Program-made: the position numbers and the translations under genes
Shown: positions 1-64,000 of the stretch, piece after piece
How the letters are laid out: every line of letters starts with the position of its first letter
How positions within the stretch are numbered: the first letter of the stretch is position 1
The notes under the pieces: model-generated
What the model saw: the letters and a program-made list of their open reading frames with translations, nothing else
Database searches by the model: none
What the model was told of the DNA's origin: nothing
Assembly (NCBI GenBank): GCA_014871385.1
Contig: CM026422.1
Coordinates: 14,952,127 to 15,016,126 of the forward strand
Direction: 5' to 3'
Source of the DNA: Ceratodon purpureus
Lineage: Eukaryota > Streptophyta > Bryopsida > Pseudoditrichales > Ditrichaceae
Length of the DNA stretch: 64,000 bases

Positions 1-825
1 CGTGCCTGCAGGGAGGAAGGTGCCGGTGCTTGGAATTGTCATGCCGGGTTTTGGAACGATGCGAGGCTGTCGGCCTAGCGCGCCGTAGTAGTGCCGAAGA
101 ATCTCCTTGACGAAGCCCGTGAGGAACTGCAGGGTCTCGACCTCAAGGAAGTCGAATCGGTTTGTGATCGGGTCTCGTTTCAAGGTGTGGAGTTCTTCCC
201 GCACGCGCGCGCGTGCGTCTGGAAGTTTGCAGAGCTTGTAGAACGCGAACTGGAGGATGTTCGCGCTTGTGTCGCCGCCTCCCGAGGTGAGTAGCATGGT
301 GTCGTCGTCAAGGTCGTCGAATCCAGGTCGGGTGTGCCCCTTGGTTGTGTCCGGGTTCAGCAGGCTGTCCATCACGTCTTTCGGCTTCTGCCCGTGCGGG
401 TATCGTCCGTCGGCTTTCGCTCTCTGGTCCTCCTCGATCGCGTCCCTCACGACCCCCTCCGCCGCCCGCTTCATCTGCGTGTACCCGCCCAGCACCACGC
501 GGGGGAAGCACTTATTCAGGAACAGCGCAATTTGTCGTGTCCAGGGGAAGCAGATCACGAGATTCGTACCGCTCGTGAACCACCGGATGAGCTCCAGCCG
601 CTTCATGTCCAGTCCCGGCTCGTCCAGCATATTCCACGGCTTGCCGGAGATGTATCTGGTAATGATGTCCACCGTCACACAGTACATGGCGGAGTCCAAG
701 GGGACGGCCTGTCTGCGCTCACAGAAGCCGTCCAGCAGCCCGCATAGCTTGTGAATCAGCGGGTACACGGCGCTGTGTGTTAGGTCGTTGATCGCCTTCT
801 TGCTGAACATGGGCGCCAGCCTCGA
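1..825 (-). pseudogene. Cytochrome P450 (fungal-type), middle and C-terminal portion, runs off the window edge
   Basis: The minus strand is open for 275 codons from 825 to base 1. It begins S-R-L-A-P-M-F-S-K-K-A-I, the helix-C region that in fungal microsomal P450s follows D-H-R. Further on are an I-helix oxygen-binding motif S-G-G-G-D-T-S (near base 285), the K-helix E-x-x-R as E-I-L-R (near base 100), and a P-R-I-V-P ... P-A-G-T stretch. The haem-binding cysteine loop would lie beyond base 1 and cannot be seen. The coding sequence is GC-rich beside AT-rich DNA. The N-terminal part of the same gene lies at 7662-8009 on the same strand; the 6.8-kb block 826-7661 separates them. Both parts end in phase 0, so removing the block restores one frame. 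The family is a haem-thiolate monooxygenase anchored in the ER; the substrate is unknown. The fungal-like signature suggests acquisition from a fungus, which is inference. I call it a pseudogene because of the interruption. Confidence 0.82.
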
Positions 826-3800
826 TCCCTAACATTACTTAGTACTAGCTTTCAGAAGTTATGTATTCCTTAGAGTCACAGTTCATTGTCCGAGCCATTT
901 AACTGACAGTCTGCTGCGGGCGCCTGAACTCAATGTAATCACCATGAAACTCGATCTCCAGCAACCGATTGATAGTTTGTTGGTCACCAAAGTAGGACCA
1001 GTCCGCAAAGAAGCTACACCGTTGACATTTAGTTCATTTCTTAAATGTCAATTTCGTGAGCCATCCCGAGATATTCAGACTTGAAGATAAAATGGTAATG
1101 AAGAGCATATGATCAACAACAGCAGTTGCTCGTATTAAATATTGATCAATTGTACGCCCTGCTCTATCTGCTGCCTTTGCCTCAGATACTTGCTGTCCGG
1201 GCTCCGGAATAATGGCGAGCATCTAATTATTATACTGATTCTTGAAGGGTGGGAATTCCTCTAATCTTATAATTACGGCAATTTATTTGAAGTTTAAAAA
1301 TGAGACATTTACAGTTACGTAATAATATCTCGGCCGGATTCATCTCTCATGAAATCATTTCATCCTGTTGACCATTCTTCAAGATTATTGAATAAATTTG
1401 GATTCCAAATGTGCAATGTTTTTCACAGTAGAAAGCAAGTAGGAGATATTCACCAGCAGAAAATTTAACGAGCACATTTCTTACATGCTCATCCAAGTTC
1501 CAATGTAAAACTTCATTACAGCAAATCAATCTCCGCTCTGACGGAGCAATTTGTTTCTGGCGCCCACTTGTTGATTTCTGGATCTAAAACAGGACTTCAC
1601 GACAATTAGGTCAACGACATGACAAACAAGTTGGACATATTTAGAACCTTATCCAACCGTACACTCCGCCCAGGTGGGATGAAACTAAATCTAGACCCAT
1701 CGTTTGCAAAGTACACAGATACGTATTACACTTGGCCCGTATTAAGTCGAAGTAAGCGCTGCACCAATTTCGTAGCGTCATCCTGATCGATGACTTGCTT
1801 CGGTATCCTCCCCTCCAAAAGGTCGAATATCCACAATCCAAACGATTTGCAATCTAAACTGCTGATAGCAACATCTGGAGACCCAACTGAACACTTGACC
1901 TGGTCTGTGAACTTGGCAATCTATCAGTGAGATGATCTTCGAAAAGCGACCTTGTGAATACGTTACTTGGTCGACGACTTCGAGAGCTCGACCAGGTGAC
2001 CTCAATAATTCAGGTCCTTGCAGATGCAAAGTTACTAGTTCTGAATATTCAACGTTACCGATGTGCAAGTTGACAGTTCTTACACGACAATGCACCGGCG
2101 TGCAAATGAAAATGCTTTCCAGATTGTAGGCACGTCATCATGGCTTTGCACTCATTAACCCCAGCCCGGTCTCCTCATGGGCTCGATTTAGGCAGTTTTA
2201 CGCATTTGTGTCCACAGTACATTACAATCGTGTCACGTAATGTTACTCTTGTAACAGTGTGAAGTAACTTGAACGTATGTGTTCGGTGGGTCGTCATCGA
2301 GGACTCGTCCTGATCGACTCCTCATCGGTCCGCGAGTACCTCATCGATCAGAGCATCTTTTCTACATCACAAGATCACCACGAACTCACTGAAGGGTCGA
2401 TTTATAAAAAATTACAAAATTAAAACTTAAGCGAGAAATATTGCAGCAAATAATGTTGGTTCAACCCAGAACCCGCATGCATGCGGTTGAGTTTTTTCAT
2501 TTCTAGGAGATGCGTCAATAGCGGCGAATTACATGTCTACCTCTGTTTTGATAGGATTTGACTTTTTGGTATCCTATATATCCGTCAGATGGCAAGCCGG
2601 ATATTCTTCTGGGTTGACTTTTGTGACTTCATATATGCAGAGCTCTTACCTGTAACGCTTTTGATTCGGAGAGTCGACATGAATGGAAAGACATGATTGA
2701 TTGATCCCTTTTGTTAAATTTTGGCACAAATGATGTACATCTCTGCAGATTGCAAGTTTCCAATTGAGTTAAGATAGCTTCAAACCTGAAGTCTGAAAGC
2801 CCAATAAACTGTTGTCTATCAATCCACGTACTGTAAATTTCTCGATCACGTTATCGAGAGTAGATACATAGAGAAACGAAGCCAAACTGAGTTTGTACCC
2901 GAGACGAAAACCTGTAATCATTAGTTCTTCATTAGTTTTAACTGTAACTGAACGACCAGTCAGGGTTTTGAAGTCGTTGAACACGGTCAGCAACTTGCGC
3001 ATGCAAATTTAAGCGTCCTTGCACCGACGATGAAGTCCTGACACGAAGTTCAACCTCGGAACAACGTGAAATAGGTGAGCTCGAGATTTCCACGCATGCT
3101 GTTCGGCACGGGCTTTATCCTACCTTGGACAATTAAATATAAAACTTGAGTGTTAAGATTGCAACTGTGGTGCCTGACGTGGATCTTATCATTCAGTGGC
3201 TCAAATTTGGTATGATTGAGGAGAGGGCACTACAAAGTTACTATCTTACTGACATTTCAAGAGACTGCGTTGACATTTAGGTGCACTCTGCTTTCAAAAA
3301 GTCAAGAGGTCCTGGTTGACGAGTTCTACTGGGCATGGACGGAGCAGTTCGAGCTTCCAGGCCCGTGTTTCAGTAACTGCAATATATGCCTTGTACCAAA
3401 AGATTTATCGATTCCACCAATTGATCAAATTGTTAGTTGTGGATATGGCCGAGGCTGTGCTAGACCTGGTATCTTGCTATGGCCTGTTTATCGACAAAGA
3501 GCTGTGATAAAGGTGTGGTCAACACACTTAACTTCTTATTAAGAAAACTCTTAAAACTTATTAGCCTGCAACATCTGATTTTCTTCAAAGGAGCAGATTG
3601 CCGGACTGCGCATGGCAACAGTGTTGACTTTTTTGGTACAGTTTTTGAAACGATCTTACTCGACTCTCAAAATCTGGGTTGACTCGAGTAGGTGATGGAC
3701 ATGCAAGACAACATGGGCACTAAAAGCTGGAATACGCGGAGATCCGTGCCTGTATTTGGATGCTAAGGCTGCTTGCGGAAAAGAAAATGATATCCACATG

Positions 3801-4390
3801 AATATATCCGACTTCACAAGGCAAACCTTGTAGAGGATTAAAATACTTGATTTAAATTACCCTTCAAGGAGTTGCTGACTTTCCGGCAATATTTAAGGTA
3901 ATGATCCTTCGAGAATCGAACCGTCCGTCTTGGCAAGTCCAGTTAAACCCAAAGTATAATTGGAGCTCAATTGACAAGTCCACTTAAACCCAAAGTATTA
4001 GAGCCATCCCATGATCATGAGAAAGTTACTCAATGTAGTAGGTCAATGTAAGTAAATGTTGCTTCGCTCCTTCTCTGAGAGCGAAGAGACTGTAAAGTTA
4101 CAACACGTATGTGTAGTAAGTCAATGTTGCTTCATTTCCAGACGGAGAGGAGTCACAGAGTTTGGGTTTCAAATAGAATATACTGGCAGTCCCGCTTAAC
4201 CTTAGGATCAAATTTCGCCTCACGTTGAAGGTTGACGTTGAAAGTGCTTTGCAACCAGCCTGAGTTAAATTCAAATTCACGTCTTGAATATGGAATGATT
4301 CCATTACCAATATGCGTACATGCTCGACTTTAACACACTCATAATTTAGAAATTTACTGAAGATCACCTGTCTGGGCGACCCCTGAATCG
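826..4390. other. Non-coding part of the left duplicated block
   Basis: I see no convincing gene in these 3.5 kb. Short open frames occur on both strands but show no recognisable domain, signal peptide or codon pattern. The sequence is mixed AT-rich DNA. It presumably contains the upstream regulatory region of the Cys-rich gene. Confidence 0.55.
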
Positions 4391-4400
4391 CTATATAAGG
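4391..4400 (+). promoter_or_regulatory. TATA box of the Cys-rich secreted protein gene (left copy)
   Basis: CTATATAAGG sits 139 bp upstream of the ATG at 4539. With initiation about 30 bp downstream it gives a roughly 110-nt leader. The identical element is present in the right copy. Confidence 0.7.
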
Positions 4401-4538
4401 TCTGGAGGACTCTGCTTCATACCAGTCATTCATTGCATCCTCATCTCTGCAGCGTGCTTGTGTACGATCCTCCTTCTCCAGTCTCATTCCATAGAATTCT
4501 TCACTTATCTCCATTCAGATTCTGCCGCTCGCTGAGCG

Positions 4539-5790
4539 ATGGAGTCCTCTCAACAGTGGCGACATGCAGCTATCCTCGTCACTGCCACCTTGGCGGTGCT
4601 CTTCATCGGTACCGTTCCATCTGTATTTCCCCGTTCGTTTTTAGATGTATGCCTCCGTTAGAGTGTCTGCTGGATATATGTCATTTGATAACCTGGATCT
4701 ACGTACTCTACTCATTCAACCTATATATACAGCGTCATGTATTATACGTCCGGGTGATCAAACAGCCTGAATGAACAGCAAGTTCGTAACGTGTCAGTCA
4801 CCTGGTAATGTAGGAAGTTACCTTTCTGTGTAAATCAATATGAAAGCTGCATGGGTACCGTGTTATACCCTATGTACAATAATCATGAGTTACTTAACCC
4901 ATTTGATCAGATTGTTTCAATGTACTTCGATGCAGGCAGCGCCGATGCCTGGGGGTGCCCTTCCGGGTTCAAGAACTGTGACCCCTACAAGCCCGGCTGT
5001 GAGACCTGCATCAAGAACGACGTCAACAACTGCGGCGACTGCAAGAAGCAGTGCAAGGACCTCCCCTACACCACCAAGAAGTGCGCTGAGGGCAAGTGTG
5101 TCTACAGCTGCAAGCCCGGGTGGGCCGATTGCGACAAGAACATGAACAACGGCTGCGAGACAGACACCGGCAAGGACGCCACCAACTGCGGCGCGTGCGG
5201 CAAGTGCTGCAAGCAGGTTCCGTACGCAGTCACCAAGTGCAGCGGCGGCAAGTGCCAGGAGCCCGTGTGCAAGGCCGGGTGGGGCAACTGCGACAAGAAC
5301 ATGTGGAGCAACGGGTGCGAGAAGGACCTGGGCAAGGACACCGCCAACTGCGGCAGCTGCTACAACAAATGCAAGGTCACGCTCAAGGGCGGCGAGGCCA
5401 CCTGCAGGTAACGCAGTCACCCATCGCAGCAGTATTGCGCCTCCACTGATCATGCGTGTCTCATAGTATTTTAGGCTCAGGGTTATGCAGCTCGCAAGGA
5501 GTTGACCATGGCCCGGAGGTGGCAGCGTGCAGCGCTTTGTGCACGTCTGCCTCTCGATGTTGCTTGTGCGCACGACTTTGCGGGACTTGCTGCATCCCAG
5601 TTTCAGAATGTGGTTCGGCTGCAATTATTATAGTGGCGTCGTGAAAATATATATACAAACTGTGGTTAATTAATGGGAGTGATCTGGTGTTGGGTATGGG
5701 TGCAGTGGAGGCAAGTGCGGGCAGCAGTGCAAAAAGGGCACCAAGTTCGACAAGACCAAGAACTGTTGCGTCCCGGTCAAGGCGTACTAG
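4539..5790 (+). CDS. Secreted cysteine-rich protein, Stig1-like with NGCE/NCG repeats (left copy)
   Basis: Three exons, 4539-4608, 4936-5407 and 5706-5790, are joined by GT-AG introns in compatible phases and total 627 nt (208 residues). Exon 1 encodes a signal peptide: a hydrophobic stretch A-I-L-V-T-A-T-L-A-V-L-F-I, then G-S-A-D-A as the likely cleavage site before W-G-C-P-S-G. The mature protein is very rich in Cys, Lys and Gly. It contains two units of the type G-W-x-x-C-D-K-N-M-x(1-2)-N-G-C-E-x-D followed by D-x-x-N-C-G-x-C, plus an N-terminal N-N-C-G-D-C and a C-terminal N-C-C. The spacing resembles plant Stig1 proteins and also Cys-rich repeats common in myxobacterial secreted proteins. 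A disulfide-rich apoplastic protein is likely; its partner is unknown. A second copy encoding the same exon 2 lies inverted in the right block. A long antisense frame across exon 2 is a GC-rich shadow. Confidence 0.85.
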
Positions 5791-5960
5791 AAAGTCGACC
5801 CGGAGCTGGAGGAGTATGATGGACCACGAGATTGCGAGCCGGAGCGGCTGGATTCGCGATTAGTTACTTCCCGCCGTGATCTCAATGCTGTCGCTGGCGG
5901 TTGGATTTGTTAGCATGTTCGTAGTCGATCTAGTAGGTCCATTAGTAAGCGTGGGATGAT

Positions 5961-5966
5961 AATAAA
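5961..5966 (+). terminator. Poly(A) signal AATAAA of the left Cys-rich gene
   Basis: A canonical AATAAA lies 171 bp after the stop codon and is preserved in the right copy. Confidence 0.6.
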
Positions 5967-7122
5967 GATCTGGGGAACTCACTGAGGTTTGAGGGGGTAC
6001 CTTGGTTTCTGTATTCTGGCTGTGAAAGTTTTACTTTGGTTTTCTAGCTGGTGACGAAATGTGACGCCAAGACTGTGTTCACGGTTTACGGGTGAGAATT
6101 GATTTCTGCATATCTCATGCAGGAAGAATAAAATTTGAAGTCCAGCTGTTTGGTAATGAGAAGATGTTCTTCCTGATCGATGTGCCTTATCGTCATTTTG
6201 TGATACAGTTCTCGGGCTTTCGTGAGGGGCGTTTGAATGATTCTATATTGATGGAAACACGTTGTGCACTGTGTATTTTATGTTTTTTCAAAAAAATTAG
6301 AGATTTGTGTTAAATGAATGTAACATATTAGTTAGTTTCTTGAGTCATCCAGTATTTTTCAAAGATGCGATGAGTTTTTTTCATATATTGTTAAATATAG
6401 TTAGTAAACGTGGAAGAACTTGGTGGTCTCTTATTCATATTTGGTGTGTAAGAAGTCGGTCTCTAACCTCAACAAAAAATAGTTTTTAAGGATAACAAAA
6501 CTAATTTTCTAAGGTTTAGAGACCACGAGGCTTTTACACACACAAATGTCTTTGTTACGTGTAACAGTTTTACAGAGTGATGCCCATGCCACTGTGATGC
6601 TGTAGCCTACTTCTGGAATTTCTGTGGCTTAACCCCTAAAGCATTTGGCCATAAAATCCCAAATTCTGCCTCAATTTTGCCCTATTTTAGTTCAAGGTAG
6701 AATTGTGCACATTCAAGCATATTTTAAAGAATCTAACTGTAGGATCTAGTTCCTAACTTGTACATGTATGTGTCCACAGAATTTTAGATTGTAACTCCTC
6801 ACCGTTTGGAAGATCGTAAGGTTTGAACTTGACAGAAAAGTTTTTTTGGGTACTGCCCTGCAGGGACAGCCACCCTTCGGAGAGTGAAACAGCCAATTTT
6901 TTGAGATCGTGTGGTTCAAGGCTCTTCAGTTTTGGATTCTAAGGTGAGTTGGAAGTATACTCAAAAAAATTGAAGACAATTGAAGACAACACACAAAAGC
7001 ATTGGAAAACCACATTTCTAGTGACGGGAGTCAAATGAAATGCATATACACTAGGTCTTTTTCCACACTACAAATGCCTAAGAAGATCATCTAATTTTTG
7101 GGAATCCGAATGGTGTATACAT
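5967..7122. repeat. Downstream spacer of the left block with a dispersed-repeat copy (from about 6630)
   Basis: No gene is visible. From about 6630 the sequence belongs to a dispersed family marked by C-C-C-C-T-A-A-A-G near its start, then TAGGATCTAGTTCCTAACTT, a CTCACCGTTTGG-type motif, GTAAGGTTTGAA, CTGCAGGGACAGCCAC and GGTGAGTTGGAAGTAT in fixed order. The same string of motifs, diverged, occurs at 24245-24715 and about 61440-61860, with a weaker relative at about 12870-13820. No coding capacity or termini were identified. Confidence 0.6.
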
Positions 7123-7130
7123 GCATTTGC

Positions 7131-7407
7131 ATGGTTGTTCATAGGACCTCTCCGTCCGAAAGACCGTCCGGTCTGCTCGTCCGTCTGTTTGGGGTCAGGG
7201 GAGGTCCGTTTGACCAAGACTTAGGGTTGACTGCCCAATCTTGCATATATTGAAGATTATCTTGCACATATTGAATATATGTACCTATTAATATTTTTCT
7301 AGGGGACCGCTTTGTGTGATAAATGGGACAGATCGGTCCGTTTGTCCGTTCGAAGTGCCGTCCGGTCCGCCAGATTTGGCCCATGTACGTCCGTTATGAC
7401 AACCCTG
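7131..7407. mobile_element. hAT-type MITE, 277 bp, with 8-bp target duplication TGCATTTG
   Basis: The right duplicated block has a single TGCATTTG at the corresponding site. Here that octamer is duplicated (7123-7130 and 7408-7415) around 277 bp. The ends are near-inverted: the left begins CATGGTTGTTCAT and the reverse complement of the right begins CAGGGTTGTCAT. An 8-bp target duplication with CAGGG-type ends is the hAT signature. The interior is rich in GTCCGT/GGTCCG repeats on both strands, as in hAT subterminal regions, and has no open frame. It must have moved after the block was duplicated. Confidence 0.88.
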
Positions 7408-7661
7408 TGCATTTGTATGGAAATTAAATTGTAGAGGAAAATAATCCAAAAGATAAATAAATCCAAAACAGAATTGAATTTTACAGCATATACTGTGGTT
7501 TAGGAGGAGAAAATGATGAAGGGAAAATGGGTGACGAAGGTGAACCAATCAGTCTTGACAGTTTTTATAAAACTTGGAACTTTGACTGAATATATCTCAA
7601 AATCCGTACGGTCAAAGTTTACAAAATTTGATACGTAGACTAATTGAATGGCTCTTAACAA

Positions 7662-8009
7662 GATCCTATGGTCGGATTCGTCTTTCACCATCCCCACTGA
7701 CCGAGGCACTCCAAACGCGTCGAAGAAGATCCTGTCCTTGTCGAACAACGAATTGTGGGCAAAGATGGCATTGTACGCATCGATATCGTGGATGTCCACT
7801 TCGTCCGGGGAGAAGCGGACCACTGGGCCGTATATCTTGTGAAGCTCCGGAAGTTTATATGGCACGAAGTGGCCTTTCTTCACGGCGTGCCAGTAGGTGT
7901 GGTACCAGTGTGTGACGGCGGCGAGACGCGGCCCAGGAACTTGCGCGAGGGGGTGAAAACAGAGGTTGTAAATCATCCTGCCGATAACGTCAATCACAAA
8001 GACGGCCAT
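7662..8009 (-). pseudogene. Cytochrome P450 (fungal-type), N-terminal portion
   Basis: Reading leftwards from a Met at 8009, 116 codons encode a membrane-anchor helix, then F-H-P-L-A-Q-V-P-G-P-R-L-A-A, the proline hinge typical of fungal P450s. Next come Y-G-P-V-V-R-F-S-P-D-E-V, and the block ends in D-E-S-D-H-R-I before helix C. The rest of the gene continues at 825-1. The frame also stays open upstream of the Met into the LINE junction, so the true start may have been lost or may be this Met. Both flanks are broken, by the LINE 5' side and by the 6.8-kb block, so a functional transcript is unlikely. Assignment to the P450 superfamily is firm; the clan and substrate are not determined. Confidence 0.82.
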
Positions 8010-8039
8010 GATTGCTCTGAAGGACCAGCCCAAAATGTG

Positions 8040-11000
8040 CCAAATATGCACCCCAAACCTCACCACGCAACTTCCCACCAAACTCTTTGGCATTGAGGCA
8101 TTCTCCTTCACCAATGACTATATCAAATGTATTGGCGAACAACTCCGTGATGCCCTAAATGACCCAGGCCAACTCGGCACCATATACCGCGGCCCAGTCC
8201 GCTTCATCATGGCCATCCATAAAGGCTCTACAAACCTCGATCCCATCACCACCAGAGCCTGTCTCCACTCCCCCACCACCCGCACCATTGCCCTCCTCCA
8301 CCACGCTGAAGTCCAAATCCATAGTCTAGACAAATCCTTCCCTCACTCCCTTACACCCCTTGAACTCTTATGGAACGCCAACAAACACAAACTCCCACCC
8401 CCCCAAATCCAAGCTAGTACCAAAATTCTCCACAAACTCTACGCAACCGGCATACAAGACATTCCTCAACTCATTGCTCCCCCCGGAACCACACTCTTCA
8501 CCCCCGCACAATTCACACTCCAATATGGTACTTGCACCCGCACCCAACAAACCGCCCTCTTCTGTTGCCAAATAATGTTCTGTCATCCTGCCCCCTGCCA
8601 CTCCCGATGTGACACTCCTTGCTCCTCCCATCACCTCACCAACTCCCTCCTACCAGAATTCCACCCCCTTATTCCCGAACAAACCCCCCCGCCTCCCCCT
8701 CCTCCTCCTCCCCCCACCTTCCCCCCCTCCAACCTCACACCTCCTCCCGCCATTTCCCCTACCCACCTCAAGCGTCTTCCCCTCACCCAAATTCTTCACA
8801 TCACCCCCTTCACCCGACTTGATCGAGCGTCTGGCACCAAGTACCTCTCTCACAAATATCACTGTTCTTGGACCCTTCCAACCCAACACACATACACCCT
8901 CTGGCTCCTAGAAAAACATCTATTCCCCTACGCCAACCCCACCCTCACTACCCACAACCTCACCATCTTACATAACCACTACACCACCCGCCAACACCTT
9001 CATTATCAGACTGTCCTCTCTACACACTTCTTCCAACCACAACTCACCGATTCCCGCCATCGCACTAGTCCCAACCACCTCTCCCACGTCCACATCTCCA
9101 TCACTGAATGTAATCCTGACACCGACCTCCGTACTTCCCGCCCTCTGATCACTACCCGCACCGACCTAGCTCATCTCTACGATACCACTGGTAAATACCT
9201 CTTGGCCATCCCCATCCCCCGCCTAAAATGGCTATGGTCCTAATATCAAACTTTTCTACACCACCAGCTCCCCATCACCCCACCCCTCCAAGACTTTGAA
9301 TCTGAGGTTCTACACCTCTACCAACGCTACACAAACTACAATCCTCGCGACGAATCCCACAAGCAAAGCCAATACCACATCCACCCTGAAATCCTTAGCT
9401 ACCTCATCTCTACCTTCGGTATCACACACTCCTACTTCTCCTCCCCAATCACATGCCCCCTCCAACTCTCCCACTACAACTCCCCACACCCGCGTGATGA
9501 AATCTTTGGTTCCTCAGGCCCTGTTTTCAAACACCGCTGGCAAACGGTCGGCCTCGCACACCCACATACACCTGAATTAGCCACACAAGCACTCCATTGG
9601 GCCCGTCTGGCCGCCCAAGAAGATCCAAATCATTACACCATACTCCTTTCCCCGGACCTCTAATGGTACACCAATCAAACCCCCCTTTCCCACCTATACA
9701 ATGACACTCATGTATTAGCCTACCTCCCTGCCGACTCCCTCCCCTATGATACCCCTCTCCTGCCTAAACACCCCACTAAACCAATACCCACCCCCAACGA
9801 ACCCTCTGCCTTCCACATCCTCTGTATCCACCGCACTCCCTCCAAATTCCCTAACAGTAGATTCAAAATCCACCTCCGCCATCTCCTCACCACCCTCCTC
9901 AAACTCCCTCACCCTCCACCAACCCGCAACCCCCAAATCACCACATCCCACTCCAAAGTAAACCCCACCCCCCTTTGGACAAACGCCCCAAACCTCCCCC
10001 TCCTCCCCTCCTCCCCTTCCCCCCCACCTTGCCCCCCCTTCACTCACATTCCCCCTAAAAAATTCCCCCTTGACAGCTACTACACAGATGGGGCATTTAC
10101 CCCTCCAGAAGACGACGGTAGCGGAGACATTGCGGGTTACGGCATCCACAACCCGGGCCGCAACATCAACAACATACACCGCCTTCCCGGCCTCCAGAAC
10201 ATCCTCCGTGCCGAACTCTCAGCAATCCACCACACCCTTACTCTTACCACCTCTCAAACCAAACCAATTTACATATTCACAGACAGTTTAAACTCCCTCT
10301 ACTTGATTAGCACCGACATAAAACAACCATCCCTACAAAACAACCACCCTGACAAACTCCTCCTCCAAGCCATCCTAGCCCTCCTCCAACAAAATCCTAC
10401 GCCCACCTTCCTCCACAAAGTCCGTGCCCACATGAATATCACTGGCAATGAAAAAGCTGACAGTCTTGCCAAAGCAGGCACACTACTCCCACGCCTAGAA
10501 CAAACCGCACCACACCACCATGGCCACAGCGCCCCTTTTTGGCTCCATCGAGCCATTCCCAAACAAACTGACCATCCCTTTAAAGACCCCATCCGCAACT
10601 TCCAAAAATACCTTCAAACAGAAGAACTTATCCAACAAAAAGACACCGCCAAAAACCTCACATACATAGACAAATGGCTCAAAAACGCAGACATAGACAC
10701 TACATATTCCAACCACTTCTGGGAAAACCCCGAAATCACAGATGTACAAATCACTCAACTCCTCAAATTTCGGTATGGCCAATACATGGGCAACGCCCGC
10801 AAACATCTCTTCTGGCCAAACCAACACACATCCATTAATTGTTCCCTCTGCCCAGCTCAATCTATTGACACTTGGCCCCGTCTTCTCCTAGCCTGCCCTG
10901 AACACAACATCCACCGACTTCGAATCAAACGCCACAACACTGCAGTCTGGGACATCCATAAAATGTTTCTCTCTAACACAAAAACTCGATACTATAACCT

Positions 11001-11529
11001 TGTCAATGCTGGCAAACACAACACCCGCACTTCCGAAAACACAGTTCCTTCCTGGCTTCTACCCTGCATTTGTCCCACACAACCCTGCCAATGCCTCGCA
11101 CGCCTTCGCCCGGACATCCTCCTTGTCCTCAATCACCCCATTGATGCCCCCCCCCCCCCCCCCCCCCCTTTAGAACCCCACCCCAACCTTACAATCCAAT
11201 TCATAGAATTCACCTATTGTCATGATCGATTCCCCCCCGAGAGTATCACTAACAAAACCACCAAATACGCCCCACTACTCCAAGCTATCACTGACCAGGG
11301 CTGGACAGTTGCACCTCTCCTTGTCCTCACAGCTGGAGCTCGCGGAGCTATCCATGCCAACATCAAAAATACCCTCTCTAAACACCCTCAACTCAAAGTA
11401 AACGACACACTCATCAACAGAACCCTCAAAGCACTCCACACCACCGCCATCAAATGTTTACACCATATCATTCTCACAAAACGCCGCGTTGAAAACAAAC
11501 AAACCTTGCCCACATTTCCTGGAGATTAA
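8040..11529 (+). mobile_element. 5'-truncated LINE: RNase H, zinc knuckle and restriction-enzyme-like endonuclease; dead
   Basis: One forward frame runs from the P450 junction to a TAA at 11527-11529, interrupted only by in-frame TAA codons at 9241 and 9661. The reverse transcriptase proper is missing, so the copy is 5'-truncated; the exact left edge (8010-8100) is uncertain. RNase H I starts near 10072: Y-Y-T-D-G-A-F, R-A-E-L-S-A-I, F-T-D-S-L-N-S and G-N-E-K-A-D-S-L-A give the D-E-D-D set. Beyond it, near 10840, comes a C-S-L-C ... C-P-E-H zinc knuckle. Near 11105 is R-P-D-I-L-L-V ... I-E-F-T-Y ... K, a PD-(D/E)xK pattern like R2-type endonucleases. RNase H together with such a nuclease recalls the Dualen/RandI clade of green algae; that placement is inference. 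A C run at 11150-11167 and very low G on this strand are notable. Confidence 0.78.
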
Positions 11530-11597
11530 ACCATCCGGACACTCATCCTTTCCCATACCTACATACACCTCCCTTTATATCTATACACATGTATAAA

Positions 11598-11681
<84 letters not shown>

Positions 11682-12000
11682 TACACATATATGTATATAA
11701 ATATATATATATATATATATCTACAAAAACATATCCACACTTACATATACTCTCCCCCAAACTCCCCATCCATCTAGTTTGTCCCTTAACTTAGTCTCCT
11801 AGATTAGTCCCTTAGTTTTTCCTCTTAGCTTAGTCCCTTAGTTTCTTACTTTAGTATCCTCCGTGTCCATAGGGTTCACCTTCGAAAGAAGGCATCAAGG
11901 GTAGCCCGCCCCAGCCTGGTCCTGGTGACCATACTGGTAGCACTACCCCCAACGAACCCTTCATTCACGCTGGCCCTCCGGGCCAGAGTTCCTCTCTCTC
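11530..12000 (+). repeat. LINE 3' tail with (AT)n microsatellite and GC hairpin
   Basis: After the stop codon come 75 bp of C-rich tail, then an (AT)n tract (about 11607-11720), then a T-rich stretch with repeated TTAGTCCCTTAG units, and a GC-rich end containing the hairpin TGGCCCTCCGGGCCA near 11972. This is the probable 3' untranslated region of the LINE. No target duplication was found. Confidence 0.45.
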
Positions 12001-12482
12001 TGCCAAATATGCATGGTGTCCCACAATTGACCCTTCTCCTTGATGACAAACGACGCCGAAAATCTTATCCTCCGAAAATTCATGTATTGAAACTATGATA
12101 AAGTCATACACTGTCCAAACTATGATAAACTATACTAAGAAATCGATTGTAGAAATAGCAAGTTGATCAACTAGCTAGTGTACTGTGTACATAGAGGCGT
12201 TACTGAGCTTTGTCTGTGGCGACGTATGTAGTAGGAATGGGTGATCCACGGCTATTTACGGTCGTGTGTTCGGATGTGACGATTTCGGAGCAGGGTCGAT
12301 CAGCAGGTGGTCCATATTTTTTGAGGCTGAAGTCTGGCAGGAGAAAAGAAGCGGATCTGAATATACTAGGTATTTGTAAACTCACCCACCTAATTAGAGC
12401 TTTTGCTTCATGAGATGTAGTCAAAAGGGAGCAGAATTCTTTATTTTCCTTCTCTCCTTCTATTTTGAAACTTAACTAGCAT

Positions 12483-12620
12483 GTCACATGTGATGTTACC
12501 TTGTTTTTTACCTGATTTGCAATTATTACGTCACATGTGATATCGCCTTCTTGGTTACCTCACCATTCCTCATGAATATTTATCGTGTCACATGTGGTGT
12601 CACATGTGATGTCACCTTGT
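12483..12620. repeat. Imperfect ~50-bp tandem repeats carrying the palindrome TCACATGTGA
   Basis: GTCACATGTGATGTTACC, GTCACATGTGATATCGCC, GTCACATGTGGT and GTCACATGTGATGTCACC follow each other at intervals of about 50 bp and then 15 bp. The shared core is a perfect 10-bp palindrome. Confidence 0.6.
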
Positions 12621-12869
12621 TATTTACATCGTTCATATTTATGATTGGAACATACATGTTTCAATGCAAACATTTTGGATTATTGACGAACTCTTTGGTA
12701 AAACATGGCACGAGTCACAAATAAAAACCCTACGCTGTGCCCACAGTTACCCTCAACAACAAGTGATGTGGAACTCAACAAGTGAAGTGCCTTCATCTTT
12801 CATTGCATCACGGACGAATTTCCTGAATTCCAGCATCACCTTTGACTTCATGCATCGATTTCGTACGAA

Positions 12870-13820
12870 GCTTAACCCCTAAAAGACTAAGCTGTTTTCT
12901 AACCTCCAAAACCAAAAACTGCGATTTTCTACCACCTTGTTGAAATTGAGGTACAAGTACAAAGTTTTTATTATTTTTTTGTACTTCCAGCCGTAGGATC
13001 TTAGACTTATTTGCTATCAAAAACACTATGTAAAATTTCAGCCGATGGATCTCAACCATTTGTGAGATCGTAACATTCAAAGTTGATGCAAGTTTTTTTT
13101 GGGCAGACATAGTCTACTTTGTGCAAAGGGGGACTTGATGATTGTTACCCCAAAAGTTTGGCTCATATTTTTTTCCATGTAGATAACAAAGTTGGGAACA
13201 CCCGTGCAAAATTTTAGATACTCATTTGGCTTTTTGAACCTTCATGCAATTTATTTTCTAAAAATAAGTATGAAAACAATGATTCAAAAAAACCCAGATT
13301 TTGTCAATTTTATTTGGTTTTTGGAAAAAATGAACGGTGAGAAGGTACCTTTACAAGTTTCTGAATTACAGGAAAAAACAAATTTGAAAAATTCATAAAT
13401 CTCAAATTTTGGCAAATTTTGAAAGAAAATAATGGAAAATTACAGAAAACTATGAAGCTTAGCCTTGTAATTTTTGGAGGCTGCCCTTGAGAAATTGGGA
13501 AAATGTTTTACTTGGGTCACTTGGGAATTCTAACATGAATTTGGTTATGGAGTAGCTTTCCAAAAAAAAAAATTCAAAAAAATTCAAAAAAAAAAAGTTT
13601 TTTTCTGCCGGCCCGAACTTCGAAGGCTGAAAACTAAAATTTGCATTTAAAACTTTGAATTTTTGGAATTTGACTTTGCAATTTTTCCCACATACACCTT
13701 GTAGTATAGGGAACATCCTGTAAAAATCTTAAGTAAAAATATCAAGTTTTACCCCTTTATCTAAGCTGCCCGAAATAGCAAAAAGCCATTTTGGTGGCCG
13801 TGGTCGTTTAGGGGTTAAAA
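12870..13820. repeat. Degenerate copy of the dispersed non-coding repeat family
   Basis: Flanked by TTAACCCCTAAA-type ends (near 12871 and, inverted, near 13808), this AT-rich stretch contains GTAGGATCTTAGAC, TGTGAGATCGTAA and a poly(T)-GGGC block in the same order as copies at 6.7, 24.3 and 61.5 kb. Open frames inside it are low-complexity Phe/Lys-rich and not genes. Confidence 0.45.
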
Positions 13821-15019
13821 TCGGTTATGGAGGAACTTCTTCAATTATATCCTAGACACTTATTATGCAGCAGTACGAGTTTCATAACACGTAGCTAGGT
13901 AGCCAAAACCTTCAGCACCTGCTGTTTTCTCAAGTACTTTAGGCTGCTTTCATGTTGCTGCCCAGCAACACGCCATCGCTAGTCACAGCCTGAGAGCGTG
14001 ATAGCTTGATTTCCCGATTTAGAGTAAAATAAGAGAGATCTTGTGAAACTTGCGTTAAACTGTCTGAGCTTGTTACGACTCACAGAATCTGTGAAGAACA
14101 AGCTAATAGCCAGGATGTGTGGTATCGATTGATGCAATGTACTACATAAAAATGTTGAAGAGTAACTTTCATGAAAAATCTACATGATTTTACATATTGT
14201 AACTTGCAACATTGCATGTTATGTAAAAGTTACATGAAGGTTACACTTGTAACTTTCATGTGTGCTTTCCATTGTAATTACTAATTATCACATAAATGTT
14301 TTGAAATTAAATGTTACAAAATCTTTAGAGATGTTTTATATAATTTCTATATAATGTTCATGTACATGTCATACGTAAACAGTTATAAGATCGTGACATG
14401 AAATTTATGTGGATGTTTCAAAAGCAGTTGACGTGTAAATGTTACAAGAATTTCATGTAAAAGTTTCATAATGGTATAGTTTACATGCTTGTTACATGCG
14501 TGTTGTAAATTTAAGATATACTTTCTTATACAAATTCCATATAACATGTACATTACAACTTCTCATTAATAAATAATGAAAATAATAATTTGCAAAATGA
14601 TGGGCTTCTGTGATAATAATAGTAGGTACATTATACATAACCCAGGCTTTATTCACTTATACCATGAACAAGGCATACTTACAAATTTGCATTAAAAACA
14701 ATTCTGATTAAATCATTTCTCACAAATCTATATAATCTGGCTGTCAACCTGCTGGTACTTATGAGGCCAAAACTGTACTACTGCAATATGCTAATAAAAC
14801 AACCTGATGCTGTGTACAGGAGGCAAAACACAGTCAGATATATTTGCTAGATATTAACGGAAAGGTGACCATTGGATGAAATATCGCCCAGGCAATCAAA
14901 TGCAGGGCAAATGTGAGAATCTAGACCGTAAATTGTCAGTAACCAAAAAACAAAGCACAAGCAAATCAATGAGTAAACCAGCGAGTTTCAGAGAGAAGCA
15001 GATGAATGACAAAACTTAC
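13821..15019. other. Gene-free stretch with degenerate TGTAAC/GTTACA words
   Basis: Between about 14150 and 14560 short words such as TTACATG, TGTAAC and their complements recur irregularly, as they do at 24930-25530. The expected sixth exon of the glyoxalase gene (starting with an N-W-G codon run) was looked for here on the minus strand and not found. Confidence 0.4.
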
Positions 15020-16326
15020 TGCATGAGCTCTATAGTAGCTTTGCACTTGATTAAGAACGCAGTCTTCTCGGTTGGGTCGTTAGGAATGGATGCCGGATCC
15101 TGCATAAGAGCGTTTTCTGCATATTCAGGATATGCTCTAAACAATATGCAACCAAAGTATTGTTTGATTCAATTCTGCACTAGTTGCACAGAAAAATCGA
15201 ATAAACATAAAGCGCTTAGTAATCGTACCTCATAACCCATGAAGTACAGGCTGAATTTGGCCTCTTCATAATCGAGTCTTTTAATAAGCCTACATCACCC
15301 AAACAACCCTCCTTATAACAGTTGCTCACAAACAAAGCTCACCCACACTAGTTACTCAAAACAGTATCCATAATCAAACTACTATTGCTTCTAGACCATA
15401 AATTGGTACCACTAAGGGCCGATATCTTACGTCGTTCCCAACCCCTTGGAATAAAACTCCACGCTCCTCTTAGGGTCCTTGATTCTGTTCATCTGATCAA
15501 CAAACAACAAGAAACCATCGTCAGAAAGGATCAGTAAACATGGCACCATCCTCATGAACGCCAAAGGAGCGAACAAGATCTTCACCTGACATCACCATTC
15601 CTTACAACACAACATAATCCAGCACTGAGCCTTGAAATGGCAGTCGGTACTCACTGTTTGCTGCACATGGTAGCCCTTGGTAACTGCATCAGGACTGTCA
15701 CAGTAGCCCGGGTTGTTGGCCGCGGCCTCTGGCACCGACCCACTGGCAGTCGACATGCTTGCTGTAACGCTCAATCCTCTGCCTCCCTGCTCCCAATGGC
15801 AACAAAAAATTCTACTTAGTCCATGTCTATACACCAAACCACCAAGCTAATCATTTGAGATGAATCCTTTGCAGAATTAAGTTTCCATTCGATAGACTGA
15901 AGCGGCTCAGTGAACCAGCAAATCTTCACTAACCACAAGAGATCGCACGCTGATCATGATATAGAGTAGCGTGAGAACAGCATACCTTGCAAGCTAATTT
16001 TCTCCCAGGATTACGTGACTGATCGGTACATTGAACGCTCAATGAACGAGCAATCTTCACTAGCAACATAATAGCACACACGGATTTCACTAACTATAGA
16101 TCGAATGAAGCCTCGAACGCTAATCACGACATTTAGAATAGCATTAAGACAGGTTGGTATACATTACCTTGGAAGCTAAATCCTTGCCAGGATTTGGATT
16201 TCGTTCTGATGCAATTTTCGCAGTGGCCTGCTTGCAGTTCGCCCGCCATAGCTTCGCGAACTTCCCGAGCGACAACAATCCCGGCGACGCGAATTTCAAC
16301 CAGTTCAAAAAAATTTGCGAACGCAT
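15020..16326 (-). pseudogene. GLX1: Lactoylglutathione lyase (glyoxalase I), 5' half only, with N-terminal targeting extension
   Basis: Five exons on the minus strand, 16326-16168, 15786-15655, 15492-15431, 15289-15229 and 15099-15020, join in phase through GT-AG introns. Exon 1 (53 codons, basic, Ser/Ala/Lys-rich) looks like an organelle transit peptide. The rest matches plant glyoxalase I: N-N-P-G, T-K-G-Y-H-V-Q-Q-T, R-I-K-D-P-K-R-S-V-E-F-Y-S, L-I-K-R-L-D-Y, K-F-S-L-Y-F-M-G-Y-E and A-T-I-E-L-M. The metal or substrate residues Gln (Q-Q-T) and Glu (I-E-L) are present. The exons encoding the second half, with the remaining His and Glu, are absent from at least 2 kb downstream. G-L-G-T-T replaces the usual V-L-G-M, and A-F-L-I-K replaces V-W-T-F-G. 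The family isomerises the methylglyoxal-glutathione adduct. This copy cannot do so alone and is probably a truncated gene fragment. Confidence 0.8.
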
Positions 16327-16762
16327 CAGAAATGCGTGAAGAGAAGGGCCCGGTTGATCAACATCTGTTTCTTAAAAAATTGGTGAAGCCACTGATCAAG
16401 TGGTCAATCAGCTTCTCATAAAAATATGAAAAATCCTGTCACACGATTCTGACCACACGCAAAAGAATCAAAGAGAGGAAAGTTGGAGATGTACCAGAAT
16501 TTGCTTCGGCAAAGTTGCATTTATAATAGTTGAATCAAGACTAGTCCTCCGTAAGGCCCCTGCTCCCCTACTTGACCTCAATGGGCTCCATACGAGAGTT
16601 ATCCTTTGACTACACCCTGACTCACTTAACCTTCGACCTAAATTGCGACCGTGAGGCTTCCCGAGAGCAATCTCCTCGCCAGGGCGGCATGAAACCCTGG
16701 CTAAATTCATGGTGGCTCGAAGAAATCAAATCTGCCCACAAAGCCCTTTTCCTCAAAACCAG

Positions 16763-16825
16763 CTAATCCTCATATGGATTAAAGTCTTTTGAACGACGGT
16801 TCTCTGGCTCCATGTCCGGCTGAAC
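16763..16825 (-). other. Candidate terminal coding exon of an unrecognised gene
   Basis: A 63-bp exon-like segment follows a good acceptor (T-G-C-A-G) and encodes V-Q-P-D-M-E-P-E-N-R-R-S-K-D-F-N-P-Y-E-D before TAG. The composition looks protein-like and charged, as in a real C-terminus. I found no matching upstream exon within 16.9-17.3 kb and cannot name the protein. It lies just upstream of, and on the same strand as, the glyoxalase fragment. Confidence 0.25.
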
Positions 16826-16829
16826 CTGC

Positions 16830-19504
16830 ACCACAAGACAAAATGCACATGTTGAGTACACCAATGACTGGAACAGTAAAGCAATAACAAAACAAAAGCC
16901 ACATTGCCTATAAAACAGACCTCTAAACCCCACGAGACTTGGTTTCCCCGCCATCACACCGCACAATTCATCACAACAAAAACTGAAAATTCCCAAAACC
17001 TAGGGTACCCAGACTCGAAAACTCGCTGTTGAATTGTGACACACACATCCAGGCAATTCAAATTAGGGCAAGGAGGTGTATCACTGGTCGTCTTCACAGT
17101 AGCTGAAGAGGCACTGAAAATGTACAAATTGGCCATTGCCAAGGAAAACAAAACAAAAGTAAAAAAACCATCAAGCTGGAATCATAATCCTAAACGGCTT
17201 TATACCCAAGACTTCACTCAACACTGGAGCTCCTCTGCAACTGCTTCACATTGTATTACTCTACTGTGATCAGATTTCAGGGCGCTAATTCTATCACTTC
17301 AGCCATAGACAACAAGAAAATTTCCAGAAGCCCAGAAATCATTTTTCCACTTGAACACATCCGGAAAAATTCATTGAGACAACTCCTCACTTGAAACCTA
17401 AAGAAATTACGTGCAGAATGTTCCTCTTGTGACGGCCAAAAGTCCTAAAATGGCACAACCAAATAAAATGCAATATTGCGGGAGCAAAATCGCTTCAAAA
17501 TCAGACGAGAGTACAGAAACCAGACCATGGGCCGACGAAAATGAGCATTCTTGAATAAATCGTCACTTTCCTTTTAAGCCTTTCAAATTCTGACTTTTAC
17601 CTTCCTCATATGCCTATCACCCCCTTCTTATATACCAATTTTAAAAAGTTGTGATCGTATCCAACATGGAATTCAGTATTTGTTGGGGAACTAGTGGGAC
17701 TCTTGTGCCGATGAGCACATTGACTGATGTTGTCTCCTCGACGGATTCCATCACGGAACCGTCGTGTGAGACAAACATGCTCAATTGTAAGATAGATTCA
17801 GCCAGCCATAGTGAATACTTTATTACCTTTCAAGACTATTGCATAAATACATTTTGTTGTCCTCTATATTGCCTGATAAGTACTTCTTATATTATAAAAT
17901 GCTCAGTCCGCAAATGATATCGTTTGAAGACAATTTTATCAATAGTTTTATATTATCAATAGTTTTAATTTATTATTTTGAAACTATCAATAGTTTTAAT
18001 TTATTATTTTGAAACTATCAATAGTTTTAATTAATTAATTTTGAAACTATTTTGAAGGCAATTTTATCAATAGTTTTAATTAATTAATTTTGAAATTATT
18101 TTATTCGAATTAAACTAGTTTAAAAAGTCTTCAAAACTATAATAGTTTTTACAGTTTATTTCAAAAATGGCACTGTAATGAAATGTTTTTAATCTTATAT
18201 AAAGAATGATTGTTACATTTTTGCCATCTCATGTTTTATTAATTTAATTTGGTTCATTCAACACAACACACCTTTGAACACAAGTAATGCATTATGAAGG
18301 AATGACCTAGCTGTAAGAGCAATTATCGTATTGTCCTCAAAATTGCTAATTTCTGGAATGCTATGTAGTAATTTAGGTTTGAACTCATCAATAATGTATT
18401 GAATGCAAACCTCAAATACGTTGTCAACAGGATTTGACAATTCTATAATTCCTTTTAGTTAATTGTAAGATATCCGTTACTAAAGGACCAAAAACACTTG
18501 TGTCTTGGTAACAATATACGTAAGAAGTCCTCTACACATTTCTATAATATTAATCCCAATGTTGTCATCAATAGTGTTTTCGGTTACAATTCATTCGAAT
18601 TAAGAATCACCATAACAATTAACACCCTAAACCTATACTTCTATCGTAAATTCAGATAACGTATAATATTATTAAATCCATTATTAAAGTAATGTAATAT
18701 CACTTTTACATTTATGCCATCATTAATGTACAATGTTATAGTTCCGAATAATAAAGAACATTAAGTTCATATCCTAATTATGAAGCTTTAATGTAAAATA
18801 ATTTAAATAAAAGTTCTTAATATAGGTAAGGCACAAATGAATGAATTGGCCATCATCAAAAACAAAATTATACACCAATTTTATGAATCTAGTGCAAGAC
18901 AAAATAGAGAACGTAATGAAATGGTTTCCATTTTTAATGTATAGCACTATTTACTCAGTTCTAAAAATAAATGCACCACTTCTAAGTGGACAACTCGTAT
19001 GTGTCGTTACTAAATTCAGGCAGATCCTATGAACATCCAGATTTTTGGATTTCTAGGTGAGATTCAGAAGTAGTCATAGATTATTATAACTGTTTACTTT
19101 TTTATTATAACAATAGAATATTGTTTTTATTATTAATTCCTCATATCCATTTAAAGTCTTTCCCACTTTGTTCTCGTATAGTTTTATCGTAGACTATGTT
19201 ATTTTTGTTTACTCTAATTCCAATATGCAATTCATACAGAGGCTTGTTCCTTTGGAAAGGAAATAGTATTCAAAGGCTTGGGGTGAGAAGGTGGGTCATT
19301 TATTATGTGATTCTCATCTTTATGGTTGGTTGGAGATCCTCAGATAATATATTTTGGTTTATATTTATTATATTGTAAATTTTGAGTCTTCAAGCTAAAT
19401 AAGCTAAAAGGTTCCGGTCAACGCATTATAGGTTCTCTTATTAATATTTTTAGTTCATGAATTGTTCTTGTAATAAACTTACAATTGTCCTCATAGTTTA
19501 AAGT
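16830..19504. other. AT-rich gene-free stretch
   Basis: No gene is supported here. The part beyond 17640 becomes markedly AT-rich, like the introns of the transposase gene downstream, and may be the 5' non-coding part of that element. No terminal repeats were found. Confidence 0.4.
17935..18105. repeat. About four tandem copies of a ~32-45-bp AT-rich unit
   Basis: The core TATCAATAGTTTTAAT is repeated four times, mostly followed by TTATTATTTTGAAAC or TAATTAATTTTGAAA. Its position 5' of the Plavaka-like gene would suit a subterminal repeat, but that is a guess. Confidence 0.6.
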
Positions 19505-22500
19505 TTCAAAAATGCCGATTTGTGATATGTGTAAAATGAATTGTAAAACTAGATCTGTATTGAGAGAATATAAAAAAAAGATGTGAAATCATTACACGTG
19601 GTGAATCATCTGTATTGTCCACTCGGCTCAATGTCAATAGAAATGTTAGAAGAAGACCAATAAATATAGATGCTGAAAGAGGAAATTTAAACCAATTTAT
19701 TGGAAGTAGATATCAATGTCCACAATCATTCTAATATAGAAACAAGCCAACAACAACCTGAAACTTCAATTCCATCATGGTGGATACCTGACCCTTTAAC
19801 AAATCAAGTAGAAGAAGAAAGTGTTCTAAATAATGTATCACATGAATCCTTCAATTCCACCTACCATATTGTAAATGCGTTTCCAAGTTGCAAGAACAAT
19901 GAAGGCTTGTCTAATGCAGATATGGACTCACTCTTGGACACACTTTTCAATCCAAGTGTGGATATAAATAAAGTGGTTGTAAAAATTCTTATGATGTCCA
20001 AAAGTGGGAAGAAAAATTATATTCCAAAGAAGATGTAAGTTTCAATTTTTAATACTTATGGCAACAATGCAAGTTTTTATTATAAAAATTGATTTTATTC
20101 CAAATATATTTTTTATATTTTTCACATTTCTAAAATGTGTTTGTGACTTTTCACGGATGGACAAATCAAATTATTTCTGAAGTAGGTGGCCCTGAGTTAA
20201 CTTTACATTATAGGAATCCTATTTTGGCATTGGCTTCACTGTTTTCATCACCTAAAAATAGTGACGATTTTAAAGAAGTGTTTGAATTAGTGAAAAACAA
20301 TGATGGTGAAAGAATGTACACAACACCAAATACATGCAAGTGGTGGGAGACCATGGAGGTAAATATTGCTTATTTCAAAGTACAAATAAATCAATACTTT
20401 TGGAATTTTTACTTTATTCAATGATTGTAGAAAATATTTTTAATTGTGTGTATTGTATTATTTGTGTGCAGAAAGTTGTAGATTGTGATGACAGTGTCAT
20501 TGCTCCTCTAATATTTTATAGCGATCAAACCGTTTTATCTGAAAACATGCGTGTTAGTGGTAATCCTTTAATTTTGACGTTGGGAAACATTTCAAGCAAA
20601 AAAAGACAAGAACCAGAAGGCCGTGTTTTACTAGCGGTGTTACCAATTCTTCCAAGCGAAACAGATTTATAACCCATACATTTCTAATAATGAGTCTTGC
20701 AAATGAATATTTCACTGTAGTTATTTTTTTTTAAATCAATGCAATCATGATGCATATATCCAATAATAATAGTGTTATTGATAATGTCCATATGCTTCAA
20801 ATATTTAATTATACCTTATTCTATCAATAGGGATAATAGATCATATTTTAATTCTATATTATTAGTAATAAGTTGTGCTTTTTGTTGTAATGTGATTATG
20901 TGCAGAGAGCATTGTTAAAATACGCTATCTTCATGCATGCTTGAAAATAATATTGCAACCATTAAAAAATGCAAGCTACAGGTATGATACATAATTTTAT
21001 TATGAGCTCATGAGTATATTGATTAGATTAGTACAATAATTTGTTTTTGTGAAATTATTGGACATTGGAATTACTTTGTGAAAAAAGTTTACATTAATTT
21101 TAATTTGTATGTACTCGAAAAATGTCACAGCGGCTTGACTTGGTGAATCCTCTTGGAGTTGCAAGATTTGTCTTCCCATTATTATTTGCATATGTTTGCG
21201 ACCACCCTGAAGGATGTAAGGTGAGACTTTAGTTTTTCATGATTGCCATCTACAAAGTGTACTTGTAACAAGTATTATTTTAACCAAAGGATCTATATTT
21301 GTTTTACTACTATATATAATATTATATGTGAATAGGAAATATATGGTAATAGTACATTTGTTTTTCATACGTTATAAATAAATTAAATATTTTGGTCAAT
21401 AAATTGTTATATTTGGGCTATTATTTCAGATCACATGTACATATGATTCAAACAAGAGCCAATACCCTTGTAGCATGTGCTGGTGCAAATCTGAAAATTT
21501 GGGCATGGTTGATGAGGTAAATGAAGCTCGAACTGTAGAAAGAATGAAACGCATTTTCCAACAAATGCAGGCAGCACACAATGAAAGATTTCAAAAAATT
21601 ATTTTCAAAGCAATGGTCTGTGCATCATGTAGAGGTAAGTGACATTATTTTTATACTTGTGTATTTTTTTTAAATAAAATTTTTCAAAAAAGTCAACATT
21701 TGGCATGATACTATATAATTTGTATTTTTAAGTTTTTTTTTTAAAGTACGTTAAAATAAGGATTGTAATCATGGAGAGTTTGTTGTTTTTGTTTTCAGAA
21801 TGCACCATGGGGATTCAATGGAGAAAACAATGCCATAAGTAATCTGTATCTTGCTTTGCACGTGGATATACTCCATCAAAGTGACCTGGGTATTTTTAAA
21901 ATGTTGGTTAACATTACAAGGGACATGTCATGAAAAGCTACCCTGGAAGAAATGGATAGACGCCTTTTTATTATGAAACAGATATCTAGGTTCTCTTCTT
22001 TTCGTATCCCTGGTTCTCTAAGAGCCAGATATTTCTCTGACCAAGCGAACTTTGCTGGATTTGAGCATCGGTCAGTTATGCACGTACGTTGAATATCTTA
22101 AATATTTTAAAACAAAGTATGGTCATATTGATAGTATTTTTATTTTTATTTTTTTTAATTGATTATTTTAGTGTTTTTAAAAATCCAATATGTTTGAGAT
22201 ATCAATTGTTGCCTGCATTTATATACATATATACATATATATACATATATGAATATATATATGTATACATGCTAAATCATTTCGATATAAAATGAAACAA
22301 AAATTGTGCCATTGTAACATGCTATTGCAGGTGATTGTGTTTTGTATGATTGGACTGATTCCAACATATGTCATCGAATGCTTTACAACATTTTTGGAGT
22401 GGTATATGTGTGCTACCAGAAATGCTTCTCACACAAACAGAAGCTTGGATACAATGGACACACTAATGAGAAGATATTTTTTTGTGATTATTAAAAAATT

Positions 22501-24152
22501 AGTCTTAGTACAATAAATATTATTATCATGACAGTGAACAAAATTTGTAGGATTTTTAATTTTTATTTATGTGTATTAATCAATGGTGATGGAAAATGTG
22601 AACAGGACTTTGGTGGAATTCAAAGATTATTTACTGCAATGGCAAAAATATGATTTTAATACTGCAAAGATTCATGCCATGGTTCATTTTAGTTCATCTA
22701 TTAAAAGGGCAGGTGTACCTTGGGAGTACAGTTCAAATATGTTTGATCAAATGCACATTGCATTAATGAAAAAGGCGTATAGATCTAGTAACAAAAGAAA
22801 TGCAGATGAACAAATAGTAAAATACCATCGTAGATTAGAAGCATTAAGGGCGGCCAAAAAAGATATTGAAGCTTTGGAGAATTAAGCACATAGCAAAGAC
22901 ACCGCACTTAAAAAGATGAGAGTTTCAATTCAGTAAAAAATTTAATCTAAATTTATGAGATAAGAATATTTCATGTGCATTTTTTAATTTTTTGTATTAA
23001 ATGTTTTACTCTTATTGATTTTATAAAAAATTAAAAAAACATTTATTGTTATCTAAATTATTACATATTTATATAGTTTACAAAGTCTTGAATATGTTGA
23101 AGATAATGGAGTCTTTGCATTTTAAATTGTAGGAGCAAAAGGAGACAGTATTTAATTTAAATTATCATTGTGCAGGCCATCAAAGAATGCAAGAATGTGC
23201 TGGCACGGGTGGATTTTAATGTACACAGGTTGTGGCTACAAAATGAAATTCCAAGTTCAATTCCTACAGTTATACAGGAAAGAAGATCTTATTCAAAGGC
23301 TGTGATAGCTAAAAAAGTTCAAATTTTGTTGACAACACAACCGGAAATCAGTGACCATCTAATCACAGCTATTGCTACCTATGAAGCAGAGCACAACATA
23401 ACTATTGGAGAGGTACGTCTAAGTTTACTTTGAAATGCTTCAATTTACAATTTATTGGAAAACATTTTGGGAAATAAATTAAGTCTAGAAGTAATATATA
23501 TAAATTACCATTATCATTAATCGTATATTAATGTTTGTATATATGAAATATACATAAAACTTTTGTTTGCTAATACTATGAATTACAATGAATATGTGGA
23601 TTAAAAATGAGTATTAATTATGAAATAATAATTCAGGTTATGGGAGTATGTACAACAATTGCTATTCTAGGTGGCCCAAGTGATGAGCACGGTGAATGGC
23701 CAATGTATGCTCGTGCAACACATAAGTTTTTTGATTTGCCTTGGTATAGCAGTGTAGAATTGGACACCACTGAGGTGGTACAATTTTCCAATGTCAAATA
23801 TGGTGAGTTCAGATTATTATTACATTGCAAAGGATGTTCTTACATTGAAGCGGTCGGATCACAAGTAGGAGATCATACTCTTGACCTTGCATTCATCCGT
23901 CCCTATTATGAGCTAGAATCTGATGGCACTACTGATATTACTCAGTGCACAATGCTATCATGGAATAGACCGACAAACGACATGCGTAGTACTCATGCTA
24001 GTAGTAGCTCCCAGTTGCATAACATTTCTAATTACCTATTGGTAGATGTTCAGAAGATCTTAAAAGTGATTCATGTAGTCCCATATTCTGGAGATGTTGA
24101 TGTAAACAAGGTTTTCATAAATAAGTGGAAATTTTTAATTTTTAAAATTTAA
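19505..24152 (+). pseudogene. Plavaka-like (KDZ/CMC-type) DNA transposase gene with many introns, decayed
   Basis: Conserved blocks appear in order on the plus strand, separated by AT-rich GT-AG introns. They are: an N-terminal C-D-M-C zinc-finger start (19513); R-N-P-I ... F-E-L-V ... W-W-E-T-M-E (20200-20358); V-I-A-P-L-I-F-Y-S-D-Q-T ... L-T-L-G-N-I-S (from 20472); H-A-C-L-K-I-I-L-Q-P-L; F-P-L-L-F-A-Y-V-C-D-H-P-E-G-C-K with C-S-M-C-W-C (21131-21510); N-A-P-W-G ... V-D-I-L-H-Q-S-D-L-G-I-F-K (21801-21903); F-E-H-R-S-V; S-H-T-N-R-S-L-D-T-M-D; and K-I-H-A-M-V-H-F (22668). This is the arrangement of Plavaka transposases, best known from fungi. An in-frame TGA at 21931-21933 splits a conserved exon, and a frame change near 19575 breaks the zinc-finger exon (Tyr stands where His is expected). 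The copy is therefore inactive. The C-terminal exons to 24152 are conserved in style but not assigned to a domain. Confidence 0.72.
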
Positions 24153-24244
24153 AATTCAACTTAGATTTTTTTAGTGTATAATTTCCTTATGAAAAAAAAT
24201 TAAAAAATAAAAAAATAAAAAATAAAAAATTATATATATATATC

Positions 24245-24715
24245 CAACGTCCAACATATTTGGAAGAATCTAACTGTAGGATCTAGTACCTAACTTGTAC
24301 ATGTATGTGTACACAAAATTTTAGATTGTAAATCCTCACCATTTGAGAGATTGTAAGGTTTGAATTTGAGAAAAAAATATTTTTGGTATTGCCTCGCAGG
24401 GACAGCCACTTCTTGGACAGTGAAACAGGCAATTTTTAGTGATCATGTGGGTGGAGGCTCTTCTGATTTTCATTTCAAAATGAGTTGGGAGTATGCTCCC
24501 AAAATTTGAGGAGCATATAGTATACAGAAGTATAGAAAACCCACATGTCTGGTGACGAGGGTCATATAAAATGCCAATCTCAATCTTCTAATTTTCAAAA
24601 TCCCAACGGTGAGATGGGTCATAGAAAATGGACACTGGTTCTTTTTGAACACTACAAATGCCAATCTCAATCTTCTAATTTTCAAAATCCCAACGGTGAG
24701 AACGTCAATTGGTAC
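24245..24715. repeat. Copy of the dispersed non-coding repeat family
   Basis: It starts at GAATCTAACTGTAGGATCTAGT and follows the duplicated-block copy at 6725-7120 motif by motif (roughly 80% identical by eye): the GGGACAGCCAC core, AGTGAAACAG, GAGTTGGGAGTAT. A 61-bp internal piece containing GCCAATCTCAATCTTCTAAT is itself duplicated (near 24573 and 24659). Confidence 0.65.
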
Positions 24716-24719
24716 TAAC

Positions 24720-25575
24720 AAAAAATTGTCCTAAACTCTAAATCCACTAAAAAATAAATCCAAAAGAGATATGATTTTCACAACATATTATGAAATGACT
24801 TTGTTGATTTATTTATTTTTACTCAATGTGGCTATGATTTATTTATTTATTTATTTTTATTGCTAAAAGGGCCACGCAATGACTTCGTTGTTTTTGCAAG
24901 AAGGGCCTCAAAATGGCTTTATTGTTGAACGATTTATCTAACGTCTATATAAATTTTATGTAACATCTATACAATTCTTCCATATTAATTTATGTAACAC
25001 GCCCATGATTCTTCCAAGTGAAAGCGTATGTAACATCTATGTAAACCTTGTACAAATCTTATTTAAAACTTATTTTGGATTATGCTGCGATAACATGTCA
25101 CTTTTTTATGCATGATATGTACATGTGCATTTATTACATTTTAATACAATCAACATAAAGATCATGTTTCAACAAGATTATGCAAACCAATCAAAATTGT
25201 TATATGATATTCTCATTTGAACGATTTATGTAAATGTCATATAAAGTATACAAGCAAAAGTTTGCATTAAAAACATGTGCAAAGGCCATTTATAATTTCT
25301 ACACAAAAAAATTATACTTTTTATATAAGAGTTACATATTTTTTCCAATCATGAAATATCTGTAACATTTACATGATTTGGGTGTAGATTGCACATTTCT
25401 AAATAGTATATGCAAATCACAATGGAGATTTTATGTAGATGTTACATGGTCTGTATATTGTTTTGCTGTAAATGTCACAACTTGTAACATCTACATGATT
25501 TCCATGGTGCAAGTTACACTTCAACATTTTTGAGATTAGTAGTTGGATAGCTGCGAAATGAGAACTCACACAAAG
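24720..25575. other. Gene-free stretch with degenerate TGTAACAT words
   Basis: Repeated ATGTAACATCTA and related words occur between about 24940 and 25530, comparable to 14150-14560. In both places they follow a copy of the dispersed repeat family, suggesting a composite repeat. No coding sequence was seen. Confidence 0.4.
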
Positions 25576-25836
25576 TTTTCAAGACATTTGCCCCCAAAAA
25601 GGATCACATTGCCGGGCCTAACGCACGTGCGTTAGTCCTTGATTAGCCCCCTGATTAGCCCCTATTAAGCCCCTTTATACACACGGCAAAAATTCTGAGA
25701 TTTCTTTTTGCTTTGGACTTTAGCCCCAAAAAGATCACATTGCTGGGGCTAATCTTTCCCATCTAAAAGAAAGGGCACATTTACTTGGGGTAAAGTGGCA
25801 AGGATTAGCCCCCTTCCGTTTTAGCCCCGGGGACTA
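25576..25836. repeat. TTAGCCCC-rich repeat with palindrome AACGCACGTGCGTT
   Basis: GGATCACATTGC or AGATCACATTGC is followed by a GG-rich core twice, and GATTAGCCCC/TTAGCCCC recurs at least five times. The ends look partly inverted (GCCCCCAAAA ... TTTTAGCCCC), so it may be a small non-autonomous element. Exact termini are not established. Confidence 0.35.
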
Positions 25837-28154
25837 ACAGCTCCAAAACTTCCTGAATCCTGTGACTGTGGGTAATAGATGGCGAACTTGGATTTTTGTA
25901 ATCATGAACGGTGAACCATGATTGGTTTTGTTTGTTAACGGAGTTACACATTTCTCCTACAGAAGTATTTGAAGGAGACTTGTCACATTCTTTCTTTTCG
26001 ATATTTTGCTCAGTGATCAAGTCCATGACCTCATAATAAGTTATGACTACTGGCCACCGAAGCGCTAATCTGCTGCGTCTTTCTGTCAAAAAGCGCTCAA
26101 GAACAACTTTCATGGACATGCTAGCAATGACCATGATCACTCTCAGTATTTCAAGTTTCCAATTACAAAGTGGAAACCTGCTTCGAGCCAATAGAAACCT
26201 GCTTCGATCCAATCGCGTAAGTGAAACTAACTTTCTCTCTCGATTTGTTAAAGCGATTTACCAACAAGTTCAACTTCGCTGCATTTAATTCTACCAAAGA
26301 AAATACGAATTGAACTGAATTAATACAAAAATACAACAGTTCCTGGAACAACACCATTACTTGTCAACTACTACAGAAATTGGAAACAAAGAGAACCACG
26401 AATTAGGAACGTTATTTACACGGCCTTGGAAAATTCATCGCCTGCCTTCACTAAACTGCGAACTATGAACCGCAGCATTTGGGAGAAAATAAATGCTCAA
26501 ATGTACCTGCAGAACGTCGTGATATTTTATTGTTCTCGTCCTAAATAATCCCTACCCACCTGTCCAAATTTGAAATCCTGGTGTATGTCGAAACGAAAGA
26601 CTCAAAATCTACTCCAGACCATCAAAAATCCACACACGAAGACCGTTCATCTCAACCTTGGTTGAAGGATTGATTCGCTTGGAGTTAGATTTTAAACCAG
26701 ACTTACCACCCTAGTAGCACTTGAAAAGATCCTGAACGTTACGGGAAGTGTACATCATAAGCTCGTTCAGACTCACTGAAAGGGTGACAGCAGCTGACGT
26801 AAGATCCGTTCACCAGCCTGCACTCATTCACCAAATGTATGATTTTTTATTTATTTAATTTTTATATAATATTTTTTGGAACGAATCGAACCAAATGTTC
26901 AAATTTGAAGCACCTACGTATAATGCAACTGAAACAGCAACTTTTACTTTACATCTTTCACTTTCCTTCAAACTTTATAGCAACCTCATGCTTTTGCCTG
27001 TACCCAGCCTGCTCGAATGATGACAAGAGGTGGCCGAGCTACTTGCCCAAGTCTTGCCAAGAGTCCAAACTTGTCAAGTGGTCTAGAATTATATACCAAA
27101 ACACTTAAGCTGATAGTTTTGGATTCAATGGCTTTCGAGGAGGTGTAGTTACTCCATATAATAAGTTAGAGTAAGTTGGCTTGCATTTGATAAGAGAGAA
27201 GTGGAGAGAGAACAGTAAGAGGTAAAGAGGATTCATAAAATTAAGGTTTCCAAATGAGAGAAATCATCACTACTTTATATAACTTGACATTTGATTTAAG
27301 TTGAAACCTTATCTTGGTTATAGTGTGAAGACCTATTAAAATTTTGAGTAAGAAGTGACAAGTCCAAGGTTTTATGTTTTGAACATTTGAAAATTTATAG
27401 AAAATTAAATTAAAAATAAAATAAAATAATTGACAAATAATCTAAACATATAATCTAATGACAAACATGTGGTTTTTGTTTGATAATATGTCCATTGTTA
27501 AAACAAGTTTATAGATTAATTATTGAAGTTTGATAGAATCAAAATTGATACATTTTATGTATCAAAAAGGGCTTCAAATGCTAAAGAAAATGCAAGTGTA
27601 TATGAAGTGAAAGGATTGGATTTCACTATGATTGGATTGTGAAAACTATGTTAGTGAAGGTGCTCCTTGCATAATACTTAAACCGGTAGTCCCCCACTCA
27701 CTTCCAAGGTTACCTTCCTTTTTCTAACTTCGGAGTCAAAAGATCTTAAATTAGCGTTCTGATTCGTTGAGAGCTCCGAGAGAGGTGGAGAGACCTCACA
27801 GGAATAGGGTTCCAAATGGTGCAGAGTCTGTCCCCGCCTTGTATAGTCGGACACCTGGTTTAATACAAAAACTTGAGAAACAAACATGATGATAGATATA
27901 CAAATATCTATAAACTTGTTGATTAGTAGAGGCCGTTCAATACATATGAGTTGTGCTCTTGCTCTTGTTCCTTCACTCTTTCTCCATATATTTTGATCTC
28001 ATCACAGACGTTGTCGCCATCCCAGTTTTGTGCTGCTGTTTTTAGTATCTACTTCCTAAACATTCCATTTGGATATTGCTTTTAAACACAAGTCTGATGA
28101 ACTTCAACCTTGCGTTTGATAGTTTATTTAATGAAAATCTGAGGCAGCTGCAAA

Positions 28155-28189
<35 letters not shown>

Positions 28190-28585
28190 ATACATATATG
28201 TATATATATATTAAAAAAAAATTTAAATCTTTTTGAAAAAACTCGAACACATAATGATTGAGGAAGGTGTGGTTGAGACATATCCCAACCAAGGCCACAA
28301 TTTTGCATATTCGCAACCTATTATGCTCTCCAGCACTGATTGCTCAAGGAACGCTGCTGGGGACGCGTAACGCGTTTCTAGAAATCTTCCTGGTATAGTA
28401 ATTACTTTTTATGATAAGAACTTGTCAACTGGTTGGCATCTTAGAGGCTAGTTTGAGCAGCTCTTTGTCAATATCAGCTCCTATCTCGAAAGATCAGAAG
28501 TAAGTACTGATGCGAGTTGTTATCTGAAAATGTTTGTACTCGACTACGTACCTCACCATGTAGACCATATGACTTTCATCTTTTG
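25837..28585. other. Gene-free stretch left of the CACTA transposon, with an (AAAT)n microsatellite
   Basis: No supported gene is present; short open frames lack recognisable features. A perfect AATA-type microsatellite of about ten units lies at 28153-28193. Confidence 0.45.
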
Positions 28586-28783
28586 CACTAGTGGGAGGGT
28601 GTGACACCATGACCGGAGTTATGACCAAGCCTGTGACCGTAATCCCGGTAGGTGACCAGGTTCGAACTGTGGTCGTCTAGCTAAAAGTTGGTCAAATCGG
28701 GCATGCCGTGTTTAGCATTCTGCAGGCTGTGATGCAGGGCGCAACTTGGGCCCACTGCCAGGCCTCCTGGCTCAATTCATCTC

Positions 28784-28923
28784 AGAATCTTACTCTCGTG
28801 GGTTGTTTTATCGCCCAGTTACTGTAGTTCATGTCCGAGGAATATAGTAGTCAGGGTATAATAAAGAATCTTACTCTCGTGGGTTGTTTTATCGCCCAGT
28901 TACTGTAGTTCATGTCCGAGGAA
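28784..28923. repeat. 59-bp direct repeat in the CACTA left subterminal region
   Basis: Bases 28784-28842 and 28865-28923 are the same 59-bp sequence (begins AGAATCTTACTCTCGTGG), 81 bp apart start to start. A segment between them, AGTAGTCAGGGTATAA, is repeated inverted near 29010-29028. The motif GGATACCC/GGGTATCC recurs in both CACTA subterminal regions (left 28972-29175; right 52620-52720), consistent with transposase-binding repeats. Confidence 0.7.
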
Positions 28924-29961
28924 GTCTATAACCGGTTCCTCATGCCCGAGGAATATATTATTGATACCCGTCGTCGTCGTGGGATGGTACGGTTGATGAC
29001 CGGATCTTTATTTATACCCTGACTACTAAGAGAACCTGCTCTGGTTTAGATGTATACCCACCAATGACGGTATATTCGAATCTAATTATGTATACACTAG
29101 TGGATACCCTGGGTCGATGACTTTTGCTGATATCCGTTGCTCAGGAATTGATGCCCGGAACATACAGTTCGGATATCAATTTAAATTTATTATCCCAATT
29201 TATATTCTCTGGATAATCAAGATATTTAAATGCGTAAATAATGTGTATTAGGGTTTCTGTCACCCGAAGAATTAGTCCACGAATTTGTGAACGATTCAAT
29301 GAAATTCTTTGTGGTTATAAAAAGAATGAACAGTGACGGGTACATGTCAGCTACAGCACCCTGGTTTATGCTACAAAACGATAGCACATTCAATTCATGC
29401 TCCAGCTTGATAAAAACCACCATCAGCAATTGAATTCGATAAAGAACATCTTCGCAATCGATAAAGACGGATCTTGTATATTTGATTCCATACAGTAGCT
29501 ACAAAATTTGTTCAGGACAACTAAGATAGAACGCTTGCAGCTAGGAGACTTATCTGCGCTACTACATACCAAGAACACGATTCACATGGACAAGCCTGTA
29601 AATGTACCGGTTATGCTAGAACCTTCTTGTGAATATATCTAGAATCCCACTTCACAAAAACATTTGAACCAATTGGTTTCACCACAGCGTCGTCCATGGT
29701 GGCAAAGCTGTGTCTGCTCTCGGCATACAGAAGGCGCAGGTTTGGACATAGGATCCGGTGGATTTGGACCATCTGTTCACCGGTTCCGCAGAGGTGCCCA
29801 AACTTCTGCGCCTTCGCTTTCCAACTTCCACCTGTGCGCCCTTCTACGACTACAGTATCCCCTGTATCTGGGTGACAGATATAACATAGCTTGTTAACCG
29901 CGACTACGTCATTGGAGGAGCGTGGCAGAATCTTCAACGACGTCTGATGTGAAGGATTCGC
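28924..29961. other. CACTA left subterminal region and 3' flank of the accessory gene
   Basis: No gene is seen. Scattered TGCCCGAGGAA, GATACCC and GATATCC words are present. The leftward accessory gene ends at 29962, so its 3' untranslated region lies here. Confidence 0.45.
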
Positions 29962-32549
29962 TCAAACTTCACTGTCAACAGCTACGGCACGACCCCTCGT
30001 TGCCATGGCTGGAGCGTTACCTGTGACCTCGTGAGGATCCAAGAGAGACGGAGGTGGACCCTGAGGTTGAAATCCCTCTCCCCTTTTGTGGTTGTCCTCA
30101 GTGGCGGTATGATTCATAGAGCGTGATAATGGTCCGTGTTGCCCGACCGGGCTCGCACATCCATTGACAGATCCATTGGCAATCGAAGCATCCGATACAT
30201 CAGTTGATACTGCGACTTGGTGCAGGACTTGTGCACTTCCACGACGAAGCGAGTTCCTTTCGTTAGGGGTCAGAAGAACAGTATCCGCGCTCATCCACGA
30301 TGCTGATGGACGTTCCTGATTACCTGCAATAGCAACCGGCTGCACTGCTGGATTGACAACTCCCTCGTTCTGGGGCGTTCCGTCTTCCTCATCCGGAGCA
30401 CTGTGGCCTTCAATAGTAGTATCAATGACTTGCGCATTCACTCTGGCGGTTGAAGGAGGGACAGATATCATGTGTGGAAGAGGTCCTTCAAACGACCTGT
30501 CTGTGGTCGTCGTTGCCTCGGCTACTTTCGGGAGTGCTCCGGATGACGATGAGTTCACGAGGAGCAGAAGCATGTCCTTGAAGTCGCGCTGTGTATTAAG
30601 AACCTCTTCGACCATCGAAATGTTGTGCGTTACTTGCTGTGCGAGGTCTCCCACTCGCGACTCTAGAGTCTGAATTCGAATTGCGTCCTCCACTGTTTGG
30701 AGATGAGACCCCTCCTCATGAATCTGTCGCGTTCGCCCTCTTCGAGTGTACTCTGGTGTGTGCTGTACATGGACAGATATAGTGCACTTATAGGTTATGT
30801 AAAATAACCACCAGCACTAAATGTATGCATGTTCCTGTCAACGGAACAATAAGAAAAAGGATGAGGACTTACATTTGGGAATGCTGGCGTGCCATCCGCA
30901 TCCAAAGTGTGACCTTGTGCGGACTCTCTCGTAGACGTATCACGGAATCCGCTTGATGTCGGAAAGTTCTCCCCATGGCCCGTGCTACCAGATGGAACAG
31001 AGGACGTTTGATGAGTCCGGCTTTGCTCCTACAGTGCCATCGTCATGACGTCAATATAGCATACACTGAGGGGAAACTGGATCATTATTATTCTACAACT
31101 TTATAAAATCTGAAAGGTGCACACAAAAATTAAAATCGGTGAATACATAAAACAAACCTGATGCGGGAGAGGCATTGTGGAAGCAGGCCCATCAGAGTCT
31201 TCGCTGGGACACTTTTGTGGACCGAGTGAACGTAAAGCTACCATTTGTTCGAACTCTTGCTGTCCTGCAACACTCAGCCAATACCGTCGCAATGTTGCAA
31301 ATGCCTCATCCGGGCATTTCTCATGTTGACCACCTTTATTTGCAAAAAAAAATTCCTTCCACTCTAATCTGTCGTTTTTCACAGCGCCCTTTAGGAATTT
31401 CAATAGATATTTCGCACACAATGGATAATCGTATGTGAAAATTTCATCAAGAGACTTGTATATTCTGTTTACTGCTTCCCACCAAAGACCTTTCCTTCCC
31501 CTGTAACTTCTGATTGTCTGGTCCATACTCTGTCTAGCAATGAGACGCACCTGTCGATGCCAAGCGCTACGTAGCCCAATTGGCTTACCTGTAGTCGTGG
31601 TGGGAACATGTATGACGGGTGATCTCCGCTCAGCGTGGGCGCTGGCCATTTCGGTAAAGTAAGGTTTCGTGTAATCTCTCTGGAGTCGTCTCCTCTTGTT
31701 CGTCTCTTCTTGTGACAGGCGGATGTTATCCGGTGAAGTGCGCTGTACAACTCCACGTCCACTGTTCCTTTGCGCTTGTGGAATGGCCGGTGGTGCGACA
31801 GTGAAGTCATGAGTGCTTTGCCTTTGTTGGAAATTGAGTCCAGCATATCCTTCACGAAGTCCGGAGATGTTACGTACTGTCCGCTGTGGCGGTGGTGGAG
31901 GAGTGCGATCACTAGGCCACGTCCTCGACGAAGGCATACCTTGTGACTGCGAAGGTCCCTCCAGAATGGAACCATAACGATGATTCACAGCGTACTGGCT
32001 GCACTGCACTGACGTAGGAAGATCGTTGAATTTGTCGCACTCAAACTCACCGTCTAGTTCTTGATACTGTGCCTACTTGCAGGACATTTTACTATAAGTT
32101 AGATTCTAACTAATCATCTTGGACTTCATAAGAGTCGCAGATGTATACCGATGGCAACTAATCGTGGCCTTTTCTCGGACAAGCAATAAATTCAAAACTG
32201 TAATGAACTGTCGAAGACACACGAAAGTCACGAAGATACTTCTCTACCGGAAATTGCAAAGTCATGAAAGGGAAGAAAGAACCTCATCTCGCACTCTTGA
32301 GTTCTCCAGACCCGGTCCCATGTCTTCTGCCTGCAAGCTGCGTGCAGGAAATTGACTGGAGCTGGCCATGTACTGCGAAGACATTCTGAGACTTGCGCTG
32401 CGAGGGTAATGCACACTTAGAGGGGTGGATGTCGCACACTGAGAAGACATTGAATCTGCAGAGTCATGTAGGTCTAATGTGTCCACAGAGGAGCTAAAAG
32501 TTGGGGACGAGCTAAACTCGTCTAAGATCTGCCACCCTACATGCGCCAT
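29962..32549 (-). CDS. CACTA accessory protein (TNPA-like second gene), 712 residues
   Basis: Four exons, 32549-32283, 32072-31158, 31028-30873 and 30762-29962, are each multiples of three and join at GT-AG sites without stops. The central exon encodes a proline-rich segment, then K-R-R-R-L-Q-R-D-Y and a helical W/K/R-rich region (S-A-W-H-R-Q-V-R-L-I-A-R ... W-W-E-A-V-N-R-I-Y ... L-K-F-L-K-G-A-V-K). That region resembles the DNA-binding Myb/SANT or Transposase_24-like proteins carried by plant CACTA elements. The last exon has a predicted coiled coil (I-R-I-Q-T-L-E-S-R-V-G-D-L-A-Q-Q-V) and a Ser/Pro/Thr-rich tail. By analogy with TNPA it may bind the subterminal repeats; this is inference from position and style, not a confident domain match. 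It is divergent from the TNP2 gene. The start at 32549 is only 47 bp from the edge of the nested element, which has therefore displaced its promoter. Confidence 0.65.
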
Positions 32550-32595
32550 TAGGGTTGCACTTAGGATGACGCTGAAATCCACCAACACAGATACT

Positions 32596-32629
32596 CATTA
32601 GGAGCAGTTTGGGGTCTCCAACGGGCCTT
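32596..32629 (+). repeat. Left terminal inverted repeat of the nested element
   Basis: It is a 34-bp repeat beginning CATTAGGAG and ending GGTCTCCAACGGGCCTT. It pairs inverted with 43376-43409; the six mismatches all fall in the A/T-rich middle. Confidence 0.88.
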
Positions 32630-32675
32630 TTCCATGCTTTCCGTGCCAAAGTTTTGGGCATGCCCGTGCACTTTA

Positions 32676-32702
32676 CCTGCTGGCACCAACTGTGCCAGCA
32701 GG
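32676..32702. repeat. Perfect 11-bp-stem hairpin next to the left TIR
   Basis: CCTGCTGGCAC and GTGCCAGCAGG are perfect inverted copies around a 5-base loop. Each arm contains a half of the element-wide TGCTGSCAGCA motif. Confidence 0.85.
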
Positions 32703-33362
32703 TCGCCAAAAGCGAGCCAAATCGCGAATGGGGGGGTCCGGCCAATGGTCGCGCAGGAAGGCTTCCCTCCCCCGCGCGTGTAGTCCCGCAGGTCGAGAAC
32801 GGAGCCTCTTCGCGCACGGAATTCGAGCATTGCAGAAGGGTGTCAGCGGTGGTGGGCTTTATGAACGCCTGCGAAACTGACTCCACAGGCCACCTACCGA
32901 AATCGAATTGCCGCTCCCCCTTTGAGATGCAACGTGCACAAGGTGTTGATGTCGAAATGCTGCCAACGGTCATTCCGAACCTCATGCGTTCCCCTGAGAG
33001 AGTTGTCGTTGTTGCGTTGTCAAGCAGGATGGAGCGGTGGAGGCCTCCAAAGGCTGGGCGAAGTTGTTCGATTTGGGTTGTGGGTGGTCACGCATTGTGC
33101 AGTAGAGATTTAGGGTTTAGCTGTAGTGGTCTTCCAACGCTGCCAGCGGTCTGCCATCCACATAGGTTGGAGAGACTACCTGAGTTGGGAATTGGGGTTT
33201 CGGGATGAGGTTTTAGGGTAGGTCGTACCTTGGTTGCGAGGCCGTGGACGCAGGTTTCAGCCGTTCGTGATGGCGGAGGGTGTGTTGACAGCGTGTAGTT
33301 CTGGCGGTTGATGACAGCGACGACACCATTTGTAAGTTTTTGAGTTCACAGTCGAAAATTTC
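32703..33362. other. Left internal spacer of the nested element
   Basis: This 0.66-kb moderately GC-rich stretch has no supported coding exon. It is the likely promoter and leader of the rightward 426-residue gene; one motif copy (CGCTGCCAGCG) lies near 33138. Confidence 0.45.
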
Positions 33363-34701
33363 ATGCATTCTAGTGGTATGGCTTCACGGCCAAACTCCCT
33401 CGTACAGAGTGTCATTCTGCATAATACGCAAGACTTGGAGGGCAACTGGATCCCGATGAGGGTGGATCGTGATTCATGGGTTATGCTGCAACCAGCTTCG
33501 GATGGGCCTTGGGGTAGAGAGGCAAGGCGACATGGTGGAGAAAATTTTCGGGGGGCCTTCAAAGCGCAGATCAGAGATTTCTCTTGGATCTCCACGGAGC
33601 ATGGAGCATGCGACCTCGATAAGGTGCTTGTGCAACATGCATATCAACCAAGGCATCTGCGCTTGGATCCTGCGGAGGCAGCAACCAAATTGGGAATGGC
33701 AAACTACCTGTACGCGTCGGTTTCGGAGGATTGGGTACATCCCGCATCTATCCTTGGTCCCATTCTTGTGCTCCATGTTGAGATTGGGGAGGCAACACGG
33801 AATCGACAGAGCCACGCGGAGTTGCTGGACATAGGTACATTCTTCCTTGGTGGTCTGTATTTGCCTCCAACAGGTGACACGCTGTACGGGAAGGTTGAAG
33901 CACTCCCGCTTCCAGGGTTCAACGATGTGGAGTGGCCTTTGCCAGACATGCACACATCTGAGGCGTTTAGAACAAAGCTCACTCTCGATTTTGCAAATGC
34001 TATGAAAGCAACAACTGGTAGCAGCTTCGTCCACCAGCAATGGTTTATGCCAATCCATGTTATGGTTGATTTGTTTGCGGTAGCTGCTGACAGCATTAAG
34101 CGGACACCTACATTGTTTGTTTTGAGTAGTCCATCCGAGGCTCTGCTGAGCAGTCTAATGAACCCAGGGTGGAACGAGAAGTTCCACATTGGCCAAGATG
34201 TCATCAAGTGCGTTGCCAACAGGACCAGCATTGTTTTCCGCTATCACGTGGGAAGACAAACATTATACACCAGGTTCATGTATACAAGGTATAGGGGGGC
34301 TGCCAACAGTCAGTGGGAAGCCTTGGATCACCTACCAGAGGAGGTGATGGTGGAAGTGTCTTGTATGTTTAGGGGGAACTTGCTGCCAACATTCGAAGTT
34401 GGCAAGGGTTGGCCAGTATCCCACCTGCGGCACGAAATTGCAATGGCACTTGGAGATGACGTACCTGGGCAGTACAACCTGGTTTTGATAGAGGCCAACG
34501 GTGTTCGTGAGAAAAAGGTATGAGTCTAGCCGAATTCATGTAGTCGTTTTGATGTGTTGGGAATTGGCTGTTCAGAGCTCCTTGCTGCCAGCAAACGAAA
34601 ATGACAGGATTTGTTGGATGCAGATCAACCAGCGCCATGAGAGACACCTTACAGCTGCGGATGTCACGGTTCCCAAAAGGATGAAGATTGTGGAGCTGTA
34701 G
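33363..34701 (+). CDS. Nested-element protein of unknown function, 426 residues
   Basis: Two exons, 33363-34517 and 34576-34701, join in phase 0 across a short GT-AG intron and end in TAG. The start may be the Met at 33363 or the one five codons on. I recognise no family. The body is mixed alpha/beta in appearance with hydrophobic blocks (L-G-P-I-L-V-L-H-V-E-I; M-P-I-H-V-M-V-D-L-F-A-V-A-A; L-F-V-L-S-S-P). The last ~100 residues (V-M-V-E-V-S-C-M-F-R-G-N-L-L-P-T-F-E-V-G, then L-R-H-E-I-A-M-A-L) have the rhythm of a ubiquitin-like fold; this is a weak impression. It is the only gene of the element on the plus strand. An intact frame across two exons argues that it is maintained. A motif copy at 34583-34593 falls inside exon 2. 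Confidence 0.65.
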
Positions 34702-35677
34702 GAAAAGTGATTTCGGGGATGGGTAGTCACAGTATGTGGGAAGTCATTAGGTTCTTCGCGAAGTCGTTAGCGAGTTCAGGTAGTGGTTTTGCTTACCATT
34801 CAGGACTTTCTGTGGGACATCCTGTATTAACGTGTTATATGGAGGCAAATTTGTGATTACCCTTGATCTTCGTGCTGCCAGCGGAAATAGAAAAGAAAAA
34901 CAGTTACAATTACCAGTGGTGAATCCTAGGGTGCAAAATGAAAAATAGAATAAAATACAAGAAGTCTGAAGAATGGCCGGGGTTTCAGAGGGCCTGGGTC
35001 TGAATCGCAAAATTGCTTCGAACTTGTGGTGGCGCCATTGACGCTGGAGCCTGCTGCCAGCGCAAAATAAGAAAAGAAAAACAATTGCATACAATAGAGC
35101 ACATGACCCTTCAGAGGCACAAAATGGAGTTTGGCACTTGACAAATATGAAGTAATTAGGAAGGAATGTAAAGTTTGTTACTTCCTCCGAAGAGGCTGGC
35201 TCCTTCGTGAACCTGGTGCTCTGAACTGGCAACGGCGGGCACAATGCAGCTCTTGGTGCCAACAAAGACGAAAAAATGAAGGTTGCAAATAAAAAAAGAA
35301 CCACGCTCGATTCTAATAGAACAAGATAAAAATAAAAAACAGTTGTACATAAGAGATGAAGTAGGTCGCAGATGGTAAATAACAACAATGGCCAAAATTG
35401 AAAGGGACCATGGTGGCGAATAATGAAAGAAGAAAAAAAAAATGGCGGCTAAAGAGCAGCCCTTGCTGTCAGCAGTCCACAATAAAGAAGAAATACAGTT
35501 GCGAATAAAAAGGAAGGGTTACAAGAATGCCATATCTTTCAAAGAGACATGGCAGTCCAGAGGCAAATTGTTTTCAAGTTCGGAAAAGTTTAAGAAAGGT
35601 GGCCCATAAAAGTCCGGACCAGAAGTCGCTGCCAGCAAACCCCTAACCCGGCCTACAAAACTATCCAAGGTGGGAAT
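34702..35677. other. AT-rich spacer between convergent genes of the nested element
   Basis: No gene is supported. At least four copies of the TGCTGCCAGC motif occur (34873, 35052, 35464, about 35628), so the spacer keeps the element-wide repeat although it is otherwise A-rich. Confidence 0.5.
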
Positions 35678-37613
35678 CTACTCCACGTTTGCGTTTGTGG
35701 CAATTGCCTCAACAAGGCTCGACAGTCCCTCCATGTTGGTGTCGTCCTCGTTCTTCTCTGCTTCAGGTGGTCCTTGCGTGGTGGCGGATGAGTCCTTGTT
35801 CCCATCTCCAGATGGGGCTGCCTGGGTCTCCTGAGGAGAGCGTTGCGTGGGATCGAACGCCAGGGAGTCTGAGTCGGGGAGAGCATCCTCTGCAGTTGCT
35901 GGCAACAAACAAGAGTTAGAAAACAAGAAAATGTAAATGTAACAACAAGGCAGGCAACAAGAAATGGGTAGATGGGATGAGGGGCCACAAACCTTGGTCG
36001 CCCTTGGCCTTCTTCCACGGAAGCGCGGCCACTGAGGGGGCAGCGGGCCTCTTGCTGCCAGCACGTGGTGAAGCGGGCTCGGCCAGAAGGATCTCCTCCG
36101 TGAGGCGTAGTTCCTCCGCGGCCTTGGAGTCAAGGTCGAAGCCCCACTGCCCAAGCCACCCTCCAGTCATCCCCCGCTCGCATCGACGGCACCGGGCGTC
36201 CTGGGAGAAGACTGCCTCAAACATACAATGGGGATGTGCCAAGCAGCCGCAGAACAAAGGTACGCAGCAGGTGTCAACGAAGTAACGCTCGCAGAAGGGG
36301 CATGGGTCGTTCAGGGCTATTGGCAACACCTGGAACTCCAATGGATAACGAGCCAACACCTTCTTCGGGCGCAAGAAAGCTGAAGCCAACTCCAAGGCCG
36401 AGATCTCCGCTGTCAGCGCGGAGACCTCGGCGTGGCGTCTCTGCTCATCGGCTTCCATCTCCTCCAACTTCTTGTAGACCCTGTCAATGCGGGCTTGGGC
36501 CTCCATCAGTGCCTTGCTTGCAAGCCCCAGCTTGTCTTGGCCTAAGCGGGCCGCGTGATCAAAGCGCCTCTTCTCTTGGTCGTTGCCATCAGCCGCGGCC
36601 TTCTTGGAGGCCTCGCGGGCGGAGAAGATGTTGTCATAGAGCTTGGACTCCTCGGCCTCCTTGGCTTTGATGTAGTCCCGCTGGGTTGCAAGGTCGACCT
36701 TCACGCGGTCCCGGCTGGCCTCCACCTTCAGAAGTGCCGCCTCCAAGGACTTCTTCTTGAGGCGCTGCTGCTCCAGGACCTGCTTCGGATCCGTTGCCAC
36801 CAAGGGCTGCACCTTGATGGCAACGGCAGCAAGGGCCTTCACGGCCTTCTTCTCAGCCACGGCCTTGGCAGGAGGGGGCAGGGATCTAGGTCCCCTGACC
36901 TTCTTCGCCTCCGCGGCCGTGATCAAAGCCTTGGAGGTGGCTCCAAGTGGCTTGGCTCCTCCGCTCGACTCCGCCCCTCCTCCCTTGCCCTTGCTGCCAG
37001 CACCGGGGATGTGGCCAGCGAGGAAGTCGATAATGGCTTCAATCTGCTCCCTCAAGGCCGGGGGAGTCAACTTCTGCGGATTACGCCCTGGCAGCTTCTC
37101 ACGCCCCTTCACAATTGCCTCCGCCTTCTGGGCGAAGTTGACATCCACGCCCTTCTCAAAGTAGAGGTGGCAAGCCCGAAGAAAGGAGGTCCCGAATGCC
37201 CAGTTGTCGGGGTCACCTCCATAAGTCCACCGGTACATCTCGCAGTATTTCCTCTGGGCCTCCGGATCCTCACAGTCAGCAACGTAGTGCCGCCCAGAAG
37301 AACGCTCTGGCCATCTGTCGATGAAGTCGGCCTTCCTGCAATGCTTGTCGCCGCTGAGGTCACTGAACTTCAACCCCTTGTTGGAGAGCTGCAAGGTGCG
37401 GGCGAAGAAGTCCTCATCGTAATCCGCAGCCTGCCTACCCAGCAGAAATGGGGCGAGGTGGTGGAGCTGTGCATGAAGTGCAGGGGGTAAGCCGTCCAAG
37501 TCGAAGGCGTCATCCCACGGCGTCTCAACATCGTTGCCATCCTCCTTGCTGTCAGCAACCTCGACGACCTCCTTCTTCACGACGGCCTCCTTTCCCTTCC
37601 TACGGCTCGACAT
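35678..37613 (-). CDS. Coiled-coil protein with RING-like Cys/His cluster, 613 residues (nested element)
   Basis: Exons 37613-35993 and 35898-35678 total 1842 nt and join in phase 1. The start M-S-S-R-R-K-G-K-E is chosen because an acceptor-like site lies just upstream and the frame before it looks non-coding. The N-terminal third is acidic then globular (F-I-D-R-W-P-E-R; W-T-Y-G-G-D-P-D-N-W). Residues of about 270-420 are Ala/Lys/Glu-rich and strongly coiled-coil. A cluster C-P-F-C ... C-C-x4-C-x-C-x3-H-x2-C ... C-R-R-C follows at about 438-481, with RING-like spacing. The tail is acidic and basic (nuclear-type K-R-P ... K-K-A-K). A ubiquitin-ligase or DNA/chromatin-binding role is possible, not shown. 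Three separate A-G/D-S-K tetrapeptides are all encoded by the element's GCTGNCAGCAAG motif. Confidence 0.72.
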
Positions 37614-39435
37614 CCCTGGCGCTGGTAGTGCAAAAACAACACGTTTTACGAAAGGGGGATCGCGCATGGCAGCTGAAAAAGGGAAGACCACTGACAAGAC
37701 ATTATTCATTCGGTTTAGTTGAATTTAGTTCTGAAAACATGAAGCCTCACAACTGAAAGGACCTTCGCGGCCATGGCTGAACGACCTCACCCAACTGTGC
37801 CATGCCCCTCTACGCATTGTACAACAACAAAGAGAAATTGCCAAAACAGAGTTGCAAAAACAAGCTGCTTACCTCTAAGCCGAAGCTCAGTCAGAGCTGT
37901 CTTCCGTTGCCGAAGCTCTCTTCGCCGCGCTGTAGCTCTCCTCTGCGCGGCCTGCTCTTCTCTTCCCCTTCTGCTCCCCTCTGCAGCCCGAACCCGCTCT
38001 CTACGCCTTCACTTCCCTCTTCCCCTACAGCTTCCCTCTGCGCCGCGGCTGTCCTTCGGCGCCGAAGCTCCCCAACGCCCCGCTGCTTCTCCCCGCTGCT
38101 CGCGCTGGCCTTCTTCACTGCTCCCTGAGGCGCCCTAGCTCCTCCCCACCCCGCTGGTCGCACCTCCGCGCTGAGCTCCTACCGCTGCAGTGCCAGAGCT
38201 GTGGCCGCAGCCTTCCCCCCCCCCCCTGCTGCCCGCGCAGCTGCTGCGGGCCCGATGCTCGTGACAGCCACCCAGCTCCTCACTCCCCCAACTCCTTCCT
38301 CAGAACTCGACCCCGCTCCTCGCGGCTCCGCCGAACTCCGCACTCCTCAGCTCCCCCAAGCGCACCGCCCTCGCCCCTCCTCCTCACAGGTCCTCCACGG
38401 GTCGCACCTCCCAGTACGGCTGCACGGATGAGTCCTCCACGGCTCCCTCTGCACCCACAAAATCCTCACACCCCCCTCCGCCTAGTTCGAAATTGCGCTC
38501 TTCAACGGTAGAAATCAAGGGTATGGAGAAAGACAAAGGATGAAGAAGCCGAAGCACTACCGTGTCAGTGCAAACCCGAGGCGCCTGCTGGAAGCAAGAG
38601 CGCGGCAGTAGAAGAGAGGAGTGAAGCTAACAGTCAACCCCATATCTTTTTTCGGGAAGAAGGCCCAAGACTGGTGTGAAGGAGACTCTTGCTGGAGTCA
38701 ACCGCCTGCCACGTGGGCAGCGTCCTTCAAGGGGGGTATGAGACTCTTAAGCAATGTTAATTAGGGGGGTCGTAAAGGAGGTGTTGGGAAGGTCACAGCA
38801 ACCTTAATTGTCAATCATTTCCACGGCCTTATACATCATTTCCCCATTTGATTTTAATTGCAACAAATTGGCATAGAAATTAAAATTAAAATTTAAGGGT
38901 GAGTGACATGTATGATTACTAAGACACATTCATTGAATTCATCATTATGAAGAGTTATAATCCCTTGGATTGGTCTTTCTAGTGAAATAACCACAAAACA
39001 AGTTTAGGGGAGAAACATGGTCTAACTCATTCAAAAAAAACATTGTTGCCAGCCACATTCTACATAGGTATAAGTTATAACATAATTACCAAGGCACATT
39101 GCGGTCAAGTCACACACGGCCATTGCTCGCGTCGTCACTGTCCTCATTGCTGCCAGCCACCTCACTGTCAGTGGACTCCCCTTCTTCTCCATGGGTGCCT
39201 CTTTAATAATTATCGAGATTAACTTAGCAATGGATAAGCCATTTTAGGGAATTGCTCGAAAAAATCCTCATTTTTTGATAAATCTATCCGTAAATGGCTA
39301 TTCTAGAATGAAACCAAAAAACATGTTAAAGAAGATCCACTGTCTACTCCGATAAAAAAAATTAAAAAAAATTAAAAACTTGCTACATTATAGATGTCCA
39401 TCCAATGAGTTTAGAACGCATAATTTGTACTCAAT
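37614..39435. other. Spacer of the nested element, pyrimidine-rich then AT-rich
   Basis: The first 0.9 kb (to about 38500) is strongly C/T-rich on the plus strand; its open frames are Ser/Pro/Leu-rich artefacts. The rest is AT-rich with motif copies at about 39045 and 39148. It is the likely promoter of the leftward coiled-coil gene and 3' region of the transposase gene. Confidence 0.45.
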
Positions 39436-42400
39436 TCATACAGGCTCGTTGCCAGCGTCATCGCTGTCCACGTTGTTGCCAGCGTCGTCACCGTCAGTTG
39501 AGTTGCGTCCTTCCTCAAGATCCACATTGTTGCCCTCCTCCCCGGGGTCATCTTCGTTGGCAGATCCTCTTGCTTGATCATTGTTGGCTCCATCACCTCC
39601 AACGGTGTTATCACACACCCAAGCTTTGCCAACACGCCGTCGCCTTGACCGCCAATTCTCCAAAGCCCTGGCAGCATTTGATCGATGCCACTGTTCTCGC
39701 CTTCTACGTGTAGCCTCCATGCGGGCCTCATCGTCCGGGGTATTTAGAACCCTGGTGCACTCTAATTTCTTCTTATACCGATGCTGTATATTTCGGTACC
39801 AATGTTGGAATTGTTGCAAAATCACACTGATGCGCTCTTTGCCACCACCGTGAGCTGTATGCGCTTGATTCGCTGCCTTCGCTTGATGATGGGATTTCTC
39901 CATACCCTGGCAACTCCATACGGCCAGACTACCGTATTCCTCCACAAACCAACTGCCATGCCTGACAATTACATGCTGTCAACAGCCACTCCAAGGTTAG
40001 TCCTGGATAGAGAATTGACGAAAGTGAGGTCAGCCATCAACCCCTAATTCATCCCAAACCTCGTTCATATAACTCACCATGTAGTGCGACACATGCTCCT
40101 CTCCGAAGGCCTCCAAAAATGTTCTCCCCCACGTTTCTATCTTCCCTTTGAACTGGAGTCGTTGTTCTGCTGTCAGCACCAAGCCGCTAAAATATGGTAG
40201 AACCTCTTCAAAGGCTTGCCACATAGCAGCCCTTGCCCTACGATGTGCACCGCCGCCACTATTATTGCTCTCTGCTTGACATATGTCTTTCCAGGCCTTG
40301 TCGTTTCCAGACCATACGCTTGGTTTAAATAGTCTGCTAGCAACAACCTCACAGAAAGATGGCTTCTGTGGCACATTCCCTGTGCTGCCACTCAGTTTCG
40401 GATCCTTTCTAATCTCCACATTGCCACCGTGAGCCCCGATAGCTGACAAGGACTTCTCCATTTGCTCTATGGCTGTAGCCCTCAGTCTTTGATCTTGTAT
40501 GTTCCAGACATAAATGATGTGTTGATGCACAATCTTCTCCGCTAGGCGAACTAGGGCGTGAAGTGTACAAATGTGCACTCTTTGCAACGGAATTGGCAAG
40601 ATAGGCCTCCACCTTGTATGTGCACGCATGTCACATGGTTCTGGCTCCACAGAGTTGGCAAACAGTCCCCCCACCCAGTTTGGTTTCCCACGTTTTCTGA
40701 TGGCAGCACTCGCCTGGCTTGCTGTCCCTACGGTAGGCTTAGCCCTCTTCTGCTCGCAGTATATGCAGTTCATCGCACACGACGGCCCCGACTGAAGCCT
40801 GTACATACACTTGATCGTCTTCATGTCCGCAGCGAGATGCCACTCCACATGGAATTCTCCAACTTCAGGGACCGTGAGTTTCTCGCCACTGGACTGTGCT
40901 GCAATCACAGATGGAAATTTGGATTTCCCAAATATCCACGACAGAACTTCGTAGGACTCTTTTTCCACTTGAAAGGTTGCCACTGGCCAGATTTCCTGCT
41001 CCGACTGGACTGAGAAAAACAGGGCATGGTTTCTCTGAATGTCTGGGTCGAGCGCCCTATTCATCAATGTGATGCTGACCCGTTCAAACTTCTTGCCATT
41101 GACAATCTCGGCCTCGTCCAATTTCATGACAAATACCAGCGGTGCCCCTCTTAACTCTGTGGAAACATGGCGAGTGGATGTGTAAGTCACGGTTAATTGA
41201 TAAATAACCCTCCTGGCAGCAAACTCTGAAAACAACAGTCTGAGGTGATTACGTTACCTTCTTCCGTGATGCCGTAGAAGATCACCATGCTCCTTTGGAC
41301 CACCTCAAGGTCTGTGAATAGGGAATTCTTGTCAGTCAAAACGACTTCCTTTACCATGTCCTCGGACTTCTTGTTCTTCTTAGAACTTGCTGGCAGCGTA
41401 AGTCGACCTTCAGCATGGTAGTATTCGCCAATATACTGTGGCAGGTTTGCATTTAACTCCTGCCGAAGCAGTTTCACGTGATAGGGGCTCGGCAAAATAC
41501 TCCCGGAGACTCCTTTGTTCAGAGCAGCAATGGGAGCCTTCACAGATTTGTAGAGAGCACCATATCCCCGATGGGAAACCCCTGCCTGGTCGCAAGCAGC
41601 AAGAATTTTGTCCGGTCCAATACTCTTACCAATCGATTTGAGCACATTTTTCGCAATATCTGACTGAACATGTGCCATTGCAGGCTGAGAAGCGAGCGCT
41701 ACACCTTCATGCCGTGACAAAATTCGAGCTAGTGCTACTGCAGTCCTATTTTGGGACTCTTTATCCCCCCGCAGTCGAGAGCACTTCCGGTTCTCTCGGT
41801 TCCTTTTGACAACAAACTGCACCACATCTGGTTGCAGCACTGTCCGCACAAGCTTCACTCTTGCTTTTGATCCACCTGATCCAGGTTTTAACTCGTGAAT
41901 CCCTCTGAGAGCCCTCCTCCTATTTCGCATGCCCATGGGGGTCTCCTTCTCGAAGCTGGCCCTCCGCTGGCAGCGGTCAACGTCTTCTTGGAGACCCCGC
42001 ACATGGCGCTCCAATTGCTCCACCCTTTGGGCATGGCAATCACGGACAGCCTGTAATTCAGCTTGCAAATCCCTGCATTTCTTCTCTAACTCAAGGCAAC
42101 GCATTCTCCCCAATTGGACATCTTGGGCTGCCCTTGAGTTGCTGGCCAGAGCTTCGCCTCTAAGCTGAAGCACTTCTTCGCTCAACTGTGCCAACTGGAT
42201 CCGCGTCTCCTCCTGTGTAGAACCATGTACACAATGATCCAGCAGCCTGTGTGTATATCCGCGAAGACCCTGCTCTCCATGACATATGAATTCAACAAAC
42301 TCTTTTAGCGACTTGATTGGAGGTGGCTTCCCTGTCATTGGGTCAACAGGGTAAATGTCTCCATTGATCCACAAGTCAATGTTCGTGTCTCCACGCAACC

Positions 42401-42530
42401 TCCGTGTTGGAAACGAGCTCCTCATGCACAGCTCCACTTGCGTAGAACCTCGTCTCATGACCGGGGCATAGCGTGTGTCCAGTGCAAAGTGGGGAATGTA
42501 CTGATTGCTTCGTTCAGCCCTTGCTGCCAT
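39436..42530 (-). CDS. DDE-type transposase of the nested element, 986 residues
   Basis: Three exons, 42530-41257, 41224-40078 and 39975-39436, sum to exactly 987 codons. The second junction uses a GTGAGT donor. The first intron is only 32 nt. Residues of about 105-190 are coiled coil. Residues of about 320-400 contain a helix-turn-helix-like part (I-L-A-A-C-D-Q-A-G-V-S-H-R-G-Y). The catalytic region has Asp 461 (V-M-K-L-D-E-A-E-I), Asp 558 (W-H-L-A-A-D-M-K), C-x2-C at 578/581 (C-I-Y-C), an L-H helix (I-C-T-L-H-A-L-V-R), H-x4-H at 808/813 and Glu 833 in G-S-L-A-V-W-S-C-Q-G-M-E-K-S-H. The C-x2-C / H-x4-H / G-S-x3-W-x3-G-x-E order is that of RAG1's zinc-binding catalytic core, and CMC/KDZ transposases share the C-x2-C and L-H steps. 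The tail is Asp/Asn-rich. The residue assignments are inference from pattern. Confidence 0.75.
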
Positions 42531-43375
42531 CGTGGACCCTACAGTCGGTAATCTTGATTGAATCTCCCCTGGTCACACTTGGTGATTTGCTGTTATTCGA
42601 GAGAACTTGTTCTGATCTTCGGACACCTCCTACACCCAATGAAAAACTGAATTCACAACCTCAAATACTCCGAACCTAATTCGATAGACCTGCGTGGCAT
42701 CTACAAGCGCTATCGACCACGAAACCTACATTGCCTTATGCCGTTGTGGCAGCAAGGGCTAATGAAATCGAAATTCAAATTGCTCAAAAACCCAGTAGCC
42801 CCTGAACACCCCACAAAGGTTTATCGAATTAGGTTAACTTACCTTCCCTTCAAGTACATCAGTTTTCATCTCTTCGTTGAAACCTTGGTCGCCGACTGAG
42901 AACAACCCCTTGCCGCCGTCGCTGCCAGCGGACGCTGCCAAGAAATGAATTGCAATCTCAATTTTGCTCCTCCGGTCTGGGGCGCCATCGCCACTCGGAA
43001 TCTTTCCCGCAAATCACATACGATTGTGCGTCCCACAGTGCCAACAACGACTTGCTTGAAGCAGAACAGGGCGCTTTGTTTTCTTGGTGCTGAACGGCGT
43101 AGAGCCGGTGGCGCCATCGCGCCCAGACCGTTGTGGCAGCAATTCGAAGTTGACAATCCGTGGATCGAGGCAACGGATCGAGGCACTTCATTAATCGCCG
43201 AGCAATAAATCCCAAGGATTGGCGCTCAACAACCACCGTCCACGCCCTCTCGCCAACAAGGCAAAATCCGGCCACGCAACTCCCGTCCGTCCGCTTCGGG
43301 CAGCGTTTCAGACCCCTGCTGACAGCGACAGAGGGGGTTTTGGGCAGGCAGCCCACCTAATCCGGGCTGCCTTAC
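42531..43375. other. Right internal spacer of the nested element
   Basis: This is the promoter and leader side of the leftward transposase gene. Motif copies lie near 42745, 42920-42930, 43130 and 43317. A perfect 8-bp-stem hairpin, GGCAGCCC/GGGCTGCC with 9-base loop, lies at 43347-43371 immediately inside the TIR, mirroring the hairpin at the other end. No gene is supported. Confidence 0.5.
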
Positions 43376-43409
43376 AAGGCCCGTTGGAGACCTCATTTTT
43401 CCCCTAATG
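43376..43409 (-). repeat. Right terminal inverted repeat of the nested element
   Basis: It is the inverted partner of 32596-32629. Read on the minus strand it begins CATTAGGGG and ends GGTCTCCAACGGGCCTT. Confidence 0.88.
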
Positions 43410-44989
43410 TCTGGCTACCTAAGGTTCATGCGGCACGATGGGCTGACGGCATTAGGGTTTCAGAGAATTCTAACGGGGTCAGCACGGTGCACCTACGCCG
43501 CCCACACGCACTATTCTTCGTGACTCGCAATTCTGCGGATTAACCAACTTACACGTGGGTTGAATTCCACAAGAATTCTCTCCTCCAGTGGTGCCCCTTT
43601 CTCCAGATGAGTCGATGACATGCATCTGCAAATTTCTGAATATCCCGAAATTTGTCCTTAATCGAATCAATACAAGACCACCAATACCGTGACGCCGTCA
43701 GACGCATCAATATAGATAAGTTCTGGAATGGGCGACGTGATCTGTATGTTAATAGACGATAAAATCAAACACTAAAGTTACCGGTATGTGGCCTGACTAA
43801 AGGGCGAAAGGCAGGCACGATAATAGCATTCTGGGGGTGCCGCATTTTCCCGCTTTAATGCATTCTGACGTTCTCCACAGAACCCTGTGCCCTGCAAAAA
43901 GAAAGAGAGAGATCAGCGGATTTTGAGATAACGACAAAACAATTATCGGAATATACACACAACGGGGGAGTTAAAGAACCGCAGAATCCTAAACAAGCAT
44001 GTACAGAGTAGGGGGAAAGCGCAAGAGCAGAGCAAAACCTAATCCATTTACAAGAATCCCACAGTACATGAAGAAATTCTTATAGCTCGAACGGACAGTC
44101 GTGCTACCGGAGGCATTGAGCGCCTTCAGCCATCTCGGCGCCGGAGACATTCGTCATGGAACCATCGCGGATACCAGGGCGCAGCAACGGCCGAGAAGTG
44201 TCCGGGATACCTTCCGCAATTGCGACACCAAGGAGCCTCGAAGGTAGAGAAGATGATATTGAGCATCAGCTATCGCAGTTGAACCTAAGTGGAGAAGGAG
44301 AACAACTCCATATCATTGATCCGTGGTGGGACATTCTTGACCTAGAACAGGACTGGTGACCCTGTCCGCTTGGTAGGGCAATATTCGGACCCATGGTTGA
44401 CATGCAATACCGTGAATGCAAGTCGTATCTCCTAACGACATTACTCTTCTTCAAGATTGCGGAACTACACTGTTGTAATGTGGAAGTCTTTGGTAGTTTG
44501 TGGGGCATGGTGTTCTCCTGGTTGCTAGATATGGTGTTCGTGTAGTACGGAATTCTGCCATTAGGGTTGCTTTCATGATAGGAATGTAATTATTCCTCAA
44601 TCTTCAAGTACAGTTTGAAGCCATGGAGGTTTGAATTGTGTTCCCGAATCCATGTTTAGAGAACTGCCTTCCAGCGCAGGAGCATTGGCTCAATAAAGAT
44701 CGACTCTTGGATCTCAAGATAATTCAGAACATACTGATCTCCACGTTTCTGTCTCTGCCATCGTTCGTGCACCACCTAGTATTCGCACTTATGGAGCGCT
44801 GCGCAGTCGACGAAAACATCCACGAAAGTATGGATGAATAATGTTGTAATCCATTCTAGTCTGACTTAATTATCAATTCCCGCGAGGGTTTTCCATCCCG
44901 CACCACATTGCTGTTTCTTGAGCGAAACCCTCATGCTGTGCGCGTAGGGTTCCCACAAGGATTTTTGGACACATATACAATTACCCAAC
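43410..44989. other. CACTA interior between the nested element and the TNP2 gene
   Basis: This is probably the other half of the divergent CACTA promoter region. A 67-codon frame (44156-44359, ATG start, acidic, W-W-D-I-L-D-L-E-Q-D-W end) could be a leader exon or small protein, but I see no supporting homology. Confidence 0.4.
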
Positions 44990-47900
44990 ATGGAGGGTGA
45001 GAATCCAGTATTTTGCGACGTCCGTATACAAGCTAGGGATAGGAAGTTGGAGGAGAGAGAAGAGGCACTTGCTGATCGTCAAGAAAAGAGTCGCCGCACT
45101 TGCCCATGTAACATCTGTCTGGGCCTAAACCATTCCAAGCGTCTGCGCGAAACAGTGAGGTATCATCTTCAAAAATATGGTAGACACCCCTTCCATAGGG
45201 GTTCGACTCAGGTAATTCACTATCTTTCTTGATTGTTTTCCATACCATGTTCTACTCCGTTACTTACATTCTATCATCGCCAAAAACTGGCTACGCCTCG
45301 GAGAAGATATCATATTATTTCAAATTAGGGTATGCAGAGTAATGCATTGTTTTGTTTTCTTACTGAACATATGGATGTGATTAATTGCAGGGCTGGCCTC
45401 CAGATGACTCCGATGGTGAATGGGATTCACACATTCGGCAAGGATTCGGAACAGGAGAAGCAGGGTTCCTACAATTGTTTGAAGCACCGATGGACGATAA
45501 CCTCGATATGCCGGCCATGGTGGAGCATATGTTTCATATTTATGATGGAATGTCAGGATCTATTGGAGCCTGCATAGACGCAGAGGACGATGGAGCAGGG
45601 CACCCAGCAGAGGCAGCTACGGGCGACAATGGCGGCGTGGGGGTACCAACTGCGCCAGCTACAGAACCAGTACATGCCGAAGCAGGACTTGTAGACGATG
45701 GACTCGGAGGGGAGCAAGCACAAGTATTCAACGACGATGACATTCCAGCCATGGAGGCACACTTGCAGACAGGGAGAAACATCATGGAAGAGAGCGCAAG
45801 AACCCCCTTGTTTGCGGGCGCAAAATTGTCCCAGCTAAGTTGCACACAGTTGCTGCTGAATTGCCTTCGAACTCACGGAGCTTCTAATGCACTTGTAAAT
45901 GAATTGTTCTAGTTATTAGGAGACAGTGTTCTACCAGGCATCAACTCACTGCCCCGCTCGGAATATGCTGCCTCAAAAATGCTAAAACAACTTGGACTTG
46001 CGTATGATACAATTCACGTTTGTCCTGGACCTGAGACGTGCATGCTGTTCAGGGGACCTATAAACTCAACTTTGGATCGTTGCTCTAAGTGTGGTGCAGA
46101 CCGTTACAAACAGGTTGGTAAATCTAAAGTACCCCTAAAAGTTCTAAGGCATTTCCCTTTGATACCCAGGCTGGAGAGAATGTACAGCACGCCCGTGCAG
46201 GCCAGTTTCATGACATCGCATGCACGGTTGTCGAGTACGGATGATACAATGCGTGGAGCGTATGATTCCCACCAATGGAAATATATCAACAGGCGCTGGT
46301 GGAATGAGTTTGCAAGCGAGGACCGTAATCTGCGTTTAGGTATGGCTACTGACGGAGTAAATCCTTTTTCTGTAAAAAGGTCTATACATAGTACGTGGCC
46401 TGTCCTCATTATAAACTACAACCTCCCTCCGTGGATGACGACAAAGAAGCATTTTTTAATGCTCAGTCTCATCATCTTGGTAAAGAGGTCCGTAGCTGGA
46501 GATTCATTTGATACATACTTGGAGTCGCTGTTGGAGGAGTTGCAGTTGCTCTGGACGCAAGGTGTGAGAATCCACGATGCTGCCAACTACAAAGGTTCTC
46601 CAACTTTCCTTCTAAAGGCCATTCTAATGTGGACATGTCATGATTTCCCTGCGTACGGTGTAGTAGCTGGTGTGGTGACCAAGGGGTATAGAGGTTGTCC
46701 AGTGTGTGGCAAAAACACCATCAGCCGAAGGTCAGTTTCGTTGAAGAAGCAGGTTTACAATAACCAGTACCGCAGGTGGCTCCCTTGCGGGCACCCCTGG
46801 CGGACTAATCGAGTGGACTTCGATGGGACTGATGAGCTACGGGGACCGCCAGAGCCCATAAGTCCCGAGGAGTTGCAGCGCTGGGGGCGGCTCCGACAGG
46901 ATTTTGTGCTCCGTGGAGGAGCTCCGGCATCCGAAGACCGTGCCAGGCAGTACGGGGTGAAGAGAATTTCCTCCCTCTTTTCACTACCTTATTGGCAGGT
47001 GAGAGAACTAACCAGCTGTGACTATGCATCTTCCTTACATTCTCCAATTTAATACATGTAAATGATATATATGACATAGCTCTTGGACTCTGGTGCAGGA
47101 ACTTCCCATACGAAATATGCTTGACGTAATGCATATCGAGCGTAACATCTCGGATAACTTAATGCGGCACTTATTTGGAGAGAAGGACACTGTTGCGCTT
47201 CGGAGAGACCTAGAGGAGGCAGGGAAGATGCCCCACCTGCACTTGATTCCCACGGGAAACGGAGACTTTAGAAAACCGAGAGCTCCTTTCGTATTCAGTA
47301 CCTCTGAGCGTGAGAGTTCCTGAGTCTTGTGTCAAGCACACGAGTCCCTATGGGTTACAGTAGTACGCTCATAAAACATGTGGGCAAAAGTCGTATGGCT
47401 GGCTTAAAAAGCCACGACCACCATGTCTTGTTACAGCAGATTCTACCGGCAGCGGTTCGGCATAGCTTGTCCAGGGGCGTGAGGGAGACAATCATTCGGG
47501 TAGGCAACCTTTTCTCACGCATCTGCTCAAAAACAATCAAGAGGTCCGAGATTCCTTCAATGTACGTCGATGCAGCAGAAACCTTGTGCATGTTGGAGAT
47601 GTTCTTTCCCTCAGGATTCTTCGATATCATGCCACATCTCGTTATCCACCTTGTTCGAGAGGTTGAAATCTGTGGTCCCGTCCACAGTCGATGGTGCTAC
47701 TTTGTTGAGCGTTACCTAGGACAGCTTACGAGTTACGTACGGGACAAGTCGAAGCCCGAGGCGGGAATGGCCTCGGGTTACATGGTCGACGAAAGCCTAG
47801 GCTTCTGTACAGAATATTTTGCTCTGTACAAGCACACAAGGCAAAGAGTATGGGACCCGGAAGAAGAGATGAAGGACGCAGGGGAGGTGCTCATGGGCAA

Positions 47901-48986
47901 ACCAAATAAGAGACGCCTCACAGCGTCTGAGCTAGAGCATGTGCATGATTATGTTATTAAGCACTCTGTTTTCAGAGCCGAGCTTCTTAGGTACACCAAT
48001 AATTTCATAAACCCTTGTCCATCACTGATGCAAAGTGAATTCTTCTTGAGTATGTTTTAAGTTTCCTGTAAGTTTCTACAGTTATGGTTCTCTGGTTTTT
48101 GGGGACTAATTATTTGGTACCCAGCAGTGCATGGAGCGAAGAGGCTGACTCCTATGCGGAAGAGCGCTCACTGTTTCGAAGAGGTGCTCGTGTTGGCCGA
48201 GACAGACAGACCGTCATCGAGTACCCGCCCCATCTTGCGGTTTCGTTTCCTCCTTTTTCTCAATGGTTGAACAATCATGTTCGTCGTCTTCGTGATGATG
48301 GTTTCCCGATTGAACCTGAACTACAAGAGCTACACTGTCAGCCAAGCCCACATGCCCTTTCGTATAAGGGTATGTGGGCCTACGGATGCCATTTCAGATG
48401 CACTCCAGATGCTATGAATTCCTATGTGTCCTTCAACTGTGGGATTGCTTCGGTTACAGAGGACACATCCAGTCTCGACGTCGGGTTATTGAAAGACATA
48501 TTACTGATTACCTATGGAAAGCTGAATTGTGTTGTAATGAAGGGTGAGTGGATAAAACCACGTGACCAGGGAAGGGCGGCGATAAAGAAAGACCGTCTCG
48601 GTTTTTGGTCTGTGATGTACCAGTCACGGGGATGTCCAGAGTCTGAGAATCCATTTGTGTTTCCTTCCCGTGTCTCGCAAGTGTTCTTCATGGGAGACGC
48701 GTTAAATCCAGACTGGAAAGTTGTACTGAGACACGAGGCTAGGAGCAAACGTGTGACAGGAGAAGCTGAGGGAATCGACTTTGACTGTGCTGGTGAAGTT
48801 TATCCTCTGCCGCGTGGTGTTGCTATTGCTGACGATGCAGCAGCTTCAGAGCAGTCGACGGTCTTTGGTCCTGAGGAAATCGTCCCTAAAAACGAAATGC
48901 GAGCCGTGGACATACCCCTGGGCAACGTGGACGATGAGGCATACCTTGACGACGCAGATTACCAGGAGGACCAAGTGCCACTCTGA
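44990..48986 (+). pseudogene. TNP2-type CACTA transposase, inactivated by nonsense and frameshift
   Basis: Exon 1 (44990-45211) encodes the N-terminal zinc motif R-T-C-P-C-N-I-C-L. Exon 2 (45391-46998) carries the TNP2 core: L-L-G-D-S-V-L-P-G, C-S-K-C-G-A-D-R-Y, I-P-R-L-E-R-M, R-L-G-M-A-T-D-G-V-N-P-F, Y-N-L-P-P-W and G-Y-R-G-C-P-V-C-G. Exon 3 starts at 47099 with M-L-D-V-M-H-I-E-R-N and continues into a DUF4218-type region (Y-V-D-A-A-E-T ... R-Y-L-G-Q-L). Exon 4 (about 48127-48986) has the DUF4216-type region (R-G-C-P-E-S ... V-F-F-M-G-D). An in-frame TAG at 45910-45912 replaces what was probably CAG. A single-base loss near 47314 shifts the frame between S-E-R-E and F-L-S-L-V. The exon 3-4 junction is not resolved in phase. 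The family excises and inserts CACTA elements in the nucleus; this copy should not make full-length protein. Confidence 0.88.
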
Positions 48987-50753
48987 GGTTCATCGTCATG
49001 AGTCGGAGAGGAGCTATATCTTGAGAGGCAGGTGCGCATTTAGTTTACATCCCGCACCCTTTTTTATTTGATACAATGCAAGCGTAAGTAGTTTCCCCAG
49101 ACTTTATGTCCACATGCACCTTCGAACCGAAAGGAAATCGTGGAAAGAAGAGACTCCTTTCAAATTTAATGTCATCATGTACTCATTTAAAGTAATGTCT
49201 GTTAGTATTGGAGAGACGTTCATATGAAATAATGCAGTCTTTTTGGACCACGGACGAGTATGCCTTAACGTCAGCAGGAGTAGCTATTTTCCACGTACAA
49301 TGTTTAGTACTCAGTCGCAATGGTCTTCGGTAGTGTATGCTGTGATTTCTTAAAAAATAATTTACATAGTAAAGGGGTAAAGATGGTAATGAAAGAAATA
49401 TGTTGGGTTCTGTTAAAGGCACATATGTTCTTGCTGAATCACGTGACTGTAAAACACGGCACAGTCCATCAATGTTGCTGTCTATTGAGAGCAAGATATA
49501 GGAATGCATTTTGAGTTCCCTTTAAGTCTGTAATATGTTTAGCAATATTTTCCCGAATGCAAACATAGAAACTCGGAAGTGAAGACGTCTGATGGTACTG
49601 TTATTGCACGAGTGCGTTCAGTTTGAATGCCATGACCGAGTATGGTTTTGGTGTTTTGTAGCATTCAGTAGAGCAAGGAACAGGGAACTCATCTTTCTTG
49701 TAGTACCGTCCCCAGAATTTGCAAGCTTTGCCATGTTATAACTCAAACACACATGTTGTATATGTCGCTCACATCCAGATAGCATATCGTCTTCAATGTC
49801 AGTACAATAGGGTACTCTTTTAATTAATCTTTCAGGAATACAGGAAAGACTCCTTCTCCTTTGATAAAACATTAAAAACACCGTATGTGCCATTTTCAAT
49901 TTACTAGCGATGTTTTTAAAATCTTGGATTACATTTTTATTTTTTGATAAAGAATTTTCATAATCTGATGAGTCCTCTGTTTTCGTATGTTAACCACAAG
50001 AGGAATGATTATGTACGTAGATTCGTACAGAGTCTTACAAGCCGGGTATTCATTATGGCTGGACCTATGCCCGGAAAGATTGTACACATGCCATGACCAA
50101 TATATGGCGGTTTCGACAATACTCAGATCATCGCGGATACCAGGTGTGCACCATACATAATGTTGAACCCATTACGGGCCTCTGATTGTACACATCCAGG
50201 TATTACAGGTTATGATGTCGTCAAAAGTAGAGGAACTACGATTTAGTTGTCGATGTTTTTTCCGTTTCATCTAGAAGGTTACAGTTTATGATACTGAAAC
50301 TCATAATGCCCCTTTGTAAATTACGCCATACACGTCTTACCTTATCCTCTTCTGTGAGTACTCTATTGTGTAGTTCTGAGGAATTGTGAAGTGACGGACA
50401 TGTAGCTTGATCTCAGATGACACATCTCGATATCATAGGGGGGCTGTGAGACATAACAGTTCATGAATTGTAATTATGAGTTTCAAATTTTCTCTGGATT
50501 TAATCTGATATTGCCCTACTTGATGTGATGATCTAGGTCCTGCATGACTCGACTCCACAATACAAGATATCATTACTCCCTAGGAGGAGAACCCTACAGT
50601 CTTATTTCCAGATCATATCATTATGTTTTTTGATCTGGCAACCAATGCTGGCGCATGCCGGGGAAGAGAGATGCAGAGTTCCCTTTTGAGTCCTCACTTC
50701 CGCGTTCAGGGTCGGACCATCAGTGTGCGCGTTGTTGTTAGCATCTGAGGATC
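48987..50753. other. CACTA interior spacer
   Basis: No gene is supported in these 1.8 kb; open frames are short and AT-rich. The phrase CATCGCGGATACCAGG near 50133 repeats one at 44161, fitting the element's GATACC-type repeats. Confidence 0.4.
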
Positions 50754-52161
50754 ATGGTCGTCGAGGGAAGGAAGCAGTGGTATGTTGATTTTTTGTGCCT
50801 TCCCGGCACGGGCTATGTCCCAAGCCAAGGGAATTGGAACTTCTATCCGAAAACTGAATGCCGAGCGAGAATGGGAGTGCCTAGCCACCTCGGCACGTAT
50901 CCCTGGGTTCATAGAGGAAATGAAGAGTACCTAAACTACGTAACCGAGTTGTATGAGCGAGTATGTCAGAAGAAACTGAAACGCGGAGACTATCTCCTGT
51001 GGCACTTTGTACGGGGGTTGCTCGCAGAGGAAGACGGTGAGGCAGTTGATTGGGCACAATTTGCAGTTTCAAAGCGCCGAGGCGGAGGACGTCGTGATCC
51101 GGCTTTGAAGATACTACTGATTTATCGCGCAACCTTCGTCATCCTCTCCCGTTCACGTACAAAAAATGTCAGCCCGATGCGGACCATGGCCGTGATTACG
51201 TTCAGGTAAGTCAGGCTGCATTGTGACTCTTTAGGTCCCGTTAGCTGCCATTCTAAGACCCTGTACTGTACATGTCATTCCTTCCCCTGTTTCGCCATGG
51301 CCTGAACGCTTAAAGGCGTGTCAATTTGGTTTTTTGGACTTCAGATATACCTAATTGTATCACCATCGTGTCCTCTCTTCTGCCTTATCTTCAGTATTGC
51401 CATCTACCAAAATGGAGGTGCTAACCCTTGGTCCGTGTCGCCTATGGTTGCAGAGAAATGCAGCACCTCGTGTACTACGCCAAGGGCGATCCGCGGTAGC
51501 GCCGGGGGGTGGACAGGGGCGAGAGGCAGAGGAGGCGGACGATGGGTCCTCGTCAGATGTGGAGGACAGACCAGGAGAGGTCGGAAGGAATGCAGCGACG
51601 ACGGCTTTGGTAGTGACGGGGCTCAATCGATTTCACGAACATATAACTGAGATGGCTCGGAATCGCAGACGCCAAGCATGTACAGATCTTGCAGGGGACG
51701 TAGTCTCTCACCGACTGGCAACAGAGAAGCTCCAACGAGCAAGCGCAATGCTGAAAGACCTACGCCGAGTGTCGCAGCAATGGGAGACTGCATTTCAAGC
51801 ACCTCGCGCCAATTCCCACGAGGCAGGGACGTTGCTGAAGGAAGCCATTCAGAGAGGTTACGCGGTTGCTTACAAGGACGAAGCCACGGGAATGGCAATG
51901 GATGGAACTGAAGAGTACAGGTTTTGCCCAAGCGCCTTGAACTTGGCACGTCATAACGTTGAGTTTGTATCGGGGCGAGTGGATGCGCTGAAGACCACTA
52001 TGTCTAAACAAGAGAACATCGTGAAAGAGTTGGAGGCAAAACTTAAACACGTTAAGGACGCCGCGAATTCCAATGGGCAGTCCCTGACAGCCGACGTAGC
52101 ACAGATGGACGCCGTGTTGAAGTTCATGCGAGTAGTTCATAAGGAAGTTGAAGGTCCTTAA
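50754..52161 (+). CDS. Third CACTA-borne gene, coiled-coil protein, phase uncertain
   Basis: A first segment from an ATG at 50754 encodes a compact basic/aromatic protein (K-Q-W-Y-V-D-F-L-C-L-P-G-T-G-Y; G-D-Y-L-L-W-H-F-V-R-G-L-L) and reaches a strong donor CAG|GTAAGT at 51205/51206. A second segment after the acceptor at 51394 encodes a Gly/Asp-rich linker and a long helical region (R-L-A-T-E-K-L-Q-R-A; D-A-L-K-T-T-M-S-K-Q-E-N-I-V-K-E-L-E), ending at 52161. The long downstream frame does not join the upstream one in phase at these sites, so there is a missed splice or a frameshift near 51110. I do not recognise the family. It lies in the usual position of a second CACTA gene 3' of TNP2. It may be a relic like its neighbour. 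Confidence 0.5.
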
Positions 52162-53043
52162 ATTCGAATAGGAACTCGAAGTGGATTCTGTTATCGTTTA
52201 TTTTTTCCCGCTTATTTGCAGACTGCCACTGAATACGCATACACTCTATACAGTCGCGTTCCTTTGTGGATGCGAATTGAATTAATGAAGTTCAGCAACT
52301 CTCTATAATGAAACTCTTCTAATTCAGTACTTCTGCTGGAATTTTGATGACACTGGTTTTCACTGAAATTTTTGATAAAAGTTCACATTCACCAGCTTCT
52401 CCTGTGCTTTTCAATAGTCCCTATAGTGTTCTCAGCAGCTTCTCGTCAAGTTTTGAATCTCTCTGATATTGTCATTCATTGTGATAGAGGACTCCGTTGG
52501 AAATACCACCTGAAGTGGATCAACCGCAAGCGAATAAAACATAAAACAAATACCATGCAAGACTTGAGATTACTCAGAAACCCTGCCCCTGACCTGACCC
52601 GTTCACTTCACGAGGTATAATATCCGGGTAAAGGTATCGAGTATTAGGATGAATATCTTGTCATCCCCTGACGATATTTTAACAGAGTCATCAGGGTATC
52701 ATCGACCATCAGTTGATACCATGGCCTCATATGGAATTTCACAGAGATAGAGGAATCCGAGTAAACTCCAAGTTAAAGCACTCACCACGGAGTAATACAT
52801 GGCCCACCTCGGGATCGAACCCTGCCATTTTTAAGCTTTCGACATCCCCGGATTGGCTACAACAGATCAAGCCTGCAAATTCATGGTCACTGAAGTCCAG
52901 GACATTATGGACGATGTCAGTGAAAGTGCTTTTCTCGGCAATTAGCAGTGTCCACCAATGAAAACCCTTACAGGAAACAATTCCATGACCAGGAAAGATT
53001 ACGGTCACAGAGTTTGTCATCCAGGACGAGTTCTCCACTAGTG
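52162..53043. other. CACTA right subterminal region
   Basis: No gene is present. GGTATC, GGGTATCATC, TTGATACC and AATATCCGGG words match the left subterminal vocabulary. The inverted copy of CTGTGACCGTAATC is at 52997-53010 and the terminus CCACTAGTG at 53035-53043. Confidence 0.55.
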
Positions 53044-53046
53044 TTG

Positions 53047-54071
53047 AGACACGTAAAAATCTACAGCAAGTAACCAGTCTCTGGTCTCACTTCTAGCTAG
53101 TGGCTTAGATGCTGCTCTGGAATTAGATGACCATTATCTCCATGGAGGTCGGATCAAGTTCTGGAGAAGGATCGAACCCATCTCAATGAGGACCTTCTGA
53201 ACCATTTAATAGCAAGCAAGAACTAACATTGTACTAATCAGGTCGTTCCATACCGATAGATAGACATTAGAACGTGTATTCTGAGGTGAGATTGCATTGA
53301 CAAGTCACAAGCGCTGCTACAGAGAATTACTTCAGCTCTTTATTTCCAACCATGGAGAGCCAAAATACTTTCACAAAGCCAAGTCAACGAATGATCCAAA
53401 AAGGGCATATTCATTAAAATGGCCACTCCCGATCATATTGGCCGCCACACTATTCAAATAAGGAGAGAAAAAGAACTGAATTCACACTATTTGCATGGCC
53501 AATATAATCAGGATTGGCCATTTTAATGAATATGACCTTCAAAGTTCCTTCGCAATAAACACCAATGAATGGTAACAAACGATAGCTACCAAAAGGGTCA
53601 CATATAGCAGAGGTGACCCGTGCCCATGCCGCCATGGTCACGGGAAAACGGAGGGTCTGGGCAGGGGACCCGGCGCCACTAGACGGGCAGCCCGCTAAAT
53701 TTTATTTAATTTTAATTTTAATTTAATTTTACCCCTAAAGTATCAACTCAATAGTTCTGGTATGATTTAGGGTAACGTCACGCTCCCTATGAGTCATATT
53801 TTATCGGATGTGGCTGTAACTTTGGCACAGCATGGCAAATTGTCATATCTTTCTAGCAAGACCAAATTTTACTTCCATCGGACCCGTAGTTAAGAAATAA
53901 TTGGTGTTTAAAGAGCAAAATTCAATTCAAGGCAGCTCGGGCAGGTATGTGGCTGATGGAAGTGGTGTACCAAATCTGTGAAAGTCTACAATGACTTCCA
54001 AATGATCCTTTCTGAAATCGTTTCACAATTTTTTCTAAAAATTTATTTTGAAAAATCCAACCGTAGCATCC
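53047..54071. other. Spacer between the CACTA element and the right duplicated block
   Basis: It contains one foldback MITE (53406-53534). Beyond a TTTTAATTTAATTTT run at about 53700 it turns into the CCCCTAAAGT-type dispersed repeat, which runs without a break into the right block. That continuity suggests the right block sits in its original setting. Confidence 0.45.
53406..53534. mobile_element. Foldback MITE, 129 bp, with 38-bp TIRs
   Basis: 53406-53443 and 53497-53534 are inverted copies matching at 35 of 38 positions (ends CATATTCATTAAAATGGCCA). The 53-bp loop has no coding potential. No target duplication is evident. Confidence 0.8.
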
Positions 54072-55479
54072 TGTTAAGAGCCATTCAATTAGTCTACGTA
54101 TCAAATTTTGTAAACTTTGACCGTACGGATTTTGAGATATATTCAGTCAAAGTTCCAAGTTTTATAAAAACTGTCAAGACTGATTGGTTCACCTTCGTCA
54201 CCCATTTTCCCTTCATCATTTTCTCCTCCTAAACCACAGTATATGCTGTAAAATTCACTTCTGTTTTGGATTTATTTATCTTTTGGATTATTTTCCTCTA
54301 CAATTTAATTTCCATACAAATGCATGTATACACCATTCGGATTCCCAAAAATTAGATGATCTTCTTAGGCATTTGTAGTGTGGAAAAAGACCTAGTGTAT
54401 ATGCATTTCATTTGACTCCCGTCACTAGAAATGTGGTTTTCCAATGCTTTTGTGTGTTGTCTTCAATTGTCTTCAATTTTTTTGAGTATACTTCCAACTC
54501 ACCTTAGAATCCAAAACTGAAGAGCCTTGAACCACACGATCTCAAAAAATTGGCTGTTTCACTCTCCGAAGGGTGGCTGTCCCTGCAGGGCAGTACCCAA
54601 AAAAACTTTTCTGTCAAGTTCAAACCTTACGATCTTCCAAACGGTGAGGAGTTACAATCTAAAATTCTGTGGACACATACATGTACAAGTTAGGAACTAG
54701 ATCCTACAGTTAGATTCTTTAAAATATGCTTGAATGTGCACAATTCTACCTTGAACTAAAATAGGGCAAAATTGAGGCAGAATTTGGGATTTTATGGCCA
54801 AATGCTTTAGGGGTTAAGCCACAGAAATTCCAGAAGTAGGCTACAGCATCACAGTGGCATGGGCATCACTCTGTAAAACTGTTACACGTAACAAAGACAT
54901 TTGTGTGTGTAAAAGCCTCGTGGTCTCTAAACCTTAGAAAATTAGTTTTGTTATCCTTAAAAACTATTTTTTGTTGAGGTTAGAGACCGACTTCTTACAC
55001 ACCAAATATGAATAAGAGACCACCAAGTTCTTCCACGTTTACTAACTATATTTAACAATATATGAAAAAAACTCATCGCATCTTTGAAAAATACTGGATG
55101 ACTCAAGAAACTAACTAATATGTTACATTCATTTAACACAAATCTCTAATTTTTTTGAAAAAACATAAAATACACAGTGCACAACGTGTTTCCATCAATA
55201 TAGAATCATTCAAACGCCCCTCACGAAAGCCCGAGAACTGTATCACAAAATGACGATAAGGCACATCGATCAGGAAGAACATCTTCTCATTACCAAACAG
55301 CTGGACTTCAAATTTTATTCTTCCTGCATGAGATATGCAGAAATCAATTCTCACCCGTAAACCGTGAACACAGTCTTGGCGTCACATTTCGTCACCAGCT
55401 AGAAAACCAAAGTAAAACTTTCACAGCCAGAATACAGAAACCAAGGTACCCCCTCAAACCTCAGTGAGTTCCCCAGATC

Positions 55480-55485
55480 TTTATT
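55480..55485 (-). terminator. Poly(A) signal of the right Cys-rich gene
   Basis: AATAAA on the minus strand, the mirror of the left copy. Confidence 0.6.
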
Positions 55486-55655
55486 ATCATCCCACGCTTA
55501 CTAATGGACCTACTAGATCGACTACGAACATGCTAACAAATCCAACCGCCAGCGACAGCATTGAGATCACGGCGGGAAGTAACTAATCGCGAATCCAGCC
55601 GCTCCGGCTCGCAATCTCGTGGTCCATCATACTCCTCCAGCTCCGGGTCGACTTT

Positions 55656-56907
55656 CTAGTACGCCTTGACCGGGACGCAACAGTTCTTGGTCTTGTCGAA
55701 CTTGGTGCCCTTTTTGCACTGCTGCCCGCACTTGCCTCCACTGCACCCATACCCAACACCAGATCACTCCCATTAATTAACCACAGTTTGTATATATATT
55801 TTCACGACGCCACTATAATAATTGCAGCCGAACCACATTCTGAAACTGGGATGCAGCAAGTCCCGCAAAGTCGTGCGCACAAGCAACATCGAGAGGCAGA
55901 CGTGCACAAAGCGCTGCACGCTGCCACCTCCGGGCCATGGTCAACTCCTTGCGAGCTGCATAACCCTGAGCCTAAAATACTATGAGACACGCATGATCAG
56001 TGGAGGCGCAATACTGCTGCGATGGGTGACTGCGTTACCTGCAGGTGGCCTCGCCGCCCTTGAGCGTGACCTTGCATTTGTTGTAGCAGCTGCCGCAGTT
56101 GGCGGTGTCCTTGCCCAGGTCCTTCTCGCACCCGTTGCTCCACATGTTCTTGTCGCAGTTGCCCCACCCGGCCTTGCACACGGGCTCCTGGCACTTGCCG
56201 CCGCTGCACTTGGTGACTGCGTACGGAACCTGCTTGCAGCACTTGCCGCACGCGCCGCAGTTGGTGGCGTCCTTGCCGGTGTCTGTCTCGCAGCCGTTGT
56301 TCATGTTCTTGTCGCAATCGGCCCACCCGGGCTTGCAGCTGTAGACACACTTGCCCTCAGCGCACTTCTTGGTGGTGTAGGGGAGGTCCTTGCACTGCTT
56401 CTTGCAGTCGCCGCAGTTGTTGACGTCGTTCTTGATGCAGGTCTCACAGCCGGGCTTGTAGGGGTCACAGTTCTTGAACCCGGAAGGGCACCCCCAGGCA
56501 TCGGCGCTGCCTGCATCGAAGTACATTGAAACAATCTGATCAAATGGGTTAAGTAACTCATGATTATTGTACATAGGGTATAACACGGTACCCATGCAGC
56601 TTTCATATTGATTTACACAGAAAGGTAACTTCCTACATTACCAGGTGACTGACACGTTACGAACTTGCTGTTCATTCAGGCTGTTTGATCACCCGGACGT
56701 ATAATACATGACGCTGTATATATAGGTTGAATGAGTAGAGTACGTAGATCCAGGTTATCAAATGACATATATCCAGCAGACACTCTAACGGAGGCATACA
56801 TCTAAAAACGAACGGGGAAATACAGATGGAACGGTACCGATGAAGAGCACCGCCAAGGTGGCAGTGACGAGGATAGCTGCATGTCGCCACTGTTGAGAGG
56901 ACTCCAT
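55656..56907 (-). CDS. Secreted cysteine-rich protein, Stig1-like with NGCE/NCG repeats (right copy)
   Basis: Exons 56907-56838, 56510-56039 and 55740-55656 mirror the left gene base for base in the parts compared. They encode the same signal peptide, two N-G-C-E / N-C-G units and the C-terminal N-C-C-V-P-V-K-A-Y. TATA box, splice sites and poly(A) signal are all retained, so nothing in the sequence marks either copy as dead. Because this block merges seamlessly with surrounding repeats while the left one interrupts a P450, this is more likely the parental locus. Inverted identical copies may produce convergent or fold-back transcripts; no evidence for that is visible here. Confidence 0.85.
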
Positions 56908-57045
56908 CGCTCAGCGAGCGGCAGAATCTGAATGGAGATAAGTGAAGAATTCTATGGAATGAGACTGGAGAAGGAGGATCGTACACAAGCACGCTGCAGA
57001 GATGAGGATGCAATGAATGACTGGTATGAAGCAGAGTCCTCCAGA

Positions 57046-57055
57046 CCTTATATAG
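57046..57055 (-). promoter_or_regulatory. TATA box of the right Cys-rich gene
   Basis: CTATATAAGG on the minus strand, 139 bp upstream of the ATG, identical to the left copy. Confidence 0.7.
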
Positions 57056-60000
57056 CGATTCAGGGGTCGCCCAGACAGGTGATCTTCAGTAAATTTCTAA
57101 ATTATGAGTGTGTTAAAGTCGAGCATGTACGCATATTGGTAATGGAATCATTCCATATTCAAGACGTGAATTTGAATTTAACTCAGGCTGGTTGCAAAGC
57201 ACTTTCAACGTCAACCTTCAACGTGAGGCGAAATTTGATCCTAAGGTTAAGCGGGACTGCCAGTATATTCTATTTGAAACCCAAACTCTGTGACTCCTCT
57301 CCGTCTGGAAATGAAGCAACATTGACTTACTACACATACGTGTTGTAACTTTACAGTCTCTTCGCTCTCAGAGAAGGAGCGAAGCAACATTTACTTACAT
57401 TGACCTACTACATTGAGTAACTTTCTCATGATCATGGGATGGCTCTAATACTTTGGGTTTAAGTGGACTTGTCAATTGAGCTCCAATTATACTTTGGGTT
57501 TAACTGGACTTGCCAAGACGGACGGTTCGATTCTCGAAGGATCATTACCTTAAATATTGCCGGAAAGTCAGCAACTCCTTGAAGGGTAATTTAAATCAAG
57601 TATTTTAATCCTCTACAAGGTTTGCCTTGTGAAGTCGGATATATTCATGTGGATATCATTTTCTTTTCCGCAAGCAGCCTTAGCATCCAAATACAGGCAC
57701 GGATCTCCGCGTATTCCAGCTTTTAGTGCCCATGTTGTCTTGCATGTCCATCACCTACTCGAGTCAACCCAGATTTTGAGAGTCGAGTAAGATCGTTTCA
57801 AAAACTGTACCAAAAAAGTCAACACTGTTGCCATGCGCAGTCCGGCAATCTGCTCCTTTGAAGAAAATCAGATGTTGCAGGCTAATAAGTTTTAAGAGTT
57901 TTCTTAATAAGAAGTTAAGTGTGTTGACCACACCTTTATCACAGCTCTTTGTCGATAAACAGGCCATAGCAAGATACCAGGTCTAGCACAGCCTCGGCCA
58001 TATCCACAACTAACAATTTGATCAATTGGTGGAATCGATAAATCTTTTGGTACAAGGCATATATTGCAGTTACTGAAACACGGGCCTGGAAGCTCGAACT
58101 GCTCCGTCCATGCCCAGTAGAACTCGTCAACCAGGACCTCTTGACTTTTTGAAAGCAGAGTGCACCTAAATGTCAACGCAGTCTCTTGAAATGTCAGTAA
58201 GATAGTAACTTTGTAGTGCCCTCTCCTCAATCATACCAAATTTGAGCCACTGAATGATAAGATCCACGTCAGGCACCACAGTTGCAATCTTAACACTCAA
58301 GTTTTATATTTAATTGTCCAAGGTAGGATAAAGCCCGTGCCGAACAGCATGCGTGGAAATCTCGAGCTCACCTATTTCACGTTGTTCCGAGGTTGAACTT
58401 CGTGTCAGGACTTCATCGTCGGTGCAAGGACGCTTAAATTTGCATGCGCAAGTTGCTGACCGTGTTCAACGACTTCAAAACCCTGACTGGTCGTTCAGTT
58501 ACAGTTAAAACTAATGAAGAACTAATGATTACAGGTTTTCGTCTCGGGTACAAACTCAGTTTGGCTTCGTTTCTCTATGTATCTACTCTCGATAACGTGA
58601 TCGAGAAATTTACAGTACGTGGATTGATAGACAACAGTTTATTGGGCTTTCAGACTTCAGGTTTGAAGCTATCTTAACTCAATTGGAAACTTGCAATCTG
58701 CAGAGATGTACATCATTTGTGCCAAAATTTAACAAAAGGGATCAATCAATCATGTCTTTCCATTCATGTCGACTCTCCGAATCAAAAGCGTTACAGGTAA
58801 GAGCTCTGCATATATGAAGTCACAAAAGTCAACCCAGAAGAATATCCGGCTTGCCATCTGACGGATATATAGGATACCAAAAAGTCAAATCCTATCAAAA
58901 CAGAGGTAGACATGTAATTCGCCGCTATTGACGCATCTCCTAGAAATGAAAAAACTCAACCGCATGCATGCGGGTTCTGGGTTGAACCAACATTATTTGC
59001 TGCAATATTTCTCGCTTAAGTTTTAATTTTGTAATTTTTTATAAATCGACCCTTCAGTGAGTTCGTGGTGATCTTGTGATGTAGAAAAGATGCTCTGATC
59101 GATGAGGTACTCGCGGACCGATGAGGAGTCGATCAGGACGAGTCCTCGATGACGACCCACCGAACACATACGTTCAAGTTACTTCACACTGTTACAAGAG
59201 TAACATTACGTGACACGATTGTAATGTACTGTGGACACAAATGCGTAAAACTGCCTAAATCGAGCCCATGAGGAGACCGGGCTGGGGTTAATGAGTGCAA
59301 AGCCATGATGACGTGCCTACAATCTGGAAAGCATTTTCATTTGCACGCCGGTGCATTGTCGTGTAAGAACTGTCAACTTGCACATCGGTAACGTTGAATA
59401 TTCAGAACTAGTAACTTTGCATCTGCAAGGACCTGAATTATTGAGGTCACCTGGTCGAGCTCTCGAAGTCGTCGACCAAGTAACGTATTCACAAGGTCGC
59501 TTTTCGAAGATCATCTCACTGATAGATTGCCAAGTTCACAGACCAGGTCAAGTGTTCAGTTGGGTCTCCAGATGTTGCTATCAGCAGTTTAGATTGCAAA
59601 TCGTTTGGATTGTGGATATTCGACCTTTTGGAGGGGAGGATACCGAAGCAAGTCATCGATCAGGATGACGCTACGAAATTGGTGCAGCGCTTACTTCGAC
59701 TTAATACGGGCCAAGTGTAATACGTATCTGTGTACTTTGCAAACGATGGGTCTAGATTTAGTTTCATCCCACCTGGGCGGAGTGTACGGTTGGATAAGGT
59801 TCTAAATATGTCCAACTTGTTTGTCATGTCGTTGACCTAATTGTCGTGAAGTCCTGTTTTAGATCCAGAAATCAACAAGTGGGCGCCAGAAACAAATTGC
59901 TCCGTCAGAGCGGAGATTGATTTGCTGTAATGAAGTTTTACATTGGAACTTGGATGAGCATGTAAGAAATGTGCTCGTTAAATTTTCTGCTGGTGAATAT

Positions 60001-60617
60001 CTCCTACTTGCTTTCTACTGTGAAAAACATTGCACATTTGGAATCCAAATTTATTCAATAATCTTGAAGAATGGTCAACAGGATGAAATGATTTCATGAG
60101 AGATGAATCCGGCCGAGATATTATTACGTAACTGTAAATGTCTCATTTTTAAACTTCAAATAAATTGCCGTAATTATAAGATTAGAGGAATTCCCATCCT
60201 TCAAGAATCAGTATAATAATTAGATGCTCGCCATTATTCCGGAGCCCGGACAGCAAGTATCTGAGGCAAAGGCAGCAGATAGAGCAGGGCGTACAATTGA
60301 TCAATATTTAATACGAGCAACTGCTGTTGTTGATCATATGCTCTTCATTACCATTTTATCTTCAAGTCTGAATATCTCGGGATGGCTCACGAAGTTGACA
60401 TTTAAGAAATGAACTAAATGTCAACGGTGTAGCTTCTTTGCGGACTGGTCCTACTTTGGTGACCAACAAACTATCAATCGGTTGCTGGAGATCGAGTTTC
60501 ATGGTGATTACATTGAGTTCAGGCGCCCGCAGACTGTCAGTTAAATGGCTCGGACAATGAACTGTGACTCTAAGGAATACATAACTTCTGAAAGCTAGTA
60601 CTAAGTAATGTTAGGGA
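57056..60617. other. Non-coding part of the right duplicated block
   Basis: This is the mirror of 826-4390. No gene is supported on either strand. Confidence 0.5.
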
Positions 60618-61430
60618 ATATATCATCACTTCGCAGGAGCATGCATGTGTCGACGAACAACTATTGATCTGCATATTTTGGAATCACTATCTTCGATCAT
60701 GATCGCCATTGAGAAGCCGTGGGAGCATTCCATTATTTAGGGGTAGGAAGGTGTGGAGCCTCGTCCACATCCCGTGACGCTGAATTTGCAGATTCTACAA
60801 AGATCGGGAAATGATGACTACAACTTCAATGAGCTTCTGTCATGCAGACACTGGATGATGGACTACGGAAATGCCACCCCCAATTTTCCGTGTTTAAGCT
60901 AAGGATATATACACATCACACCAGATTAACAATCCTGAAAATGGACAATTCTAAAAGTTTGATCAGTCACTAGGAAACTAGGATCAACTATCGTCAGGGA
61001 ATTTTAGTGAGACAAGAAAATAATATCTGTACTTCCTTTTGAAACACCGGCAAGGACGCCAGGAAGGAACATGCGTTATCAGGAACCTCACGACCTGCAC
61101 ACAAACCAATAATATTCTTAGTGACTTAAACTAACAATTCCGACTCGATTCTGACTCGAGGTTAATTTGGAATTCCGTGACTCAATTAGCCAGCTTCCCT
61201 GTGAAAATGGGTGTAGGTAGGGAAACCTGTGAGAAGTGGGGTTCCCGATAAATTATTATGCAGTGTATATACAAGCGGTATACAGTGTAGAAGTTTCATC
61301 ACCAGGACGTGTAGATTATTTTTTCGTCAATAATATACGTTAAACCCTAATGTCAAAATTGGAAAAAAAAAAAAAAAAAACCCTCAAAACTGCCCTCTCT
61401 GAATGCAAGGTGCAAATTTTTAATTTCTAA
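60618..61430. other. Unique-looking spacer right of the duplication
   Basis: No gene was seen. A poly(A) run of 18 lies near 61363-61380. None of the P450 sequence that flanks the left block is present. Confidence 0.4.
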
Positions 61431-61439
61431 TGTATTTTT

Positions 61440-61860
61440 TGAAAATGAAACTGTAAGATCTTGTACCTAACTTGTATGTGCATATGTATGTCAAATCTTA
61501 AATTCAAATTTCTTACCAATTGTGAGATAGTAATGTTTAAAGATGAAAAAAAGTTTTTTTTGCTTGTTGAAAAAAGGGTAACTACTTTTTTGAGGGCCAA
61601 AAAAGCCATTTTTGGTAGAAAATTTAATATGAGGCTCTTCAAATTCTTGTTTTTAGGTGAGTTAGGAGCATGCCTTTTCAATTTTTACCCTCATACGACC
61701 TATAAAACCTAAAATAATGCTTGATTATTCACATAGAGGTATGCTGAAATTCAACAACAAAGGCCAATCTTTGACAATAAAAAAGGCATGTGAAGAATAA
61801 TTGGATTGAAAATCCAAACGGTGAGATCATGCCTTAAAACCTTATTTACTTGAAAAAAAA
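61440..61860. repeat. Diverged copy of the dispersed non-coding repeat family
   Basis: CTGTAAGATCTTGTACCTAACTTGTA, an ACCAATTGTGAGATAGTAA motif, a poly(T) block, AGGCTCTTCAAATTCTTG and GGTGAGTTAGGAGCAT follow the same order as at 6.7 and 24.3 kb. Confidence 0.55.
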
Positions 61861-62015
61861 AACTTCAGGCTACCCCTAAGGGTGGGTGGGCGGGACATCC
61901 TTATACAGGGCAGCTTTTATCACTTTCTTCACCAAATTTCTTTCTAAATCAACCCATTCTCAATTCAAACCAAATCAAGTCTATGCACTCTTTTGTAATT
62001 CCAAATTACCAGTTT

Positions 62016-62195
62016 AGTCACATAGTGTTGTTCACTAGAGAATTCTCAATCAACACACTGCTTACAATATAGTAGTGTATGACACAACAATCCCATGTAG
62101 TTCCAAAATAGTCACATAGTGCTTCACACCAAAGAATTCTCAATCAATTCACTACTTACAAATAGTAGTGTATGATAAAACAATCCATATAGTAG
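62016..62195. repeat. Two tandem copies of a 94-bp unit
   Basis: Both copies begin AGTCACATAGTG (62016 and 62110) and contain AGAATTCTCAATCAA, CTTACAA and TAGTAGTGTATGA in the same spacing. Confidence 0.7.
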
Positions 62196-64000
62196 AGAAA
62201 AGTTTGTCTTAAAACTGACAATGGCAAGATCAAACACAAAATAGTTTGAGTCTCCAGAAATCTTCTCATCCCTTGAATGTTGGTGTAGTAAAGTAAGAAA
62301 AATCCAGAGGTAAAGGACCTCACCTGTCCCCATTTACACAACCAAAACCACAGTTAGAATTATGTTTGTAGACAAGGTGTCAACAGCCCTTTACAGCTTG
62401 TTGTTGTAGTCACAAGAAAAAATCAAACCCTACACCAAACATACAAATCAAAGGGAGAGATGAAAGAGTCTAATTGCAAACAGGTGTAAGCACGGTAAAG
62501 TGGACCAGTGAATGCAATGTGTGATCACTAGAAAGTGAATATGAAGTGTGTTGTTTTTCAAAGCTCAAATCTGATTATGAGCATTTTGGTGTAGATTTTG
62601 AGCATTTTAGTCACTTTCTAAGGTGTCATAAGGTATCTTACATGCATCCGATGTTAAAAAAACATCTTCAATCAAAACTTGATTTGACCACTAGTTCTAA
62701 ATCATGAAAATAAACTTTTCCAAAGTTTTGATTTCTTCATCTGGTGGCCTCTATTGTCTTTAGAGGATGTTTTTTTCAATTTGAAAAACAATGTTCGGTG
62801 AAGAAAAACTCACTAAAAGTACCGCGGAAGTGACCCTCTTGAAAACCATCCTTGCGACACTTTTGGAACCCTAAACCAATTAATGAGTATATGAATTGAC
62901 TATTTTAGAATACCTCTTAAACATACAGAGGGCCCCCCTTCATCAAAAGTGATTTTAAGATAGTTTTTGATTCTTTTTTAGCCACTTTTTCAAACGGTCA
63001 CATTCACTTTGCTTGGATTTAAAGCCCTCATACAATAACTTAAAAGTGTCTAATTTGCATGAAACTTTTCCAAGTTGTACATACACAAGTTGAGAATCTA
63101 TATTAGCAAAAAAAATTGAATTCAATAACATTTTTCCATCACTTTTGCACACTTTTAGCAAAAGGGCTGAAACTCACAAATACTTAAGCACTTTTTTGGT
63201 ACACTTTACCATGCTTACACCCAAACATAAATTAGAGGACCTGACTAGTAGTTCCACCAGACTCAGCCATGTTGCACTTTGCTTCAGCTCCACACCACCA
63301 TAAACCAAAACTTCACAAGCTCTAAAAATCTCTCACACACATGTAGCAAACTAGAATTACTTTCAAAGCAGACAAGTAAACAGATGCATATGGCCAAGAA
63401 ACTCCCATGGTTTTATACCCTCAAAGAAGTCTCTAGAGATTCACTTGTTTGTTATATGGACAAGAATAGCCTCGCTGGTCTAATCATCTCTGACCCTTAG
63501 ATGAAGGTTAACTTAGATCAAATGGTCATAAATTAGTGACTTGCTAGAGTAAAGTTCAAGCTTGTAACAAGCTTTAAGTTTGGACTAACTACCAGTAAGC
63601 TATGTATAAGGGAGGTGGGTGGGTTTCACTAATTTACACCTTATTCAGCATATCATGCCATAATAAAGTGACTATGTAATTGCTTGCAAAGTTTTACAAG
63701 TAATGTGCAAATTTATTTTGCAAGCCTACATAACTGAAGAGTGCAAGTTCTGTCTGAATCATTGTCATAAAAACCTTATTTAGAAAATAAATTCTAAATT
63801 GAATACGGGTATAAGATCTTTCCAATATTTTAAAAAAAAAAAAAAAAAAAAAATGAAAAAAAACTCGAAAAAAAGTAAAATCTCAATTTTTCGTGAATTT
63901 TTGAAGTTTCTGCAATTTAATTGATTTTGGGCAGTTTTTGAGAATAAACGAGCATATACCGCAGTTTGGGCAGTTTTGGGCAGATTTCAAATAGTGTTTT
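62196..64000. other. AT-rich gene-free end of the window
   Basis: No gene is supported. A poly(A) run of about 22 lies near 63831-63852. It is followed by GGGCAGTTTT words that recur three times in the last 80 bases and may begin another repeat cut by the window edge. Confidence 0.4.

What the first reader, a model, noticed from the sequence alone, without database searches (positions are those of the whole stretch)
32596..43409. A 10.8-kb DNA transposon that fits no family I recognise, nested in a CACTA element
Seen: inverted 34-bp ends matching at 28/34 positions enclose three spliced genes whose exon lengths and phases all close with no stop codon. The host CACTA transposase is broken, while this guest looks intact, so it is younger and may be active. 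Its transposase and two partner proteins do not match CACTA, hAT, MULE, PIF, Mariner or Helitron gene sets. Inference: a distinct element type with an accessory RING-like protein. No target duplication is visible at the ends.
Basis: partly seen in the sequence, partly recalled or inferred. Interest (0 to 1): 0.92.

Follow-up and report, generated by a model that had tools for sequence, protein, structure and literature searches.

The report
Moss transposon inserting without target duplication
This is a young, abundant 10.8-kb jumping gene of a moss (almost certainly Ceratodon purpureus) that slips into DNA without gaining or losing a single base at the target, an unusual trick for a cut-and-paste element, and it probably belongs to a family already named Lanisha.

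Summary
Window 32596-43409 is a complete DNA transposon with 34-bp inverted ends (28/34) and three spliced genes. It is young and abundant: 40 left-end matches scored at 99-100% (874 candidates), and 35 further copies were read at both ends. Direct repeats at the joint are at chance in 36 copies. Eleven paralogous empty sites at seven insertions show the flanks joining exactly, with 0 bp gained or lost. The 975-aa transposase reaches no Pfam cut-off and has no related PDB entry, but carries D..D..C2C..H4H..E with RAG1's 19-residue H-to-E spacing. It is probable kin of the EnSpm/Transib/RAG1 (CMCT) clade, described with 2-5 bp duplications; alignment support is modest. The genome matches Ceratodon purpureus, two of whose genome authors co-proposed the superfamily 'Lanisha' in 2020; this is probably Lanisha, but that record could not be read. 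Also found: a palindrome, GCTGNCAGC, 17 times across the element, in exons too, and 0 times in the other 53 kb; and a ~1-kb segment upstream of the RING-like gene that differs by 30-39% between subfamilies otherwise over 99% identical. So: a distinct element, probably already named, whose seamless insertion I did not find described for this clade in the passages I could read.

The parts
32596..43409 (.). complete transposon, 10,814 bp, inserted with 0-bp target duplication
   Evidence: ends shared by 20 of 20 other full copies; empty sites L081 and L082
32596..32629 (+). left terminal inverted repeat, CATTAGGAGC...
   Evidence: 28/34 with right end
43376..43409 (-). right terminal inverted repeat, ...CCCCTAATG
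   Evidence: (39 other matches scored of 745 candidates end at query base 208-214; 210 = window 43409)
33378..34517 (+). gene A exon 1 (421-aa protein in all, function unknown)
   Evidence: GT-AG model; exon 1 has no Pfam match above cut-off and only an unrelated weak PDB hit
34576..34701 (+). gene A exon 2
35993..37613 (-). gene B exon 1 (610-aa protein in all; probable coiled coil then RING-like C-x2-C-x13-C-x-C-x2-H-x2-C-x11-C-x2-C)
   Evidence: spacing read from the sequence; no Pfam hit and only an unrelated weak PDB hit
35678..35889 (-). gene B exon 2
41258..42530 (-). transposase (T) exon 1: N-terminal part, probable coiled coil (weak Filament-type matches below cut-off)
40042..41156 (-). 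transposase exon 2: proposed first D (KLDEAE), second D (LAADMK), C2C (CIYC)
   Evidence: family search
39436..39975 (-). transposase exon 3: H4H (HVIVRH), then proposed catalytic E 19 residues on (GMEKSHH)
33139..43326 (.). 17 copies of the palindrome GCTGNCAGC spread over the element (first starts 33139, last 43318), 9 of them in coding exons
   Evidence: 0 copies in the other 53,186 bp of the window
37640..38900 (.). hypervariable segment upstream of gene B that differs between subfamilies

Best explanation
A young autonomous cut-and-paste DNA transposon of a moss that matches Ceratodon purpureus. Its transposase (T) is probably a DDE enzyme, kin of the EnSpm/Transib/RAG1 group. SHOWN: fixed ends CATTAGG...CCTAATG; three open genes; a large family with transposase identities from 100% down to 92% among the matches scored; insertion exactly between two bases with nothing duplicated or lost; and a weak target preference (W at -3, Y at +2, T at +3). 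INFERRED: T cuts the element out at its ends and joins both 3' ends to directly opposed phosphates of the target (zero stagger), where its relatives attack 2-5 bp apart. A and B are accessory proteins; one of them, or T, binds the palindrome GCTGNCAGC as a dimer along the whole element, most likely to keep it open to transcription or to mark it. The segment upstream of gene B is swapped or evolves fast, most likely to escape sequence-based silencing.
For: Ends. Paired ends, 36 copies: direct repeats of 4 bp or more in 0; of 3 bp in 2 (about 0.6 expected); of 2 bp in 4 (about 2.4 expected). Empty sites at 7 insertions, 11 of 11 ungapped at the joint: window copy (L081, L082), L041 (138 columns), L015 (160/160 twice, 157/160 once) and L023 (159/160, 158/160), L035 (159/160), L029 (150/157) and L045 (142/159). 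Target preference: W at -3 in 31/36 (p 2e-4), Y at +2 in 28/36 (p 1e-4), T at +3 in 22/36 (p 5e-6), uncorrected. Motif order D..D..C2C..H4H-19aa-E as in mouse RAG1 (HKTLAH-19aa-E); local alignment reached by 5 of 500 shuffles for the H4H-E segment and 10 of 500 for the whole domain with BLOSUM45. The published clade description has the same motifs and mostly CA..TG ends. All three frames open in 19 of 21 copies and nearest-copy divergence as low as 0.0002. Palindrome. Variable segment.
Against: No Pfam family reaches its cut-off for T, and a PDB search with T does not find RAG1. The RAG1 alignment weakens with other matrices (BLOSUM62: whole 31, D2-C2C 151, H4H-E 4 of 500 shuffles; PAM250: 155, 66, 26), and the best whole-domain BLOSUM45 alignment does not pair the two H4H-E segments: it stops before exon 3. 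The structure model of exon 2 failed (pLDDT 37). The CMCT clade is described with 2-5 bp TSDs, which is not met. The target dyad is weak: a scan of 21 joints shows no excess of complementarity centred on the joint (0.27 there, 0.21-0.33 at centres 6 bases either side), and positions -2 and +2 are not symmetric. No transcript, protein-binding or transposition data. Binding of the palindrome and the silencing role are untested; unlike VANDAL motifs it is not confined to noncoding DNA, and it is absent from the variable segment.
Confidence: 0.8

Rival explanations
1. It is simply the Repbase superfamily Lanisha, with all its features (including target behaviour) already recorded in 2020-2021.
For: The genome matches Ceratodon purpureus: contig C6 is 110,524,308 bp, and the two sex chromosomes are given as 110.5 and 112.2 Mb (PMC9273592, passage). 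Lanisha was proposed by Maumus, McDaniel and Carey (reference entry in PMC12730594), and Carey and Maumus are authors of the Ceratodon genome papers (references). Lanisha is described as similar to EnSpm with C(2)C and H(3-4)H, as proposed here. That Lanisha is from Ceratodon is recalled, not read.
Against: The record itself was not readable (for the genome paper; Repbase Reports is not among the collections). The one source read says that the lineages of the clade, Lanisha among them, generate 2 to 5 bp TSDs, whereas this element makes none.
Confidence: 0.72
2. A new lineage beside Lanisha in the same moss, distinguished by zero-bp target duplication.
For: 0-bp TSD against 2-5 bp stated for the CMCT lineages; no Pfam family above cut-off.
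Against: Same clade motifs, and apparently the same species; the published sentence is a general one and may not hold for Lanisha itself.
Confidence: 0.2
3. Insertion by a site-specific recombinase or rolling-circle (Helitron-like) route, which would also leave no duplication.
For: Seamless insertion; the DDE assignment rests on motifs and a modest alignment.
Against: 34-bp inverted ends and a deletion derivative that keeps both ends (L039) fit DDE transposition; no recombinase, Rep or helicase domain reaches a Pfam cut-off in the parts scanned; targets share only a weak preference, no core site; the DDE, C2C and H4H positions occur in order.
Confidence: 0.05
4. The palindrome array and the variable segment are by-products (codon bias, slippage in GC-rich repeats) with no function.
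For: The variable segment is GC-rich, and two of the three representatives (L011, L013) are internally repetitive by BLASTN.
Against: Palindrome in coding exons in all three phases and in genes of both strands, 9 seen; synonymous-codon shuffles average 0.14 (A), 0.08 (B) and 0.11 (T) and reach the observed number in 7, 0 and 1 of 2000.
Confidence: 0.3

Closest known systems
Lanisha (Maumus, McDaniel and Carey 2020, Repbase Reports 20:2521; seen only as a citation and in passages of PMC12730594)
   Same: EnSpm-like transposase with C(2)C and H(3-4)H; proposed by authors of the Ceratodon genome; clade ends mostly CA..TG.
   Different: Cannot be compared directly; the clade is stated to make 2-5 bp TSDs, here 0.
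EnSpm/CACTA
   Same: Motif string with C2C and H-H between second D and E; multi-gene element; CA..TG ends.
   Different: No Transposase_21 match, no BLASTP match of T exon 2 to the TNP2 piece of the neighbouring CACTA, ends not CACTA, no 3-bp TSD.
Transib / RAG1
   Same: Motif order, and H4H to E spacing of exactly 19 residues in mouse RAG1 and here.
   Different: Overall sequence similarity near the noise; 5-bp TSD (recalled) against 0; different gene content.
Spy (PHIS superfamily)
   Same: TIR element with no target duplication (PMC4482050, passages).
   Different: Spy has a strong AAATTT preference and a PHIS transposase; here a weak W..YT preference and a CMCT-like motif string.
VANDAL/VANC (Arabidopsis MULEs)
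   Same: Element-specific short motif repeated along the element; fast-changing noncoding repeats; three gene names (VANA, VANB, VANC) (PMC5735166 passages; PMC10398659 abstract and section list).
   Different: VANDAL motifs lie mainly in noncoding tandem repeats and in one orientation; here the motif is palindromic, dispersed and also in exons, and absent from the variable segment.

Membership tests
[quoted passage not shown]
   CIYC in exon 2, HVIVRH and E in exon 3; definition. Assigned by eye, with modest alignment support.
[quoted passage not shown]
   CATTAGG...CCTAATG (L019 and L043 have one base changed near the right end)
[quoted passage not shown]
   at chance in 36 of 36 and 0 bp at 7 insertions with empty sites
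Lanisha | sequence match to the Repbase Lanisha consensus and ends | not testable with these tools
   record not held
Lanisha | host species Ceratodon purpureus (recalled as the host of Lanisha) | tested here: met
EnSpm/CACTA superfamily | Transposase_21 (tnp2) domain | tested here: not met
   no match for T at E up to 10; control ORF 45913-47052 matches at 2.1e-63
EnSpm/CACTA superfamily | CACTA termini and 3-bp TSD (recalled) | tested here: not met
Spy (PHIS) | no TSD | tested here: met
Spy (PHIS) | strong AAATTT target | tested here: not met
   only W(-3), Y(+2), T(+3) preferences
hAT, MULE, PIF/Harbinger, Mariner, Helitron | their transposase or Rep-helicase domains | tested here: not met
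   no such Pfam family listed for A exon 1, B, or T
RING finger (gene B) | eight ligands in RING spacing | tested here: inconclusive
   spacing fits with C in place of the usual H at ligand 4 (RING consensus recalled); no Pfam hit, no related PDB hit

The most novel reading that the evidence does not exclude
A RAG1/EnSpm-type transposase that joins both transposon ends at one and the same base step of the target (zero stagger), carried by an element that marks its own whole length, exons included, with a palindromic binding site for one of its proteins, and that renews the control region of its RING-like gene by wholesale exchange to stay ahead of silencing.
Probability: 0.35. Interest if true: 0.85.

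Novelty: new variant of a known kind. Interest (0 to 1): 0.62.

Why it matters
Target duplication length is treated as a signature of each transposase family, because it reflects the spacing of two active sites. A relative of RAG1 and CACTA with zero stagger would test how that spacing is set. Its many near-identical copies, exact ends and exact empty sites make it directly testable. An element-wide palindrome under selection inside exons would be a clean case of a transposon marking itself, and the variable control segment gives natural replicates for the arms race with silencing on autosomes and sex chromosomes.

Tried and rejected
Structure prediction of transposase exon 2 alone failed (mean pLDDT 37), so no fold search was made. 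Relatives were sought in viral contigs and prokaryote genomes: none confirmed. PDB by sequence gave one unrelated weak hit each for T (E 0.0056), for the RING region (E 0.74) and for gene A exon 1 (E 0.37). BLASTP of T exon 2 against the neighbouring CACTA transposase piece: best E 1.7. Shifted-end searches for a hidden TSD in 21 copies found nothing: the two highest scores (20 of 21, 2 bp) lie inside the constant ends, and the next is 7 of 21 for 2 bp, which also uses constant end bases. A pattern for related ends was one base off this element's own left end, so it caught only 9 variant ends. One of them (L091) has no transposase match in the 1.2 kb read about 2-3 kb inside (L092); its relatives could not be counted because the search machine stayed busy. 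CACTA ends around the insertion were not found in two looks. Empty sites were asked genome-wide for the window copy (two found) and for 8 more joints, of which 5 gave one among the 40 best rows (L013, L021 and L031 did not); all 21 joints were also compared with the fetched DNA alone (one found, L041). Of the rows listed for these joints I read only some: 3 of 3 L015 rows, 2 of the L023 rows, and one each for L035, L029 and L045. Searching with more divergent T relatives was not possible, since only near-identical copies (92% or more) surfaced among the 109 scored.

Considered and set aside: that the missing duplication is an old, eroded one (nearest copies differ by as little as 0.02%, and empty sites match 160/160); that the palindrome is a peptide repeat (it occurs in all three phases).
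Full report
WHAT IS THERE. The window lies at C2:14952127-15016126 of a 362,488,568-bp genome in 151 contigs. Its contig C6 is 110,524,308 bp. A review gives 110.5 and 112.2 Mb for the two sex chromosomes of the moss Ceratodon purpureus (PMC9273592, passage), and another gives 360 Mb for its genome (PMC8000587, passage).

ENDS AND COPIES. The two arms 32596-32629 and 43376-43409 match at 28 of 34 positions. A search with 1001 bases over the left end scored 40 of 874 candidates. Of the 39 other than the window, 22 matches begin exactly at base 32596 and 17 begin 1 to 9 bases outside it, as chance extension allows; identities are 99-100%. At the right end, 39 other matches (40 scored of 745 candidates) stop within 4 bases of 43409. 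I read 20 further copies in full. All have both ends at the same bases (L019 and L043 with one base changed near the right end); 19 are 10,781-10,834 bp long and one (L039) is 6,188 bp through an internal deletion. Another 15 copies were read at their ends only.

GENES. Models with GT-AG introns close without a stop: A, 33378-34517 + 34576-34701, + strand, 421 aa; B, 37613-35993 + 35889-35678, - strand, 610 aa; T, 42530-41258 + 41156-40042 + 39975-39436, - strand, 975 aa. In 19 of 21 copies all three frames are open; among them L041 has a B shorter by 6 aa, and the L011 group of four has a T of 979 aa. L045 stops 21 aa early in T, and L039 is deleted. No Pfam family reaches its cut-off for gene A exon 1, the B frames, the T exons or the spliced T; weak coiled-coil-type matches (Filament E 0.007, ATG17_like E 0.024 in T exon 1) stay below theirs.

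NO TARGET DUPLICATION. In 36 copies with both flanks read (the window copy, 20 full copies and 15 by ends), direct repeats at the joint are at chance: 0 of 36 of 4 bp or more, 2 of 36 of 3 bp (about 0.6 expected), 4 of 36 of 2 bp (about 2.4 expected). Allowing the ends to be misplaced by up to 8 bases on either side in 21 copies gives nothing except matches that use the constant ends.

Paralogous empty sites settle it. Joined flanks of the window copy match two other places at 78 and 80% over the joint, and alignment shows the joint ungapped in both, though L082 has a gap some 10 bases to its right. The flank of L027 holds an empty version of the L041 site, 138 columns without a gap. Two searches with eight more joints gave empty sites for five of them among the 40 best rows. 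On reading, L015 matches 160/160 at two places and 157/160 at a third, L023 159/160 and 158/160, L035 159/160, L029 150/157 and L045 142/159, none with an internal gap. Altogether 11 of 11 empty sites read, at 7 insertions, show exactly 0 bp gained or lost. The targets have a weak preference: W at -3 (31/36), Y at +2 (28/36), T at +3 (22/36); p values are uncorrected. A at -3 (20/36) and T at +3 mirror each other about the joint, as a zero-stagger attack would give. Against this, positions -2 and +2 do not mirror, and a scan of 21 joints shows no excess of complementarity centred there (0.27, with 0.21-0.33 at centres up to 6 bases away). The zero stagger rests on the empty sites, not on this symmetry.

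WHAT KIND OF ENZYME. T carries, in order, KLDEAE, LAADMK, CIYC, HVIVRH and GMEKSHH. The statistical support is modest: with BLOSUM45, 10 of 500 shuffles reach the score of the whole domain, 20 of 500 the D2-C2C segment and 5 of 500 the H4H-E segment. With BLOSUM62 these are 31, 151 and 4, and with PAM250 155, 66 and 26. The best whole-domain BLOSUM45 alignment pairs the second D and C2C but ends before exon 3, so it does not itself pair the H4H-E segments; those pair, without a gap around E, when aligned alone. PDB search with T alone does not find RAG1, and a single-sequence model failed. So the kinship is probable, not proven. The TSD feature of the clade is not met, so I do not file the element as a canonical member.

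IS IT LANISHA? [quoted passage not shown] reference entry). Carey and Maumus are authors of the Ceratodon genome papers (references). I recall, but could not read, that the genome paper reports these elements in Ceratodon. A full-text search for the word found 23 papers, 20 listed, one of them relevant. I put the chance that this element is Lanisha at about 0.72. Whether the Lanisha record already states zero duplication is unknown to me; the one source read implies otherwise for the clade.

A PALINDROME ALONG THE WHOLE ELEMENT. GCTGNCAGC occurs 17 times in the 10,814 bp and not once in the other 53,186 bp of the window; the next palindromic 9-mer of this form occurs twice in the element. It is present 17-19 times in each of the 20 full-length copies, window included, 13 times in the deleted L039, and once in 45,996 bp of flanks of the 21 copies. 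Nine sites lie in exons, in genes of both strands and in all three reading phases. Synonymous-codon shuffles give means of 0.14 (A), 0.08 (B) and 0.11 (T) against 2, 4 and 3 seen, reached in 7, 0 and 1 of 2000 shuffles. This is selection or copying at the DNA level. The likeliest use is as a binding site for a dimeric element protein. VANC proteins of Arabidopsis VANDAL elements, which bind element-specific motifs and undo silencing, are a working analogue (PMC5735166 passages; PMC10398659 abstract), but those motifs are mainly noncoding. A search of the paper library for GCTGCCAGC with 'transposon' found two papers, neither relevant by its listing.

A VARIABLE SEGMENT. The copies fall into three subfamilies (7, 4 and 9 copies; L039 set aside). 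Outside 37640-39950 copies of different subfamilies differ by 0.2-0.5% on average and by at most 1.0%. In 37640-38900, upstream of gene B, they differ by 30-39% on average, with 30-48% in the three core bins between one representative of each; one subfamily also differs by 4-9% on to about 39900. The window's version has 100 candidates in the genome, against 745-1084 for ends and transposase exon, with identities falling to 71% among the 40 scored. In what is by position one old copy on C6 it is 76% identical while the transposase exon is 94%. The segment thus moves or evolves apart from the rest; which of the two was not settled.

AGE AND PLACE. Of 109 transposase matches scored (of 1084 candidates, window copy included), the share on the 110-Mb chromosome is 10 of 48 at 99-100% identity, 19 of 38 at 97-98% and 15 of 23 at 92-96%; that chromosome is 30% of the genome. 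Older copies are concentrated there; the youngest are not. Identity is to the window copy, and the sample is the best-scoring part.

VERDICT. The interpretation 'fits no family' is softened to 'probably Lanisha, probable kin of EnSpm/Transib/RAG1'. The seamless insertion, the palindrome array and the variable control segment are the parts worth a specialist's time.

Noticed in passing
window 33139-43326 (17 sites): Palindrome GCTGNCAGC spread over the element, exons included, absent from the rest of the window.
   Followed up: yes
window 37640-38900: Segment upstream of gene B differs by 30-39% between subfamilies that are otherwise over 99% identical.
   Followed up: partly
G000 C6 (110.5 Mb): Among 109 scored copies the older ones are concentrated on the large chromosome, the youngest are not.
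   Followed up: partly
L091 (G000 C1:25465913) and 8 further sites: Variant ends such as CATTAGGGAAAAATGGGGTCTCCAACGGG; the one read resembles this element's left end: a related, short or truncated subfamily.
   Followed up: partly
window 24250-24788 and 54241-54733: Long inverted repeats about 30 kb apart that enclose this element and the CACTA transposase pieces; not CACTA-like at their ends as read.
   Followed up: no
window 32547-32556 and 43450-43459: CATTAGGGTT occurs in both flanks near the insertion, resembling the element's own end; both are also in the empty site L081, so they belong to the host repeat.
   Followed up: partly
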